64,000 bases of DNA from Caldilineaceae bacterium (GTDB lineage Bacteria > Chloroflexota > Anaerolineae > Caldilineales > Caldilineaceae): assembly GCA_026708085.1 (NCBI GenBank), contig JAPOVP010000035.1, positions 1 through 64,000 on the forward strand, written 5' to 3'. Positions 1 to 64,000 of the stretch are shown one piece after another. The stretch's first letter is position 1; every line of letters starts with the position of its first letter. Position numbers and translations under genes: made by a program. The notes under the pieces were generated by a model that saw only the letters and a list, made by a program, of their open reading frames with translations, had not been told where the DNA came from and made no database searches.

Positions 1-43
1 GTAGTGCGGGGGCGACCCCGTGTGAGAGTAGACCGCTGCCAAC
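1..43 (+). rRNA. rrf: 5S ribosomal RNA, 3' fragment (truncated by window edge)
   Basis: gtagtgcgggggcgaccccgtgtgagagtagaccgctgcc matches the conserved 5S 3' domain (cf. GTAGTGTGGGGTCTCCCCATGCGAGAGTAGGGAACTGCC). Confidence 0.88.
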
Positions 44-72
44 CTCCTCTTTCTTATATATCAGTAGCTCGG

Positions 73-100
73 AAACTCCCTTAGCGGGAGTTTTTCGTTT
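73..100 (+). terminator. Rho-independent terminator after 5S rRNA
   Basis: Perfect 8-bp stem aaactccc/gggagttt followed by a T-run. Confidence 0.85.
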
Positions 101-252
101 TCTCAGGGGCACGCCCAGGAAAGACTGAGGGAACGCGGGAGTCGTGCCTAATGGAAGTGATTCGGTAACCGTTTTCCTCATCTGCTACCGAAAACCGCCA
201 GCAAGTGGTATGATTCGGTTTCCGAAGGGAAGCCTTAGAAGGGATTGAAGAG

Positions 253-525
253 GTGGCAATGCCAGTTCAACGGTCTGCTGAGGAGGTGGGCCGCCTCGGC
301 GATGAGATATACGAAAGAGATATCCGGACACAGGTCGAAGCGACCTGCCAAGGAAAGATAGTCGCCATAGACATCGATAGTGGCGACTTCGCCATTGGAG
401 ACACAGTCCTGATCGCATCGGAGCGGCTGAGGGAGCAACGTCCGGGCGCCGATGTCTGGAGTGTCAGGGTCGGATTCCGGACGCTACGCAACTTCGGGGG
501 CCGACCTTTGCGGAAAACCGATTGA
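253..525 (+). CDS. Small hypothetical protein upstream of aspartic protease
   Basis: 90-aa ORF overlapping the next CDS by 4 nt; the pair looks co-translated. Confidence 0.6.
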   Translation: MAMPVQRSAEEVGRLGDEIYERDIRTQVEATCQGKIVAIDIDSGDFAIGDTVLIASERLREQRPGADVWSVRVGFRTLRNFGGRPLRKTD

Positions 526-893
526 TCCAGGGAGCCGTGAACGCTGCTTACGAAGCAGTCATAAGGCTTTCACTACGCGGCCCGTCGGAGCAGGCGCGGG
601 AAATTGACGCCGTGATTGACACCGGCTACAACGGTTTTCTGACCCTGCCGCCAGCGATAGTTGAAGAACTGGATTTGCCCTTTCAAAGTCATGGCCGGGC
701 GACCTTGGCCGATGGCAGCGAGGTCGCCTTTGCTGTTTGGGGCGTCACGGTGCTCTGGGACGGCCAGGCGAGGTTTGTCGAGGCAGACGAGGCGGATGCC
801 ACGCCACTGGCAAGTATGCTCCTGCTCGATAGCCATAGCCTGTACGTGGAGAGCACCGAAGGCGGTCGTGTTGTTATACAGGTGATGGAGTAA
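522..893 (+). CDS. Clan AA (retropepsin-like) aspartic protease
   Basis: 123 aa, TTG start; AVIDTGYNGFLTLP active-site-like motif typical of bacterial clan AA proteases. Confidence 0.75.
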   Translation: MIQGAVNAAYEAVIRLSLRGPSEQAREIDAVIDTGYNGFLTLPPAIVEELDLPFQSHGRATLADGSEVAFAVWGVTVLWDGQARFVEADEADATPLASMLLLDSHSLYVESTEGGRVVIQVME

Positions 894-1114
894 TTCCATC
901 CAGCAACCCGGAGTCGCCCATCATCCAGGCGCAGAGAGCAGAGTGCCGCTGAGATGGAAAGAACGGCTGGATTTTACCATTCGGGTGTGATGTTCATGTC
1001 CTTTGTGAACAGGCCATAGCGAACTGCTCTGGGTTCGGAAAAGATGTCACAGACAGGACTGTCTGTGACGGAGGTCCAAATCCTCTTCCTCCGACCAGAT
1101 TCGTGCATCGACCT

Positions 1115-2086
1115 CTACCCTTGCCCATCCTCAAACAGCCAGCATCTCGCAATTTGACCCTCCGCCGGTTCAAAGGCCGGCGGGCTTTCCTGTGCGCACG
1201 GCTCAAAAACCAAAGGGCAGCGCGGGTGGAAACGGCAACCCGCAGGCGGCTCGCGCAGGTCCGGCGGGGCACCGGGGATGAACTGCGGCAGCGTGTCACC
1301 GTGAAGCCGGGGAATGCTGGCCAGAAGCCGTTGCGTATAGGGGTGGGTGGGGTGCAGCAGCACCTGATCCGCGCTGCCAATCTCGACGATCTCTCCAGCG
1401 TAGACCACAGCCAGATCGTCGCACACATCGCTCGCCAGGGCGATGTCGTGGGTGATAAAGATGATGGCCAGGTTCATATCCTGCTTCAGCCTTTTGAGCA
1501 GGTTGGTGATCTGGGTCTGAACGCTGGCGTCCAGGGCCGAAGTGGGTTCATCCATGATGACCACGGGCGGCTCCAGGATCAGGGCGGCCGCGATCATGGC
1601 GCGCTGCTTCATGCCGCCGCTGAGTTCATGCGGATAGCGGTCATATACATCTGCGGGCAGCCCTACATAGGCCAGCAGTTCCAGGGCGCGGGCGATCGCC
1701 TCCTGTTTGGCGACGGTTCCGCCCACCATCAGCGGTTCGATGATCTGCTCCCCTACGCGCAGGACTGGGTTAAGGCCGTTCTGCGCGCCCTGGGGAACCA
1801 GGGACAGCTTCTGCCAGCGAATCTCCTGCCGAAACCGGTCGTCGGTCATGCCGAGAAGCTCCTGCCCGTTCAACCAGATTTCGCCGTCATAGCGGGCCAC
1901 GTTTGTGGGCAGCATGCGCATGATGGCGAGGGCGAGCGAGGATTTGCCGCTGCCCGATTCACCCACCAGACCTAGGGCAGAGCCGCCGCGCGCGAGGGAA
2001 AAGGAGACGTTGTCCACCGCGCGCACGGCGCCGGCCCGGTCGGCATAGTGGAAGGTGAGATCGCGGACGTCAAGGAGCGATGTCAT
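1115..2086 (-). CDS. Oligopeptide/dipeptide ABC transporter ATP-binding protein (DppD/OppD-like)
   Basis: Walker A GESGSGKSS, signature LSGGMKQR, Walker B VVIMDEPTSALD, C-terminal oligopeptide motif CRFHPRCP. Confidence 0.93.
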   Translation of the reverse strand: MTSLLDVRDLTFHYADRAGAVRAVDNVSFSLARGGSALGLVGESGSGKSSLALAIMRMLPTNVARYDGEIWLNGQELLGMTDDRFRQEIRWQKLSLVPQGAQNGLNPVLRVGEQIIEPLMVGGTVAKQEAIARALELLAYVGLPADVYDRYPHELSGGMKQRAMIAAALILEPPVVIMDEPTSALDASVQTQITNLLKRLKQDMNLAIIFITHDIALASDVCDDLAVVYAGEIVEIGSADQVLLHPTHPYTQRLLASIPRLHGDTLPQFIPGAPPDLREPPAGCRFHPRCPLVFEPCAQESPPAFEPAEGQIARCWLFEDGQG

Positions 2087-3519
2087 GGCGGCGACCGCCT
2101 CAGCCGCGGGTTCACCACCGGTTCAATTCCCAATCCAAGCAGCATGAAGGTGAGGGCGGTAATGACGATGCAGAGACCGGGAGGCACGATCCACCACCAG
2201 TAGCCAAGATAGATGCCGCCGGTGCGGAAGCCGGCCTCGAGTATCTGTCCCCAGGTGGGGATGGAGGGATCGCCGAGGCCGAGAAAGCTGAGGCCTGCTT
2301 CGGACAAGATCGCGGCGGGGGCGCCGAAGATGAGTTGAGCGAAGACGTAAGGGGTGATCTGGGGCAGGATGTGGCGGAACATCACCCGCCGCCGCGACGC
2401 GCCCAAGCTCTGAATGGCTTCGACCAACTGGTTGGTGCGCACGTGGAGGACCATACTGCGAATCTGGATGGTCAGGCCCGGCCAACCGAAGATGACGAGG
2501 ATGAAGATGATCATCCACAGGCTTGGGCCGACGATGAAAAGCATGAAGATGAGCAGCGGCAGCACAGGCACGTTGGCGACGATATCGGAGATGCGCTGGA
2601 TCGTGATGTCGGCCCGTCCGCCCAGATATCCGCTGGCAATGCCCAGCGACGTGCCGATCGCAGTGGACATCAGGGCCGAGATGATGCCGATAAAGAGCGC
2701 TACGGGTACCCCGAACAGCAGACCCCGGGCCAGGTCTCTGCCCAGACTGTCGGTACCCATCAGGCCGTACACCGCGCCGCCCACGACGAAGCGCACTTTC
2801 CCCACACTGTCGCCCTCATCCCGCATTGCAGCTTGGACGATGATCTCGTAGTCGCCGGTCAGGGGCGCGAAAGCTTCCTCAGAGTCGCCGGTGGGGACGC
2901 CAAAGAGGAAACGGTCTACGCGTCCGCCGATCTGCGCGCCGTCCAGCCGCAGATCAAACTCGTCGGCAAGGAAATTCTGCACCGCGGTCACGGTTGCTTC
3001 GTCGGTACTCAGCTGCACCCGCAGCGGCGTTTGCCCATAGCGCAGGAACGGTCCGCTCTCACCTTCACGGGGCCCTCGCACCGTGTGGCGGTATATGCGC
3101 AGCTGTTTGCCGTCCGGCCGTTTGAGCGAGATCAGCACCAGGGGCGGCCGTTCTGCGTATTTGACGTCGGCGAGGGTGACGGCCAGGAAGGTCGGAGGAT
3201 GGGAAGCGGCATAGGTCAGGGGGAAACGCCAGCTATGGACCGGCCCGCTGCGAGCCATCTGCTCAGTGTGCGGCTCCGTACCCTCGAAGACGCGGTGGGG
3301 TGGCCGGGCCTCCCGGCGAAATGAGTTAGTCCAGGCCGGCGGCACCGCTTTAGGGTTGTCCACCCAGACAATGGGGCTGCTCCACTGGCTCTCGCCGAAA
3401 TCCAGTGGAAATACGAGCAACACATAGAGAGCCACCACGATCAGCAGGCCCAACAGGCTGACGCCGCCGAAGCCCGGCCCGCTGCGCAGAAGCTCACGCA
3501 AGGCGTTGGCCCTGTTCAC
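2083..3519 (-). CDS. ABC transporter permease (DppC/OppC-like)
   Basis: Multi-TM protein; permease signature around EAIQSLGASRRRVMFRHILPQ; 4-nt overlap with the ATPase gene. Confidence 0.9.
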   Translation of the reverse strand: MNRANALRELLRSGPGFGGVSLLGLLIVVALYVLLVFPLDFGESQWSSPIVWVDNPKAVPPAWTNSFRREARPPHRVFEGTEPHTEQMARSGPVHSWRFPLTYAASHPPTFLAVTLADVKYAERPPLVLISLKRPDGKQLRIYRHTVRGPREGESGPFLRYGQTPLRVQLSTDEATVTAVQNFLADEFDLRLDGAQIGGRVDRFLFGVPTGDSEEAFAPLTGDYEIIVQAAMRDEGDSVGKVRFVVGGAVYGLMGTDSLGRDLARGLLFGVPVALFIGIISALMSTAIGTSLGIASGYLGGRADITIQRISDIVANVPVLPLLIFMLFIVGPSLWMIIFILVIFGWPGLTIQIRSMVLHVRTNQLVEAIQSLGASRRRVMFRHILPQITPYVFAQLIFGAPAAILSEAGLSFLGLGDPSIPTWGQILEAGFRTGGIYLGYWWWIVPPGLCIVITALTFMLLGLGIEPVVNPRLRRSPP

Positions 3520-3592
3520 GGCGTTTTCCTCCGCGCGCCGGTCTTCGTTCGGGTCCCGGAGGACGGTCCAGCCGCAAAGCTGCCGATCGGCA

Positions 3593-4648
3593 TCAGTCTG
3601 TGTACCTCACACGAGGATCGAGAAAGACGTAGAGCACTTCCAGTACGATGCGGATGAGGACATACATCAGAGTAAAGATGAAGGTGAGGGCAACGATGAC
3701 GTTTTCATCGGGCGTGCCAGCGAGGGCATCGTAGTAGAGCCGGCCCATGCCCTGCCAGTTAAAGACAGTCTCCACCAGAATCGAGCCTGACAGCGATCCT
3801 GCCAGGCCGAACAGGAGGCCGGTGACGATCGGCGGGGCGGCCACGCGCAGAATGTGGCGGAGGCGAACCCGGCTTTCGGGCAGACCCTTGGCGCGGGCGA
3901 TCTTGACGTGGTCCTCCTGGGCTATGTTGAGTGTGATGGTGCGAATCGAGTAGATCGCCGGCCCAAAGCTGACGAGAACCAGGGTAATCACCGGCAGCAG
4001 AGCATGTGAGACAAGGTCGAAGAAGCGGGGAAGAGGCTCTGTAGGCGGCGGCGTGCTGTACATGCCGCCGGAAGGAAGGATTCGCAGCTGGATGGAGAGA
4101 ATGAGTATGAACAGGATGCCGATCCACCAGGTGGGAATGGCATAGGAAACGGCCGCAAACCCGGAGACAAAACGGTCCAGCCAGGAGCCCTGGCGGGTGG
4201 CAAGATAGGAGCCGCCGGTGATGCCGATGATGGCGGTGATGAGAAACGATGTGGTGAGCAGGAGCATGGAGTTGGGCACGCGCTCGGTCACGATATCGAA
4301 GACACGATTGCTGCCGTCGAAGCTGCGCAGCGAGCGAGCTTCGCCCAGGTCGAGGGTCAACACCCGCAACGCGGTGCGCGGGAGGCGGTAGTACCAGGGC
4401 GTGCGCAACCCATAGAAGATCTCCAGCTCCTCGCGGCGCTTCTCCAGCACCTTTTCCATCTCGTCGGGGTCGCGGATGGTCTCGGCCAGCGCGGTGCGCT
4501 CGGCGCGCAGCTGCTCTCCTATGGTTGCAGCAAGAATGCGGTCGGAAAAGCCGGTCAGGCCCAGCGTCAACACCAGCATGAGCAGAACGACGAAGAAAAC
4601 CCCGACCATGGTGAGGGAACGGACGAGGAGGGGACGAAAAAGTGACAT
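3593..4648 (-). CDS. ABC transporter permease (DppB/OppB-like)
   Basis: 351 aa; KIARAKGLPESRVRLRHILRVAAPPIVTGL permease signature. Confidence 0.9.
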   Translation of the reverse strand: MSLFRPLLVRSLTMVGVFFVVLLMLVLTLGLTGFSDRILAATIGEQLRAERTALAETIRDPDEMEKVLEKRREELEIFYGLRTPWYYRLPRTALRVLTLDLGEARSLRSFDGSNRVFDIVTERVPNSMLLLTTSFLITAIIGITGGSYLATRQGSWLDRFVSGFAAVSYAIPTWWIGILFILILSIQLRILPSGGMYSTPPPTEPLPRFFDLVSHALLPVITLVLVSFGPAIYSIRTITLNIAQEDHVKIARAKGLPESRVRLRHILRVAAPPIVTGLLFGLAGSLSGSILVETVFNWQGMGRLYYDALAGTPDENVIVALTFIFTLMYVLIRIVLEVLYVFLDPRVRYTD

Positions 4649-4748
4649 TACAGCAGTGGTCAGTGGCTAGTGATTGGTGGCCAGTAGTCAGAGGGCAAGT
4701 GAAGTTGCCATTCACTATACACTGTCCACGTTTCACCAGCCACTGCTG

Positions 4749-7538
4749 TTAACGCCTGCGGCGCACGAAAAGAATGCCGCCAAAGATGATAATAGCGACC
4801 ACGACGCCGACAACTACGTTGACGGGCAGACCGGCGGCCGGCTCGGATTCAGCTTCTGCAGACTCGGCCTCTTCAGATTCAGACGCAGTGCTCTCCGATT
4901 CGGCTTCCGTATCCGATTCTGAGGCGGTCTCTGTATCGGATTCCGTATCGGACTCTGCTGTGTCGGACTCCGCTTCAGTTTCCGCCGCCGTCTCGGATTC
5001 ACTCTCTTCCTCGTCGGCTGCGGCCTCGGACGACTCTTCATCCGAGTCGGAAGATGAAGCTTCCTCTGTTTCGGAGGATTCTGATTCCTCCGCTGCCGGT
5101 TCCTCTTCGATGATGGCGATATCGGCTTCCAGCTCGATGCGCCGCTCCGCCATGCGGGCCAGCTCATCGCTGTAGGCAACCAGCACCAGTTCGTAGATCC
5201 CCAGATCCAGCTCGTCCGTGGTCTCAGCAGTCAACCTGATCGCAAACCAGTTGGGGTCCAGCGTATCGGCGTCGCCCTGCTGGATGATCTCCCCGGTGGC
5301 GGTGTCGATCAGCAGATAGCGGAGGGAGAGATTGCCAGGCCCATCCAGCGTCAAGGTAACTTCATAGTCGGCGCCCAACTCGATCGGCGGCGCCTCGATC
5401 TCGGTATATTCGATCAGGTCCGGCAGCCCGCGGTAGAGATCGCTGGCCGTGAAGGGGTAGTTCTCGTCACGGAAGGCGGCCAGCTCGGCGAATTGGGCCG
5501 GTGGATCATAACGCTCCAACGTAAAGGGGCCGTTGCTGATAACCATGTGGCCTTTCTCGTCGAACCAGTCGAGCACCGCCGTGTAACGTTCCACACCCTC
5601 CTCGCTGTTGGTGAGAACCGTTTCACCGTCCGCTGTGGGCAGGGTGAACACGTCTATGGGGATGGCCTCTGCACGGCGCAGATCCAGCATGGCCTTGCGC
5701 ACGAGGCGGGCATCCCGGTCCAGCACAAGGCTGATCCATGGCACGTTGTAGCGGGCGGCAGCCGTGTCGCTAAACGCAGCCCGCCGCTGGCCGAATACCA
5801 GCTCATCCATCGCGTACAGCATCTCCCAGGGGGTACTCAACCCTGAGGGGACACCGTAGGAGGCGATGTAGTTCTGTTCAAAATGCCAGAAGTCCACATA
5901 GGCTTCGATGCGATTTTCGTCCAGCACGCGGTAGCCCTTGATCGTTTCCAGGAAGGGGCGCGCGGTTGTGGCGATGACCGTTTCGATCTTGGCTTTATCG
6001 GGATTGTAGGACAGGTCGAAGCCCTGATAGATAGAATAGAGCACATCGGCCATGCTGATCGGCTGGCCATGATGCCACGGGGCCTGGAAGAATTTGCTGT
6101 AATCGTAGACGACCTTGCTGGTGGCGGTCACCTCTTCCCCCACGTTCGACCACCGGCCCCGTTGCGCGTTCCACATGATGGCGTCCGCCGGTACATCCAA
6201 CGTGCCGTCCGGTCCGGCCGTCTCAACCTCATAGTCGATACGGAAGGGCGCCGGGATCCCGGTGAACGGGTCATTCCAAATGGCCGGATCCTGCAGATGC
6301 CGCCAGATGTCGCTGCTGTAGACATCGCCGAATCCGCCGACCGGGTTCCAGGTCGTGCGTTCGGTCCACACCCATAGGTGGCCCACGGTCAGTTCGTCGC
6401 TGCCCGTCTTATAGGCCGAACGCAGGCTCCACAGGCCGCGCGGCCCCGCGGCCAGGTCTTGGGTTATGCCCTCGACACCGGCCTGCACTGGGAAAGCGTT
6501 CATGACGGTGGCGATCCAAATGCGGACCGACTCGTCAAGGCCGATGCGGGTCATTTCGCGATACATGTCGTCGCGCTCAGCCTGGTCGGCGAACTCACCC
6601 TTGAAGAGGCGCTCGCCCAGATCGTCCAGCTCATCATTTTCGTAGTGCCAGAAGCCGACCTCTTTCCAGCCGGGCATGTTCCCCAGCCAGGGGGCATAGA
6701 AGGAGTTGATGCCGCCGAAATCATAGCGGTTGGGCGAACCGCGGCCCCAGCCTTCGGTGTACAGATGCCATTCAAACTGGGCCGGGTCGGTGGCATAGAC
6801 GGTCTGGATGGCAGGCGCGAAGGTCTGACGATTGGAGGCGACCGCGAACCCGGCGTCCTGCAGGGCCGATCGAATCAGATCGCCTACGTCGCGCCGCTCG
6901 TCCTCCACGCGCATGATGAACTTCAGGCGGACCGGCTGCTCGTTGAAATGCCACACATCGTCAACCAACTCTGCGCCGGCCTTGGTCATGGCATCGGCGA
7001 TCAGTTGGCGTGCGTATTCGGGATCGTAGTCCAAATCCGCCTGTTGAATCACGTCGAAGACGGTCAGATAATCGTAATCGGTGGAGGCCACGTTGGTGTA
7101 CATCGGACTCGCCTGGCCCTGGTAGATCTCCCGGGTTACAAACTCGCGGTCGATCAGGCGCTGCATGGCCTGCCGCACTTCCTTGATCGAAAAGGGGTTC
7201 AACCTTCCTTCCGGCGCCGGCGCCGGATTGAGGATCAACGAAATCGTGCTGGCCGGCGCCTCAAAGAGTTGGATGCCCTCGTTGTCGCGCAGCTCACGGG
7301 CCGCGGCAATCTTCAGATTGAAGTAGTAGAGGTCCATCTCCCCAGCTTCCAGATCCAGCGGCGCGCGGTCAACGTTGAACGCTTTGAAATAGAGCCGCTC
7401 GACCGCCGGCCCGGGTTCCTCATGAGGAGGGCTGTATTGGGCCAGGGCCGAGGAGGAGAGACCGATTATGATCGCCAGGCTGATCGGGACGACTTTGAGC
7501 AGCCACGCTGGAACTTTTGTCGACCTAGTCGTATTCAT
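4749..7538 (-). CDS. ABC transporter substrate-binding protein with Ser/Glu/Asp-rich stalk and C-terminal TM anchor
   Basis: ORF 4749..7787 trimmed to MNTTRSTKVPAWLLK... signal peptide start. SBP family 5-like body, then ESESETAAETEAESDTAESD... stalk and GLPVNVVVGVVVAIIIFGGILFVRRRR. Confidence 0.85.
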   Translation of the reverse strand: MNTTRSTKVPAWLLKVVPISLAIIIGLSSSALAQYSPPHEEPGPAVERLYFKAFNVDRAPLDLEAGEMDLYYFNLKIAAARELRDNEGIQLFEAPASTISLILNPAPAPEGRLNPFSIKEVRQAMQRLIDREFVTREIYQGQASPMYTNVASTDYDYLTVFDVIQQADLDYDPEYARQLIADAMTKAGAELVDDVWHFNEQPVRLKFIMRVEDERRDVGDLIRSALQDAGFAVASNRQTFAPAIQTVYATDPAQFEWHLYTEGWGRGSPNRYDFGGINSFYAPWLGNMPGWKEVGFWHYENDELDDLGERLFKGEFADQAERDDMYREMTRIGLDESVRIWIATVMNAFPVQAGVEGITQDLAAGPRGLWSLRSAYKTGSDELTVGHLWVWTERTTWNPVGGFGDVYSSDIWRHLQDPAIWNDPFTGIPAPFRIDYEVETAGPDGTLDVPADAIMWNAQRGRWSNVGEEVTATSKVVYDYSKFFQAPWHHGQPISMADVLYSIYQGFDLSYNPDKAKIETVIATTARPFLETIKGYRVLDENRIEAYVDFWHFEQNYIASYGVPSGLSTPWEMLYAMDELVFGQRRAAFSDTAAARYNVPWISLVLDRDARLVRKAMLDLRRAEAIPIDVFTLPTADGETVLTNSEEGVERYTAVLDWFDEKGHMVISNGPFTLERYDPPAQFAELAAFRDENYPFTASDLYRGLPDLIEYTEIEAPPIELGADYEVTLTLDGPGNLSLRYLLIDTATGEIIQQGDADTLDPNWFAIRLTAETTDELDLGIYELVLVAYSDELARMAERRIELEADIAIIEEEPAAEESESSETEEASSSDSDEESSEAAADEEESESETAAETEAESDTAESDTESDTETASESDTEAESESTASESEEAESAEAESEPAAGLPVNVVVGVVVAIIIFGGILFVRRRR

Positions 7539-7653
7539 AGTACAGATCCTTTCGCCAACGCCCGCGGCCAGCAGCCACCCGGTTACCGCCCGCCACCGAA
7601 CTCTTGGGGCGTTTGGCAACCAGGACGGCCGCGACCTATTTGCCGCTGACGGC

Positions 7654-10035
7654 TTATCCAGTTCGTCTACGGAACGAAACCCACAGCAGGCCGAGCGCGA
7701 TGCCGATACCGACGCCGCCGACCACCGGCCAAGTCGCGCTCCCGCCGGGTACGGCGGATGTGGAGAGTGCCGTCGTTGCGGGCACACTCTCCACCGCGAC
7801 CTGGTGCGAAGCAGGCGACAGACCGGCTTGCGATGCCGTTCCGTTCAACTGTTCCAACTTCTCATCCAGGGCATCCAGCTTCTTTTCCAGATCCTGGACA
7901 TTGTCGAAGCCGAACTCCATATAGAATGATGTGGAGGCGAAGTTGCCCGATTCGTCGACCAACACCACCCGGTGGGCGCCTTCACCGGAGATGGGAACGA
8001 AGATCTGTTGTGTATAACGCCCGAGCTTGTCGGTACGGCCGGATGCGGCGTTGGCGCCACCGACAAGCAGGTAGATATCCATATCCGGTTGGAAACCGTG
8101 CCCCTGAACGGTGATGGTCTCGCCGGCAGCCCCGGCGTCGGGGCTGATGAAGATTTCCGGGCGGGCGATGGCGCGCTGGCGGCTGAAACCGATCTTCTGG
8201 TTGGTGGGGCCAAACTCACCAAGCCGGGTATCGGCCCATACCAGATAGGCATCGTTCTCACTGGCAGCGATGGCGAAATAGTCGCCCAGGAACAGCCCTC
8301 TGGGAAAACCTTTATTGGGATTGGAAGGGAAGTCGGTCACGCGCGTGTCGCCTACTTTGAGGTCGAGTTCTTCCAGTTCGAATCCCCAGGTCTCGCCCTG
8401 ATCTTCGGAACGGGTGTAGTAGATATGGTAACGGGTCCGGACGGGGTCGTCGCGCATATCCCCCCACATGAGATGGATGACGCCATCCGGCCCGACGTCC
8501 ATGGCCGGGAAGAACTGAACGGCGTCGGTCTCATCGGTGTTGATGCGTACGGGCCGCGACCAGCGGTCCCCGCCGTTGAGTGAGCGGATGAAGTAAACGT
8601 CGCCCTCGTCGAGCGGATTTTCCGCGGGCAGCGCGACATAGGTTACATAGAGTTCATCTTCAGGCCCTACCGATACTTTGGGGAAGGCGGACGCCCAATA
8701 GCGGAAGTAGGCGTTACGGGGTCGGAACCCCGGCTCAAGGAACCGGGCGATACGTTTCGGTTCACCGAAGGTTTCGCCGCCATCATCAGACTTGGACATA
8801 TAGAATTCGGCGAGGCCTTTCATGCTCTCGTCGTCGGTGCTGTCAATCCAGGTTACATAGAGAGTGCCTTTGGAATCAACGACGGGGAAGGGTCCCTGCA
8901 CGACCCGCTTGGTGCCGATGGCGTTCGATTGACCTTCGGTGTCGTCGATCTCGCCATAAGTGCGCTTTACGGTCGGGCCGACCGGGACAGGATCGGACCA
9001 GGTCAGACCCTGGTCGAGCGAGTAGGCCAGCATGGGCGTGGTCTGTACTTCAGGCGCGCCCAGGGTTGGGAGCTCGCCGATGTAAAGGATGTCGTAGATG
9101 GTGTTAAATTCGACAAAAGTGACATAGACCACCGTCTGGTCTTCGATCGTGGGATGGGGGCCTGTGGTCATCCATGGTTTGTCGAGAAAGCTGAGGCTTA
9201 CTGTGCCGCGTATGCGGCCGGTTGGGTCAAGCACGGCGTCGCTTTCGACATCGCTGCGGGCGCTGTCGACGGGTTCCTCCCAGACGAAGCCGCCGTCTTT
9301 CGATGTCGAAACGGCGATCGAGGAGACGAGGGCAAAGCCGGTGGCGTTACCTACAGAGTACTCTTTGATGCCGATCGAGATCGAAGCCATGTAGACATTG
9401 CCGTCGCTATCGAACTCGACCACCGGGTCACCGCCGGAGATCCGGTCTTTGCGCAGGTATTTGATCTGCTGCGGCCCCTCCCAATTCACGCCGCCATCGA
9501 TGCTGACGTAGGCCGAATTGTTGGGGAAGTTGTAATCGATCAAACCCAAAACAAGGTGGTCGGGATCGTGCGGGTTGACGGCGATATCCGGCTCGGTCTG
9601 TAAGGGGACGTTGCTGAAATCTCGGGTCACCAGCAGGTCGCGGCTGAACGCGGGCGCCGGATCGCGGTAGGGCACGAGGATGCCCGGCCCCGCCGACTGC
9701 AGCAGCGGTGTATCTCCTTCACTGCCTGGCAGGCTGCTGAGATTCTGGCGGTCGAGCGTGTTCCAGCCCGGCCGGTCGAGGAAAATCCGATTGTCCACAC
9801 CCTGGGCGATGAGCCATGCAGGCCCGGAGAGCACGTCCTGGATTGGATTCATGGCATCCAGGATATCGGCCGGGTTCTTGCTGATTTTGCCGCGTGTCGG
9901 CAGTTGCGGCACCGGCATCTGCGCCGCTGCCGGCAGCGGCATTGCCAGCAGGCCTACGACCAGGAGCAGTAAAGGAATTCGCAGGCCCAACCGGAGGCCG
10001 TTGCCAGGCCGTTTGAATTTGTGCAAACTATCCAT
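7654..10035 (-). CDS. BNR-repeat/sialidase-like exported protein with C-terminal membrane anchor
   Basis: 793 aa, N-terminal signal, repeated SxDxGxTW-type BNR motifs (SIDGGVNWEGP, SLDQGLTWSDP, SDDGGETFGEP, SEDQGETWGFE), C-terminal WPVVGGVGIGIALGLLWVSFRRRTG. Confidence 0.82.
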   Translation of the reverse strand: MDSLHKFKRPGNGLRLGLRIPLLLLVVGLLAMPLPAAAQMPVPQLPTRGKISKNPADILDAMNPIQDVLSGPAWLIAQGVDNRIFLDRPGWNTLDRQNLSSLPGSEGDTPLLQSAGPGILVPYRDPAPAFSRDLLVTRDFSNVPLQTEPDIAVNPHDPDHLVLGLIDYNFPNNSAYVSIDGGVNWEGPQQIKYLRKDRISGGDPVVEFDSDGNVYMASISIGIKEYSVGNATGFALVSSIAVSTSKDGGFVWEEPVDSARSDVESDAVLDPTGRIRGTVSLSFLDKPWMTTGPHPTIEDQTVVYVTFVEFNTIYDILYIGELPTLGAPEVQTTPMLAYSLDQGLTWSDPVPVGPTVKRTYGEIDDTEGQSNAIGTKRVVQGPFPVVDSKGTLYVTWIDSTDDESMKGLAEFYMSKSDDGGETFGEPKRIARFLEPGFRPRNAYFRYWASAFPKVSVGPEDELYVTYVALPAENPLDEGDVYFIRSLNGGDRWSRPVRINTDETDAVQFFPAMDVGPDGVIHLMWGDMRDDPVRTRYHIYYTRSEDQGETWGFELEELDLKVGDTRVTDFPSNPNKGFPRGLFLGDYFAIAASENDAYLVWADTRLGEFGPTNQKIGFSRQRAIARPEIFISPDAGAAGETITVQGHGFQPDMDIYLLVGGANAASGRTDKLGRYTQQIFVPISGEGAHRVVLVDESGNFASTSFYMEFGFDNVQDLEKKLDALDEKLEQLNGTASQAGLSPASHQVAVESVPATTALSTSAVPGGSATWPVVGGVGIGIALGLLWVSFRRRTG

Positions 10036-10262
10036 GGGATACAGATCTCCTTATGTATTACGTTAAACGCCAGCGGCGGCTGAACCGCCAGCCAGCGACC
10101 CTTTCTCATGAGTGCCATTCCGCCGTCGCCGATCCCATCTTCGGGCACCTGGCGGCGGCGGGACAGAGGGACGAACGATAGTCCGTTTTGGTATCGGTCA
10201 GCCTGAATTTGGATTTCAAGGGTACGGGCATCAAATGATATTATAATAGCAAAAATGCGTTC

Positions 10263-11288
10263 TCAATTTTGGTAAGCGTCAATCCCTTCATGCAGGAAAC
10301 AGGCCACAAAGTGATTCGGCTCGACTTCACGGAGTCGCGGCGTAGTCAATTCACAGCGGCCGGCCATGAAGGAAGCGCAGCGGGGGTGAAAGGAACATCC
10401 GCTTGGCGCATCGACGGGGCTGGGCGGTTCGCCAGGAAGGCTGGGCCGCTGGTGCAGCCGGTTGGCCGGGTCCGGTTCCGGCACGGCGGCGATGAGAGCC
10501 TGAGTATAAGGGTGCATAGGATTGCGCACCACATCTGCCGCCTCTCCCATCTCGACGACGCAGCCCAAATACATGACGACGATCCGCTGGGCAAAATGGC
10601 GGGCCGTGGCGATATCGTGGGTGATGTACAGGAAAGCGATGTTGAACCGCTTCTGCAACTCGCGCAGCAGCGCCAGTAACTCTGCCCGGCTGGAGGCGTC
10701 AACCATTGAGACCGGTTCGTCGGCGACGATGAACTGGGGCTGCAGGACGAGCGCGCGTGCGATGCTCAGCCGCTGTCGTTGACCACCGGACAGCAGGTCG
10801 GGGTACTTGCCTGCGATCTCCTGGGCCGGGCGCAGCCGTACATCGTGCAGGGCTTGAAACACTCGCTCTCGTCGCTCGCTGTCGCTGCCGATGCCGTGAA
10901 TCACCAGGGGTTCGGCCACGCTCTCATAAGCCGTCATATACGGATCTATACTTGCGAACGGATCCTGAAAGATGGCGGCAGCCCGGCGGCGGAACGCTTT
11001 TTGTTCCTTCTGCGATAAGGCGCTTATTGCCGTATTGTCAAAGCTGACATGGCCTTCCGTAACCCTGATCAGGCCCAACGCCGCCCGTCCCAAGGTGGTC
11101 TTGCCGCTGCCGGACTCGCCTACGACAGCGACGACCTCGCCTGCCCCGATGTCCAGCGTCACGCCGTCCACAGCATGGACCGACTCGCTGCCAAAGAGAC
11201 CTTTGCGAACACTGAAATGCACTTTGACATCGTGGAGTTGGACAAGCGGCTGGGACGAAGGCCTTTGGGGAAAGGATTCCATTGCCAT
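10263..11288 (-). CDS. Oligopeptide ABC transporter ATP-binding protein (DppF/OppF-like)
   Basis: Trimmed to MAMESFPQRPSSQPLVQLHDV...; GESGSGKTTLGRA, LSGGQRQRLSIARAL, IVADEPVSMVDAS, CSFHPRCA. Confidence 0.92.
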   Translation of the reverse strand: MAMESFPQRPSSQPLVQLHDVKVHFSVRKGLFGSESVHAVDGVTLDIGAGEVVAVVGESGSGKTTLGRAALGLIRVTEGHVSFDNTAISALSQKEQKAFRRRAAAIFQDPFASIDPYMTAYESVAEPLVIHGIGSDSERRERVFQALHDVRLRPAQEIAGKYPDLLSGGQRQRLSIARALVLQPQFIVADEPVSMVDASSRAELLALLRELQKRFNIAFLYITHDIATARHFAQRIVVMYLGCVVEMGEAADVVRNPMHPYTQALIAAVPEPDPANRLHQRPSLPGEPPSPVDAPSGCSFHPRCASFMAGRCELTTPRLREVEPNHFVACFLHEGIDAYQN

Positions 11289-11492
11289 ATTCAACAGAAA
11301 TATTCGCCATGATGCGACATGTCCTTGAGTATACTCATCCGCTGTCAAGTGCGCAAAGATACGGGCAGCATCCGGCCTGCAAGACGCCTTGTCCTGTCGA
11401 AAGTCGATGAGTGAGTGAAGAGGAGTAGGGAGCGAGAACAGGTTCTCATTGCTCACGTTTTCGTATCCCCTCCTCAGATGGGAGGATCCCCG

Positions 11493-13733
11493 ATGAATGA
11501 CCATGATCGAATGCCGCGATACACGATGGTTCTCTTGCTGTTGGCCGTGCTTGCCCTCATTCTGGCAGCCTGCCAAGCGCCGGCCAGTCAACCCAGGACA
11601 GCAACGCGAACAGCGCCTGCGGCTTCGACGCCCACACATACGCCGACGCCAATCGTCATTCCCTCGCCATCGCCGGGGCCGACGCCTACTGCTACGCCCG
11701 AGCCGCTGGCCGAGCCTGATAGAGACCTGGCGGAATCACTGAGCGCCAAGGGGAAGTCGCTGTTTGGCACCAGCGACCTGAGCGGCGCCGAAGCGGCCTA
11801 TATCGATGCGATTGCCGCCGACCCCAGTTATCTCCCCGCGCATCTGGGCCTGACCGATGTCTACCTCTACCAGTCGCAGTACTGGCAGCAGGCGCTGCAA
11901 TCGGCCGAGAACGCGACGTCACTGGCGCCGGAGGACAGCACCGCCATCGCATACCTGGCGTGGGCAAAACAGGGGGCCCACCATTTTGACGAGGCGAAGG
12001 AGTTGGGTCTGCGAGCGGTGGAGTTGGACGACGAAAACCCGACCGCACACACGGCTCTGGCCGACATCCTTGTCAGCATGTATGAGGTCGACAGAGCCTA
12101 TGAACACGCCCAGACCGCGGTGCGTCTGAATCCGGATTCGGCGGCAGGATGGGCGACGCTGGGATCGATCGCGTTCCAGATGCACGATTGGGACAGAGCG
12201 GGAGAGGCGTACGAACGCGCACTGAAACTGGAGCCGGATTTCTTTGCCTGGCATATAATCAACGCCCGCCATGAGTTTAATGTGTATGGCGATATCTATG
12301 CGGCGCGGTCGATTGCGAAACGCGCGATTGAGCTTGTGGCGAACCATGCCTCGACTCTCTTCTTTGAGGCCGACATGGCGGCAGAGGAAGGCGACTGGGA
12401 GACGAGTGAGGCGAAGTGTATGCAGACGATCGCGCTGGACCAGCCGCATACGCCGTTCCCGGATGCGTACAGCTGCATGGCGCTGATGTTGCTGCAGCAG
12501 GAACGGAATGCGGAGACGGCGGCGTATCAGACGCTGGCTGAGGAGCGGGCTACGGTGCACCGGCGGGACGTGACTCTGATCCGGATGCGGCTGCTCAACG
12601 ATAAGGAACTTTGCTCCGATTCGCGGGCACTGGCCGAGGACTGGCTGGAAGCGCGGCCCTACAGCATTTCGGCGATGCGGATGGTGGGCGTGAGCTATCT
12701 CTGTGAGAGAGATTTCACCACGGCCGCTACTTATTTCCGAAAGACGCTTGACGCGCTGCCGCAATCGGTGAGCGATGCGCGGCTGCTGGCAATCGCCTAT
12801 GCCCGCGATGGAAAGGCGCTGGAGGCGCGGGCGGCGTTAAATGAAGTCCGCGCCATCTCAATCGATGATCCACTCTATTACCAGGCCCTGTATGAGACAC
12901 ATCTGATGCTGGGCGAGGTGGAAGAGGCGGTGCTCGCGGCCCAGCGGTGGGATGTGCTGCGGCCGGAGAGCCTGGATGCGCGCGAGAGTCTGGCCTTTGT
13001 GCAGCTGTACGAGGGCAATGTAGAGGCGGCGCAGAGTATTGCCCTGGACGCGTTGGAACGCGGCGCACGCACGTCGACGGTGCTAGCCGTTCTGGGCGAG
13101 ACCTACACGCGCATGGGTGAATTCGATAAAGCGCAGCCGCTGTTGGAAGAGGCAATTGAACTGAACAGCGACCACATCGTGGCGCGTCAGGCGCTGGCGC
13201 TGCTGTTCCTGGCGCAGGTGCGATGTCAGGAGGCGGAACCACACCTGAACTGGCTGATCGGCGAGGCCGACGATGAGGAAGAGAAGGAAGACCTGGCGGG
13301 CGTGCTGGAGCGTTGCCGGGATAGAGCGGCGCAACCTACGCCGGACCCATCGATGCAGCTTGAAAACGATGAGGCCATTTCCACCGCTGTGGCGATACTG
13401 CAGGAGGCGGACGTAGAGATCCGCTATCTCGACGTGGAGGAGAATGAAGAGGGGCAGCGGACGCTGGTCGTGGCCTACGCCGTCGATTTAGCGGTTGACG
13501 GGGAGGAGTACGCCGACCTGGAGCGTCAACTGATCTTTGAACTGTCCCGTATCCTGCCCCGCATGACCTCCGAACCGGACGGCCTTGTGGTCGTCGCCGG
13601 CACCTTCAACAGGACAACTTCCGCAACCCTGGTGGCAACGAGGGCGGCGGAGGTGTGGCTCCAGGGACAGTTGACCGACGAGGAATTTGAAAACACCTGG
13701 CGACGCCAGGTGGTAGAAGCCTCTGACGAGTAG
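11493..13733 (+). CDS. TPR-repeat lipoprotein
   Basis: Trimmed start MNDHDRMPRYTMVLLLLAVLALILAACQ (lipobox LAAC) followed by many TPR-like helical repeats. Confidence 0.82.
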   Translation: MNDHDRMPRYTMVLLLLAVLALILAACQAPASQPRTATRTAPAASTPTHTPTPIVIPSPSPGPTPTATPEPLAEPDRDLAESLSAKGKSLFGTSDLSGAEAAYIDAIAADPSYLPAHLGLTDVYLYQSQYWQQALQSAENATSLAPEDSTAIAYLAWAKQGAHHFDEAKELGLRAVELDDENPTAHTALADILVSMYEVDRAYEHAQTAVRLNPDSAAGWATLGSIAFQMHDWDRAGEAYERALKLEPDFFAWHIINARHEFNVYGDIYAARSIAKRAIELVANHASTLFFEADMAAEEGDWETSEAKCMQTIALDQPHTPFPDAYSCMALMLLQQERNAETAAYQTLAEERATVHRRDVTLIRMRLLNDKELCSDSRALAEDWLEARPYSISAMRMVGVSYLCERDFTTAATYFRKTLDALPQSVSDARLLAIAYARDGKALEARAALNEVRAISIDDPLYYQALYETHLMLGEVEEAVLAAQRWDVLRPESLDARESLAFVQLYEGNVEAAQSIALDALERGARTSTVLAVLGETYTRMGEFDKAQPLLEEAIELNSDHIVARQALALLFLAQVRCQEAEPHLNWLIGEADDEEEKEDLAGVLERCRDRAAQPTPDPSMQLENDEAISTAVAILQEADVEIRYLDVEENEEGQRTLVVAYAVDLAVDGEEYADLERQLIFELSRILPRMTSEPDGLVVVAGTFNRTTSATLVATRAAEVWLQGQLTDEEFENTWRRQVVEASDE

Positions 13734-13738
13734 TTTCA

Positions 13739-13780
13739 ATGGCTGGTTGCCGGCGGGCGTAGCCGCGGGCGACCAGCCAT
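13739..13780. terminator. Hairpin between convergent genes (candidate bidirectional terminator)
   Basis: atggctggt ... accagccat perfect 9-bp stem between the TPR gene (+) and DHDPS-like gene (-). Confidence 0.55.
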
Positions 13781-13816
13781 CAATCACTCCTTCAAAGCAG
13801 TTACTGACTACCCCAG

Positions 13817-14710
13817 TTATTGACCACAGCAATCGAGACCGAGGGCTACGACCTTGTCGGCCAGTTTGGCGTGCTCCTCGGCGGTGAGGGACTCGCCGGG
13901 CGGGCGCGGGTCGCCGCAGTCGATGCCGAGGCGTTGACCGAGTACGGCCTTGATGGCGCCGTGGAACTTGAAGGGCACGCTCAGCGCTTCGGCGGCGGAG
14001 GATGCCTTCTCCTGGGCCTTGCTGGCTGCCGGGATGTCGCCGGCCTCGTAGGCGCGCCAGATGGCGACCCAGAGTTCGGGGGCCATGTTGGGCGGGCCGT
14101 CAACGCAGCCGGTGGCGCCGATCAGTAGCGCGGGCAGGAAGAGGCGAGAGTTCCCGATCAGACAGGAGAGACCCATTTCGGCAAAGGTCTTGACGTAGGG
14201 GATGTAGGGCGCGGAATGTTTGAGCCCGGCCAGTTGGGGGACGCGCTCCTGGATCTTGGCCATGAGATCCGGCGTGATTTCGACTCCGGTGGCCCCGGGG
14301 AGGTTATAGACAAAGAACGGGAGGTCGGCGGCGGCCGCGACGATGCGATAGTGTTCGACGATGCCCCTGTCACTCTGGCCATAGAAGAAGGGCGGGACAC
14401 AGCAGATGGCTTCGCAACCGGCCTTGGCCGCGTGTTCGGCGAGGCGGGCGGAGCGGGCGGTGGTGGGGGCGCCGACGTGCATGATGTTGGCAATGCGCCC
14501 CTGATTCTGGTCGGAGGCAATCTCGGCGATGCGGCAGTTTTCGGCGTCGTCCAGGAGGACGCTTTCCCCCGTGCCGCCGGCCACCCAGAAACCGTGTACG
14601 CCGGCCTGGATGTTGAACTCCATTACTTGGCGAAAGGCGTCCTCGTTGAGGCGACCCTCAGCGGTCATAGGCGTGATGATAGCCGGGAAAATCCCATTGA
14701 AGCTTTTCAT
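13817..14710 (-). CDS. Dihydrodipicolinate synthase family protein (DapA/NanA superfamily)
   Basis: FPAIITPMTAEGRLNEDAF N-terminus; GGTGESVLLD; FVYNLPGATGVEI; LAGLKHS Schiff-base lysine region. Confidence 0.9.
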   Translation of the reverse strand: MKSFNGIFPAIITPMTAEGRLNEDAFRQVMEFNIQAGVHGFWVAGGTGESVLLDDAENCRIAEIASDQNQGRIANIMHVGAPTTARSARLAEHAAKAGCEAICCVPPFFYGQSDRGIVEHYRIVAAAADLPFFVYNLPGATGVEITPDLMAKIQERVPQLAGLKHSAPYIPYVKTFAEMGLSCLIGNSRLFLPALLIGATGCVDGPPNMAPELWVAIWRAYEAGDIPAASKAQEKASSAAEALSVPFKFHGAIKAVLGQRLGIDCGDPRPPGESLTAEEHAKLADKVVALGLDCCGQ

Positions 14711-14865
14711 GTGACACTCTCTTGTGGCTGTGACGGAGTCTTTGAGCCGTCATTATCGCACGGATGGGTGCAGGTGTCGACAGCGCAGAAATGTGCCCGG
14801 GGGTGATTGACGGCGGGGCGGAGGATGGGGGAGCTGCGGCGGGGAGAACGTTGACCTGCTGGCGC

Positions 14866-15993
14866 TTATGGCTTTTCCTTCAACCGCACGTCCCGCAGCC
14901 GGTCGGCGTCAATCTCTACCTGGGCCAGCCCACTCACGTCCAGGTAGCCGTCGCGAAGCGTGAGCGGCCGGGTCAGCAGGTCCTCCTGCAGCTTGAGGAA
15001 AAAGCTCAACTCGCACGGAAGGTCGATCCCGGGCCTGGCGGCAAAGTACGCGGCGAGCACCGTCCCCCAACCGGTGCTGGCCTGGGAACCGACCATCACC
15101 GCCTTGCCGCCAACCAGGGCCTGATTCAGCATCTGCGCCGATTCGGTAAATCCCGTGCGCGCCGTCTTGATGTTGAGGATGTGAAAGGTGTCCATGCTCA
15201 ACTCCCGGCGCAGGTCGCGGGCGCTGAACACGCTGTCGTCGGCGATGAGTTGGGGGAGGGCAGAGTCGCCGGCGCGCGCGCAGGCTTTGCGCATCGCGGC
15301 GCGGGCCAGAATCAGCTCCACCGGCAACGGTTCCTCGCAGTAAAGTACGTTGAACTCGGCCATCTTTTCCAGACGCTGGCGCACGTTTTGCGGCTGGAAG
15401 CACTCATTGGCGTCAACGTACAGATCGACCTGCTCCCCGAACTGCTCCCGCAGGAGGCGCAGTCGTTGTAGATCCGTGCTCCAATCCTGGCCGACCTTTA
15501 CCTTCAGTACGCGCACGCCCTGCGCCACTATCCGCTTGGCCTCAGCCAGGCTGTCATCGATTTCGCCCAAGCCCAGAATATAACTCACCCGCACCTGAGC
15601 GCTGCTGGCGCCCAGGTGGTCGTAGAGAGTACGGTTGCGGCTGCTGGCAAGAGCATGGTGGAGGGCCATATCGAGGGCGCCGCGGGCGGTCTGGTTGTTC
15701 TTGACGGTCTGCAGGCTTGCGTAGAGCTTCGACAGTGTGGAGTCGTCAAGCATCTCGCCCTCGAGGCGGGGCGCCAGCTCCTGGCGAACGACGCTGCAGA
15801 TGCTGGACACGGTCTCCCCGTAGATCGTGGGACGGGGCGGCGCTTCGCCCCAGCCAACGGCCCCGTCGCTCAGCCGTACCTGGATCAGGACGTGATAGGC
15901 CTCCTGCATTTCGCTGGCCGCGCCCCAGCGCAGCGGTTCCCGCAGCGGAAGGCAGAATGGGATCGGTTCGATGGCTTCGATGGTGGTAGGCAT
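14866..15993 (-). CDS. Mandelate racemase/muconate lactonizing enzyme family protein (enolase superfamily)
   Basis: VLKVKVGQDW, DLYVDANECF, YCEEPLPVE, LIADDSV metal-site pattern. Confidence 0.88.
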   Translation of the reverse strand: MPTTIEAIEPIPFCLPLREPLRWGAASEMQEAYHVLIQVRLSDGAVGWGEAPPRPTIYGETVSSICSVVRQELAPRLEGEMLDDSTLSKLYASLQTVKNNQTARGALDMALHHALASSRNRTLYDHLGASSAQVRVSYILGLGEIDDSLAEAKRIVAQGVRVLKVKVGQDWSTDLQRLRLLREQFGEQVDLYVDANECFQPQNVRQRLEKMAEFNVLYCEEPLPVELILARAAMRKACARAGDSALPQLIADDSVFSARDLRRELSMDTFHILNIKTARTGFTESAQMLNQALVGGKAVMVGSQASTGWGTVLAAYFAARPGIDLPCELSFFLKLQEDLLTRPLTLRDGYLDVSGLAQVEIDADRLRDVRLKEKP

Positions 15994-16007
15994 GGATAGT
16001 CCGGCGG

Positions 16008-16817
16008 TCAGCTGGCCGCGAGCCGCTCCAGTTTGGCGGCCACCTCGGCGGGGGCGTGGGCGGTCGTATCGACGACGACGATGCGCTCGGGGGCGGCGGC
16101 GCGTAGGATTTCAACGGCGGCGTGTGGATCGTAGTTGCGGCGCTCAGCCGCGACGATGGCGACCTTGGCCGCGAGTTCGGCGCCGTCCACTTCGCCCCGA
16201 CTTACCAGCGCAGACAGGTGGTGCTGCTCCTCGCGTGTAAAGAGGTCGCGCCCCTCGGCCATCTCCTCCCAGCAGAAACGGCCGGCGGTGTCTCCGCCCA
16301 CCTGATCGAAGGCATCCTGCCGCTGCACCAGCCTCTCCACCCGCACTACATCCGGCGCGTTGAGGACGGCAAAGCGGGCCAGAGGGAGGCTCTGCGCGGC
16401 AAAGGTGACTTCGTCCGCGCCCCGCAATCCGTCGAAAACGTTCAGGGCGCCGCTGCCGGACGCTGTCGCCTGCTTTTGCAGCACCAGCCTGCTGAACGCG
16501 TGCGCCAGCCCACCGGGATGCCGCTTGCGGTAGCGCCCCGTGTAGTCGAAGCGCCGCCGCCGGTCCGTCACAGCGGTGGCTAGATCCCCGTCCCAACCCT
16601 GAACCGTGGGGATGACCAGCAGGTCGGCCAGCTTGCGTCTGTTGGGCAGGAGCGAGATTCCGCTGATGCGTGTACGGAGGGCATCGACAGTTGTGCTTTT
16701 GCCGACACCGGTCACGCCGACGAGAATCAGCACCGGTATGTCGACGATGGCGACCCAGCCGGCTGGCGGGCGGCCAACGCCGAGACCATCTGCCAGCAGT
16801 TCAAATTCAGCGTTCAT
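16008..16817 (-). CDS. P-loop ATPase/kinase-like protein
   Basis: Walker A GVTGVGKSTTVDALR; start trimmed to MNAEFELLADGL. Confidence 0.6.
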   Translation of the reverse strand: MNAEFELLADGLGVGRPPAGWVAIVDIPVLILVGVTGVGKSTTVDALRTRISGISLLPNRRKLADLLVIPTVQGWDGDLATAVTDRRRRFDYTGRYRKRHPGGLAHAFSRLVLQKQATASGSGALNVFDGLRGADEVTFAAQSLPLARFAVLNAPDVVRVERLVQRQDAFDQVGGDTAGRFCWEEMAEGRDLFTREEQHHLSALVSRGEVDGAELAAKVAIVAAERRNYDPHAAVEILRAAAPERIVVVDTTAHAPAEVAAKLERLAAS

Positions 16818-17078
16818 CCGGGTCTCGCGTTCTGGACATACTTTTGGTCGGTCACCGCGATTCGCGCAGCGGTGGCACATAAGGCACCATTATACGCCTC
16901 CTGTAAAGCAGCTGGCAACTGATAGCCGCATTGGGTGCATCGCAGAGTTGGGGTGGGAACAGTCTGGCAGGGAATCCAAGCCAGCTGTGGCTGGAGTCGT
17001 TTACCGGCTCTTGGAGAGACGGAAGGCAAGCGCCAGGCTGGGACTCATCGCGGGGCCCGTAGATTGGATGGTGTGCGA

Positions 17079-17291
17079 GGGCAGGCACAAGGCCTGCCCC
17101 TACAGGAATCCGACGGGACTGGAGGGACCTGGTGCGAAGAAACTCGCTCGATTGGGCACTTGTCGCGAATGAAGACACCAGGTCGACGAGGCATGTTGTA
17201 GGAGGGGGGGCGTTGCGGGGGCGGAGCCCCCGCACAAGGGAGGCCGCTTGCGGCCGACCGCCCGGAACTGCAGTGGTTAGTGGTCAGAGAC
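17079..17291. repeat. Dispersed intergenic repeat, copy 1
   Basis: gggcaggcacaaggcctgcccctacagg hairpin plus acaccaggtcgacgaggcatgttgtagg...tgcgggggcggagcccccgcacaaggg...ctgcagtggttagtggtcagagac, matching ~47385-47717. Confidence 0.85.
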
Positions 17292-17525
17292 GGGGCTACC
17301 TCTGACTCATAGTTGAGCGCGAGATGGGTATGGCGCCGGTGCTAGCGGAGGCATGGGAAAATTCGCCCCCATTTTGGAAGGCACCCGCCGCATTGGACAG
17401 TGGCGAATGGCCTTTACCGAACATCCAATCCGACGCCCTGTATCCCGGCTGTGTGCTATAATATGTGTTCAGTATTCAGCGAAAGGTTCCTCCGGCGATT
17501 CGACTTGCCCCACAAAAGAAATGGT

Positions 17526-19709
17526 ATGAAATCTCAATTGTCTTCGCGGTGGCCGCTGATCATCCGAATACTGCTGGTGAGCGCGCTGTGCCTGGCTGCC
17601 AGTCCGGCGGCGGCTGCGCCCGCGCCCTCTGAATTGCCGGAGGAATTAACACCGATCTACCTCATACAGGGCGACGGGACGAGTACGCCCTTGTCGCAGA
17701 AACGCGTCTCAACATACGGCCTGGTGAGCGGTGTGCAGTCGAACGGATTTTACCTGCAGGACCCGACCGGGGACGGTATCCCGCAGACCAGCGACGGCAT
17801 CTTCGTCTACACCTCCTCTGCTCCCAAGGTAAATGCAGGCGACTGCATCCTCGTGGGCGGCGCCGAAGCGACCGAATACTACGAAAAGACAGAGCTGACC
17901 ACGCCGCGCTCGCTGAAGACGCTATCCATGGATTTATGCGGCGATGGCTCTTTGCCGGCGGCGTGGGCGCCCCTGCCCACACCCAATGTCGAGCCGGAGT
18001 CATTGCTGGAGCGGTTCGAAGGCATGCTCGTCGCATTCGAAGAGCTGCAGGGCATTGTCCAGGGGCCGACCAAGCGGTTCAGCAACGGCAACGTTGAGAT
18101 TGCGCTCATCGCCGAACAGGCCCTGCCTTTCGTGCAAGGTGGGCGGGTCTTCCAATCCAACCTCGCCGATGCCGCCGGGCTGATCTTTCTGGGCAACGGG
18201 CTGGGCGCGGAGCTGCCGGCGGCAGCCTGGGGGGACCGCGTGCGGGTACGCGCGGCCGAGCCGGGGACGCCGGTGCTGGCGGTTATCGATTACAGTTTCG
18301 GGAAATATCTGCTGTTACTGCTGCCAGGACAGGAGATCGAGGTTCTCTCCCGGCATGGTTCGAATGACGAGACGGCCCAGCCTGACGCCGGCGCCTTCCG
18401 GGTCTGCTCTTTCAACGTACTGGGGCTGGGTCGGGGTCTGGACCAGTTGCGAAACGAGGCCGATTACGAGGCTGCGCTGCGGCAGCGGGCGGAAGCTATC
18501 GACAGCGGCCTGCACAACTGTGAAATCGTCGGCCTGCAGGAGACCGGCAAGCCGGAGGACGCCGAAAACCTGGCGAGAGTTCTGACCGAAATCAGCGGGC
18601 TGGACTACAGCGCGATCGCATATGCCGGCCCCGGAACCGCCAGTCGCGATTTCCCGCTGACGAACAGCCTGCTTGTACGCGACGACCGGGTGACGGTTCT
18701 CAACGCCCTGAACGAGCAGGCGTGCACACGCTTCAGTTTCAGTGTGCGGCTGGTCCCCGGGCAGTGCCCGGCGCGGCTGCTGCCGCTCTTCAGCCGGCCG
18801 CCGCTGGTCGCGGATCTGCTTGTGAGCGGCCCCTGGGGAGAGGACTACCCGCTGACGGTCGTGGTCAACCACTGGCGCAGCAAGCGCGGCGATGAGTCGG
18901 TGAACGTCGTACACCGGACATTGCAGGCGGAGCACGTGGCCTCAATCGTGCAGGCCCGTCTGGATACAGACCCCGACGCACACGTCGTCGTGCTGGGCGA
19001 CCTGAATGATTTCGAGATGAGCAAGCCGGTGGAGACCCTGCGACATGGCCCAGAGGACGCTGACGGCGCCGCTCGCGAACCGGGGCACGTTCTGCTCTGG
19101 CATGCCTTTGACGCGCTGCCGCCTCAGGACCGTTACACCTATATCTTCAACGGGGGCAGTCAGACGCTGGATCATCTGCTGCTGACCCCAGGCATGATGC
19201 CCGATTTCGGTGGGATGGATATCGCGCATATCAACGCCGACTTTCCCATTGCGCAGCCCGGCGGCACGGAGGGCATTCCCGGCCTCTCCCCCGAATACGG
19301 CTCCAGCGACCACGACCCCCTGGTGTTGACGGTGCGGCCCGGAGGCGGCGCCTGGATCGCCGGCAACGCGCAGATTCCCAACACGCCGGTTGAACTCGCA
19401 GACAGCGGCGGCACAGTGATCGCCCGGACACAGAGCGATGCCCTCGGCGAGTTCCGCTTTTTTGACCTGCGCCCCGGCGCGTACAGTCTTCTTTTTGCCC
19501 TGCCGGAGCAGGTCACGCTGCTGTCGCCGGCCGATGTTTCCGATGGTTCTTCGGTGGCGATCATCCGGGTAGAAGTCGAGCCGGGCCGGGCGACGGTCGT
19601 CGAACTTTCGGCGCGCGATCGGCGCGCCGAAGCCGGCGCCGCCAGCGCGCTTTTCAGCATATACTATGGATCTGAAGCCGCAGGACAGTCAGGCGCTTCG
19701 GATCCCTGA
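17526..19709 (+). CDS. Secreted endonuclease/exonuclease/phosphatase family protein (ExeM-like extracellular nuclease)
   Basis: Signal peptide (MKSQLSSRWPLIIRILLVSALCLAASPAAAA); OB-like N-terminal region; EEP motifs FRVCSFNVLGL, VVLGDLNDFE, SSDHDPLVL; C-terminal SdrD-B/CNA-B-like region. Confidence 0.85.
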   Translation: MKSQLSSRWPLIIRILLVSALCLAASPAAAAPAPSELPEELTPIYLIQGDGTSTPLSQKRVSTYGLVSGVQSNGFYLQDPTGDGIPQTSDGIFVYTSSAPKVNAGDCILVGGAEATEYYEKTELTTPRSLKTLSMDLCGDGSLPAAWAPLPTPNVEPESLLERFEGMLVAFEELQGIVQGPTKRFSNGNVEIALIAEQALPFVQGGRVFQSNLADAAGLIFLGNGLGAELPAAAWGDRVRVRAAEPGTPVLAVIDYSFGKYLLLLLPGQEIEVLSRHGSNDETAQPDAGAFRVCSFNVLGLGRGLDQLRNEADYEAALRQRAEAIDSGLHNCEIVGLQETGKPEDAENLARVLTEISGLDYSAIAYAGPGTASRDFPLTNSLLVRDDRVTVLNALNEQACTRFSFSVRLVPGQCPARLLPLFSRPPLVADLLVSGPWGEDYPLTVVVNHWRSKRGDESVNVVHRTLQAEHVASIVQARLDTDPDAHVVVLGDLNDFEMSKPVETLRHGPEDADGAAREPGHVLLWHAFDALPPQDRYTYIFNGGSQTLDHLLLTPGMMPDFGGMDIAHINADFPIAQPGGTEGIPGLSPEYGSSDHDPLVLTVRPGGGAWIAGNAQIPNTPVELADSGGTVIARTQSDALGEFRFFDLRPGAYSLLFALPEQVTLLSPADVSDGSSVAIIRVEVEPGRATVVELSARDRRAEAGAASALFSIYYGSEAAGQSGASDP

Positions 19710-19817
19710 TGGAAAACTGTTGCGGGCGTACCCGCCTGCAAGCAGTGCGGAGGCTGCCGCCGCCTCCAGCATTCCAGCCCGTTGGCGGCAACCTGATCAC
19801 TTGGCAGCGGGCGAACG

Positions 19818-20339
19818 GTGGAGGCACAGATGGAAAGAGTTTACTTGAATTGGCACGACGTGGAGGAGTTGATCACCAGAGTCGTGATGCAGCTGAATAC
19901 CCCGTATGATGCGCTCCTCCTGATCACGCGCGGGGGAATCGTGCCGGGCGGCATGATTGCCGAGGCGTTGAAGATGAAGGATGTGCTGACCGCGGCGGTC
20001 GTGTTCCAGAGCGGGCCCGGTGTGCGCGCGGAGATGAGCTGGCCCCGCTTCCAGCAGTTTCCCGCAGATGCGCTGCTGCAAGGCAAAAAGATCCTGATTG
20101 TCGATAACATCTGGGACCGGGGGCGCACGATCGTGACCGTAAAGAGCCGTGTGGAGGGAAGCGGCGCCACCGCCGAGACCGCGGTGCTGCATTGGAAGCA
20201 GCGGCAGAATCTCTTCGAGAAAGAGAAGCCGGACTACTACGCAGAACTGACCGAGGACTGGATCTACTATCCCTGGCAGCGCATTGACGATTCGGACGAC
20301 CTGGTATCTCTACGCCGACCCGCGCCGGAGCTTTCCTGA
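19818..20339 (+). CDS. Phosphoribosyltransferase family protein
   Basis: LLLITRGGIVPGGMIAEAL and KKILIVDNIWDRGRT PRPP-binding-like motif. Confidence 0.8.
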   Translation: MEAQMERVYLNWHDVEELITRVVMQLNTPYDALLLITRGGIVPGGMIAEALKMKDVLTAAVVFQSGPGVRAEMSWPRFQQFPADALLQGKKILIVDNIWDRGRTIVTVKSRVEGSGATAETAVLHWKQRQNLFEKEKPDYYAELTEDWIYYPWQRIDDSDDLVSLRRPAPELS

Positions 20340-20953
20340 TGTCGGAGCTGATACGCCGCCTGCGGGCCGCGCATCCGGATGCACACTGCGCGCTGGACCA
20401 CCAGAACCCGTTTCAGCTGCTGGTGGCGACGATCCTCTCGGCCCAGTGCACCGACGAGCGGGTCAACCAGGTGACGCCGGCGCTGTTCGAACGTTACCCG
20501 ACGCCTGAGGCGATGGCCGCGGCCGACCGCGAAGAGCTGGAGGAGATGATCCGCTCCACCGGTTTCTTTCGCAACAAGGCCAAGAGCCTCCAGGGCGCAA
20601 GCGCTCTGATCTGCCAGGAGTTCGGCGGGGAAGTGCCGCGGGAGATGGATGAACTGATCAGGCTGCCCGGCGTGGCCCGCAAGACCGCTAACGTTGTGCG
20701 CGGCGTCAGTTACGGTCTGGCCGACGGCGTCGTGGTGGACACCCACGTCAAGCGGCTCTCCCAGCGGCTGGGCCTGACCGAGCAGAAGACCCCGGAGAAG
20801 ATCGAAAAGGACCTGATGGCGCTCATACCGGCCGAAGACTGGATCGACATCGCTCATCTGCTGATCTTCCACGGGCGGCGGGTGTGCGACGCCCGCAAGC
20901 CGGACTGCGCCAACTGCACGCTGGCCGACCTGTGCCCGTCGGCAGAGGTTTAG
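20339..20953 (+). CDS. nth: Endonuclease III
   Basis: HhH-GPD: LLVATILSAQCTDERVN, LPGVARKTANVV, VDTHVKRLSQRLG; Fe-S cysteines CDARKPDCANCTLADLC. Confidence 0.95.
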   Translation: MSELIRRLRAAHPDAHCALDHQNPFQLLVATILSAQCTDERVNQVTPALFERYPTPEAMAAADREELEEMIRSTGFFRNKAKSLQGASALICQEFGGEVPREMDELIRLPGVARKTANVVRGVSYGLADGVVVDTHVKRLSQRLGLTEQKTPEKIEKDLMALIPAEDWIDIAHLLIFHGRRVCDARKPDCANCTLADLCPSAEV

Positions 20954-21109
20954 CGAGCACGCCTCACCGCGCCACCGCTCCCGCTAATGTGGTTGTCAGA
21001 AAATTCGGAATGCGTTCAAGAAGTTGGCCTGTGCCGACCGAGATAGACGCGCATTGGGAAGAATGATCCGCGGTAGAGGAGTCCGATCGCCCGTTTGATC
21101 CGCCGCGGT

Positions 21110-22561
21110 TCAGTTCTCGCCATTTTCCTCGCGGGGGCTGACGACCAGTATGTAGCCCTCTCTGGCCTCGACCTTGACCTGATCGCCGACTTCGGCCGGC
21201 GCGGCTTCATCGGAGGATACGCCGCGCAGCTTGGCGTTCCATAGCTCGCCGGCGAGCAGGACCTTGCCGCGGCCGTTCTCAGCAAAGGGAACGCGTACGG
21301 TCGCCAGCGAGCCGATCACGCCTTCGCTGCCGGTGACCGTGCCCCGCCGCTGGGCCTCCACTACCTTACCGCCCACAAAGAGGGCGAAGGCGCCCATGGC
21401 GACGCCCAGCGAGATAATCGTCACCCAGGGCACAGCCAGGCCTGGCGCGTCGAAAAGCAGCGCGCTGCCAAAGATGAACGCGATCGTACCCCCCAATGCG
21501 AGCGCGCCGAAGGCCGGCGTGAAGGCTTCAGCCACCAGCAGAATCAGCGCCAGCCCGATCAGGGCCAGCCCAGTAAAATTTGCCTCCAACTGGCCCAGCG
21601 AATACAGCCCCAGCAGCAGGCTGATCAGACCGATCATACCCGGAATGAATGTGCCGGGATTGTAGATTTCGGCGATGAGCCCGATGGAGCCGAGGGTCAG
21701 CAGAATCGTGGCGACGGTGGGGTTGCTGATGAAGTTGAGAAACTCCTGCAGCGGCGACAGGGCCTGCGGCATAATCCGGGCATTGGCGGTGCGCAGCGTC
21801 CGTTCCTGACCCTGCACCGTGACGACGAACCCGTCCATCTGATCGAGCAGATCTGTCACGTCGGTCGCGATAAAGTCGATGACGCCCAGCTCAAGCGCAC
21901 GTGCGTCCGTCGCCGCGGCCGCCTCCTGCACCGCCGCGACGGCCCACTCCACCGCTTCCTCGCCGCGACGAGAGGCCAGATTCTCGATGTCGGCGCTGAG
22001 GATGTTAACGACCTTGGCCTCCATGGTGTCGCCGATGTCTTCCCCCTGGCCGCCGACGGGGCTGGCCGCGCCGATGCTGCTGCCGGGCGCCATTGCCGCT
22101 ACGTGTCCGGCCAGCGTGATAAAGGTGCCGGCGCTGCCGGCCTGCGCCGCGGATGGCGCGACATATACCACCACCGGCACAGGCGAAGCCAGCATATCCT
22201 GCACGATCTGCTTGGTCACATCGACGCTGCCGCCGGGCGTGTCCAGGCGCAGGATTACCGCCTCGGCCCCCTCCAGCTGCGCGTCTTCGATCGCCCCGCT
22301 GAGATACTGACGCAGAACGGGCGTCACCGCCCCGCGGAACGTCAAAACGAGAACGAGTTGGGAGTCCGTCTGCGCAGAGATCCCCTGCTCCGGGGCAGAC
22401 AAGCCGGCGCGGGACGGCCCGGGACGGCTGGCCGCCTGCACACCGTCTATCACGGTCAGGAGCATCCCCAACAACAGACAGGAAAGATAGAAGGTGCGAT
22501 AGAGCGTTGTCAGCACTGTTCCGTTTCGCTGATGCTTGTTGTTCCCGCGGCGTCTAAACAT
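21110..22561 (-). CDS. NfeD-like membrane-bound ClpP-class serine protease
   Basis: LRLDTPGGSVDVTKQIVQDMLASPVPVVVYVAPSAAQAGSAGTFI catalytic region, TM bundle, C-terminal NfeD OB domain. Confidence 0.9.
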   Translation of the reverse strand: MFRRRGNNKHQRNGTVLTTLYRTFYLSCLLLGMLLTVIDGVQAASRPGPSRAGLSAPEQGISAQTDSQLVLVLTFRGAVTPVLRQYLSGAIEDAQLEGAEAVILRLDTPGGSVDVTKQIVQDMLASPVPVVVYVAPSAAQAGSAGTFITLAGHVAAMAPGSSIGAASPVGGQGEDIGDTMEAKVVNILSADIENLASRRGEEAVEWAVAAVQEAAAATDARALELGVIDFIATDVTDLLDQMDGFVVTVQGQERTLRTANARIMPQALSPLQEFLNFISNPTVATILLTLGSIGLIAEIYNPGTFIPGMIGLISLLLGLYSLGQLEANFTGLALIGLALILLVAEAFTPAFGALALGGTIAFIFGSALLFDAPGLAVPWVTIISLGVAMGAFALFVGGKVVEAQRRGTVTGSEGVIGSLATVRVPFAENGRGKVLLAGELWNAKLRGVSSDEAAPAEVGDQVKVEAREGYILVVSPREENGEN

Positions 22562-22609
22562 CTGTAGCCTTCCTGTCAACCGCCCGCGGCCCATTCCTGA
22601 GGCCGCCGG

Positions 22610-24523
22610 TCACGGGCCGGCGCCGTGCAATCGATCGACGGCCGCCAGCATTTCCACAACCGACTGTCGCCCGGCGTCACTGACGGCACCCAGCATATGC
22701 GTCAACTCCTCGATGCGGGCCGGCCCCTCGACCGGAAGCACGTCGGTGCCGGTGCGCAGGTCACCGTCAGTCTCGAAGGTCCGTTTGCGCACGGTCAGGT
22801 GGAGATCGGCAAATGCAGCCAGCTGGGGCAGATGGGTGATACACAGCACCTGATGGCGCAGCGGGCTACCGTTGGGCTCGTCCGCGGCCGGGTGGATGGA
22901 GGCGGTGTCGGGCGGCTGCTGGCCGGTCAGGTTCCATAGCTTCTCGCCGACGACACCGCCCACCCGGCCGCCGATACCCTGGTCGATCTCATCGAAAATC
23001 AGAATCGGTGTCCGGTCGGCCTGGGTAAGCGCGCCCTTCAGCGCCAGCATCAGGCGCGCGGTCTCGCCACCGGAGGCCACACTGGCCAGCGGCTTGACAG
23101 GCTCGCCGGGGTTTGCGCTGATCAGGAATTCAACCCGGTCGACGCCGTAGCTGCCGAAGGCGACGCGCCGCCCGTCGGGAAGGTATGCGCCATCATCCTG
23201 CTCCTCCGGCTCCACGGCAACGGCGAAACGGGCGCGGTGCATACTCAACTGCTCCAACTCCGCTTCCACCTGCCGGGCCATCTGCTCGCCGGCCGCGACC
23301 CGCGCCTGACCCAACTCAGCGCCCAAGGCGCCGATCTCATGCAGGAGCTTCTCTTCTTCCTCCTCGAGCGCGGCCGTCTGCGCCTCCCAGTTGCTCAACT
23401 CGTCCAACTCCGCCTGCGCTGCAGTAGCAAAGGCCAGGATCTCTGCGGTCGTGTCGCCGTACTTGCGCTTGAGATTCTCGATCAGCGCCAGCCGCTCTTC
23501 GACCTCGACCAGCCGCTGCGGATTGAACTCCAGCCCGTCGGCGTAGCCCTGCAGATCCCGCGCCAGATCGGACAGCTCTTCCAACAGCCCCTGACCGGTC
23601 GCGGCCGCGGCGGCCATGCCTTCATCGATGCGGGCTAGCCGCTCGACACGGCCGACGGCTTCGCTGAGGCCATCGGTGACTCCTGGTATCATGCCTTCGC
23701 CCTCGTTCAACAGGGTTGCCGCTCCGTTTGCCAGTTGCAGGAGCGTTTCGGCGTTGCTCAGCCGCTTGCGCTCCACTTCGAGTTCGCTCTCTTCACCGCC
23801 TTCCAGGGCCGCCTGCGCTATCTCTTCTACCTGAAAGCTGAGCAGGTCGAGCCGTTGTGCAATGGTGCGCGCGTCGCTGCGCATCCGCTCCAACTCTCTG
23901 CGGGCCTGTTGGACCTGGTGCGCCATAGCGGCCACCTGGCGGCGCAAGGGCAGCAGGCCGCCGTACCGGTCGAGAATATCCACGTGTGTGCGAGGACGGA
24001 GCAGATTCAGATGTTCCCCCTGTCCGTGGATATCGACCAGCAGGGCGGCCAGTTCACTCAGTAGTTTCCGGGAGACCGTGCGTCCGTTGATGCGGCAGAA
24101 ATTACGCCCATTGCGGCGCACCTCCCGACTGAGGATAAGAGTTTCCGGTGCATCGGGATCGTCCAAACCTTCGGCATCCAACAGGCGGTGGACATCGTCT
24201 GTTTCGGACGGGCCGTTGGGAGCGCTCTGCGGCCTATCGGATGCGGCCGGCGGCGTTCCTGCATCCAGTTGGAAGACCGCTTCGACCTCCGCCCGGTCTG
24301 CGCCCGCCCGCACCATCTCCGCGGTTGCCCGGTCGCCCAATAGCAGTCCGATGGCGTCGATAATGATCGACTTGCCCGCGCCGGTTTCTCCGGTAAGAAT
24401 GTTCAATCCGGAGTGGAAACGCAGATGCAACCGGTCGATGATCGCGAAGTCGCGGATCTGAAGTTCCGTCAGTGCGGCGGCCGGTTCAGCTTGTTCGCCG
24501 TCTGCGGCCAGGAGAGTTGGTTG
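22610..24523 (-). CDS. recN: DNA repair protein RecN
   Basis: ALTELQIRDFAIIDRLHLRFHSGLNILTGETGAGKSIIIDAIGLLLGDRA; LASVASGGETARLMLALKGAL; IFDEIDQGIGGRVG. Confidence 0.95.
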   Translation of the reverse strand, partial: QPTLLAADGEQAEPAAALTELQIRDFAIIDRLHLRFHSGLNILTGETGAGKSIIIDAIGLLLGDRATAEMVRAGADRAEVEAVFQLDAGTPPAASDRPQSAPNGPSETDDVHRLLDAEGLDDPDAPETLILSREVRRNGRNFCRINGRTVSRKLLSELAALLVDIHGQGEHLNLLRPRTHVDILDRYGGLLPLRRQVAAMAHQVQQARRELERMRSDARTIAQRLDLLSFQVEEIAQAALEGGEESELEVERKRLSNAETLLQLANGAATLLNEGEGMIPGVTDGLSEAVGRVERLARIDEGMAAAAATGQGLLEELSDLARDLQGYADGLEFNPQRLVEVEERLALIENLKRKYGDTTAEILAFATAAQAELDELSNWEAQTAALEEEEEKLLHEIGALGAELGQARVAAGEQMARQVEAELEQLSMHRARFAVAVEPEEQDDGAYLPDGRRVAFGSYGVDRVEFLISANPGEPVKPLASVASGGETARLMLALKGALTQADRTPILIFDEIDQGIGGRVGGVVGEKLWNLTGQQPPDTASIHPAADEPNGSPLRHQVLCITHLPQLAAFADLHLTVRKRTFETDGDLRTGTDVLPVEGPARIEELTHMLGAVSDAGRQSVVEMLAAVDRLHGAGP

Positions 24524-25369
24524 CATGTGCCCCTGTTCAAAAGAGGCGCCGCGCGTTGGCGCAGTCATGGGAGCGAGGCGCGTCCTAATCGTGTCGGTCC
24601 TTAAGGTTTAGCGCTTTCATTCTAGCACATTTGGACGGGCGGATGGAAGAGGTGCACCCAGGGTGGCCAGGGCAATCGCATCTTATTTCGTAGATAGGAG
24701 TAACCTTCAAAGTGCATCCACATGGATGGTTCCTTTTGTAAACGAGGAACCAACCGAGGCTCAGGTTCCTTTGACATATTGGGAAGGCCGATCAGAGTTC
24801 TGCAGAAACGGTAAGCCGGCAGCCCTGTCGGGGCTTTTCGCGCTTGCGTGTTGTGTCGGACAAAACCAGTCGATCCGCGAAGTCACGCGAATTGCCGCGA
24901 AGAACGCCAGAGGCGCAGCGGTCTTTCTGTGCGCAGATGCACGGCCCTGCGCGGAAGAGCAGTTTTCTCCTGCAATTCGTTTTTGTGACAAACGTCAGCT
25001 AACCTTTGCAATTGCTCAGTCCATTGGCATGGACTTGGGTCGCGCTATGTCAAAAAAAAGTCGCGAAAAGTCTACCAATGTCTACCAATGTCGCGCCAAA
25101 ATGGAGTTTTTTGCGCGACATTCCGAATCGTTCATCGCCGTGTCTGATGGATACCTTGAGGACGGATTTCGGGCAGTAAACAGCGTTTGCGCTGACCTCC
25201 GTCACTGACAGGTCTTCTTTGGACGAGAGTAACGGCTCTTCGATTCAAACACCTCGATTTTCCAGGGATCGGGCCCCTGAGGAGGCACTTGTCGGTTCCG
25301 GGGTCTGCTGCAGGCTCCTTCCTCATTCGATGCGATTGCCTTGGGTGCGCATTGTAGGCTGGCGTGGTT

Positions 25370-25850
25370 GTCTGAATCAGGATTTGCTGGATTTTCATGG
25401 ATTTTCAAGATGGCGGGTGTCTTCCGGCGGGGGCCTGGTTGGGCGGGCGTTTGCGGGTGTTGTACGAGAGTTCACTAGAGATTGCGTGCGTTTGCAGGCT
25501 GTCTGAACTGTTGTTCATGGGATTCAATGGATGGGCTGTGATTGCTGATGGCACAGGTGTAGTCGGACGAGTGTTTACGAGTATTTACGAGAGTTCACGA
25601 GAGTTTGCTTGTTGTCTGAACTGTTGTTCATCGAATTCAAGGGATGGGCTGTGATTGCTGCTGACACAGGCGTAGTCGAACGAGCATTTACGAGAGTTTA
25701 CGAGAGTTTGCGTGCGTTTGCTTTTTGTCTGAACTGCAGTTCATCGAATTCAAGGGATGGGCTGTGATTGCTGCTGACATAGGCGTAGTCGAACGAGTGT
25801 TTACGAGAGTTCACGAGAAATACATGAGAAGTTACGAGCGTTTTCCGTTT
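25370..25850. repeat. Degenerate tandem repeat array A, about 4 units (units of ~131, 113, 113, 123 bp)
   Basis: gtctgaa landmarks at 25370, 25501, 25614, 25727; each unit has ttcat..attcaa..gatgggctgtgattgctg... followed by 10-bp steps tttacgagag/ttcacgagag. Confidence 0.88.
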
Positions 25851-26503
25851 GTACTTTCAAGGTCGGATCAAGTCGGGCTATGTCAGATGGATTTTTATTT
25901 GGCCTCTGTTGCGGGAGCGCATTTTGCGTTTGTCGGCCCGTATCCGGGGTCGATTCCTGGTTGCGGCATCCTCCAGAAGGAATTCACGGACGGAAGATTC
26001 ACGCCGACTGCCTGATCAGATTTCAGACTGGCTTGTGTGGACGAACGGCGGGGCGCTGCAGTCGTGGTTGCGGCGGCGCGTACGTGTCTTCTCTTGTCAC
26101 TTTCCTCTTTTGCAAGGAGTCTGTTGCCGGTCGGATCATTCAGTCACATTTTAACACAGAATGGGTGCCATTTTGGCGACATTTTCGCACGAGTTTTGGG
26201 TCGAGCTTCGAGAGTTTGGGGGCTGAGGTTTCGATCACCTGGGCTTTGCATATAACCAACGGGGTACCCACAAGGGGTGTCCCCAGGGGTCGGGCGGGTG
26301 GGACGATCTTTGCCAGGCATGATCGGCGCTTCATTGGACTGCAGTGGTCAGTGGTCAGTTGCGGCGCTTCGTCTGCCGGAAATTGGGACCGGACCTGACC
26401 CTGGGTGGGTTACTCCCAGTGGTACACGAAAGCTCGCCCCCTCTTTGGGATGCACCCGCCAGGATGACCCAAATCCGGACTTCATCCCGTTCGATTACCG
26501 TAT

Positions 26504-26531
26504 TTGTCTCTTAACGCGATCATGGTATAAT
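26504..26531 (+). promoter_or_regulatory. Candidate sigma70-type promoter upstream of tatA-like gene
   Basis: TTGTCT-N16-TATAAT. Confidence 0.55.
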
Positions 26532-26601
26532 GCAGCGATTCTAGAAATATGAAGAAGATTGTCAATGCGCTCCGCATACTGTGAGCTAAGGAGCTTAGCA
26601 A

Positions 26602-26871
26602 ATGATAGGAATTACACCGCCATTCTTTCTGCTGGGTCCGACCTTGGGTCCGACCGAGTTGATTCTAATTCTGGTGATTGTCATTATCTTCTTTGGCGTC
26701 GGCCGGCTGCCGGAAGTGTTTGGTGGACTGGGCCGCGGTATCCGCGAATTTCGCAAGGCTGCCAAGGACGAGGGTGAAGAGGACGATTCAGAGACAACGG
26801 ATGCCGCCCCCGATGTGGAGAGCGCTGAGCCTGCGGTGAGTTCTGAGACGAATCCACCTGAGAAGGTCTAA
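26602..26871 (+). CDS. tatA: Sec-independent protein translocase TatA/TatE family
   Basis: [35 protein letters not shown], classic TatA TM plus amphipathic helix. Confidence 0.93.
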
Positions 26872-26936
26872 CGTTCGCTTCAGTTGCCGCTTACGCTAGG
26901 GCTTCGACAAGCAGCAACGGACAGTTTGGCGATCGA

Positions 26937-26966
26937 CGAGAAGGCCGAATCGGCCTTCTCGTTTCT
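26937..26966 (+). terminator. Rho-independent terminator downstream of tatA
   Basis: cgagaaggccga a tcggccttctcg then gtttct; 12-bp perfect inverted repeat. Confidence 0.75.
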
Positions 26967-27123
26967 GTCAGCACCTTGTATTCGAATCTTCGCGCGTAGT
27001 TGCCCAGCACGTGTCAGATTGTCGCTGACCACAGTTGTACAGAGGGACGATCAGGCAGCACAGTGTTTGGGTATTTTGTTGCACGCGTGGTCAGCAGAAC
27101 AGGCAAAACTTCCGAGGTGAAAG

Positions 27124-27342
27124 ATGGATGTTTTCTTTATGATCGCAACAGTTATCATTGCCCTCACACTGATCGGCATCGTCCTGTTGCAGGGTCAGGG
27201 TAGTGGCTTGGGCACCGCCTTTGGGGGCGATGCCGGCATCCAGCGTACGCGCCGCGGCGTGGAAAAAACCATGTTCAATCTGACGCTTACATTGGCGTCG
27301 TTGTTTCTCCTGCTCAGTCTCGTGACAGTCGCCCTTCGCTAG
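27124..27342 (+). CDS. secG: Preprotein translocase subunit SecG
   Basis: 72 aa; two TM; LLQGQGSGLGTAFGGDAGIQRTRRGVEKTMF. Confidence 0.92.
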   Translation: MDVFFMIATVIIALTLIGIVLLQGQGSGLGTAFGGDAGIQRTRRGVEKTMFNLTLTLASLFLLLSLVTVALR

Positions 27343-27347
27343 AACAG

Positions 27348-27380
27348 CAGTGGCCGCTGTTCACAGGCCACTGCGATTTT
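27348..27380 (+). terminator. Hairpin between secG and SBP gene (heptamer-family sequence)
   Basis: cagtggcc gctgttcaca ggccactg then cgatttt. Confidence 0.6.
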
Positions 27381-27383
27381 CCC

Positions 27384-29174
27384 ATGTCGGAACAACAGCC
27401 ATTCGGGAGGTCGGCCAATCCTGAGGCCCATGGAGCGTCCCAGACGCCTCGATTGCCCACGACCCCGCGTTCCGGTTATCTGCCGGGGCCGGTTGCACCT
27501 CCGGCGACGCCGGCGCCCCTGGGGCGGTATATTCGCTGGCAGATGTTGCTGGCCGTCATGGGAATCATCCTCCTGACGCTTCTGATGGGCGTCACCGCTT
27601 ACAACGTCTCCACGGTTCTGGTTCCGGAGCGGGGCGGCGTCTTTCGTGAAGGCGTTGCCGGCAATCCCCAGTACATCAATCCACTGTTGTGCCACACACA
27701 CGATATCGACCGCGATCTGTGCAGCCTCCTCTTCCGCGGCCTGACCCGACTCGACCAGCAGGGAAGGGTGGTGCCGGACCTGGCCGAGCGCTGGACTGCC
27801 CCGGATGGGCTGGCATACACCTTTACCTTGCGTGAAAACCAGTACTGGCACGACGGCAAACCGGTGACCATCGATGATGTACTGTTTACGATCGAGATGT
27901 TGCAGAGCCCGGATTCACCGATCCTGCCCGACCTGGCGGAGTTGTGGCGTTCGGTCACGGTAGAGCCGGTCGACGAATACACAGTACGCCTTCTGCTGGA
28001 CGAACCCTTTGCCCCGTTCCTCGACTTCACGACGGTGGGACTGCTGCCCAAACATATCTGGCAGGACGTGTCCCCGTCTGAGCTGCTCACGAGCCCGCTC
28101 AATGCGCGCCCGGTCGGCAACGGCCCGATGCAGGCGACGTTGACATCGGCGCAGTTCATACGCCTGGAGCGCAGTCCATTTTCCAATGATGACATTCCCA
28201 TGGTCTCGGCTCTTGAGTTCCATTTCTATCCCGACTATCCTTCAATATACGCCGCCTACGCTGAAGGTGAATTGGATGGTGTGAGCCAGGTATTGCCGGC
28301 GGACATTTCACTGGCACAGGAACGTACCGATTTGCAGCTCTTTTCCGCGCCGCTATCGACCTATGTCGGTGTGATCTTTAACCTGCAGAATCCGGATGTC
28401 CCCTTTTTGCAGGATGCAAACGTACGCCGTGGGCTCTATCACGCCCTGGACCGCGAGCGGCTTCTCGATGATGTGGTCGGCGGGCATGGTGTACTCGCAT
28501 CTTCTCCCATTCCGTCGAACAACTGGGGGCACGCGGCGGATACACCCTCATATGATTATGACCCGGGTGAAGCGCAACGTCTTCTGAATGAGAGCGGTTG
28601 GGTCGACACGGACGGCGACGGCACGCGCGACAAAGACGGGCTGCCCATGCAGCTCGTCCTGCTCACGAACGACGGGCCAACCCGCATCGCGCTAATCGAA
28701 CAGATCGCGGCGGACTGGCAGGCCGTGGGTGTCAAAGTCGTCGTGGAGAGCGTCAGCTTCACCGGATTCGTAACCGATTTCCTGACGCCGCGGCGCTTTG
28801 AAGCCGCGCTTCTCAGTTGGGATATCTCAGGCGACCCCGATCCCTTTCCCCTCTATCACAGCAGCCAGGTCGGTACGGGCCAAAACTACGGCGGATGGTC
28901 CAATGAGGACGCGGATGCCTTGATGATCGAGGCCAGAAGCACGGTGGACCCGGAGAAACGCAAGTCACTCTATGCCGTGTTTCAGCATGTCTTTGCCGAC
29001 GACGTACCGGCGATCCCTCTGTATTACCCTGTTTATACCTACGGCGTCAGCGAGCGCGTCAAAGCGGTCCAGATTGGGCCGTTGAACACGCCGGCCGACC
29101 GATTCGCTACGTTCCCCGACTGGTATATCCTCACCCGCCGCGTCCCCGCGAATCAACAGTTGAGTGGAAACTAA
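27384..29174 (+). CDS. Peptide ABC transporter substrate-binding protein (SBP family 5) with N-terminal TM anchor
   Basis: Pro-rich N-tail, TM, then FREGVAGNPQYINPLL..., PDLAERWTAPDGLAYTFTLRENQYWHDGKPVTIDDVLFTIEML. Confidence 0.9.
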   Translation: MSEQQPFGRSANPEAHGASQTPRLPTTPRSGYLPGPVAPPATPAPLGRYIRWQMLLAVMGIILLTLLMGVTAYNVSTVLVPERGGVFREGVAGNPQYINPLLCHTHDIDRDLCSLLFRGLTRLDQQGRVVPDLAERWTAPDGLAYTFTLRENQYWHDGKPVTIDDVLFTIEMLQSPDSPILPDLAELWRSVTVEPVDEYTVRLLLDEPFAPFLDFTTVGLLPKHIWQDVSPSELLTSPLNARPVGNGPMQATLTSAQFIRLERSPFSNDDIPMVSALEFHFYPDYPSIYAAYAEGELDGVSQVLPADISLAQERTDLQLFSAPLSTYVGVIFNLQNPDVPFLQDANVRRGLYHALDRERLLDDVVGGHGVLASSPIPSNNWGHAADTPSYDYDPGEAQRLLNESGWVDTDGDGTRDKDGLPMQLVLLTNDGPTRIALIEQIAADWQAVGVKVVVESVSFTGFVTDFLTPRRFEAALLSWDISGDPDPFPLYHSSQVGTGQNYGGWSNEDADALMIEARSTVDPEKRKSLYAVFQHVFADDVPAIPLYYPVYTYGVSERVKAVQIGPLNTPADRFATFPDWYILTRRVPANQQLSGN

Positions 29175-29273
29175 GCCGCTCTCCTGTCACCTGAACACGT
29201 ACATTTATCCAACTTTCGCCCGTCGGAGAGACGCCAAAACGGCAACGCAGGCAGTACATTCTCGCATATCGAT

Positions 29274-29303
29274 TTGACAGGTGACACACGCACATGATAT
29301 AAA
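29274..29303 (+). promoter_or_regulatory. Candidate promoter of tRNA-Leu
   Basis: TTGACA-N18-TATAAA ending 13 nt before the tRNA. Confidence 0.65.
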
Positions 29304-29316
29304 TACGGCTTACTGA

Positions 29317-29400
29317 GCCGCAGTGGCGGAATAGGAAGACGCGCTACGTTCAGGGCGTAGTGGGCATTAGCTCGTGGGGGTTCAAATCCCTCCTGCGGCA
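29317..29400 (+). tRNA. tRNA-Leu (CAG)
   Basis: gccgcag...ctgcggc acceptor, ctacg-ttcaggg-cgtag anticodon arm, long variable arm, gggttcaaatccc T-arm. Confidence 0.93.
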
Positions 29401-29404
29401 TCTA

Positions 29405-29438
29405 AGGGACCCAGATGATCCGTCCGGGTTCCTTTTGT
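29405..29438 (+). terminator. Terminator after tRNA-Leu
   Basis: gggaccc ... gggttcc stem with a one-base bulge then ttttgtt. Confidence 0.55.
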
Positions 29439-29533
29439 TCTTATCCTGTCGTGTTCAGAGTTCCCTCGGGCCGCGTCCTTTCCGGCAAGGGCGCAGCCAA
29501 TCTTTACGCGACGTTGTCTGCCGAGAATAGTCG

Positions 29534-29974
29534 ATGGGTCTTGTCAGAGTCCCGATCAATCCAGGTCCGCAAGATGTACGAAGACAGCGCCACCCGGCCT
29601 ATCCGGCCCTGCTGTTGCTTGCGGTCGTCGTTGGGCTGTATTTTCTGTTTCAGCATGTGGAGCAGCTGCGCGAGTTGAGCGCCGTGCAGGCGCAGGTTGC
29701 CGAAATGCGGCAGAACATTGCGCTTGGCGAGCAGAATACGCTGGACCTGGAAGCACAGTTGCGCTACGCGACAAGCGACGAGTATGTGGTGCAGATGGCG
29801 CGCGGTGAATTGGGCTACATTCAGGAGGGAGATGAGGTCTACATTCTGTTGGACGAGCCCGCCGCGCGGTTGGGGAGCCCGCCTGCGGAACCACCCTCGG
29901 TGGTAGAGGAGGAATCATTCCGGCCCTTGGATTGGGCGTGGTGGCAGTCGTTAATCCAACAGATCCGGGGGTAG
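29534..29974 (+). CDS. Septum formation initiator family protein (FtsB/DivIC-like)
   Basis: Single TM followed by coiled coil and YATSDEYVVQMARGELGYIQEGDEVYIL motif. Confidence 0.8.
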   Translation: MGLVRVPINPGPQDVRRQRHPAYPALLLLAVVVGLYFLFQHVEQLRELSAVQAQVAEMRQNIALGEQNTLDLEAQLRYATSDEYVVQMARGELGYIQEGDEVYILLDEPAARLGSPPAEPPSVVEEESFRPLDWAWWQSLIQQIRG

Positions 29975-30039
29975 GATGAATGCACCGCTGGCCGAGGGCG
30001 CTCTGTCGAAAGGTTGTCAGAACTGCGAAACGCTGAGAT

Positions 30040-30068
30040 TTGACGCTGTGCGGTGGGTGTGTTAAACT
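30040..30068 (+). promoter_or_regulatory. Candidate promoter of tRNA-fMet
   Basis: TTGACG-N17-TAAACT, 12 nt upstream of the tRNA. Confidence 0.65.
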
Positions 30069-30080
30069 ATTTTTTACTGT

Positions 30081-30152
30081 TGCGGGGTGGAGCAGTGGCA
30101 GCTCGTCGGGCTCATAACCCGAAGGTCGCAGGTTCGAATCCTGCCCCCGCTA
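30081..30152 (+). tRNA. Initiator tRNA-fMet (CAT)
   Basis: T1/T72 unpaired acceptor end, gcggggtggagcagtggcagctcgtcgGGctcataaCCCga three-G:C anticodon stem, ggttcgaatcc T-arm. Confidence 0.93.
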
Positions 30153-30166
30153 CCTCAGTTTCATAA

Positions 30167-30203
30167 AGCCGCCGAACCGAAATCGGTCGGCGGCTCATTT
30201 TTG
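30167..30203 (+). terminator. Terminator after tRNA-fMet
   Basis: agccgccga..tcggcggct stem then cattttt. Confidence 0.75.
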
Positions 30204-30239
30204 ACATTGGATTGTACGGTTCGCAGTTTGGTTTGGCCC

Positions 30240-30313
<74 letters not shown>

Positions 30314-30345
30314 CTCTCCATCGTGCGCTAAAATGCGACAGACAG

Positions 30346-30378
30346 TGGGCATGGCCGTTAGCGCGGCTGTGCCCATTT
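30346..30378 (+). terminator. Terminator after tRNA-Met
   Basis: tgggcatggccg ttagcg cggctgtgccca then ttt. Confidence 0.6.
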
Positions 30379-30424
30379 GTATATTGCTCCCCAGAGGCGC
30401 GCCTGTCCGATTCTATCCCCGCAT

Positions 30425-31501
30425 TCAGTCCGGAATCCGGTATGAACTGGCCTGGATGCAGGTAACGCCCTCGCTATCCTGACCATAGTAAGCGGTACAT
30501 ATCGAGCCGTCAGGCCGCTGGACCGAGGTCGGATAGCCAAGGTCTCCGTTAGAGAAGTCGTCCCGGAGGATCAGCTCGTTATCGATATCCCAACTCGCGC
30601 CCTCGTCGTTGCTCAGACAGGCGCGAATCCCGAAAGGCGCCCAGCGACAGCCGTAGGTGCACAGCAGGCGGCCGTCCTGCAGGCGCAGCATATGGGGCGG
30701 CAGGCCGCGCATCGGCGTCGATTGCGCACGGCTCCAGGTGCGCCCGCCGTCGTCCGAGTGACACTGGTAGAGATGATAGTTGCCCTCTTCATGCGTGCGC
30801 AGCATCGCCAGCACACGTCCGCCCGGCAGCGCAAGCAGGGCGGGTTCGAAGAAGCCGATCCTGTCATCGACCGCGATCAGGCGGGCGCCGCGCCAGGTGC
30901 GGCCCTGGTCGTAGGAGGGCACGACAAATGAGGGGCACGGGACCTGGCTCTCGTCGTAACATGGCAGCAGCAGGCTTCCGTCTTCCAGTTCGGCGATCGA
31001 TCGCAGCGTGTACCCAGAAACAAAGGGAGAGACATTGACGCGGGCGCTTCCGTCCCACGTGCGCCCGCCATCTTCGGAGCGATGGACATAGGTACCTTCC
31101 GCCACCGGAAAAGAGCCGGCCCAGGCAAACGCCTCGTCCCGTCTATATCGTGCGCAAGCCGGGTCAGCGTCGGCTGCGTCCAGCGAGACAAAGCTGTTAC
31201 GCGCTGTGTTGACCAGCAGCACACCGCTGGAGAGCTGCACCATGCCGGGGTCGTCCATGCCGGCGAAGTCGTAACCGGCGATCACCTGCGGCCCGTGCCA
31301 GCTCTGGCCGCCGTCCCTGGAGCGCAGCAGCATGTTGAGCAGACTCGGGTCGAGATGCGTGATGACGGGGCGGCGCATCGCCTCGCAGAAGGCCAGCACC
31401 CACTCCCCGTCCTGCAGGATCTTGATATCCGGCCAGGCGCAGTAGGCGTGGGGGTTCTTGTAGATGAGTTGGTGCGTCAGGTCCGGTGGGCGCAAGGGCA
31501 T
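30425..31501 (-). CDS. Sialidase/BNR-repeat (exo-alpha-sialidase-like) protein
   Basis: SRDGGQSWHGP, SEDGGRTWDGS, SYDQGRTWRGA, SDDGGRTWSRA, SNDEGASWDID Asp-box repeats. Confidence 0.87.
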   Translation of the reverse strand: MPLRPPDLTHQLIYKNPHAYCAWPDIKILQDGEWVLAFCEAMRRPVITHLDPSLLNMLLRSRDGGQSWHGPQVIAGYDFAGMDDPGMVQLSSGVLLVNTARNSFVSLDAADADPACARYRRDEAFAWAGSFPVAEGTYVHRSEDGGRTWDGSARVNVSPFVSGYTLRSIAELEDGSLLLPCYDESQVPCPSFVVPSYDQGRTWRGARLIAVDDRIGFFEPALLALPGGRVLAMLRTHEEGNYHLYQCHSDDGGRTWSRAQSTPMRGLPPHMLRLQDGRLLCTYGCRWAPFGIRACLSNDEGASWDIDNELILRDDFSNGDLGYPTSVQRPDGSICTAYYGQDSEGVTCIQASSYRIPD

Positions 31502-31537
31502 CGAGTCCGTTCATCTTTCGAGTTCGCGCACAGGCTG

Positions 31538-32500
31538 CTAAAAGGGAGGCCTGAATCCTTCTTTGCCCTCTCCTAACTCAGGCAAGCCGCGATCTTGCAG
31601 TTCTTTTTTCAGGTGCAGAAAGAACTCCCGATAGCGTTTCTCGTACTCGTGGACGAAATCTTTCCGACCGCAACCCAGTTTTTCTGCCATCAAATCAAGC
31701 GCCTGTTCTCGGGTTCCGGCTAGGAAGCGCCCGCGGCGGAAGTGGAAGGGTTGGGCTATGAAATCCTTGACTCCGGTGGCTACCAGATTTTCAGTGAACT
31801 GATGCTTGTCATTGACCAGCAAGACCGGTGTCATTGTGATGCAGGTATCAAGCCCGGCAGCCTGAATTTCCCCGATTGCCTCAAGCCGTACCGGATTCGA
31901 GGGGCAGAACGGTTCAAAGGTGCTTCGGATACTCTCATCGTCCGTGGTAACGGTCATATTAATCTGTACGCGCCCGCCACTCTCTTCAATCTTGCGATAC
32001 AGGTTGATGTCACGCACCACAGTAGGGCTTCGCGTTTGCACTACCAGCTTGGGCTTATGATGTTCGGCCATGACCTTGAGGAGTTGGCGGGTCAATTCCA
32101 AATGCTTCTCTACCGGCTGATAAGGATCTGTCACGCTGCTTATATATATGCGCTTGCCATCCAGAGAGCCCGGCTTGCGTTTCTTCAGCAACGCAACGGC
32201 ATTCTCCTTGACGGTGACCCAATAGCCCCACGACTCCTGCTTTGTGATATCCCGGCTAAAAAAAGCCGCGTAGCAATAGGTGCAGCCGAAAGAGCAGCCG
32301 CTATAGGGATTGAGCGTGTAATCATATGCGTCCATAAACCCGGTAGCACGGGTCAATATATCGCGGAAAGGGGCGTAGGTGACAGCAGTGGGGCCGATAT
32401 GATCTGGCTGGGATGTGAGGCTAGGTGGCTTGTCCTCAGGAAGAAAGCCAACCTCGTCACCAAACAAACTGCCTTGCACCGGCATCTTGACATTTGGCAT
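31538..32500 (-). CDS. SPL (spore photolyase-like) family radical SAM protein
   Basis: NPYSGCSFGCTYCYAAF CxxxCxxC cluster; KRIYISSVTDPYQPVEKHLELTRQLLKVM; start trimmed to MPNVKMPVQGSLFGDE. Confidence 0.87.
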   Translation of the reverse strand: MPNVKMPVQGSLFGDEVGFLPEDKPPSLTSQPDHIGPTAVTYAPFRDILTRATGFMDAYDYTLNPYSGCSFGCTYCYAAFFSRDITKQESWGYWVTVKENAVALLKKRKPGSLDGKRIYISSVTDPYQPVEKHLELTRQLLKVMAEHHKPKLVVQTRSPTVVRDINLYRKIEESGGRVQINMTVTTDDESIRSTFEPFCPSNPVRLEAIGEIQAAGLDTCITMTPVLLVNDKHQFTENLVATGVKDFIAQPFHFRRGRFLAGTREQALDLMAEKLGCGRKDFVHEYEKRYREFFLHLKKELQDRGLPELGEGKEGFRPPF

Positions 32501-32588
32501 TGTTGACTCCCAAGAGTTAGAAGGCGCCCTCGTCTCTCGGATCGAAAGTGTGTCGAGGCGATTGCCCAAAATAGCATAGATGGTCGGG

Positions 32589-33521
32589 TCAAAAAGGAAT
32601 GTCCGGCCCGATCAGTAAGCCACAGGCCTTTACCTGCAGATATGGCCGGTAATTCCACCCTTGCCAAAAGCCATTTCTTTTGGCCCAATCACCAATATAT
32701 GCAGTCGAACATTTGATACAACCATCGGGTTTTCCCTCATGGAGAGGATAGTATCCCGATTTCCCCTCATGAATAGGATAGTATCTCGGTGACGAGTTAT
32801 AGACTGGGGTAAAAGGAAAGACGTCTCGCATCTTTTCAAAGTTCCCTTCATGACAACTGAACGCCCCTCCAGAAGGATCTATAGTCTGATAAAGATGGTT
32901 GATGACCTCCTTCAGGTCATTATTGTTCGTGTAAGTGACATGGAACGCTGTCAGCCATGTTTCACAATCAACTTTTCTTACATTTTCCCAATTCGTGTCT
33001 TGTCCTCGACCATGGTGGATAACACTAACGGCACGAGCCAACTCTGTTCCGGCAAGACTGCGTTTTGCTTCCTTGCAAAAGGCAGTCCAGACCAAGTTGC
33101 CCATTCCCAACATGAGCCGACTAGTGTCAAATTCCTCAATAGTAATGCGGTCAATACTACGGTTGTCTTCAATGGCTTCGGACGCCATTAGCGCAGCAGC
33201 TATACGTCCAACGGAGGTTCCAGCACCAAAGTCGACGACTCTGAGAGTGTTCCGGCCTCCGGTTCCAAAATTCATCGCATCTTTTAGTCTAGATAAGGCT
33301 TCCCATGCCATGTAGACGTGGCCGAGCTGGTAGCGGATCACATAGGCCGGTGGAATATACTCCCTGTCGTAATCTATTCTCTTATATCCTCTCAATCCTT
33401 CCCGCAGATCCTTCATGGCCTTCTGGGCCTCTTGTCGGTCAATTGTCCTTCCTTGAGCCCAGGCAACCAACGCATCAGCGCAGGATTTGTCCAGCAACTC
33501 TTCAATTTTCTTCCTATCCAT
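32589..33521 (-). CDS. SAM-dependent methyltransferase-like protein, function unknown
   Basis: Rossmann-type motif LRVVDFGAGTSVGRIAAAL and acidic motif ITIEEFD; conserved tail unknown. Confidence 0.55.
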   Translation of the reverse strand: MDRKKIEELLDKSCADALVAWAQGRTIDRQEAQKAMKDLREGLRGYKRIDYDREYIPPAYVIRYQLGHVYMAWEALSRLKDAMNFGTGGRNTLRVVDFGAGTSVGRIAAALMASEAIEDNRSIDRITIEEFDTSRLMLGMGNLVWTAFCKEAKRSLAGTELARAVSVIHHGRGQDTNWENVRKVDCETWLTAFHVTYTNNNDLKEVINHLYQTIDPSGGAFSCHEGNFEKMRDVFPFTPVYNSSPRYYPIHEGKSGYYPLHEGKPDGCIKCSTAYIGDWAKRNGFWQGWNYRPYLQVKACGLLIGPDIPF

Positions 33522-33632
33522 TACCAGCGATCTCGTCTTTGGCGGTAGAATCCAACAATTGAGCAGAGGAGTACCCTACTCAACTCTAGGCCAGTATAAT
33601 TTCCTAGTCGTCCCTAAACCAAACGAAACGGG

Positions 33633-34727
33633 TCATATCTGACCTTTTTCGAGCATATCTATGAACGGATTGTCCCGAATCTCCAGCGGGAAGTCGACGC
33701 GCGCCAACCCCTGCCGCTGCGACTCATAGATGGCCATGATCATCTCCAGCGCGGCGCGGCCCTGTTTTCCGCTCGAGACGCTCTCGCGGTTATTCTCGAT
33801 GCAGTCAACCAGGTCGCTCACGGCGTTGATCCAGGCGTGTTGACGCTGCGTCGCCACCGGCTCCCATGCGACCGGCTCGGTCTGCATGCGCCAGCGGTGA
33901 AGATAGGGTTCCCAGCCGTAGCCGCCGGACCGCTCCAGGCTGTTGCCGGCGCCGTGCTGGATCGCCAGCCGCCCTTCATCCCCTTCGATCAGGATTTCGA
34001 ACGTGCCATAGCGCCGCCGTCCGCCCGACTCAAAGAAGAAGAGGCAGCCGCTGTCCATGCGGAACAACCCGGCGCCAACGTCCTCGATAGTGACCGTCTT
34101 GTTGCCCCGCTCCACCGTGGCGAAAACCCACTCGGGATCACCGGCGTAGAAGCGGATCAGATCGAAAAGATGCGTACAGTCGTGCATCAAATTACCGCCG
34201 CCCGCCGTCTGGTAATGCGCATGCCAGCTGGCGGGATCGCGCCGTTCGGGCGTGAGCAGGTGGCCCCGGATCGTGCGTAGATTGCCGATCTCCCCCTGCT
34301 CAATCATCTTCTTTATACCAATGTAATTCGCCTCAAAGCGCATCGAATGGTTGACGATCAGTTTGGCGCCGGCGCGGTCGCAGGCGGCGATCATCCGGTC
34401 CGCCTCTTCGAGGTGGAAGGCCATTGGCTTCTCGCAAAGGACGCCGCGTGCGCCGGCTTCGGCTGCGGCAATCGTCACCGGCCCTTTCAGATTGTCCATT
34501 GTACAGACGCTGACGATATCGACGTTGGCCTGCGCCAGCATCTCCTCATAGCTGTCGTAACGCTGCGGGATCGACCAGCGTTCGCAGAAGAGATCCAGCT
34601 TGTCGGCGTCAATGTCAGCCGCGGCCACCAGTTGCGTGCCGGGGACGTGCGTGTACGCAGCCGCGTGCAGTGCGGCCACCCTGCCGCAGCCAACGATGCC
34701 CACCGTGTAACGCTTGTCATCGCTCAT
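33633..34727 (-). CDS. Gfo/Idh/MocA family oxidoreductase (paralogue 1)
   Basis: YTVGIVGCGRVAALHAAAY NAD-binding motif; CEKPMAFHLEEADRM EKP motif; 364 aa. Confidence 0.93.
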   Translation of the reverse strand: MSDDKRYTVGIVGCGRVAALHAAAYTHVPGTQLVAAADIDADKLDLFCERWSIPQRYDSYEEMLAQANVDIVSVCTMDNLKGPVTIAAAEAGARGVLCEKPMAFHLEEADRMIAACDRAGAKLIVNHSMRFEANYIGIKKMIEQGEIGNLRTIRGHLLTPERRDPASWHAHYQTAGGGNLMHDCTHLFDLIRFYAGDPEWVFATVERGNKTVTIEDVGAGLFRMDSGCLFFFESGGRRRYGTFEILIEGDEGRLAIQHGAGNSLERSGGYGWEPYLHRWRMQTEPVAWEPVATQRQHAWINAVSDLVDCIENNRESVSSGKQGRAALEMIMAIYESQRQGLARVDFPLEIRDNPFIDMLEKGQI

Positions 34728-34814
34728 TTGGGTGCTCCTGCCAAGGCGGCGCCCGCGTAGGATGGCGTCATCGGGACGATGATGATCGCCGGCGGGCGCA
34801 TGGGGATTCCCGTG

Positions 34815-35909
34815 CTAAATCTGTCCTCTATCCAGCATATCTCCGAACGGGTTGTCCCGAATCTCCAGCGGGAAATCTACGCGCGCCAGCCCCCGCCGCT
34901 GCGATTCGTAGACGGCCATGATCATCTCCAGCGCGGCGCGGCCCTGCCTCCCGCTCGAGATGCTCTCGCGGTCATTCTCGATGCAGTCGACCAGGTCGGT
35001 GACCGCGTTGATGGTGGCGTTGTCCCGCTGCGTGGGGACAGGCTCCCACTCGACCGGCTCGGTGCGCCCGCGCCAGCGGTGCAGATAGGGTTCCCAGGCC
35101 CACCCGCCCATAGCCCCCATGCTGTTGCGCGCGCCGTGCTGGATCGCGAGGCGGCCTTCGTCCCCTTCGATCAGAATTTCGAACGTGCCATAGCGGCGCC
35201 GTCCGCCCGACTCGAAGAAGAAGAGGCAGTCGCTGTCCATGCGGAACAGCCCGGCGCCGAGGTCCTCGATTGTGATGGCCTTGTTGCCCCGCTCCACCGT
35301 AGCGAAGACCCACTCCGGATCGCCGGCGTAGAAGCGGATCAGATCGGTCAGGTGCGTGCCGTTGTGCATCAGCTCGCCGCCGCCCGCGGTCACGTACTGC
35401 GAATGCCAGCTGCTGGGATCGCGCTGGTCGGTGGAGAGCATGTTGGCGCGGATCGTGCGCAGATTGCCGATGTCGCCGCGCTCGATCATCACCTTCACTT
35501 CGATGAAATTCTTCTCGAAACGCATTGAGTGATCGACAACAAGCTTGGCGCCGGCGCGGTCGCAGGCCGCGATCATCCGGTCCGCCTCTTCGAGGTCGAA
35601 GGCCATCGGCTTTTCGCAAAAGACGCCGCGCGCGCCGGCCTCGGCTGCGGCAATCGTCGCCGGGCCGTGCAGATTGTCCAAGGTGACGACGCTGACGATA
35701 TCGAGATCGGCCTGCGCCAGCATCTCCTCATAGCTGCCGTAGCGCTGCGGGACCGACCAGCGCTCGCAGAAGAGATCGAGCTTGTCGGGGTCGATATCGG
35801 CGGCGGCCACCACCTGGGTATCGGGCACAAGCGTATACGCCTCTGCGTGCAGATTCGCCATCCTGCCGCAGCCGATGATCCCCGCCGTGTATTTCTTGCC
35901 GTCGCTCAT
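34815..35909 (-). CDS. Gfo/Idh/MocA family oxidoreductase (paralogue 2)
   Basis: ORF 34815..36476 trimmed to MSDGKKYTAGIIGCGRMANLH; 364 aa, highly similar to the adjacent paralogue. Confidence 0.92.
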   Translation of the reverse strand: MSDGKKYTAGIIGCGRMANLHAEAYTLVPDTQVVAAADIDPDKLDLFCERWSVPQRYGSYEEMLAQADLDIVSVVTLDNLHGPATIAAAEAGARGVFCEKPMAFDLEEADRMIAACDRAGAKLVVDHSMRFEKNFIEVKVMIERGDIGNLRTIRANMLSTDQRDPSSWHSQYVTAGGGELMHNGTHLTDLIRFYAGDPEWVFATVERGNKAITIEDLGAGLFRMDSDCLFFFESGGRRRYGTFEILIEGDEGRLAIQHGARNSMGAMGGWAWEPYLHRWRGRTEPVEWEPVPTQRDNATINAVTDLVDCIENDRESISSGRQGRAALEMIMAVYESQRRGLARVDFPLEIRDNPFGDMLDRGQI

Positions 35910-36781
35910 TTGAATGCTCCTACCAGGGCGGCGCCCGCGAAGGTGCGCATCATCAGGATAATGATAATCGCGGTCGGTATAAACGCGATCACATAACCGG
36001 CCATCAGCGGCCCGATCATCACCTGGGTGTTGCCGGTGAACTTCGCCAGCCCCAACATCAGTGTAAACTTCTCTGGCGAGCGCAGCACCAACAGCGGCCA
36101 CACGTAGTCCCCCCACGTCGACAGGAAGGTCAGCAGGCCCACGATCGCCATGATCGGCCGCGAAAGCGGCAGCGCGATCAGCCGGTACATCTGCAGCTCG
36201 GTGCCGCCGTCCATGCGCGCTGCCTCGAACAGCTCCTCGGGCAGATCGGAGAAGAAACCGGTGAGCAGAAAGACGGCAAAGGCGAGCCCGCCGGCGATAT
36301 AGGGCAGGATCAGCCCCCACAGCGAGTTCATCAGCCCAAACTCGACGATCAGCAGGTAGCGGCCGATCAGGGTGAGGACGCTGGGGATCATCAGCAGCGA
36401 CAGCACCAGGTAGTAGGCCGCGTCCCGCCAGGCGAAGTCGATGCGCGCAAACGCGTACGCGGCCAGCGACGCGCACAGCAGCACGCCCGTAACCGCCCCG
36501 AGGCTGACGAGGCTGCTATTGATGATGGAGCGATAGATCTCGTTCCACGCCATCACATAGTTGTGCAGTTGCAGCGGAAAGGCCGGCAGCCAGAAATTTA
36601 CCAGCAGCTGCTGAAAACTCTTGAGCGAGGTGAGGATGGTAATGAAGAAGGGGAAAAAGGTCAGAAAGAGGAGAAATATCAGCAACGCATGATGCAGAGC
36701 GCCTTTGAAACGGCCGCCAAGCTCCGCTTGCGCGGCATCCGGCGTCGATGTGAAGGGCCGGTCGACTGTCTGCCCGGTCAT
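35906..36781 (-). CDS. Carbohydrate ABC transporter permease (MalG-like)
   Basis: LFEAARMDGGTELQMYRLIALPLSRPIMA EAA motif; 4-nt overlap with downstream gene. Confidence 0.92.
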   Translation of the reverse strand: MTGQTVDRPFTSTPDAAQAELGGRFKGALHHALLIFLLFLTFFPFFITILTSLKSFQQLLVNFWLPAFPLQLHNYVMAWNEIYRSIINSSLVSLGAVTGVLLCASLAAYAFARIDFAWRDAAYYLVLSLLMIPSVLTLIGRYLLIVEFGLMNSLWGLILPYIAGGLAFAVFLLTGFFSDLPEELFEAARMDGGTELQMYRLIALPLSRPIMAIVGLLTFLSTWGDYVWPLLVLRSPEKFTLMLGLAKFTGNTQVMIGPLMAGYVIAFIPTAIIIILMMRTFAGAALVGAFK

Positions 36782-37749
36782 CAGGTCTCCCGTGTGCGTC
36801 GCGTGCGGGCGAACGGCGACGTTGTGTAGCGGAAGCTCAGCAGCGTCAGAATGAAGATGGCGATGAACATCGTCACACCGATCGTTGCGCCGTAGCCCAT
36901 CTGGTCCCCGCGGAACGCGGCCATAAAGAGCAGCAGACCGGGCACCAGCGACGCCTTGGCCGGCCCGCCCGCGGTCATGATCAGCACAAAGGCGAAGTCC
37001 TGGATGATGCCGATCATCGTCTGGATCGCCACCAGCTGAATCGAAGTGATCATCAGCGGAATGTCGATCCGCACCATCCGCTGCCAGACATTGCAGCCGT
37101 CCATCACCGACGCATCCAGCACCTCATTGGGGATCTGCTGCAAGCCGGCGTAGAAGATCATGAACGGCCAGCCCGAGATCCAGGGAAAGCCGACGAACAG
37201 CAGCGCCAGAATCACAAGGCTCGGCTCCGACAGCCACGCCGTCTGCCATTCCTCGAGGCCGAAACTCCCCAGCATGCGATTGAGCACCCCAATCGTGGGC
37301 AGCGGGTTGTAGATGAACCTCCAGATCATGATCGTGACCAAGAATGGCACCACCATCGGCAACACGAAAAGCGTGCGGTACCAGTATTTGGTGCGTTCCC
37401 GTTTCAGGTTGAAAACCAGCTCCGCCACCAGGAAAGGGGAGATGCGCTGCAACATCCAGCCGAGGAAGAACCAGCCGAGATTGCGCGTGGCGATGTGCAT
37501 GTTGGGGTCGTTCACCATCGTTATGAAGTTCTTGAACCCAACGTACCGCTCCACCGTAAAGCCGTCCCAGCGAAAGAGGGTATGATAAATGACATTGATT
37601 GTCGGCTGGTACATGAAGATAGCCAGAAAGAGGAAGGTGGGCAGCAGAAAGAGGAACGCGGTCAGATTACGCCGCAGCACACGGCGGCGCCCGCTCCACA
37701 GTTTACTGTCGAGACCCGCGTCGGCAGTCTGTACTGACATGGGGTTCAC
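36781..37749 (-). CDS. Sugar ABC transporter permease (MalF-like)
   Basis: VLDASVMDGCNVWQRMVRIDIPLMITSI EAA-like motif; multi-TM. Confidence 0.9.
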   Translation of the reverse strand: MNPMSVQTADAGLDSKLWSGRRRVLRRNLTAFLFLLPTFLFLAIFMYQPTINVIYHTLFRWDGFTVERYVGFKNFITMVNDPNMHIATRNLGWFFLGWMLQRISPFLVAELVFNLKRERTKYWYRTLFVLPMVVPFLVTIMIWRFIYNPLPTIGVLNRMLGSFGLEEWQTAWLSEPSLVILALLFVGFPWISGWPFMIFYAGLQQIPNEVLDASVMDGCNVWQRMVRIDIPLMITSIQLVAIQTMIGIIQDFAFVLIMTAGGPAKASLVPGLLLFMAAFRGDQMGYGATIGVTMFIAIFILTLLSFRYTTSPFARTRRTRET

Positions 37750-37762
37750 AAAGGCCAGTGAT

Positions 37763-37796
37763 CAGTGGTCAGTGATCGGCAGATCACTGACCACTG
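37763..37796. promoter_or_regulatory. Strong hairpin at SBP/permease junction
   Basis: cagtggtcagtgatc ggca gatcactgaccactg, perfect 15-bp stem. Confidence 0.7.
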
Positions 37797-37813
37797 GCCG
37801 TTATCGACTGCTC

Positions 37814-39406
37814 TCAGGCGTTGAACGGCATCACGAACGGTTCGCTGGGGACGGAGTAATCGCCCCACGGCGGCGGGGTGTAGTCGGCCTGCATCTTCTC
37901 CCACTCGGCGGCCTCTGCGTGCAGCTCCTTATCGACGAGGAAATTCTCGATGAAGGTCGGCAGCACGTCGATCTGAATCTGGATCATCTCTTCGAGTGTC
38001 ATATCGTCGGCGAAGTAGGCCTGAATCGCCGAGAACCACTCGTACCAGAAGTGCCAGTCGCCGATGCGGTCGGAGGAGAATCCGGGCTTGGCGGTATCTG
38101 CTTCATAGTCGCTGACCAACCCCTTGACATCGTCGTCGACCTCGAGATCTTCGAGGCCCTTGATCGTGGGCAGCACCAGGTTCGTGCCAAGCCGCTCGTG
38201 GATCAGCCGCGCGGTGTTCGCCGGCGTCGTCATGAATTTGAGGAAATCGACGGCCAAGTCGACGTGGCCCCGTTCGCGCGCGGTCTTGGTCACCGTCTTG
38301 CTCTCGGTCCCGCGCGCGATCAGCCAGGTCGGGTCCTCTTCACCCCACGGCGTCAGCTTATTGGTCAGGCGCGGCAGATTGAAGACACCGAACTTGTCGG
38401 TTCCTCCCAGCTCCATCAACTGCGGCCAGATGCGGTTCGCGTTCCATACCATCGACGTCTGCCCGGTCATGAAGACCTCGCCATAGCCGATCGCGGAGGT
38501 GGTCTGCGCCATCTGCAGGTAGCCCGGCTGGTAGTAGTTCGTCGCTTCCTTCCAGATGCGGGTCGGCTCGACCCAGTAAGGTGAGTCCAACCGCACGATG
38601 CCGGCGACGGCGGCGCGGGTCTGTTCCACGTCGTCGCAGAAGCCGTCGCCGTTGATGTCGATCAGCTCGAACAGCCCCATCGCCCGAACCAGATAGTCGA
38701 CCATGCGATCCCATTCCCAGCTGAGCAGCGTACTCTCCACGGGAATCGTGCCCGTATCGAGGATCTGCTGGCAGGCCTGGTAGTAGTCGTAATAGGTCTT
38801 TTCGGGAGGACCGGAGAGGCCGGCCTCAGCGAAAATCTCCTTGTTGTAGGCGATCACCAGTCCCGGGCCGCCCCAACCGACGGGAATGTCGTAGTTGTTG
38901 CCGTCGGCCAGCACGATCGGATGTACATCCTCGAACCACTGGTCGAGCCAGCGACTGCTGCCCGGCTGGCCCGCGGGAATATAGTGGTTCGGCTGATTGA
39001 GGTACTCGGTCGTCGGGACAATCGTGTCCTTGTCGTAGATGAAGGTGAGGCCGTAGGTGAAGGTGATGTCCGGCAGCGTTCCTGCGGCCGCGCCGGACTT
39101 GAAGTAGGTCGGCTGGGTCATGGCCTCGGTTGCCTTGAAGGGTTCCTCAAAGACGACCTCGACGCCGGGGTGCATCTCCTCGTACTCCGACGCGATGTGC
39201 AGGATCTCGTGGAGCGCCACCGGCGTATCCGCGGTTACCTTGCCGGGAACGTACTGCATGTCGATGGTCAGTTCACCGGTCATCCCTGAGCCCTCGGCTG
39301 CATCGTCTTCCATGGGCGCCGTGGGCATCGCACAAGCGGCGATAAGCCCGGCAGCGAGGCCACCAGTCCCGATCAGGAATTGGCGGCGAGACAGTGCTCT
39401 GTTCAT
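37814..39406 (-). CDS. Sugar ABC transporter substrate-binding lipoprotein (Tat-type signal)
   Basis: MNRALSRRQFLIGTGGLAAGLIAACAMP twin-arginine plus lipobox; family 1-like SBP body. Confidence 0.9.
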   Translation of the reverse strand: MNRALSRRQFLIGTGGLAAGLIAACAMPTAPMEDDAAEGSGMTGELTIDMQYVPGKVTADTPVALHEILHIASEYEEMHPGVEVVFEEPFKATEAMTQPTYFKSGAAAGTLPDITFTYGLTFIYDKDTIVPTTEYLNQPNHYIPAGQPGSSRWLDQWFEDVHPIVLADGNNYDIPVGWGGPGLVIAYNKEIFAEAGLSGPPEKTYYDYYQACQQILDTGTIPVESTLLSWEWDRMVDYLVRAMGLFELIDINGDGFCDDVEQTRAAVAGIVRLDSPYWVEPTRIWKEATNYYQPGYLQMAQTTSAIGYGEVFMTGQTSMVWNANRIWPQLMELGGTDKFGVFNLPRLTNKLTPWGEEDPTWLIARGTESKTVTKTARERGHVDLAVDFLKFMTTPANTARLIHERLGTNLVLPTIKGLEDLEVDDDVKGLVSDYEADTAKPGFSSDRIGDWHFWYEWFSAIQAYFADDMTLEEMIQIQIDVLPTFIENFLVDKELHAEAAEWEKMQADYTPPPWGDYSVPSEPFVMPFNA

Positions 39407-39540
39407 TTCAGCCTCCTATTGATAAGGTTCTGCCGATGGCGATGGTTGCAAGAGGTATGAAGAAGGGACGGTTGAGAGAGGACTTTGCGCCCGAATGTAA
39501 CATCTCTTGCGGATGCGGTCAAACCAGTTTTTCGGATCAG

Positions 39541-39600
39541 TGAGCTTGGCCCCAAAAACTGGACCACATGCTAAGGTGTATCATGGAGCACGACACCAAT
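39541..39600 (+). repeat. Solo terminal fragment of the element seen at 53406
   Basis: ggccccaaaaactggaccacatgctaaggtgtatcatggagcacgacaccaa aligns with ggccccaaaagctggaccacgagctaagttgcataatggagcaaatcaacca at 53406. Confidence 0.65.
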
Positions 39601-39984
39601 AAGCCATATGAACTCGCGTACGATCCCAGCCACAACGCGAATTACAGCATGTGTCAGAAGAGAAAGGGCCCCGGATTTCACAATCCAGGGCTCTGGCGAG
39701 GTTGAAGGTGTGTTCAGGTCATTTGAGGCCAAAAACTGCTAAACCAAGTGGGATCCCGAATCAGCAGACGGAGTTTCAGTGTCTCCGGGAATGTCGGGGG
39801 GTTGAGAGGGCGGCTGTGTGGGTCCTACTCTGATTCCTCCTGTCCCCCAGGATGGGCCTAGCTCTTCTGTCGTGGCGTTCCTGAGTTCGATCCCCTGCCC
39901 TTCAACTATGTTCGGGGACTCTCTCAAACCGGCATGAAGAGATCAGCCGGATGCGGTTGCGGCGGAACTACACAGGTGTCAGTC

Positions 39985-41181
39985 CTATTCGGATTCCGGA
40001 GTCGGATAGTAGCCCGAATTGACGATGAACTCGTAGGGGAAGGCGCCTCCGTCCGGCAACGGAATGTGGCCGGTGAACACGCGGGCGTAACCCACCTTGG
40101 GGACTTCGGCGCTGTCGGAATCGTCGGCGGGGTTGTCGAAGTAGTACTCCCAGAAGCCGCCTTCCGGACCGCTTTCCGCCGCGGCGATGAGCTGATCGAC
40201 GATCAGTTCTCCGGTCGCGATGTCGCGGGAAATCCCTCCCTGTCGCAGCTCGAACCGGTCTGGAAACCCGCCGTGAAACTGGATCAGCTTGCTGGCGCGA
40301 TCCATGACGGAGAGGTAGACGGAACCGTCTCTCCAAGGTCCGTTCGGATCCCGCAAGGTGACCCGGGCTTTCGCGAGGACGTTCGAGCGGGCGACCGGAT
40401 CGTCGGACTCGAGAAGCTCGACGATGTACTCGCCCGCGGCCGTGACGAAGGCCTTCAAGGTTGCCCGGTCCACCACTTCGCCGGCCGTAATCGCGGGGTC
40501 GCCGTAATCGAGGGCCTCGTCGCTGATGGGAATCAGGTGAGACGCGTCGAGCTCGAATCCGGCGAGCAGAACGGTGGGGCGCTGTACGGAGCCCGTGAAA
40601 AAAATGGTGGCGTAGCCGGAGGCGTCCGCGATATTGGGTACGTTGAATGGACCGCCATCTCCCTGTACGGCGGCAGCGAAGGCGGCCATGGCCGCGGCCG
40701 GGTCGGTTAGAGCGGCCGGGTCGATCCCCAAAGCGTGAAGGATCGCTGCATAGATCACGGGGTTGAGTTGTCTGCCGGACAACGACATTTGCTGCGCGTG
40801 AACGTACACCCTGCCGTCGGGCGTCAGCTGCACCAGGTAGGTGGAACCTGAACGCCACGGACTCCCCTCCTGCCTGAAGAGACATCTAAGGTATAACGTC
40901 TGCTCTACGGCCCTTTCTCCTTGTAGCACGCTTACATGATTGTCTCTCGCGGCCAGCGCGAAGTCGGTCAGGCTGGCGTTGCCGTCTTCCACCTGTTGCG
41001 CCGTCACCTGCGCATCGGCGGGCGGAGCAACGCCGGTAGGCAGGGGACATTCGGGCTGCGCCTGCCTCGATTCGGGCTGCACCTGCTCCGGTTCGAGCAG
41101 AACGAAGGTACAGGCGGCGGAAACGAGCATACCAATCGCAAGAGAGAGACAAATGACGGCCTTCCGGATTACACTTTTCAT
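39985..41181 (-). CDS. Lipoprotein with cache-like sensory/ligand domain(s)
   Basis: Signal IGMLVSAACTFV; start trimmed to MKSVIRKAVICL; repeated GSTYLVQLTPDGRVYVHA / GSVYLSVMDRASKLIQFHGG and GGFWEYYFDNP...KVGYARVF pattern. Confidence 0.55.
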   Translation of the reverse strand: MKSVIRKAVICLSLAIGMLVSAACTFVLLEPEQVQPESRQAQPECPLPTGVAPPADAQVTAQQVEDGNASLTDFALAARDNHVSVLQGERAVEQTLYLRCLFRQEGSPWRSGSTYLVQLTPDGRVYVHAQQMSLSGRQLNPVIYAAILHALGIDPAALTDPAAAMAAFAAAVQGDGGPFNVPNIADASGYATIFFTGSVQRPTVLLAGFELDASHLIPISDEALDYGDPAITAGEVVDRATLKAFVTAAGEYIVELLESDDPVARSNVLAKARVTLRDPNGPWRDGSVYLSVMDRASKLIQFHGGFPDRFELRQGGISRDIATGELIVDQLIAAAESGPEGGFWEYYFDNPADDSDSAEVPKVGYARVFTGHIPLPDGGAFPYEFIVNSGYYPTPESE

Positions 41182-41936
41182 GGTGCGTTTCTCCTGTTGG
41201 AAACAAGCATTGGAGTCAAGCCTTCGCCATAGGCTGCCCGCGGCGCAAACATTACTGTCTACGCTGAACGAGCGGTATTGACTGCGAGCACAACATAGTA
41301 GCGGGTTCCGAGTGCAAGGCCGGTGTTGGTATAGGATGTTGCGGAATGCGAGTAAAAAGGTGGCGTAGCCCACGACGGGATCGAGTAGGTGATCTTCTAT
41401 TATATACCTGTCGTATGTTATTGGTGCGTCAAAACGATTTATTTCTGTATCAATATTGTACCAATGCCTATTTGAGCGGTGAGGCAGGTGAAGTGAAGAG
41501 CGTTCTGATGCTGGGGGATGCGATCACGGTTGCGAAGCGTTGACGGCCGCGCCGCATTACAGCGTTGCAGGGGAGACATCTTCGGCAACGCCATTACGTC
41601 GACAGGGGATGCGGAGAGGGAGTCCTTTTGTGGCCGCGAGGAGCCTATGCCGTTCTGACAGTAGTGGTGGTGCGGTCTTGAGAGGCGGCGAAATGACAGG
41701 CTTGGCCGAGGGGGTGGCCGCGGCCGGTCGTACTGACCGCCGTTATGGAAATGGTACGTCTTCCCAGACAGAACAGAGAGACCAGGATTGGCGGGCACCA
41801 GAACGGCACCGGCGCGCGCGGCGCCCATGCCCATCTCCTTCCACGCCCGACCACGTTTCCATCGGTACCTCGATAGCAGTCCACGAAGGGCACTGATTGG
41901 GGGTTTCCCTACAGGTATAGCCTCTTTTGCAACAGG

Positions 41937-42552
41937 CTAGAATTCGGAAACGGACTGATCCGTTTCCGTCAGCAACCGCACTTCTGTGCCGTCATGGAGC
42001 CTCAGGCACACGAAGTCGTAGGCCCATGCATGGTCCTTCCACGCAGGCTGCAGACGCACACACGCGCCGTCATCGGGCCACAGACGCCCTCTCTTCGGCT
42101 GCTTCGCCGGCACCTTCAGCCCTTCATATCGCCGTATCCTCTCCACACGCTTGTGGTTCACATGCCTGCCACGTTGCCGCAGAAAGGCGGTGATCCTACA
42201 GTAGCCGTACCTGCCGAACTGGCTGGCCAGCTCCACGATCTCCGCGGTCAGTGCCTTCTCATCTTCCGCGGGGATCGGCTTGTATCGCTGTGTGGAGCGA
42301 GGATGACCCAGCACCCTGCAGGCGCGTCGCTCCGAGACCCCATACTCGTTGCGCCACCGATAGAAAGTCTGCTCGGCCACGCCGATCCGGCGGGCAGCCT
42401 CAGCGACTGTGCCGCCCTCGGCCATCGCCACCTCAGCCTCTCCGAGCTTTTTGATTACCTGCTCCGGCGTATGTCTCCTCTTGGCCATCTTTCCCCCTTT
42501 CTACGGCCCAATTCCAACGTACTATCTGGACCAGCTTTTTTGGGGCAGGTCA
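41937..42552 (-). pseudogene. IS3-family element remnant: fused, internally deleted and C-truncated transposase plus one terminal inverted repeat
   Basis: MAKRRHTPEQVIKKLGEAEVAMAEGGTVAEAARRIGVAEQTFYRWRNEYG (OrfA HTH) joined directly to VSERRACRVLGHPRSTQRY (OrfB N-terminus); stops before the DDE domain is complete; terminal TGACCTGCCCCAAAAAAGCTGG at 42552. Confidence 0.82.
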
Positions 42553-42612
42553 GCACCTCGTGCTCTGATCAGAGCCGGCCCAACCTTTGTTTCCGGAGCC
42601 ACACGGCGCGCC

Positions 42613-43497
42613 CTATCCCTTCAGGCCGGAGAGGCTGATGCCGCCGATGATGTACTCCTGGGCGAGGACGAAGAGGATGACGATGGGGAAGGAGACGATG
42701 GTGGAGCCGGCGAATACGGCCGGCCAGTTGATCTGGTTGACGTCGCGGAAGAGAGCGATGCCGACGGTGACCGGGTACTTTTTCCAGTCGGAGAGGATGA
42801 TGAGGGGCCAGACGAAGGAGCTCCACTCGTTGAGGAAGATAAAGACGCCGAGCGTGACCATGGCCGGTTTGGCGAGGGGCAGCATAATGCGCCAATAGGT
42901 GCCGAAAAAGCCGGAGCCGTCGATGCGGGCGGCGTCCTCCAGCTCGCGCGGGATATTGAGGAAAAACTGGCGCAAGAGGAATATACCGAAGGCGCCGGCA
43001 AAGCCCGGCAGCACCACCCCCGTAAATGTATTTGTGAGACCCAACCCATGCGCGATGAGGAAGGTCGGTATCAGCGTAACCGAACCCGGCAGCATCAGCG
43101 TCGCCAGCACCGCCAGGAAGAGGGCCTCGCGGCCGGGAAAATCGACGCGCGCGAACGAATAGGCCGCCAGCGAGTCGATGAAAAGCTGGACAACAAGGAC
43201 TGCGGCCGCGTACAGAATGCTGTTACCCAGGTATACTCCCATCCGCCCGATCGTCAGAGCATCATAGTATGTGCTCAGCGTTGGCGGCATCGGAATGACC
43301 GAATAGGGATTGGTGAAAAAGTCGGTCCGGCTTTTGAAGGAGTTGGCCAGCATCCACAGGTAGGGAAAGATCATGCTGAAGGCGAGGGCAATCAGAAGCG
43401 CATAGACGATGATGGTGAAGCTGCGCTTGGTTGCAACCAGAAGCAGCCTGTTCTGTTCTTTGGCCCCGCCGCCGGGGTCGGACAGTGTGCGCGCCAT
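42613..43497 (-). CDS. Carbohydrate ABC transporter permease (MalG-like)
   Basis: LEDAARIDGSGFFGTYWRIMLPLAKPAMVT EAA motif. Confidence 0.92.
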   Translation of the reverse strand: MARTLSDPGGGAKEQNRLLLVATKRSFTIIVYALLIALAFSMIFPYLWMLANSFKSRTDFFTNPYSVIPMPPTLSTYYDALTIGRMGVYLGNSILYAAAVLVVQLFIDSLAAYSFARVDFPGREALFLAVLATLMLPGSVTLIPTFLIAHGLGLTNTFTGVVLPGFAGAFGIFLLRQFFLNIPRELEDAARIDGSGFFGTYWRIMLPLAKPAMVTLGVFIFLNEWSSFVWPLIILSDWKKYPVTVGIALFRDVNQINWPAVFAGSTIVSFPIVILFVLAQEYIIGGISLSGLKG

Positions 43498-43500
43498 GAC

Positions 43501-44433
43501 TCAGTACAGCTCCCGCGAGATGAACAACTTCAGCTGCAGCGCGGAGAAGAAGAAGATCACACCGAACAGCAACCAGGAGATGGCCGACGCATAGCCCATT
43601 TCAAATCGTTGAAATGCGTAGTGGTAGACGACCATTTGAACCGTCTGTGTCGAGTTCATGGGGCCGCCCTGCGTCATGATGAAGACCTGGGTGAAGACCT
43701 GGAAGGCGGCGATCGTCAAGGTAACGAAGGCGAAGATGAGCGAATTGCGCAACAGGGGAATGGTGATGTTCCAAAAGGTGTGCCAGCGGCCGGCGCCGTC
43801 GACCTTGGCCGCTTCGTAGAAGACCTCCGGGATCTCGGCCAGGCCGGCGAGGAAGATGATCATGTAGTAGCCGACCGCGCCCCAAATGGTCATAATCATG
43901 ATTGCCGGCAGCGCGGTCTTTGGATTGAAGAGCCAGTTGGGACCCTCAACGTTCATCATTTGCAGCAATCTATTGATCCCGCCGGTGGGTTCGTAGAGCC
44001 ACACCCACAGCATCGAAGTCACCACGATAGGTGTAATTGTGGGGATGAAGAAGACGGTGCGGAAGAGCGCCCGTCCGCGACGGACCTGGTTGCCAAGGAC
44101 CGCCAGCATCAGAGAGATGATCGTAATTGAGGGAACAATTACGATTACGTAGATGAAGGTGTTGCGAAAACCAATCCGGACCAGCTTATCACTCAATGCG
44201 CGCGTATAGTTCTCCAGCCCCTCGAAAGGCCGCGCTTCTGAGATGATGTCATATTGGTGGAAGCTGATGTAGAGAGAGAAGATGATCGCGATGTAGGAAA
44301 AAACCGTGATCAGCAGGCCCGCCGGGCTGATGAACAGATAGCCCGGCCAGGTCTTCCTGACGCGCTTCCACAACTCTCTCTGTCTGCTCGCACGCGATTG
44401 AACCGGCTGCGAAGGTTGTGCCAGAGTCGTCAT
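43501..44433 (-). CDS. Sugar ABC transporter permease (MalF-like)
   Basis: FYEAAKVDGAGRWHTFWNITIPLLRNSLIFA EAA motif. Confidence 0.92.
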   Translation of the reverse strand: MTTLAQPSQPVQSRASRQRELWKRVRKTWPGYLFISPAGLLITVFSYIAIIFSLYISFHQYDIISEARPFEGLENYTRALSDKLVRIGFRNTFIYVIVIVPSITIISLMLAVLGNQVRRGRALFRTVFFIPTITPIVVTSMLWVWLYEPTGGINRLLQMMNVEGPNWLFNPKTALPAIMIMTIWGAVGYYMIIFLAGLAEIPEVFYEAAKVDGAGRWHTFWNITIPLLRNSLIFAFVTLTIAAFQVFTQVFIMTQGGPMNSTQTVQMVVYHYAFQRFEMGYASAISWLLFGVIFFFSALQLKLFISRELY

Positions 44434-44457
44434 CTATCACCAAGCTCTGAAATGCAC

Positions 44458-44495
44458 TGGCTCGCGGCCGGTTAGCAACCACCGACCGCGAGCCA
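44458..44495. promoter_or_regulatory. Hairpin at SBP/permease junction
   Basis: tggctcgcgg ... ccgcgagcca perfect 10-bp stem. Confidence 0.65.
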
Positions 44496-44503
44496 TATGT
44501 GGA

Positions 44504-45901
44504 TCAAGAGTAACCGGCGTCTGCCATAATCTGGTTGCACTCATCGACCAACTGATCGATCGCTGCCTCCGGCTCCATCTCCTGCAGAATCGCTGCCTCG
44601 AGGATCGGTTTCATGGCCGCATTCAGCGCGCTCTGCTGAATGTAAACCAGCGGTGTACCTGCCGCTGAAGCCAGCGGCACCATGTTCAGAACCGGAAGCT
44701 CCTGGAGCGCGGCCTGGTATTCCGGTGTCTCGTAGAAGTCCTTACGCGGCGCCAACCAGCTGCCGATCGCGAACCGCTCCAGCATCCAGCCCAGCCCGCA
44801 CCAGAACTCCAGGAAGGCCCAGCCGGCATCTTTGTTGGGTGACTTGGTCGGCACAACCAGCATGTTGTTCCAGTGGGCGGTGCCCTGCTTTCCGCCCTCC
44901 ACCGGCGCCGCGGGCCACAACATCGTGAACCAGTTCAGATCCGGCAGGTCATTCGTCAGGGGCCCATATTGCCAGGGACCGGATTGCGCCATCGCAGCCT
45001 TCCCCTGCTGGAACTGTGCCCAGTCCTGCCGTTCTGGCGCGATCGGCTGGGAGACTTGATGCACATGCAGCAAGTCCAGGAACCAGTTCAACCCGTTCAC
45101 CGCCGCGTTCTTTTCGTTGAAGCCGATGCCATTTTCAATGCCGGCATCGTTCTTGGAATAGAAGCCGACGTTGTGAGTGCTGGCCCAGATGCTCAACGTT
45201 TGGGCGGTCGGCGTGCCGACGAGGAAGCCCGACTGAACCACCTCGTCGCCGTCCCGCTTGGTCAGCTCCTTGGCCGCATCGGTGAAATCCGCCCAGCCCC
45301 ACTGCGCGATGTCGTCGGGATCGGTTGTAACGCCGGCCTCTTCAAACAGGTCGGTGTTGAAGAAGATCTGATTGCTGTCCGGCCCTTCGCCCAGTACGCC
45401 GTACTGCGCAGGGCCCTTTGTCGCCTGCAGTAACGCGCCGTCAAGGAAGTTCTCCGGCGCCAGGTCCGGCGTTATTTCGATCGAGGGTGTCAGGTCCAGC
45501 AGCGCACCCCTGTCGAAGAAGTCACGGGCCCAGTATACCGAGCTGTGCATGACGTCGGGCGTATCGTCGGCCGCATGCGCCGCCAGGAATTTAACGAAAT
45601 ACTCACCGAAGGGAACGTTCTGATAGTTCAACTCCAGTTCTGGGTTTGACTCTCCCAGGGCAACCGGCAACCGGTCGAACAGCGCTTTGCTGGTCGCATT
45701 GGCGGCGGGGCCCCACCAGTCCCAGTAGGTGATCGTCTGTTGGGCCATGGCGGGCTCATCCGCTGCCATGTCGCCGGATGCCTCTTGCGCGGGCGCGGGT
45801 GCACACGCCACCAGCGCGGTTGCGCCGATTCCCGAGAGGGCTGTAACCGCAGACAGCCTCAGAAAATCGCGACGACTTACTCTTTCCTTCGAGACTTTCA
45901 T
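44504..45901 (-). CDS. Sugar ABC transporter substrate-binding protein (Tat-type signal)
   Basis: Trimmed to MKVSKERVSRRDFLRLSAVTALSGIGATALVACAP; SBP body. Confidence 0.9.
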   Translation of the reverse strand: MKVSKERVSRRDFLRLSAVTALSGIGATALVACAPAPAQEASGDMAADEPAMAQQTITYWDWWGPAANATSKALFDRLPVALGESNPELELNYQNVPFGEYFVKFLAAHAADDTPDVMHSSVYWARDFFDRGALLDLTPSIEITPDLAPENFLDGALLQATKGPAQYGVLGEGPDSNQIFFNTDLFEEAGVTTDPDDIAQWGWADFTDAAKELTKRDGDEVVQSGFLVGTPTAQTLSIWASTHNVGFYSKNDAGIENGIGFNEKNAAVNGLNWFLDLLHVHQVSQPIAPERQDWAQFQQGKAAMAQSGPWQYGPLTNDLPDLNWFTMLWPAAPVEGGKQGTAHWNNMLVVPTKSPNKDAGWAFLEFWCGLGWMLERFAIGSWLAPRKDFYETPEYQAALQELPVLNMVPLASAAGTPLVYIQQSALNAAMKPILEAAILQEMEPEAAIDQLVDECNQIMADAGYS

Positions 45902-46329
45902 ACTTTCCTCCTTGTGATAGGAAAACCAGGAATTTCCCGATGCAGGCGAACAAATACCGAATTTCGCTGCGTTATGGGCGAAAGAAAAGATCAAACTGAC
46001 AAAGTTTCTACTTGTAGAATCGTCGGGCCTGCCCGGTCGTGTGGGTGAAATAGTTCGCTGATTCGGAGGCAACTGTGCTGAAGTTGGGCGCACTGTATCA
46101 GAATTTCTTTACGCTGTCAACGAAAAAAGGCTCTATGATCTTAGGACGTCCGCATCTTATTGGGAGAGCACTATCAGGAGATAGTCGGTTTCCCAACCGG
46201 CCTGGTCACGTTTGGCAGCAATACCGGTTTTGGCGCTTTTCTCCCGGCGCAGGGTGTTGAAAGCCAAGCGGCGCAAGACGGCCAGGTTGTCCTGCGCATG
46301 GCCGTTACCCGTGCGACTGTCGTCCTCAT

Positions 46330-46790
46330 TCATTGTGGGTTGTTGGAGTCAGAATCATCTTGATGTTGGCGCAGGCTTTCTCATCTGTGTGTTGGACGAG
46401 AGTTTATGAGCGTCTACGAGTGTTTACGAGCGTTTACGTGTTGTCTGAGTGCAATTCATGCGGTCTATGTGATGGGCTGCAGTTAGGGCCTTGCCGGCGC
46501 AGGTTTTCTCGTACGAGCGCTGGACGAGAGTTTATGAGCGTTTACGAGTGTTTGCGTGTTGCTTGAGTGCGATTCATGCAGTTTGTGTGATGGGCTGCGA
46601 TTAGGGTCTTGCCGGTGCGGTTGTCTCGTATGAGCGTTGGACGAGAGTTTATGAGAGTTTACGAGCGTTTGCGTGTTGTCTGAGTGCGATTCATACAGTT
46701 TGTGCGATGGGCTGCAGTTAGGGCCTCGCCGGCGCTGGCGGGGCCGGACGAGTGTTTTTGTGCGTTGTAAGAGAGTTGTACAAGAATTGA
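46330..46790. repeat. Degenerate tandem repeat array B, about 4 units (~117-118 bp)
   Basis: Landmarks gtctgag/gcttgag at 46443, 46561, 46678; each unit: attcatgc.gt.t.tgtgatgggctgc.attagggcctgccgg..., ggacgagagtttatgagcgtttacgagtgtttgcgtgtt. Confidence 0.88.
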
Positions 46791-47384
46791 AATGACGGGG
46801 CGTAGTTGGGCGGCAACATGGCGGGAATGGCGGGAAAAGCGGAAAAGTCGGGTAAAAGCGGGCGAATTTTTTTGGCTCTTGTTGTTGTTACGCTGTTGCA
46901 TCAGTTTTTTCGTTCATAGAGTCGATTCCCGGTACTGGCAACCGCAACGCGATTCTCGCACACGCCAGACACGCGCCGGTCAGCCGGCGGTTGGGATCAG
47001 GGCGGGCAGTATTCCTATTTTTGGACTTTTGCGCTTGGCTTTGCAAACGTTTCCTCGCTGTCATTGTTGGGTGCCGGGCAGCCTACTGTAATCCAAGGGC
47101 CCTGCTTCGCCTTCAGATTCCCTACCAGCGAGAGTCGCGGCTTGATGACAGTACGCCCTCAGCAATGCCCATTCACAATTTGGCTCAGGGATATTATATC
47201 ACTGATTTTGATGCAAATGCCCTGCTTCGCAACCCAGTTCAGACGCAATTCCCCTGTCTATATACTTTGAAACCTGTGAGACCTTTGCATATCACGCGCG
47301 TGAATTCTACCGCCCCTCGCTCGCTTTGAATGCCCTGTTGCCGCTGAAAGATTCCGGGATGCTTCCCAGATATAGCGTGGACTT

Positions 47385-47717
47385 GGGCAGGCACAAGGCC
47401 GGCATCTACAGGATCGGTGTGGGGATGCCGGTGGCGGCGGGAGGGCAGGCACAAGGCCGGCATCTACAGGAATTTGATGGGAATGGTGGGCGTGGTCTGG
47501 CTAAGCCCTTTCGATTGGGGACCTGTTGGAATATCGACACCAGGTCGGCGAGGCATGTTGTAGGAGAGGGGGCGTTGCGGGGGCGGAGCCCCCGCACAAG
47601 GGAGGGCCGAATAGGCCCGACCGCCCGGAACTGCAGTAGTCAGTAGTCAGTAGTCAGTAGTCAGTAGTCAGTGGTCAGTAGTCAGTGGTCAGTGGTCAGT
47701 GGTCAGTGGTCAGAGAC
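47385..47717. repeat. Dispersed intergenic repeat, copy 2, with expanded heptamer array
   Basis: Two gggcaggcacaaggccggcatctacagg units (47385, 47443), acaccaggtcggcgaggcatgttgtagg..., gcgggggcggagcccccgc palindrome, 11 tandem AGTRGTC heptamers (47635-47711). Confidence 0.88.
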
Positions 47718-47851
47718 GCCAGAATATCCCGTAGAACATTGACACCCAATAGGTTCTATATTACATTCACAGAACCCTGTCAGCAGGGACTGGCCGGTTA
47801 CGGACCAAGGCAATCACGGTACAGACGGCTTGTCAGCGAAAGAGAGGAACG

Positions 47852-48922
47852 ATGAGCGCAGCAACATTGGCAGGCAGTATCGAAGAGCAGGCCACGGCCG
47901 GCGGGCCCCGCAACGAAGAGGAGCTCGACCTGCTGCTCTCAGAACCCTCCGCCGACGCTCTGGCTGCACTCGACAAGCTGGACTCGAACCTGGTCGTCCT
48001 CGGCGTCAGCGGCAAGATGGGTCCCTCGCTGGCGCGGATGGCGGTGCGCGCGCTGGATGAACTGAACTCGCCCCACCGGGTTTACGGTGTGGCCCGCTTC
48101 AGCCAGCCGGGCACGCGCGAGCGGTTGGAGGAGTGGGGCGTGCGGACGATCACCTGCGACCTGCTGGACCGGACTCAGCTGGCTTCGCTGCCCGACAGCA
48201 ACAGCGTGATCTACATGGCCGGTCAGAAGTTCGGCACGACCGGCAACCAGCACATGACCTGGGGCATCAACACCTATCTGCCGGCGCTGGTCTGTGAGCG
48301 TTATCTGAACGCCCGCATCGTTGCCTTCTCCACCGGCAACGTCTATCCGCTTGTGCCGGTGGTCGCGGGCGGCCCCCTGGAGAGCGACCCCCTGGACCCG
48401 GTCGGCGAGTACGCGATGTCCTGCCTGGGGCGTGAGCGCATCTTCGACTATTTTTCGCGGCGGCACGGTCTGCGCTGCGCCATCGTCCGCCTCAACTATG
48501 CGGTGGAGATGCGCTACGGCGTCCTGGTGGACATCGCCCGCCAGGTGCACGCGGAGCAGCCGGTTACGCTGGACATGGGCGCGGCCAATGTGATCTGGCA
48601 GGGGGACGCCAACGCCCAGGCCATCGCCCTCCTCGATCACTGCGCTGCGCCGCCTTTCGTGCTCAACGTCACCGGGCCGGAGACGGTCTCGGTGCGGCGC
48701 GTGGCCCAAGCACTGGGCGGCATGCTCGGCAAGGAGGTCCGTTTCAGCGGCGAGGAGGCGCCGACCGCGCTGCTCAACAACGCGGCCAAGGCCGCGCAGC
48801 TTTTCGGCTACCCGCGCGTCTCGCTGCACCAGATGCTGCAGTGGATCGCCGACTGGGTGCAGAACGACGGCGCATCGCTGGATAAACCGACCCACTTTGA
48901 GACGCGCGACGGGAGCTTCTGA
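47852..48922 (+). CDS. NAD-dependent epimerase/dehydratase family protein
   Basis: NLVVLGVSGKMGPSLARMAVRAL nucleotide-binding motif; SDR-extended architecture with VNVTGPETVSV. Confidence 0.83.
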   Translation: MSAATLAGSIEEQATAGGPRNEEELDLLLSEPSADALAALDKLDSNLVVLGVSGKMGPSLARMAVRALDELNSPHRVYGVARFSQPGTRERLEEWGVRTITCDLLDRTQLASLPDSNSVIYMAGQKFGTTGNQHMTWGINTYLPALVCERYLNARIVAFSTGNVYPLVPVVAGGPLESDPLDPVGEYAMSCLGRERIFDYFSRRHGLRCAIVRLNYAVEMRYGVLVDIARQVHAEQPVTLDMGAANVIWQGDANAQAIALLDHCAAPPFVLNVTGPETVSVRRVAQALGGMLGKEVRFSGEEAPTALLNNAAKAAQLFGYPRVSLHQMLQWIADWVQNDGASLDKPTHFETRDGSF

Positions 48923-49992
48923 TGGCCCAAACTCTGCCTGAACTGAGACAACATCTGGCCAACGGGCAGGTGATCCCGGCCCACCCGCTCGCCCTCACCG
49001 CCGACCTCAGTCTGGACGAGCGGCGCCAGCGCGCCCTGACCCGCTACTACTGCGCGGCCGGCGCCGGCGGTGTGGCCGTGGGTGTGCATACGACCCAGTT
49101 CGAGCTGCACCAGCCGGCATACGGTCTGCTGGAGCCGGTGCTGGCGCTGGCGTCGGAGACGGTAGACGAGCATATGCGGCAAAACCCCCGCCCCTTCGTC
49201 AAGGTGGCGGGCATCCTGGGCGATACGCGGCAGGCGGTGCGTGAAGCCGGGACTGCGTTAGAACACGGTTACGATGCGGGGCTGCTGAGCCTGCGCGCGC
49301 TAACAGAGGCATCGCCAGCGGAGCTTATCGAACACTGCCGCCGCGTGGCGGAGGTGATCCCGGTATTCGGCTTCTATCTGCAGACCGCGGTGGGCGGACA
49401 GGTGCTGCCCTACCGCTTCTGGCGCGAGTTCGTGGAGATTGAGAACGTCGTCGCCATCAAGGTCGCGCCGTTCGACCGCTACAAGACGCTGGACGTGGTG
49501 CGTGCGGTGGCCGAGTCATGCCGGAGCGAAGAGATCGCGCTCTACACGGGCAACGACGACAATATTGTCGCGGACCTGCTCACCGAGTTCAGTTTTGGCG
49601 GGCAAGAGACGGATGCGCCGCGGCTGCGCATCGTCGGCGGGCTTCTCGGACAGTGGGCTGTGTGGACGAAAGAAGCGGTTGCCATGCTGCGCGCCATCCA
49701 CGACCAGAGCGCGGCCGGCACGCTCGACTACCGGCACTGGCTCACCTACAACGCGCAGATGACGGACGCGAACGCGGCGGTGTTCGACAGCGCCCACGAC
49801 TTCCACGGCTGTATCTCCGGCGTCCATGAGGTGCTGCGCCGGCAGGGGCTGATGCAGGGGATCTGGTGCTTCAACCCGGTGGAGAGCCTTTCCCCCGGCC
49901 AGTGCGAGGAGTTGGACCGCGTCTGTCGCGCGTATCCCCATCTGACCGACGACGACTTCGTGGCCGAACACCTCGACGAATGGCTTCGTTGA
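48922..49992 (+). CDS. Dihydrodipicolinate synthase family protein
   Basis: IPAHPLALTADLSLDERRQRALTRYYCAAGAGGVAVGVHTTQ TIM-barrel start; NVVAIKVAPFDRY Lys region; TGATG coupling with upstream gene. Confidence 0.8.
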   Translation: MAQTLPELRQHLANGQVIPAHPLALTADLSLDERRQRALTRYYCAAGAGGVAVGVHTTQFELHQPAYGLLEPVLALASETVDEHMRQNPRPFVKVAGILGDTRQAVREAGTALEHGYDAGLLSLRALTEASPAELIEHCRRVAEVIPVFGFYLQTAVGGQVLPYRFWREFVEIENVVAIKVAPFDRYKTLDVVRAVAESCRSEEIALYTGNDDNIVADLLTEFSFGGQETDAPRLRIVGGLLGQWAVWTKEAVAMLRAIHDQSAAGTLDYRHWLTYNAQMTDANAAVFDSAHDFHGCISGVHEVLRRQGLMQGIWCFNPVESLSPGQCEELDRVCRAYPHLTDDDFVAEHLDEWLR

Positions 49993-50068
49993 CCGCACCA
50001 ACGCTCGGCCTTCAGTCGCTCCAACTCAATCCGAAACCGGCCCGCCACCGATAACTGGAAACTGACCG

Positions 50069-50983
50069 ATGCTGAAAATCGGAATCGCTGATCTCGATAC
50101 CTCGCACCCGGGGCGCTGGGTGCCGATTCTGCAGGGGTGGGACAGTGTTGCGGTGGCGGCCTGCTGGGACGGCGGCAGCGTGCGGCCGCCGGGCTATGCG
50201 CGGCAGTTCGCGGCCGAGCACAACATCCCGGAGGTCGTGCCCGCGCTGGCGGACATGATCGCGCTGGTCGATGTGGTCTTTGTCCAGGGCTGTAACTGGG
50301 ACCTGCACGTGGAACGGGTCAGGCCGTTCGTCGAGGCCGGCAAGGGCGTCTATATCGACAAACCGCTGGCCGGGAACGTCGCCGATCTGTTGCAACTGAA
50401 GGCGTGGGCGGCGGAGGGCGCGGACATCATCGGCGGCTCCTCGCTGCGCTGCTGTGAGGAGGTCAAGCGGATGCATGCGCAGAGCCAGGGGAGCGATCTC
50501 CACACCATCTTTGCCAGCGGGCCGAACGATTTCTTCAACTACGGCATCCACGTAATCGAGATGGTGCAGGGCGTTATTGGCAGGGAACGCAGCAGCCCCG
50601 CGGTCGCGGTGACACATCTCGGCAGCCATGGATCGGAGCGGCTGCTCGTCGACTATGCGAATGGGCTGCAGGTGGTGCTCGAATTAGGAGCGGCCGGCGG
50701 TTTCTTTCTCTCCGTAAGCGGCGGCAACGGTCGCTGGTCGGCGACCGTCGACAGCGATTTCTACCGTGCGCTTCTGCAGGACGTTGTCGCCCACTTCCGC
50801 GACGAGAGGCCGTTCCCGGCCGACATCGATTTGCTGTGCGAGGCGGTGATGGTGCTGCTGGCCGGTCGTGAGAGTATGCGCCGCGGGCGGCTTACGCCCG
50901 TCCGCGTTGATGAGCTTCGTGCGGACGGGCCGGGCTTTGACGGTCACAGCTTTACTGAGGATTATCGCGCCAGCGTGGGATGA
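50069..50983 (+). CDS. Gfo/Idh/MocA family oxidoreductase
   Basis: LKIGIADLDTSHPGRW N-terminus, VYIDKPLAGNVADLLQL KP motif. Confidence 0.82.
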   Translation: MLKIGIADLDTSHPGRWVPILQGWDSVAVAACWDGGSVRPPGYARQFAAEHNIPEVVPALADMIALVDVVFVQGCNWDLHVERVRPFVEAGKGVYIDKPLAGNVADLLQLKAWAAEGADIIGGSSLRCCEEVKRMHAQSQGSDLHTIFASGPNDFFNYGIHVIEMVQGVIGRERSSPAVAVTHLGSHGSERLLVDYANGLQVVLELGAAGGFFLSVSGGNGRWSATVDSDFYRALLQDVVAHFRDERPFPADIDLLCEAVMVLLAGRESMRRGRLTPVRVDELRADGPGFDGHSFTEDYRASVG

Positions 50984-51324
50984 AACCACCGCGCCGACGG
51001 GTCCGGAGTACTTTCTGCGCCTTATCGGCGAGGTCATCAGCGTAAGCCTGGAAACGGTGGAGATTGTGGCGGGGCTGCCAGAGTTGGGGATTGATGAACG
51101 TGTCTCCGATGGGGAAGACGAATCATGATGGGAGAGCACATAAGAACTCTTGGCATCAAATTGAACTTACATTAGATGAAGGATGAAGGCTCGTAGGGGA
51201 ATCTGGTTTCGAGGTCCTATACCAGTCTTCAGAGAACTGGCTATCCAAGTGGTTCCCCTTGCTTTCGCAGTGCTCAATCAGACAATTTGAAATACCCCAA
51301 TCAACCTCCTTACGGGATCCTCAT

Positions 51325-52680
51325 ATGAACTTCCAAATTCGCCGTACTAGTAGCTCCGTCTCTATTGCGCTGACATTGGCTCTTTGCTTTGCCCTGCTCT
51401 TAAACACTGGCGCCGTTGCAAATGCGCAAGACGACAGCGTCGGAGAGACGAACAATGAGTGCCCCGAGTCTCTCTTACTGAGAGGTAAGGAATTACTTGA
51501 GAAGGCTCCGGATATTTACACCCAGTTCCCAGGCAGGGGCAGTGCCGAGAACGATGTTTCTGAGGATGGCTGGTTTTCGCCGAGACTTCCTGATTGGTTG
51601 GAACTGCAGAATTGGAGCTGGCCTACTCTTGGTTCCAAGTCCTCGGAAGACGAAGGCGAACCTGCACACGATCCTAACGCAAAGGTACCATCTCTGGAAG
51701 TGTCAAGTGAAAGCATACTGAATCCGCAGGAATGGTCAAGCGATTGGATAGAAAAAGCGGAGACTCTCTTAAAGTCGCACGGATTTGAAGACACGGATGG
51801 AGACGGGGCTCTCAACTGGCCTGACGACAGTCCTCTAGTCGGTGGCCAGAATCTGGACATAGTTGTAGTGGCCACTGAGACTTCAGGAGTCGTCATTGGT
51901 TTTGTCCCAGTTGCCGGCGATGCAGTAGATGTAATCGCCATCGTCATAGCAAAGGACCCCATAACTGGTGAGTGCCTTTCCAAGACAGACCAACTCCTGT
52001 TCGCTCTCAGTCTATTGCTGGTTATTCCTGTCTCTGCGGGCACTTTGAAGATGATTGGCAAGCAAATTGGCAGGTCTGAAGTGGATTTGCCCAAAGTATG
52101 GGGAGCCCTTCAGGGCACGTTGGATGAACTGGAATTCGAAACCCACACTTGGTTCAATAGGCTGGACAACAGTTTCTCTTGGACATTTAGAAATGCCAAA
52201 AATCTCAAGAAATTCAATCGGGTCGCCCCAAAGTACAGGAAATATCGCGTAATCTTGGGGAGTGGAGCAACCTCATCTTCCAAGTTAGCTATGGAGCTCG
52301 GCTACCGAACAAAGACGTTTTCCAAGTCCAACTATCGCGACTCCTTGATTACATTCACCGGCCGAAATAAAGATGAAGTCTCAGGGCTTGAAGCGCACCA
52401 CATATTGCCGCAGGGTTTGGAGCAGAAGTTCACAGAAAGCGGCTTTGAAACTATTCACGATCCGCGGTTTCTTGTGTGGGTAGACCCCGCAGAACATCAC
52501 GGTTGGGGTAAGAAGTATAACAAAGCGTGGGAATCGTTTTTCGAAGAGAATCCACGGCCGACCAAATTGGAGATTCTGGAAGAGGCGCAAACGTTGGCGG
52601 AGGATTATGGATATGACGTGCTCTTCAAAACTTCCAGCTGGAATCCCTTCTGGCAGGTTCGTTGGCCGTTTGGACTCTAA
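51325..52680 (+). CDS. Candidate secreted polymorphic-toxin-like protein with pre-toxin (PT-TG-like) segment and C-terminal HNH/AHH-type nuclease
   Basis: Signal MNFQIRRTSSSVSIALTLALCFALLLNTGAVANA; DTDGDGALNWPDD acidic loop; VVIGFVPVAGDAVDVIAIVIAKDPITGE; C-terminal GLEAHHILPQ...HDPRFLVWVDPAEHHGWGKKYNKAWESFF. Confidence 0.72.
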   Translation: MNFQIRRTSSSVSIALTLALCFALLLNTGAVANAQDDSVGETNNECPESLLLRGKELLEKAPDIYTQFPGRGSAENDVSEDGWFSPRLPDWLELQNWSWPTLGSKSSEDEGEPAHDPNAKVPSLEVSSESILNPQEWSSDWIEKAETLLKSHGFEDTDGDGALNWPDDSPLVGGQNLDIVVVATETSGVVIGFVPVAGDAVDVIAIVIAKDPITGECLSKTDQLLFALSLLLVIPVSAGTLKMIGKQIGRSEVDLPKVWGALQGTLDELEFETHTWFNRLDNSFSWTFRNAKNLKKFNRVAPKYRKYRVILGSGATSSSKLAMELGYRTKTFSKSNYRDSLITFTGRNKDEVSGLEAHHILPQGLEQKFTESGFETIHDPRFLVWVDPAEHHGWGKKYNKAWESFFEENPRPTKLEILEEAQTLAEDYGYDVLFKTSSWNPFWQVRWPFGL

Positions 52681-52696
52681 TTGAGTGGACAGAGCC

Positions 52697-53317
52697 ATGT
52701 CTCTAACGAAAAAACTTGACTACAGTGCACTCTTTGAATTGTCCGATCCAATGGCAATAGAGCCCTATCGACTGAGAAGCCGGCTTCCCAGCGATTCCAG
52801 CAAAGGCGGAGTCAATCTGGACCGTTTGTCACAGGGAGACTATCAAGCGAGAGACCCAATTCAATTTGACGTCGCGCAAGGGTCAGAGACTTGTGACATT
52901 TTGTGGACACAACTCGTAACACCAGTTTGCATTTCCGAGCGTGTAGTTCGACTTCTACAGCAGAACGATGTAAGTGGTTGGTCAACGTATCCTGTAGAGG
53001 TCCTGGACAATAATGGCAGATTGCTCGCCGGCTACCATGGGCTTTCTGTTACGGGTGCGATCTGTTTTGCTGATTACAGCCGCAGCACTGTCATCACGAA
53101 GCCTCCCCCTGCACCGCGCGGGCGAAGCTATGACGTCTACAGAGGACTCTATTTCGACGCAGAGGAATGGGATGGTAGTGACATGTTCTGGGTGGGAAGA
53201 GTCCGAGTCGTTGTCGAAAAAGTAAAGAAAGTATTCGAGCAGTACAAAGTCAGCAACGTGTGCTTTACGCCACTTACTGAACGGGAAATTCGAGTCAGGC
53301 ATGTACGGGGCAATTGA
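52697..53317 (+). CDS. Candidate cognate immunity protein (Imm11/Imm43, DUF1629-like)
   Basis: 16 nt downstream of the toxin stop; STYPVEVLDNNGRLLAGYHGLSVTGAICFADYSRS... and AEEWDGSDMFWVGRVRVVVEKVKKVFEQYKVSNVCFTPL resemble DUF1629/Imm11-type proteins. Confidence 0.55.
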   Translation: MSLTKKLDYSALFELSDPMAIEPYRLRSRLPSDSSKGGVNLDRLSQGDYQARDPIQFDVAQGSETCDILWTQLVTPVCISERVVRLLQQNDVSGWSTYPVEVLDNNGRLLAGYHGLSVTGAICFADYSRSTVITKPPPAPRGRSYDVYRGLYFDAEEWDGSDMFWVGRVRVVVEKVKKVFEQYKVSNVCFTPLTEREIRVRHVRGN

Positions 53318-53405
53318 TAACTCAGGTCCGTATGGTTGGCCACAATGACTAGATCACGAAACGGCAAATATAAGATGCTGCCAGACAGACGCGTTGCGTG
53401 AAGTA

Positions 53406-53676
53406 GGCCCCAAAAGCTGGACCACGAGCTAAGTTGCATAATGGAGCAAATCAACCAGCCTGAGGAGGGTCAACACGATGGCCAAGAGGAAGGAGCGACA
53501 CACGGCAGCCCAAAACTTGTGGGCTGCGTCGGAAGCATTTGAAGGCAGCAAAACTTAAAGACACCGCCTTAGCGGTCGCACACCTGCTGAAGAGCGCTTC
53601 GTGCTCTGTTCAGAGCCGGCCGCATTCGTCTAAATGCACCTTATTTTTCCCATTTCGTGGTCTAGCGATTGGGGCC
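53406..53676. mobile_element. 271-bp non-autonomous IS-derived (MITE-like) element
   Basis: 22-bp terminal inverted repeats ggccccaaaagctggaccacga / tcgtggtctagcgattggggcc (19/22 match) around a non-coding interior. Confidence 0.75.
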
Positions 53677-53769
53677 AACCATAAAGAACGTTGACGACGA
53701 GCAAGGCGAAGGGAGAAATAAACACGCCTATCAATATTCAATCACTGATGAGCACTGCAGATGGTGGCA

Positions 53770-54570
53770 TTAAGCCCTTGCCTTTGGCAACGTCTTGCGC
53801 AGGCGGAAGATCAGCAAGAAGGGCAACGACACGATAAGGAAAGAACCGACGACTTGGATAGGTCTGGAAAAAGGCGAATGCTCCAAGAGTTCTGGCGTAA
53901 GAGAGTATAAGGTGTAGTATGCAACCGCTACTAGGAAGAACGTAACACTCTTTCGTTGAATACTGAAGAAAAGAGCCAAACTTGAACCTGTATTGAATAT
54001 CAAGGAGGTTACACCAAAACCCAGCGTTACGTTTAGTATCGCCCACCAGGGGAGCAAGTCGTTCATGGGCCGCACCGCTGCCTCGCCCAATCCAGGTTGA
54101 AACAGACTGAAAACTGCAGGCATGTTCGGGCCTGTAGAACTTAACACGCCCGCATCCCAGGCGAGGAAGAAAAAATGATTGCCTGCACTAGTCAGCATCC
54201 CTATACTACCGTATCCTAACCCGAACAGCATTCCTTCCTGCCACGACAGTTCTTCGCCCTGCTTGAAGAGTTTTACTTCGGTGGCAACAAAAAGGAGGAT
54301 AAGCCACTGGATGCCTTCTGTGAACAGGCCCTTAATAGCCAGACTTGCGGTCCAGTAGGGAAAATTTCCCCAGTCGGGATTAGAGTATGAAAACCTGAGA
54401 AGGTACGGAAGAAGCTGGCCCACAGGTATTATCACAATGTGAACCAAAATATAAGCACCGAGTGCAAAGGGTAATACTTTCCAAGACGAGCGAGTGAGAC
54501 TTTGCCAGACGATTGTAACGACAACGGGGAACGCGAGCGTCAGTAAGAGCTTCGCTGCGAGAGTATCCAT
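53770..54570 (-). CDS. Multi-TM protein, YhfC/PrsW-like intramembrane protease candidate
   Basis: 7-8 hydrophobic segments; FTEGIQWLILL and WQEGMLFGLGYGSIGML resemble glutamic-type intramembrane protease motifs; start trimmed to MDTLAAKLLL. Confidence 0.5.
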   Translation of the reverse strand: MDTLAAKLLLTLAFPVVVTIVWQSLTRSSWKVLPFALGAYILVHIVIIPVGQLLPYLLRFSYSNPDWGNFPYWTASLAIKGLFTEGIQWLILLFVATEVKLFKQGEELSWQEGMLFGLGYGSIGMLTSAGNHFFFLAWDAGVLSSTGPNMPAVFSLFQPGLGEAAVRPMNDLLPWWAILNVTLGFGVTSLIFNTGSSLALFFSIQRKSVTFFLVAVAYYTLYSLTPELLEHSPFSRPIQVVGSFLIVSLPFLLIFRLRKTLPKARA

Positions 54571-54633
54571 GTAACTTGTCTCGATTTCAAGCCTGCCAAA
54601 ATCTGGTAGCCTCATCTAATTGAGGGGGACTAC

Positions 54634-54856
54634 TTCGACTCTGTGCCTATCATGTCGAAAAATGGCGTTACCCACACTGACGTTGCCATGTAAGCCAGGA
54701 AGCAGGCTATGGTCACGGTCCCGAAGAGGAGAGCAGAGAGCGCGAACGTGAGGGCTGATGTTAAGTTGATCGTGAACCTTCTCGACTTGGGCTTTATCAA
54801 GTCTACCTTATCCAGCCATTTGGGAAGAAGGTACTTGAAGAAGAAGGCTGTCCAAA
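54634..54856 (-). pseudogene. 5'-truncated membrane protein gene abutting IS3 end
   Basis: Minus strand reads VIWTAFFFKYLLPKWLDKVDLIKPKSRRFTINLTSALTFALSALLFGTVTIACFLAYMATSVWVTPFFDMIGTESK* with no start codon before the IS end at 54857. Confidence 0.55.
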
Positions 54857-55000
54857 TGACTTGCCCCCGCTGTTTGTATCACCCGTTATGTTAGTCCGAC
54901 AGGGACGGGAACAGGGTCGGCAGGCAAGAGGGCCTCAGGCGCCGGCGGCCGGTAGCCCAGAGTGCTGTGCGGTCTGACCCGGTTTGCGCGTTCCAGGCCG
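54857..55000 (-). mobile_element. IS3-family transposase C-terminal fragment with terminal repeat
   Basis: ANRVRPHSTLGYRPPAPEALLP is the hallmark IS3 OrfB C-terminal tail; terminal TGACTTGCCCCC at 54857. Confidence 0.8.
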
Positions 55001-55275
55001 CAATGCGATAATGCTCCCGATTCAGCTTTCGGCCACCGCTGTCCGCCCGCCTCACCGGTCACCACGCCAACGACCAAGGGGCATCGCACAACCTTCATCT
55101 CCCTGCACACGCGCCTACTCCGCCGCCATCCCCTGCGCAGGCTCCTGCGCCCGTGTTGACGCCAACCGCAACATCTTTGCCCAGGCAACCGTTCGCCCGG
55201 CACACCTTCAATCTGTGTAGAGTTCTCTTCGCCATATCCTGATTCCCTTTCCATTCAACGAAGGAGACAGACACA

Positions 55276-56604
55276 ATGACCAAGCGACTCAGTCGACGCG
55301 AGTTTATGCGCAACGCCGGCCTGGCCGGCACGGGGTTGGCACTTGCCGCCTGCGCGCCCGTCGCCCAGGACGGCGCCATGGACGATGGCTCCATGATGGC
55401 GGAGAAGCAAACCGCCTACATCTTCGACTACGACCCCACCGGCACCGATGCCTGGGTCGAAGCCGACCAGCTGTTCATCGAATATTTCACCGAGAAGTAT
55501 CCGGACTATGAGATCATTCGCGAACAGGCGCCGTGGGCCGGCTTCACCGAAAAACTTCTCACCTCGATTGCCGGCGGCTCCGAGTACGATGTGATTTACG
55601 GCTACTGGCAGTGGCTGCCGCTCTTCATCGAGAACAACGTCATCGGCCCGCTGGACGACCTGATCGACGCCGATACCGAGATCTCCGCCGACGACTTCTT
55701 CGACTACGCCAAAGAGACGATCGAAGGCGAGACCTTCGGCCTCGCCTGGTTCATCAGCGGCTGGCTGCACTGGTACAACCTCTCGGCGGTCAACGAGGCC
55801 GGCGCCACCACGCCCAAGGAGATGAACGAGAACGGAGACTGGGACTACGACGCCTGGTACCAGTTCGCCAAAGAGTACACCAGCGAACAGGACGGCGTTC
55901 CCATCTACGGCTACGAAATGGGCAGCGGCCGCAGCGTCTCCGTCTACGTTATGCTCGCCTGGGCGTGGGGCACAGAACAGTGGAACGACGACTTCTCCGC
56001 CAGCCTCATGGACAACGAGGAAAACGTTGCCCTGTGGAAGTGGATCCAGCAGTTCTACCTTGAGGGGTTGACCCCCCTGCCCGGCTCCAGCACCACAGAG
56101 CAGCCGATCAGCTATACCAACGGTCGCTCCATGGCCACCATGGCCGGCCAGTGGTACACGCGCACCATCGTCCAGGACGGCGCGCCCGATCTCTTCGATA
56201 TCGGCATGGTCCCCTTCCCCACGGGGCCGAGCGGACAGTACTCCGTCGCCGCGCTCAACTCCTTCTACTTCTCCAGCAGCCCCGGCAACGTCGATCCCGC
56301 CTGGGCCTGGTACAAGGAGCGCTCCTTCTCCGAAGCCGCGGCCAGCATCTATGCGAAGATCGGCGGCGGCCGCTTCCCGTCGATCAAGCGCGTCGCGCCG
56401 GCCACCGTCTACGAATGGGAGGATACCGAGGTCTACGAGGCCATCCGCCCGATTCTGCGCACCTATCGCACCAGCCCCAAAGAGTCCGAATGGATCAACA
56501 CCTACTGGAACGTGGCCTGGGATGAGATGGTCCTGGCAACACGCCCCGTCGAGGAGATCCTCGGCCAGTTGGCCGAAGAATCGACCGCCCTCGTCAACTC
56601 GTAA
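55276..56604 (+). CDS. Sugar ABC transporter substrate-binding lipoprotein (Tat-type signal)
   Basis: MTKRLSRREFMRNAGLAGTGLALAACAP; SBP body. Confidence 0.9.
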   Translation: MTKRLSRREFMRNAGLAGTGLALAACAPVAQDGAMDDGSMMAEKQTAYIFDYDPTGTDAWVEADQLFIEYFTEKYPDYEIIREQAPWAGFTEKLLTSIAGGSEYDVIYGYWQWLPLFIENNVIGPLDDLIDADTEISADDFFDYAKETIEGETFGLAWFISGWLHWYNLSAVNEAGATTPKEMNENGDWDYDAWYQFAKEYTSEQDGVPIYGYEMGSGRSVSVYVMLAWAWGTEQWNDDFSASLMDNEENVALWKWIQQFYLEGLTPLPGSSTTEQPISYTNGRSMATMAGQWYTRTIVQDGAPDLFDIGMVPFPTGPSGQYSVAALNSFYFSSSPGNVDPAWAWYKERSFSEAAASIYAKIGGGRFPSIKRVAPATVYEWEDTEVYEAIRPILRTYRTSPKESEWINTYWNVAWDEMVLATRPVEEILGQLAEESTALVNS

Positions 56605-56616
56605 CCGCAAGAATCA

Positions 56617-56647
56617 GCGGCCAGCCGTCGGTGTAACGGCTGGCCGC
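56617..56647. promoter_or_regulatory. Strong hairpin at SBP/permease junction
   Basis: gcggccagccgt cggtgta acggctggccgc, perfect 12-bp stem, no T-run. Confidence 0.7.
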
Positions 56648-56724
56648 CGACTGTCATTCATCGACCGCTCACCAGTTGCTGCCGGCCACCGATTGCTGGC
56701 CACTGGCCACTAACCACTGCAGTA

Positions 56725-57636
56725 ATGGCTCTCCAAACCAAGCACAGGCCGGGTCCACTCGCCCGCAAAGAAGCGTGGGAAGGCCGGCTCTATATTCTGC
56801 CCTGGCTCGCCGGCTTTCTGATCTTTACCATTGGGCCGATGGTGGCCTCCATCTACTTCTCGTTCACCAAATATTCAGTGCTTTCCGGCGCGGACTGGCT
56901 GGGGCTGGACAACTACACTAAACTCTTCGGCGCGGACCGCCTTTTCGGGCTCACTCTCTATAACACCTTTTACTTCGTCATCCTCTCGGTTCCGCTGAAC
57001 CTGTTCGCGGCCTTCCTGGTCGCCCTGCTGCTGAGCGTGCAGGTGCGCGGCATCAATCTCTATCGTACGCTATATTACCTGCCGGTGATAACGCCGGCGG
57101 TCGCCAGCGCCCTGACCTGGGGGATGCTCTTTTCCGGTGATTACGGCCTCGTCAACGCCGTCCTGCAAGCGCTGGGACTGCCCACCTTCAACTGGCTCTT
57201 CAATCCCAAGATCACCAAACTCGTATTTGTGATTATGGGGCTCTGGGGCATCGGCGGCAGCGCCATCATCTTTCTCGCCGGCCTGCAAAACGTGCCCCGC
57301 GTCCTCTATGAGGCCGCCGGCATTGACGGCGCCAATCTGTGGCATCTATTCCGCCACATCACCGTGCCGATGATGACGCCGCTGATCTTTTTCAACCTGG
57401 TGCTGGGTATCATCGGCACTTTTCAGGTATTCACCGGCGCCTACATCATAACTGCCGGCGGCCCCGCCAACTCGACCCTGTTCTACGTCCTTTACCTTTA
57501 TAACAATGCCTTCCGTTTTTTCAAGATGGGCTACGCATCGGCGCTGGCGTGGGTGCTCTTTGTTATCATTCTCGTCTTTACCGTCATCCAGTTACGCATG
57601 GCCCGGCTGTGGGTCTTTTACGAAGCGGAGCGTTGA
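56725..57636 (+). CDS. Sugar ABC transporter permease (MalF-like)
   Basis: LYEAAGIDGANLWHLFRHITVPMMTPLIFF EAA motif. Confidence 0.92.
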   Translation: MALQTKHRPGPLARKEAWEGRLYILPWLAGFLIFTIGPMVASIYFSFTKYSVLSGADWLGLDNYTKLFGADRLFGLTLYNTFYFVILSVPLNLFAAFLVALLLSVQVRGINLYRTLYYLPVITPAVASALTWGMLFSGDYGLVNAVLQALGLPTFNWLFNPKITKLVFVIMGLWGIGGSAIIFLAGLQNVPRVLYEAAGIDGANLWHLFRHITVPMMTPLIFFNLVLGIIGTFQVFTGAYIITAGGPANSTLFYVLYLYNNAFRFFKMGYASALAWVLFVIILVFTVIQLRMARLWVFYEAER

Positions 57637-57733
57637 GAACGGCAGTTTTCAGTAGTCAGGTCTTAGTTTTTAGTGAATTGCGGTGTACGAGTGGAGTCAC
57701 TAAGAACCAGAAACTGAAAACTAGAATTTAGCA

Positions 57734-58633
57734 ATGACTCAGACAAGAGCAGAAGTTCCTATCACAATAACGGGCGGGCGCAAGAGAAGCGCCGCGGGGC
57801 TCTCGACGAGCGGGTTGGGGCGCCTTGCACTTTATCTTTTCCTCAGTTTCGTCTGCCTTGTGCTGCTGTTCCCCAACATCTGGATGATCAGCACCTCGCT
57901 CAAGGATTCGCCGCAGATCTTCGCCTACCCGCCGGAGCTGATACCGAACCCCTTCCTGTGGTCGAACTATCTGGTGGCCATTCAGAAGTTCCCCTTCTTT
58001 CTCTATCTGCGCAACACGCTCATCGTCACCGGCCTGGCAACTTTCGGGACCGTTCTTTCGGCCAGCCTGGTCGCCTTCGGCTTCGCCCGCCGTCGTTTTC
58101 CTGAGCGGGAGGCCCTTTTCACCGTGCTGCTCTCCACGATGATGCTGCCCAGCATCGTCACCCTGATCCCCACCTTCGTCCTCTTCACGCGCCTGGGCTG
58201 GGTCAATACTTTCCTGCCCCTGACCGTGCCCGCCTTTTTCGGCGGGGGCGCCTTCTATATTTTTCTCTTGCGCCAGTTCTACCTCACCTTGCCGTACGAC
58301 TACGATGAAGCGGCCTATATCGACGGTGCGTCCAGCCTGCGCGTTTGGTATGAGATCATCCTGCCCTTTTCCAAGGCGCCGCTAGCAGTCATCACCGTCT
58401 TTACCGTTCTCTCCAACTGGAACGATTTCATGGGGCCGCTCATCTACATGAACAAACCCCACATGCGCACGCTGGCCCTGGGCCTGCAGTTCTTCCGCGA
58501 TCAGCGCTACACCCAGTGGAACTACCTCATGGCGGCTTCCACGCTGACGCTGATCCCGGTGCTGATTCTCTTCTTCGCCGCGCAGCGCTATTTCATGGAG
58601 GGGATCCTGCTGACGGGGCTGTCAGGACGTTAG
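57734..58633 (+). CDS. Carbohydrate ABC transporter permease (MalG-like)
   Basis: YDEAAYIDGASSLRVWYEIILPFSKAPLAVI EAA motif. Confidence 0.92.
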   Translation: MTQTRAEVPITITGGRKRSAAGLSTSGLGRLALYLFLSFVCLVLLFPNIWMISTSLKDSPQIFAYPPELIPNPFLWSNYLVAIQKFPFFLYLRNTLIVTGLATFGTVLSASLVAFGFARRRFPEREALFTVLLSTMMLPSIVTLIPTFVLFTRLGWVNTFLPLTVPAFFGGGAFYIFLLRQFYLTLPYDYDEAAYIDGASSLRVWYEIILPFSKAPLAVITVFTVLSNWNDFMGPLIYMNKPHMRTLALGLQFFRDQRYTQWNYLMAASTLTLIPVLILFFAAQRYFMEGILLTGLSGR

Positions 58634-58729
58634 GAACAGCAGTGGTCAGTGATCAGTTGCTGGCCACGTCTTGTTGATAGGCTTGCCCGGCTGTCAAGGG
58701 CAGGGAACAGAGAACTGGAAGCTTCTACA

Positions 58730-59986
58730 ATGACGACTGCATCGAGAGTACGTGCCACCTACGGCGCGGCCAGCCTCAACGGGGAAGAGGCCGTGCTGCC
58801 ATCGCCCTTCCCGCGCACGATGGGGCCGAACTGCGCCGGCTATCTGCAGGAGGTCGTGGACAGCGGCCTCACGGTCGACATGATCGGACGGTTCGAGAAG
58901 AACTTTGCCGCCGAGCTGGGCGTCCGTCACTGCATCGCCACGCCAGGCTGCACACCGGCGCTCGGCGTTCTGGCCGCGGCCTTTCCCTTTGAACCGGGCG
59001 ACGAGATCATCGTCAGCCCTATCACCGATTTCGGGACCATCCAGGGCCTCTGCCTGGAAAACTACATCCCCGTCTTCGCCGACACCGAGCCGGGCAGCGT
59101 CAACGTGAGCGCCGACACGATCGAAGCCTGCATAAGCGAGCGCACGCGCGCCATCCTGGTTGTGCACAAGACGGGCATTATCTGCGACATGGACCCGATC
59201 AACGAGCTGGCCGCCAGACACGGGCTCTTCGTCTATGAAGATGTCTGTCAGGCGGTCTTCGGCCGCTACAAGGGGCGTTTCGCGGGCACGCTCGCGCAGG
59301 CGGCCGGCTTCTCCTTTGACTCGGAAAAGACGCTCGGCTCCGACGTCGGCGGCTGTGTGGTCACCGATGACGACGAGCTGGCCGAAGCCCTGCGCTTTAT
59401 CGGCCACAGCCGCGGCGGCGAGATGGCGCCGGCCGGTTTCGGCAGGATCCACTCCGCGCTCGGGTACGCGTACCGCATGCCCCAGGCTACAGCCGCCATT
59501 ACGCTCGGTCAGCTTGAGATCATCCAGCCGCAGGTGGCGCAGCGCGATCGCATGATCCGGCTGTTGAGCGAGTTGCTGGCCGAGATTCCCGGCATTACAC
59601 CCCTGGCCATTCCCGATTACATGGACGTCTACTCCTGCTGGATGGCCGGTTTCAGCATCGACCCGGCCGCCTTCGGCTGCACGCCGGCAGAGTTCGCCCA
59701 GCAGGTGGCGGACGCCGGCATTCCGGGCGCGGGGCAGGGCCGCTACTACCTGATGCCGCAGGCCTGCACTTTCCTGCATGAACGCGCCGGCAACCGGACC
59801 CATCAGTTTGCGATGCCGCCGGCGTCCCGCACGTATAGATACAGCGCGGAAAGCTGCCGCAACGCCCACGCTTTCCTGCGCAACTTTGTGCGCTGGTCCT
59901 CCTTCTGTGAGAAATACGAGGCGCAGGACTGCGAGCTGGCGGCGTCGATCGTGCGTACGGTGGCCGAGCGCAATCGCATCTCCTGA
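58730..59986 (+). CDS. DegT/DnrJ/EryC1/StrS family aminotransferase
   Basis: Trimmed to MTTASRVRATYG; ALGVLAAAFPFEPGDEIIVSPITD; YEDVCQAVFGRYKGRFAGTLAQAAGFSFDSEKTLGSDVGGCVVTDD. Confidence 0.87.
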   Translation: MTTASRVRATYGAASLNGEEAVLPSPFPRTMGPNCAGYLQEVVDSGLTVDMIGRFEKNFAAELGVRHCIATPGCTPALGVLAAAFPFEPGDEIIVSPITDFGTIQGLCLENYIPVFADTEPGSVNVSADTIEACISERTRAILVVHKTGIICDMDPINELAARHGLFVYEDVCQAVFGRYKGRFAGTLAQAAGFSFDSEKTLGSDVGGCVVTDDDELAEALRFIGHSRGGEMAPAGFGRIHSALGYAYRMPQATAAITLGQLEIIQPQVAQRDRMIRLLSELLAEIPGITPLAIPDYMDVYSCWMAGFSIDPAAFGCTPAEFAQQVADAGIPGAGQGRYYLMPQACTFLHERAGNRTHQFAMPPASRTYRYSAESCRNAHAFLRNFVRWSSFCEKYEAQDCELAASIVRTVAERNRIS

Positions 59987-60034
59987 CGGTCAGCGCTAGA
60001 CGGATACACCGATAAACAAGAGACAGGAACTGAC

Positions 60035-61036
60035 ATGAGCATCCCTATTGCCCCAACCACCTTTAAGCATGGCAAAGAGTGGGCCTACACGGTCACCTAC
60101 GACGAGGCGCTCACCGAGCTGTTTGACCATGTCGTTCCCCTGCACGAGGAGCTGGGCCTGCCCGGCCACGTGGAGGTCGTGGTCGGGCAGATGGGCGAAG
60201 TGCGCCGCGTGGGCAACTCCAGCTATAACGGCTACCATCACATGGGCGCGGACAAGCTGCGCGAGCTGATCGACATGGGCTGGGGCGTGGGCAACCACTC
60301 GTGGACGCACGGCATCGTCGAGGAGAACATCGACCTCGAGGTGCGCCAGGCCAAAGAGGTGCTGGAGGACGCGATCGGTCATCGCGTCACCGTTTACACT
60401 GCGCCGGGCAGCAACGCCAACATCACGCCGAAGATCACCGCGGCGCTGCAGGAGCACGGCTACCTGTGCGCGCTCTCGGTCACCGACGACATCAACCGGC
60501 CCGACGCCGACCTCTGGTTCCTCAACCGCGTCGCCAATTTGCACCAGGCCTGGACACCGCTCTTCGCCGCCTTTGATTCCCACCACCGGCTGACGCAGGC
60601 GCAGCGGGAGTCGGGCTGGGTGATCGACTACTGCCACTGTCCGGCGCCGACCATCCCCCACGAGAACAAGGACGTCTACATCGACGAGCACCGCGCGCGG
60701 CTGAACGCCGTGATCGAGAGCGGCGACAAGGTGTGGACCGCCACCGCCGAGGAGATCCTCGACTACATCGTCTGCCGGCGTCATCTGCAGGTCGAAACCG
60801 TCTCCGCCGCGGCGGGGGAGGAGAGCTACCGCCTGCAGCTGAAGGACCTGCCGGCCCCGGTTGCCAGCCGCCAGGTTACAGTTGACATCAAGGTGCCGCC
60901 CAACCTGCGGCGCAACCCCGTCGTCATCCTCGACGGCCAGCCCCAGCCCGGGCTGCTCGTCAAGCTCGACACGCTGCGCGTCACCCTGGACCTGTCGCAG
61001 CCCATCACCTTATCCGTCGGAGGTTCCAGCCAATGA
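60035..61036 (+). CDS. Polysaccharide deacetylase family protein
   Basis: YTVTYDEALTELFDHVVPLHEELGLPGHVEVV and GVGNHSWTHGIVEENIDLEVRQAKEVLEDAIGHRV (NHSWTH metal motif). Confidence 0.83.
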   Translation: MSIPIAPTTFKHGKEWAYTVTYDEALTELFDHVVPLHEELGLPGHVEVVVGQMGEVRRVGNSSYNGYHHMGADKLRELIDMGWGVGNHSWTHGIVEENIDLEVRQAKEVLEDAIGHRVTVYTAPGSNANITPKITAALQEHGYLCALSVTDDINRPDADLWFLNRVANLHQAWTPLFAAFDSHHRLTQAQRESGWVIDYCHCPAPTIPHENKDVYIDEHRARLNAVIESGDKVWTATAEEILDYIVCRRHLQVETVSAAAGEESYRLQLKDLPAPVASRQVTVDIKVPPNLRRNPVVILDGQPQPGLLVKLDTLRVTLDLSQPITLSVGGSSQ

Positions 61037-61899
61037 GACCCGCCCGTTTGGCCACCGCCAGCATCCTGCACGACGACCCGCCCAGCTATCCCAGCCGCTG
61101 CATCGAGCGCTGCCTGGAGATGATCGATCGCGCCGGCGATGCCCGCGCCGACATCGTCCTCCTGCCCGAAGAGCCGGACGTGGTCGGCTGCGATCCCGAA
61201 CACATCCCTGATTTGCCCGAACCGATACCCGGCGGCGACACGCTAGCCCAATTCGCCCAGCGCGCCAGTGACAACAATCTTTATGTCGCGTACAGCCAGC
61301 GCGAACGGGATGGCGAGAACGTCTTCAATACGGGCGTTCTGCTGGACCGCAAGGGCGACCTGATGGGCAAATACCGCAAGATGCACCTGGCCCCCGGCGA
61401 AGAAGACGATGTGCTGCCCGGCGACCTGGGCTACCCGGTCTTCGAGTGCGATTTCGGCCGCGTGGGCATGGGCATCTGCATGGATATTCACTACCCGGAG
61501 ATGTGGCGCATCCTGGCGCTGAAGGGCGCGCATCTGCTGCTCTTCCCCACAATGTGCATAGACTACACCGGCGACCACATCGAGTCGATCGTCAACGCCC
61601 GCGCCATCGACAACCAGGTCTACCTGGTCTCCTCCCATTTCGTGATGCAGCCCTTCCTGGCGGGCCGCTCGATGGGGCATTCGCGCATCGTCGACCCGTA
61701 TGGCCGGACCCTGGCGAACACGTCACACCGGCCCGGCCTCACCTTCGCCGACGTCGACCTCGATGCCGGCTACGAGACCTGGTACACGGGCGAGCAAAAA
61801 GAACGCTATCCCACGCTCAAGGACTGCTACCTGGGAATGCGGCGTCCGGACACCTATCACGAGCTGCTCGAACCGCAGACGACAGTGGCCAGTGGCTAA
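61033..61899 (+). CDS. Carbon-nitrogen hydrolase (nitrilase superfamily)
   Basis: VLLPEEPD (Glu), YRKMHLAPGEEDDV (Lys), VGMGICMDIHYPEMWRILALKGA (Cys) triad context. Confidence 0.88.
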   Translation: MRPARLATASILHDDPPSYPSRCIERCLEMIDRAGDARADIVLLPEEPDVVGCDPEHIPDLPEPIPGGDTLAQFAQRASDNNLYVAYSQRERDGENVFNTGVLLDRKGDLMGKYRKMHLAPGEEDDVLPGDLGYPVFECDFGRVGMGICMDIHYPEMWRILALKGAHLLLFPTMCIDYTGDHIESIVNARAIDNQVYLVSSHFVMQPFLAGRSMGHSRIVDPYGRTLANTSHRPGLTFADVDLDAGYETWYTGEQKERYPTLKDCYLGMRRPDTYHELLEPQTTVASG

Positions 61900-61934
61900 G
61901 ACGGTTGACGGCGGCCGGCCTCCGGGCTTTCCCC

Positions 61935-63119
61935 ATGCAACGCGCGACAGTTGAGAAGATCCGCGCCGATATCCCGGCGCTGGCGCGGTATGTCTGGTTT
62001 CAGAACGGGGGCGTGAGCGTAACCCCGCGCGCCATTGCCGCCGAACATGCCCGCCTGATGGAAGAGCTTGTGGTGCGGGGGCCGATGCACATCGTCTACC
62101 CGGACGAGGAGTACCCGCGGCGCGAACGGTCCAAGGCTGCGCTGGCGCGCTTTTTCGGTGTTGCGCCGGAGACGCTGGCGCTCATGCGCGGTGTGAGTGA
62201 AGCCTATCAGACCGTCCTGCGGGGCCTCAGTTGGCGGCGCGGGGACCAGTTGCTGATCACGGACGAGGAGGAGGCCGCTCTTTACCTGCCCTCGTTGCAC
62301 CTGCGGGACCGGCACGGCGTCGAGGTGGTCAAGGTGCCGCTGCTGGCCGACCCCGAGGAGCAGCTGGACGCCTTCGCGGCGCACATCAGCGACCGCACCC
62401 GCCTGCTCGCGGTCAGCCACGTCACCACCGAGACCGGTTTCCGGCTCCCTGTCGAGCAGCTGTGCGGGCTGGCCAGGGAACGCGGCGTCCTCACCTTCAT
62501 CGACATCGCCCACTCGGCCGGCCTCTTTCCCATAGACCTGGCGGCACTGGGCTGCGACTTTGCCGGCATCCTCTCCTACAAGTGGATGTACGCACCCTAT
62601 GCCGCCGGCGCGCTCTACGTGCATCCCGATCGACTGGAAGCCTTACAGGTCACCTATGCCGGCGGGCGCGCCGAAGCCTGGTTGCGCTACGATACCGACG
62701 ACTATGCGCTGAAGGAGGGGGCGGAGCGGTTCGAATACGGTCCCTGGTCATGGCCGCTGGTGCATACGTGGGCCTTTGCCGCCGGCTACCTGACGGAGAT
62801 CGGGCTGGAGAGCATCTGGGCCCGCACCGCGCAGCTCACCGACCGCCTCAAGCTGGCACTGGCCGACATCCGCGGCGTCACCCTCTACACACCACTTGAA
62901 GCCGAACGTTCGGCAGCCCTCGCCGCCTTTTCCGTAGCCGGGTGGGACGGCGAGGAGTTGACCCGCGCCCTGCGGGAGCGCCGGCCGAAGCCGGTCATCG
63001 TCCGTCCTCTGACCATCGCCCACAGCGGCGTACGCGCCAGCATGCCATTCTTTTTGCTGGAGGAGGAGATCGATCTGCTGGTGGAGGCTGTGGGGAGCCT
63101 GGCCGCGAGCCGGAGGTAG
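61935..63119 (+). CDS. Aminotransferase class V-fold PLP-dependent enzyme
   Basis: Trimmed to MQRATVEKIRADIPALARYVWFQNGGVSVTP; FIDIAHSAGLFPIDLAALGCDFAGILSYKWMYAPYAAGALYV PLP-Lys region. Confidence 0.9.
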   Translation: MQRATVEKIRADIPALARYVWFQNGGVSVTPRAIAAEHARLMEELVVRGPMHIVYPDEEYPRRERSKAALARFFGVAPETLALMRGVSEAYQTVLRGLSWRRGDQLLITDEEEAALYLPSLHLRDRHGVEVVKVPLLADPEEQLDAFAAHISDRTRLLAVSHVTTETGFRLPVEQLCGLARERGVLTFIDIAHSAGLFPIDLAALGCDFAGILSYKWMYAPYAAGALYVHPDRLEALQVTYAGGRAEAWLRYDTDDYALKEGAERFEYGPWSWPLVHTWAFAAGYLTEIGLESIWARTAQLTDRLKLALADIRGVTLYTPLEAERSAALAAFSVAGWDGEELTRALRERRPKPVIVRPLTIAHSGVRASMPFFLLEEEIDLLVEAVGSLAASRR

Positions 63120-63405
63120 GGAGTCGCGTCGCGTTTTGCCTACGCCATGGACCTATTTCGGTCCTGTGTGGGATTCATTCCCTGTTTTGGGTCCGTTTTC
63201 TTCTGATTAATGTGTTTGTACGTTGATGCTGTATTGAGCCTTTCCAAGGCAGCGCGTGTATAGTATACTTCTTGCAGTTGTTGAACATGGGTATACGCTG
63301 GCTCTGTAAAGGGACGCCAGCAGAACCCTTGGCACGGGACACGCTACACAGTGACCGGGCCGCAAAGCCCCCGAATCCGAAGCATGTAGCTGAATTGAGA
63401 CGGCA

Positions 63406-63951
63406 ATGACAATGGCAACCGAGAGTGAACGGATCGCCCGCATCGAGGGCGCCTACGAGCATCTGGCAACAAAAGCCGATGTAGAAACCGTAAAGACCGC
63501 TGTACATGACGTCAGAGCGGAGGTGCAGACGGTCAAAACAGACGTTCAGGTAGTCAAAACGGAACTGCAGGCAGTCAAGACAGACCTTCAGACAGTCAAT
63601 ACAGAGGTGCAGGCAGTCAAGACAGACCTTCAGACAGTCAATACAGAGGTGCAGGCAGTCAAAACGGAACTGCAGGCAGTCAAGACAGACGTTCAGGCAG
63701 TCAAAACAGAGGTGCAGACGGTCAAAACGGAACTGCAGACAGAGATACAGACGTTCAAGTCTGACCTGCGGGGGGAGATGCAGACCCTCAAGTCCGAACT
63801 GCAGACGGATATACATTCCGTCAGATCCGAAATGCACGGCGAGATGGCTGGAATCAAGAACGATCTCCGGTGGATGAAATGGACCCTCGGCATTGTCGTG
63901 CTTGGCGTCCTGATGCCGTTCCTGCAATCGTTACTTGAACGCTTGCCCTGA
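63406..63951 (+). CDS. Heptad-repeat coiled-coil protein with C-terminal TM segment
   Basis: (VKTELQA)-type 7-aa repeats then MKWTLGIVVLGVLMPFLQSLL. Confidence 0.78.
   Translation: MTMATESERIARIEGAYEHLATKADVETVKTAVHDVRAEVQTVKTDVQVVKTELQAVKTDLQTVNTEVQAVKTDLQTVNTEVQAVKTELQAVKTDVQAVKTEVQTVKTELQTEIQTFKSDLRGEMQTLKSELQTDIHSVRSEMHGEMAGIKNDLRWMKWTLGIVVLGVLMPFLQSLLERLP
63520..63741 (+). repeat. In-frame 21-bp tandem repeat within coiled-coil gene
   Basis: About 10 copies of gtcaaaacagacgttcaggca-like 21-mers, including a perfect 42-bp duplication (63571-63612 = 63613-63654). Confidence 0.9.
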
Positions 63952-64000
63952 CACACAGCTATTGCTGGTCGGCGACACGCCCCTTCGCACCGCTAGCCAG

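Follow-up and report, generated by a model that had tools for sequence, protein, structure and literature searches.

In Myxococcus xanthus, the gene for an AHH-type nuclease, MXAN_0050, is followed by an Imm11 gene, and the nuclease is neutralised by its Imm11 partner MXAN_0049 (PMC12077181, PMC12077131), the prototype of Imm11 (PMC12077181). SitA toxins depend on N-terminal escort domains (PMC8546572). CdiA toxins exploit the ABC permeases DppBC, MetI, RbsC and GltJK (PMC9291907), and another class of polymorphic toxins is exported by the Sec route (T2SS/Sec class, Zhang et al. 2012, PMC3482391). Here we analysed a 64,000-nucleotide stretch of a Caldilineaceae genome (contig JAPOVP010000035.1, hereafter the window), with Caldilineaceae MAGs as the nearest relatives bearing a name. 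It encodes a putative nuclease toxin and its putative immunity partner. The following features were assigned:

51145..51324, + strand: leader region, conserved 5' of the toxin gene of genome G009 and part of a mobile unit
51325..52680, + strand: toxin gene, 451 aa
51325..51429, + strand: signal peptide, about residues 1-35, cleavage near ANA-Q, by sequence inspection
51463..51744, + strand: variable stalk or linker, residues 47-140, with long repeats in its place in relatives
51745..51885, + strand: SBP_bac_5-derived piece, residues 141-187 (helix, DTDGDG loop, strand)
51883..52041, + strand: PT-TG pre-toxin domain, residues 187-239 (PF14449, E 1.8e-7)
52204..52644, + strand: AHH/HNH-type (DUF2380/SitA6-like) nuclease domain, residues 294-440, with EAHH at 356-359 and His391
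52697..53317, + strand: Imm11-type immunity gene, 206 aa, without signal peptide

Like MXAN_0050/MXAN_0049, the window holds an AHH-type nuclease gene followed by an Imm11 gene, and the predicted immunity fold matches MXAN_0049. Unlike that pair, which relies on T6SS delivery, the window toxin carries a Sec signal, PT-TG and an SBP-derived piece, and the window proteins score under the PF14412 and PF07791 cut-offs. SitA6-SitI6 is similar in that the window nuclease is nearest to DUF2380/SitA6 in profile space and follows a variable-free N-terminal carrier. In contrast to these lipoprotein toxins, the window toxin has no lipobox, and its partner is of the Imm11 and not the double_CXXCG type. 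As in CdiA toxins, an entry-type module lies just before the nuclease, and relatives of the gene are found between dppB-like and dppC-like genes; there is, however, no two-partner CdiB/CdiA carrier, and receptor use is conjecture here. A captured SBP piece is not described in the literature cited here. With the Sec-exported polymorphic toxins the locus shares signal peptide, stalk, pre-toxin domain, HNH-fold nuclease and Imm11, but differs from them in the SBP-derived segment and in residence within an importer operon. The toxin class is known (Sec-exported polymorphic toxin, AHH-type nuclease, Imm11 partner), while the carrier feature is new.

The toxin and its nuclease domain

The initial annotation had given the toxin ORF 452 aa; the ORF stands, whereas the length is 451 aa, since the earlier figure includes the stop codon. 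The Sec-type signal peptide that it proposed was recognised by inspection (MNFQIRRTSSSVSIALTLALCFALLLNTGAVANA-Q), and its pre-toxin TG module scored above the curated cut-off of PF14449. By pattern search, neither the window toxin nor the true N-termini of its homologues contain a lipobox; the single match (L042) lies upstream of the likely start. Membership of the SitA6 family (TIGR02269) was rejected, given scores of 15.1 and 18 bits against an equivalog threshold of 85.75 and the missing lipobox. Two cysteines are retained in the mature toxins, one near residue 46 and the other, Cys217, in PT-TG. They are the sole cysteines of several homologues and may form a disulfide.

At the C-terminus, the described EAHH...H pattern was confirmed, with its His residues invariant among 15 homologues. 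The invariant positions are A357, H358, H359, D379, P380, W385, H391, Y398 and W402. The [AG]HH element (A357-H358-H359), the downstream His (H391) and the Tyr (Y398) are therefore present; the published AHH motif also comprises N and a further H. When isolated nuclease domains were compared with profiles, DUF2380 matched 15/15, SitA6 (TIGR02269) 14/15, HNH_2 12/15 and AHH (PF14412) 3/15, the best E value among these three being 0.0086 and the window member remaining unmatched, below the cut-off. The window domain itself gave weak matches to DUF2380 (E 3e-4) and to the SitA6 model. An AlphaFold2 model of residues 294-440 (pLDDT ~90) comprises a strand at 356-359 (EAHH), a second strand at 383-386 and a helix at 388-408 bearing His391, which is the order of elements expected of a beta-beta-alpha metal site. 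Both the profile matches and this predicted order agree with what had been anticipated, and assignment of the C-terminal domain as an AHH/HNH-type nuclease is supported by homologue profiles and model. A fold search against the PDB with the whole-toxin model gave nothing below E 2.7; about 60% of the model is of low confidence, and the search is uninformative because of this disorder.

The immunity partner and its association with the toxin

The 206-aa ORF starts 16 nt past the toxin gene, as noted before. Its resemblance to Imm11-type proteins was borne out by the predicted fold, although the sequence profile match is sub-threshold: the model (pLDDT 86) matched MXAN_0049 in Foldseek with E 4.3e-7, probability 1.00 and TM 0.61, while PF07791 gave E 7e-4 and 19.3 bits against a cut-off of 22.1 bits. 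The homologue beside an Rhs version of the toxin (L049) scored 23.6 bits and hence exceeded this cut-off. No match was obtained among the sequences of solved structures. An Imm11 profile search of the window's own genome also returned no match, the known copy included, and is uninformative. Predicted fold and homologue evidence together support the assignment of the partner as an Imm11-type immunity protein.

The toxin is encoded in 10 of 17 genus genomes (the window's own included), each of which also has the immunity gene. Against the nearest homologue, a copy outside the operon in G009, dN/dS was 0.23 for the toxin and 0.13 for the immunity gene. The pairing is therefore not due to chance, and the partner is conserved downstream. 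Toxin and immunity trees agree in their main groups. In an eleventh genus genome (G010), we found an immunity remnant (L053:5535-5913) severed by an insertion sequence (IS) end, and this end recurs at window 54857-54983. As a separate observation, G004 encodes an Imm11-type immunity gene without adjoining toxin match (L043:7448-8137, - strand).

Outside the genus, a toxin relative was detected in G083 and an Rhs-borne one in G248 (L125). The nuclease profile matched 2 of 399 sampled genomes of the phylum, the window's own among them, and no relatives were found in viral contigs or plasmids. N-terminal carriers range from the ~90-residue linker of the window toxin to several hundred residues of repeats (G004, G011, G013); short-type toxins of ~388 aa occur in G002, G005, G007 (broken) and G016. 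The nuclease and the same kind of partner also occur on Rhs carriers in G013 (L049, at the protein end) and G248. That is, one nuclease domain is found on short, long, repeat-stalk and Rhs carriers. Carrier swapping is a hallmark of polymorphic toxins. Since the same nuclease-immunity pair rides Rhs carriers elsewhere, it is a polymorphic toxin module; N-terminal trafficking signal, pre-toxin domain, C-terminal toxin domain, downstream immunity gene and varied carriers are all present.

An importer operon occupied in relatives

Within the window no delivery module is in view, as previously stated, but in seven congeners (G002, G004, G005, G007, G013, G015 and G016) the pair lies inside an ABC-importer operon, between two permease genes and in the same orientation. 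The operon was found in 16 genus genomes, of which 7 are occupied and 9 empty. By Pfam, permease 1 comprises BPD_transp_1 and BPD_transp_1_N (DppB/OppB type) and permease 2 BPD_transp_1 and OppC_N (DppC/OppC type); around the permeases, the operon encodes two ATPases that contain oligo_HPY domains, a binding protein of the SBP_bac_5 family and a glycosidase of family 4. In the nine empty operons of the genus the permease genes are 41-153 bp apart without insert, and six genomes of other genera likewise carry the operon without it. The empty spacer shows no conservation, so that no exact insertion point is definable. The window's own genome has its operon copy, empty, on a different contig (L040). 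A 622-aa protein of this operon (L040:3162-5030, - strand) has CarboxypepD_reg and several CXXCH heme-type motifs, which is unexpected among importer genes.

Occupancy differs within two well-supported sister pairs (G015 occupied, G010 empty; G005 occupied, G001 empty), so the cassette has been gained or lost at the site more than once. G013 carries two cassettes in tandem. In its upstream immunity gene (L048:9289-9873, - strand), the Imm11 N-terminus continues in frame into a second copy of the permease-1 end, and this duplicated end (residues 273-342) is 97% identical. The fusion is probably a product of cassette recombination at the site.

A segment of the toxin resembles the binding protein of this importer

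Residues 141-187 of the toxin match the SBP of the operon in its own genome with 56% identity (E 5.8e-9); the next match of any kind in this genome has E 0.2. The 6.2 Mb genome contains 75 SBP_bac_5 matches, an unusually rich importer set. A profile-profile comparison between the piece and the operon SBP yielded E 6.9e-15 over 58 columns (E for a single comparison). The overlap with SBP_bac_5 covers only ~45 residues and not the whole binding-protein domain. In line with an SBP origin, residues 142-183 weakly matched (E 0.021) a periplasmic alpha-galactoside-binding protein among sequences of solved structures. A generic DxDxDG motif is unlikely to be the cause of the match, other SBPs being unmatched. 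Since the segment is also present in operon SBPs of other genera, transfer was likely from SBP to toxin.

Identity of the window toxin to its relatives is 79-87% over the piece and 30-71% over the stalk. In the two most distant comparisons, identity was 79-83% for the piece versus 53-66% for the nuclease. dN/dS of the piece was 0.10 (G009) and 0.04 (G007), values to be read with dS saturated in some comparisons and with short segments. Purifying selection and better conservation than the stalk indicate that the piece is kept for a function. It is absent from short-type toxins, four of which sit inside the operon, and is therefore not required for residence there. PT-TG proteins from other families of the class (7 loci) had no SBP piece and no importer-gene match in their short flanks. 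Judging from these genomes, SBP piece and importer arrangement seem restricted to this genus.

Proposed role of the cassette

The pair probably encodes an exported nuclease toxin and its immunity protein. Of the two alternatives in the initial annotation, the compact, exported nuclease of bacteriocin-like type agrees better with the data than an orphan toxin module, since conservation and constraint extend to the part that acts as carrier. Export, nuclease activity and immunity by binding would follow strong precedent; cleavage of DNA and immunity by binding are supported by the neutralisation of the nuclease MXAN_0050 by MXAN_0049. No Omp85 was detected in the window's own genome (controls were positive), which makes outer-membrane exchange by TraAB, the delivery route of SitA6, unlikely and export straight outside a single-membrane cell probable.

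We propose that the cassette serves antagonism between related bacteria. The toxin would leave the single-membrane cell directly by means of its Sec signal, and once it is inside a sensitive cell, DNA would be cut by the AHH/HNH-type domain at its C-terminus, while the cytoplasmic Imm11-type partner would bind the nuclease and protect producer and kin. Residues 141-240, i.e. SBP piece and PT-TG, probably constitute the entry module and may engage the permeases of the importer whose binding protein they resemble. As the SBP piece precedes the nuclease and the gene lies, in relatives, between Dpp/Opp-type permease genes, entry through the importer permeases is a reasonable conjecture, which we put forward tentatively. 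The most far-reaching version, with a probability of roughly 0.35, is that of an exported nuclease whose entry module was captured from the importer SBP and which, as an exchangeable cassette between permease genes, is coupled to its own receptor.

At least as likely, though itself somewhat short of even odds, is an exported nuclease in which the SBP piece acts merely as a calcium-binding structural brace for PT-TG, its place in the operon being due to co-expression or to a hot spot of insertion rather than to receptor use. The shared segment indeed has the DxDxDG loop typical of calcium binding, and the four operon-resident toxins without the piece also fit this reading. The variable intergenic spacer of empty operons is as expected of a tolerant insertion site, and the duplicated permease-1 end in G013 points to recombination there. 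However, the piece matches only one of the 75 SBP_bac_5 proteins, namely that of the operon which hosts the cassette in relatives, and in distant comparisons it is better conserved than the nuclease; both observations speak against a mere brace.

The window locus

The window pair is not part of the importer operon. It belongs to a mobile unit in common with G009 that extends from 51145 to ~53606 (83.5% DNA match), and upstream synteny with relatives stops at 50983. Between 50984 and 51131 we found a 3' gene remnant whose end recurs often in congeners (18 matches in G004); by eye, though not by profile, the remnant looks like the C-terminal end of a restriction-modification enzyme of type ISP. 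IS-like debris follows downstream of the pair. At the site equivalent to window 50983-55220, G002 carries a DarT-DarG toxin-antitoxin pair (L113:6787-8113), so the locus is a site of conflict-gene turnover. Two further observations concern this region: a 281-aa membrane-protein-like ORF at 53770-54615 (- strand) without Pfam or NCBIfam match, and a 528-bp segment (53576-54103) that is 97% identical in G005 (L111:52-579).

The adjoining gene remnant and IS debris, together with the immunity remnant of G010, which the same IS end has truncated, might indicate that the pair has left the operon and is now a functionless, decaying relic. We consider this improbable, since neither frame is broken, the catalytic residues are retained and dN/dS against the non-operon G009 copy is low (0.23 and 0.13). 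Even less credible is that the nuclease is secreted so that the cell can feed on DNA outside it, is expressed along with the importer and has a partner that guards the producer from leakage. The export signal and importer-operon residence would fit this reading, but it is at odds with a distribution that is patchy, with stalks that change fast, with the occurrence of this nuclease on Rhs carriers, with the cassette-like tandem array and the Imm11 partner, and with an operon that is intact without the pair in nine congeners.

Implications

How exported toxins cross the membrane of their target is understood for few systems, and receptors have usually been found by mutant screens. In the case of the proposed importer-coupled nuclease, the genome itself points to a candidate receptor, the permeases of one importer. 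If this reading is true, receptor choice would evolve through capture of a binding-protein segment, and entry would be directly testable. AHH-Imm11 kin-discrimination modules, studied in myxobacteria, would then also reach a Sec-exported carrier in Chloroflexota.
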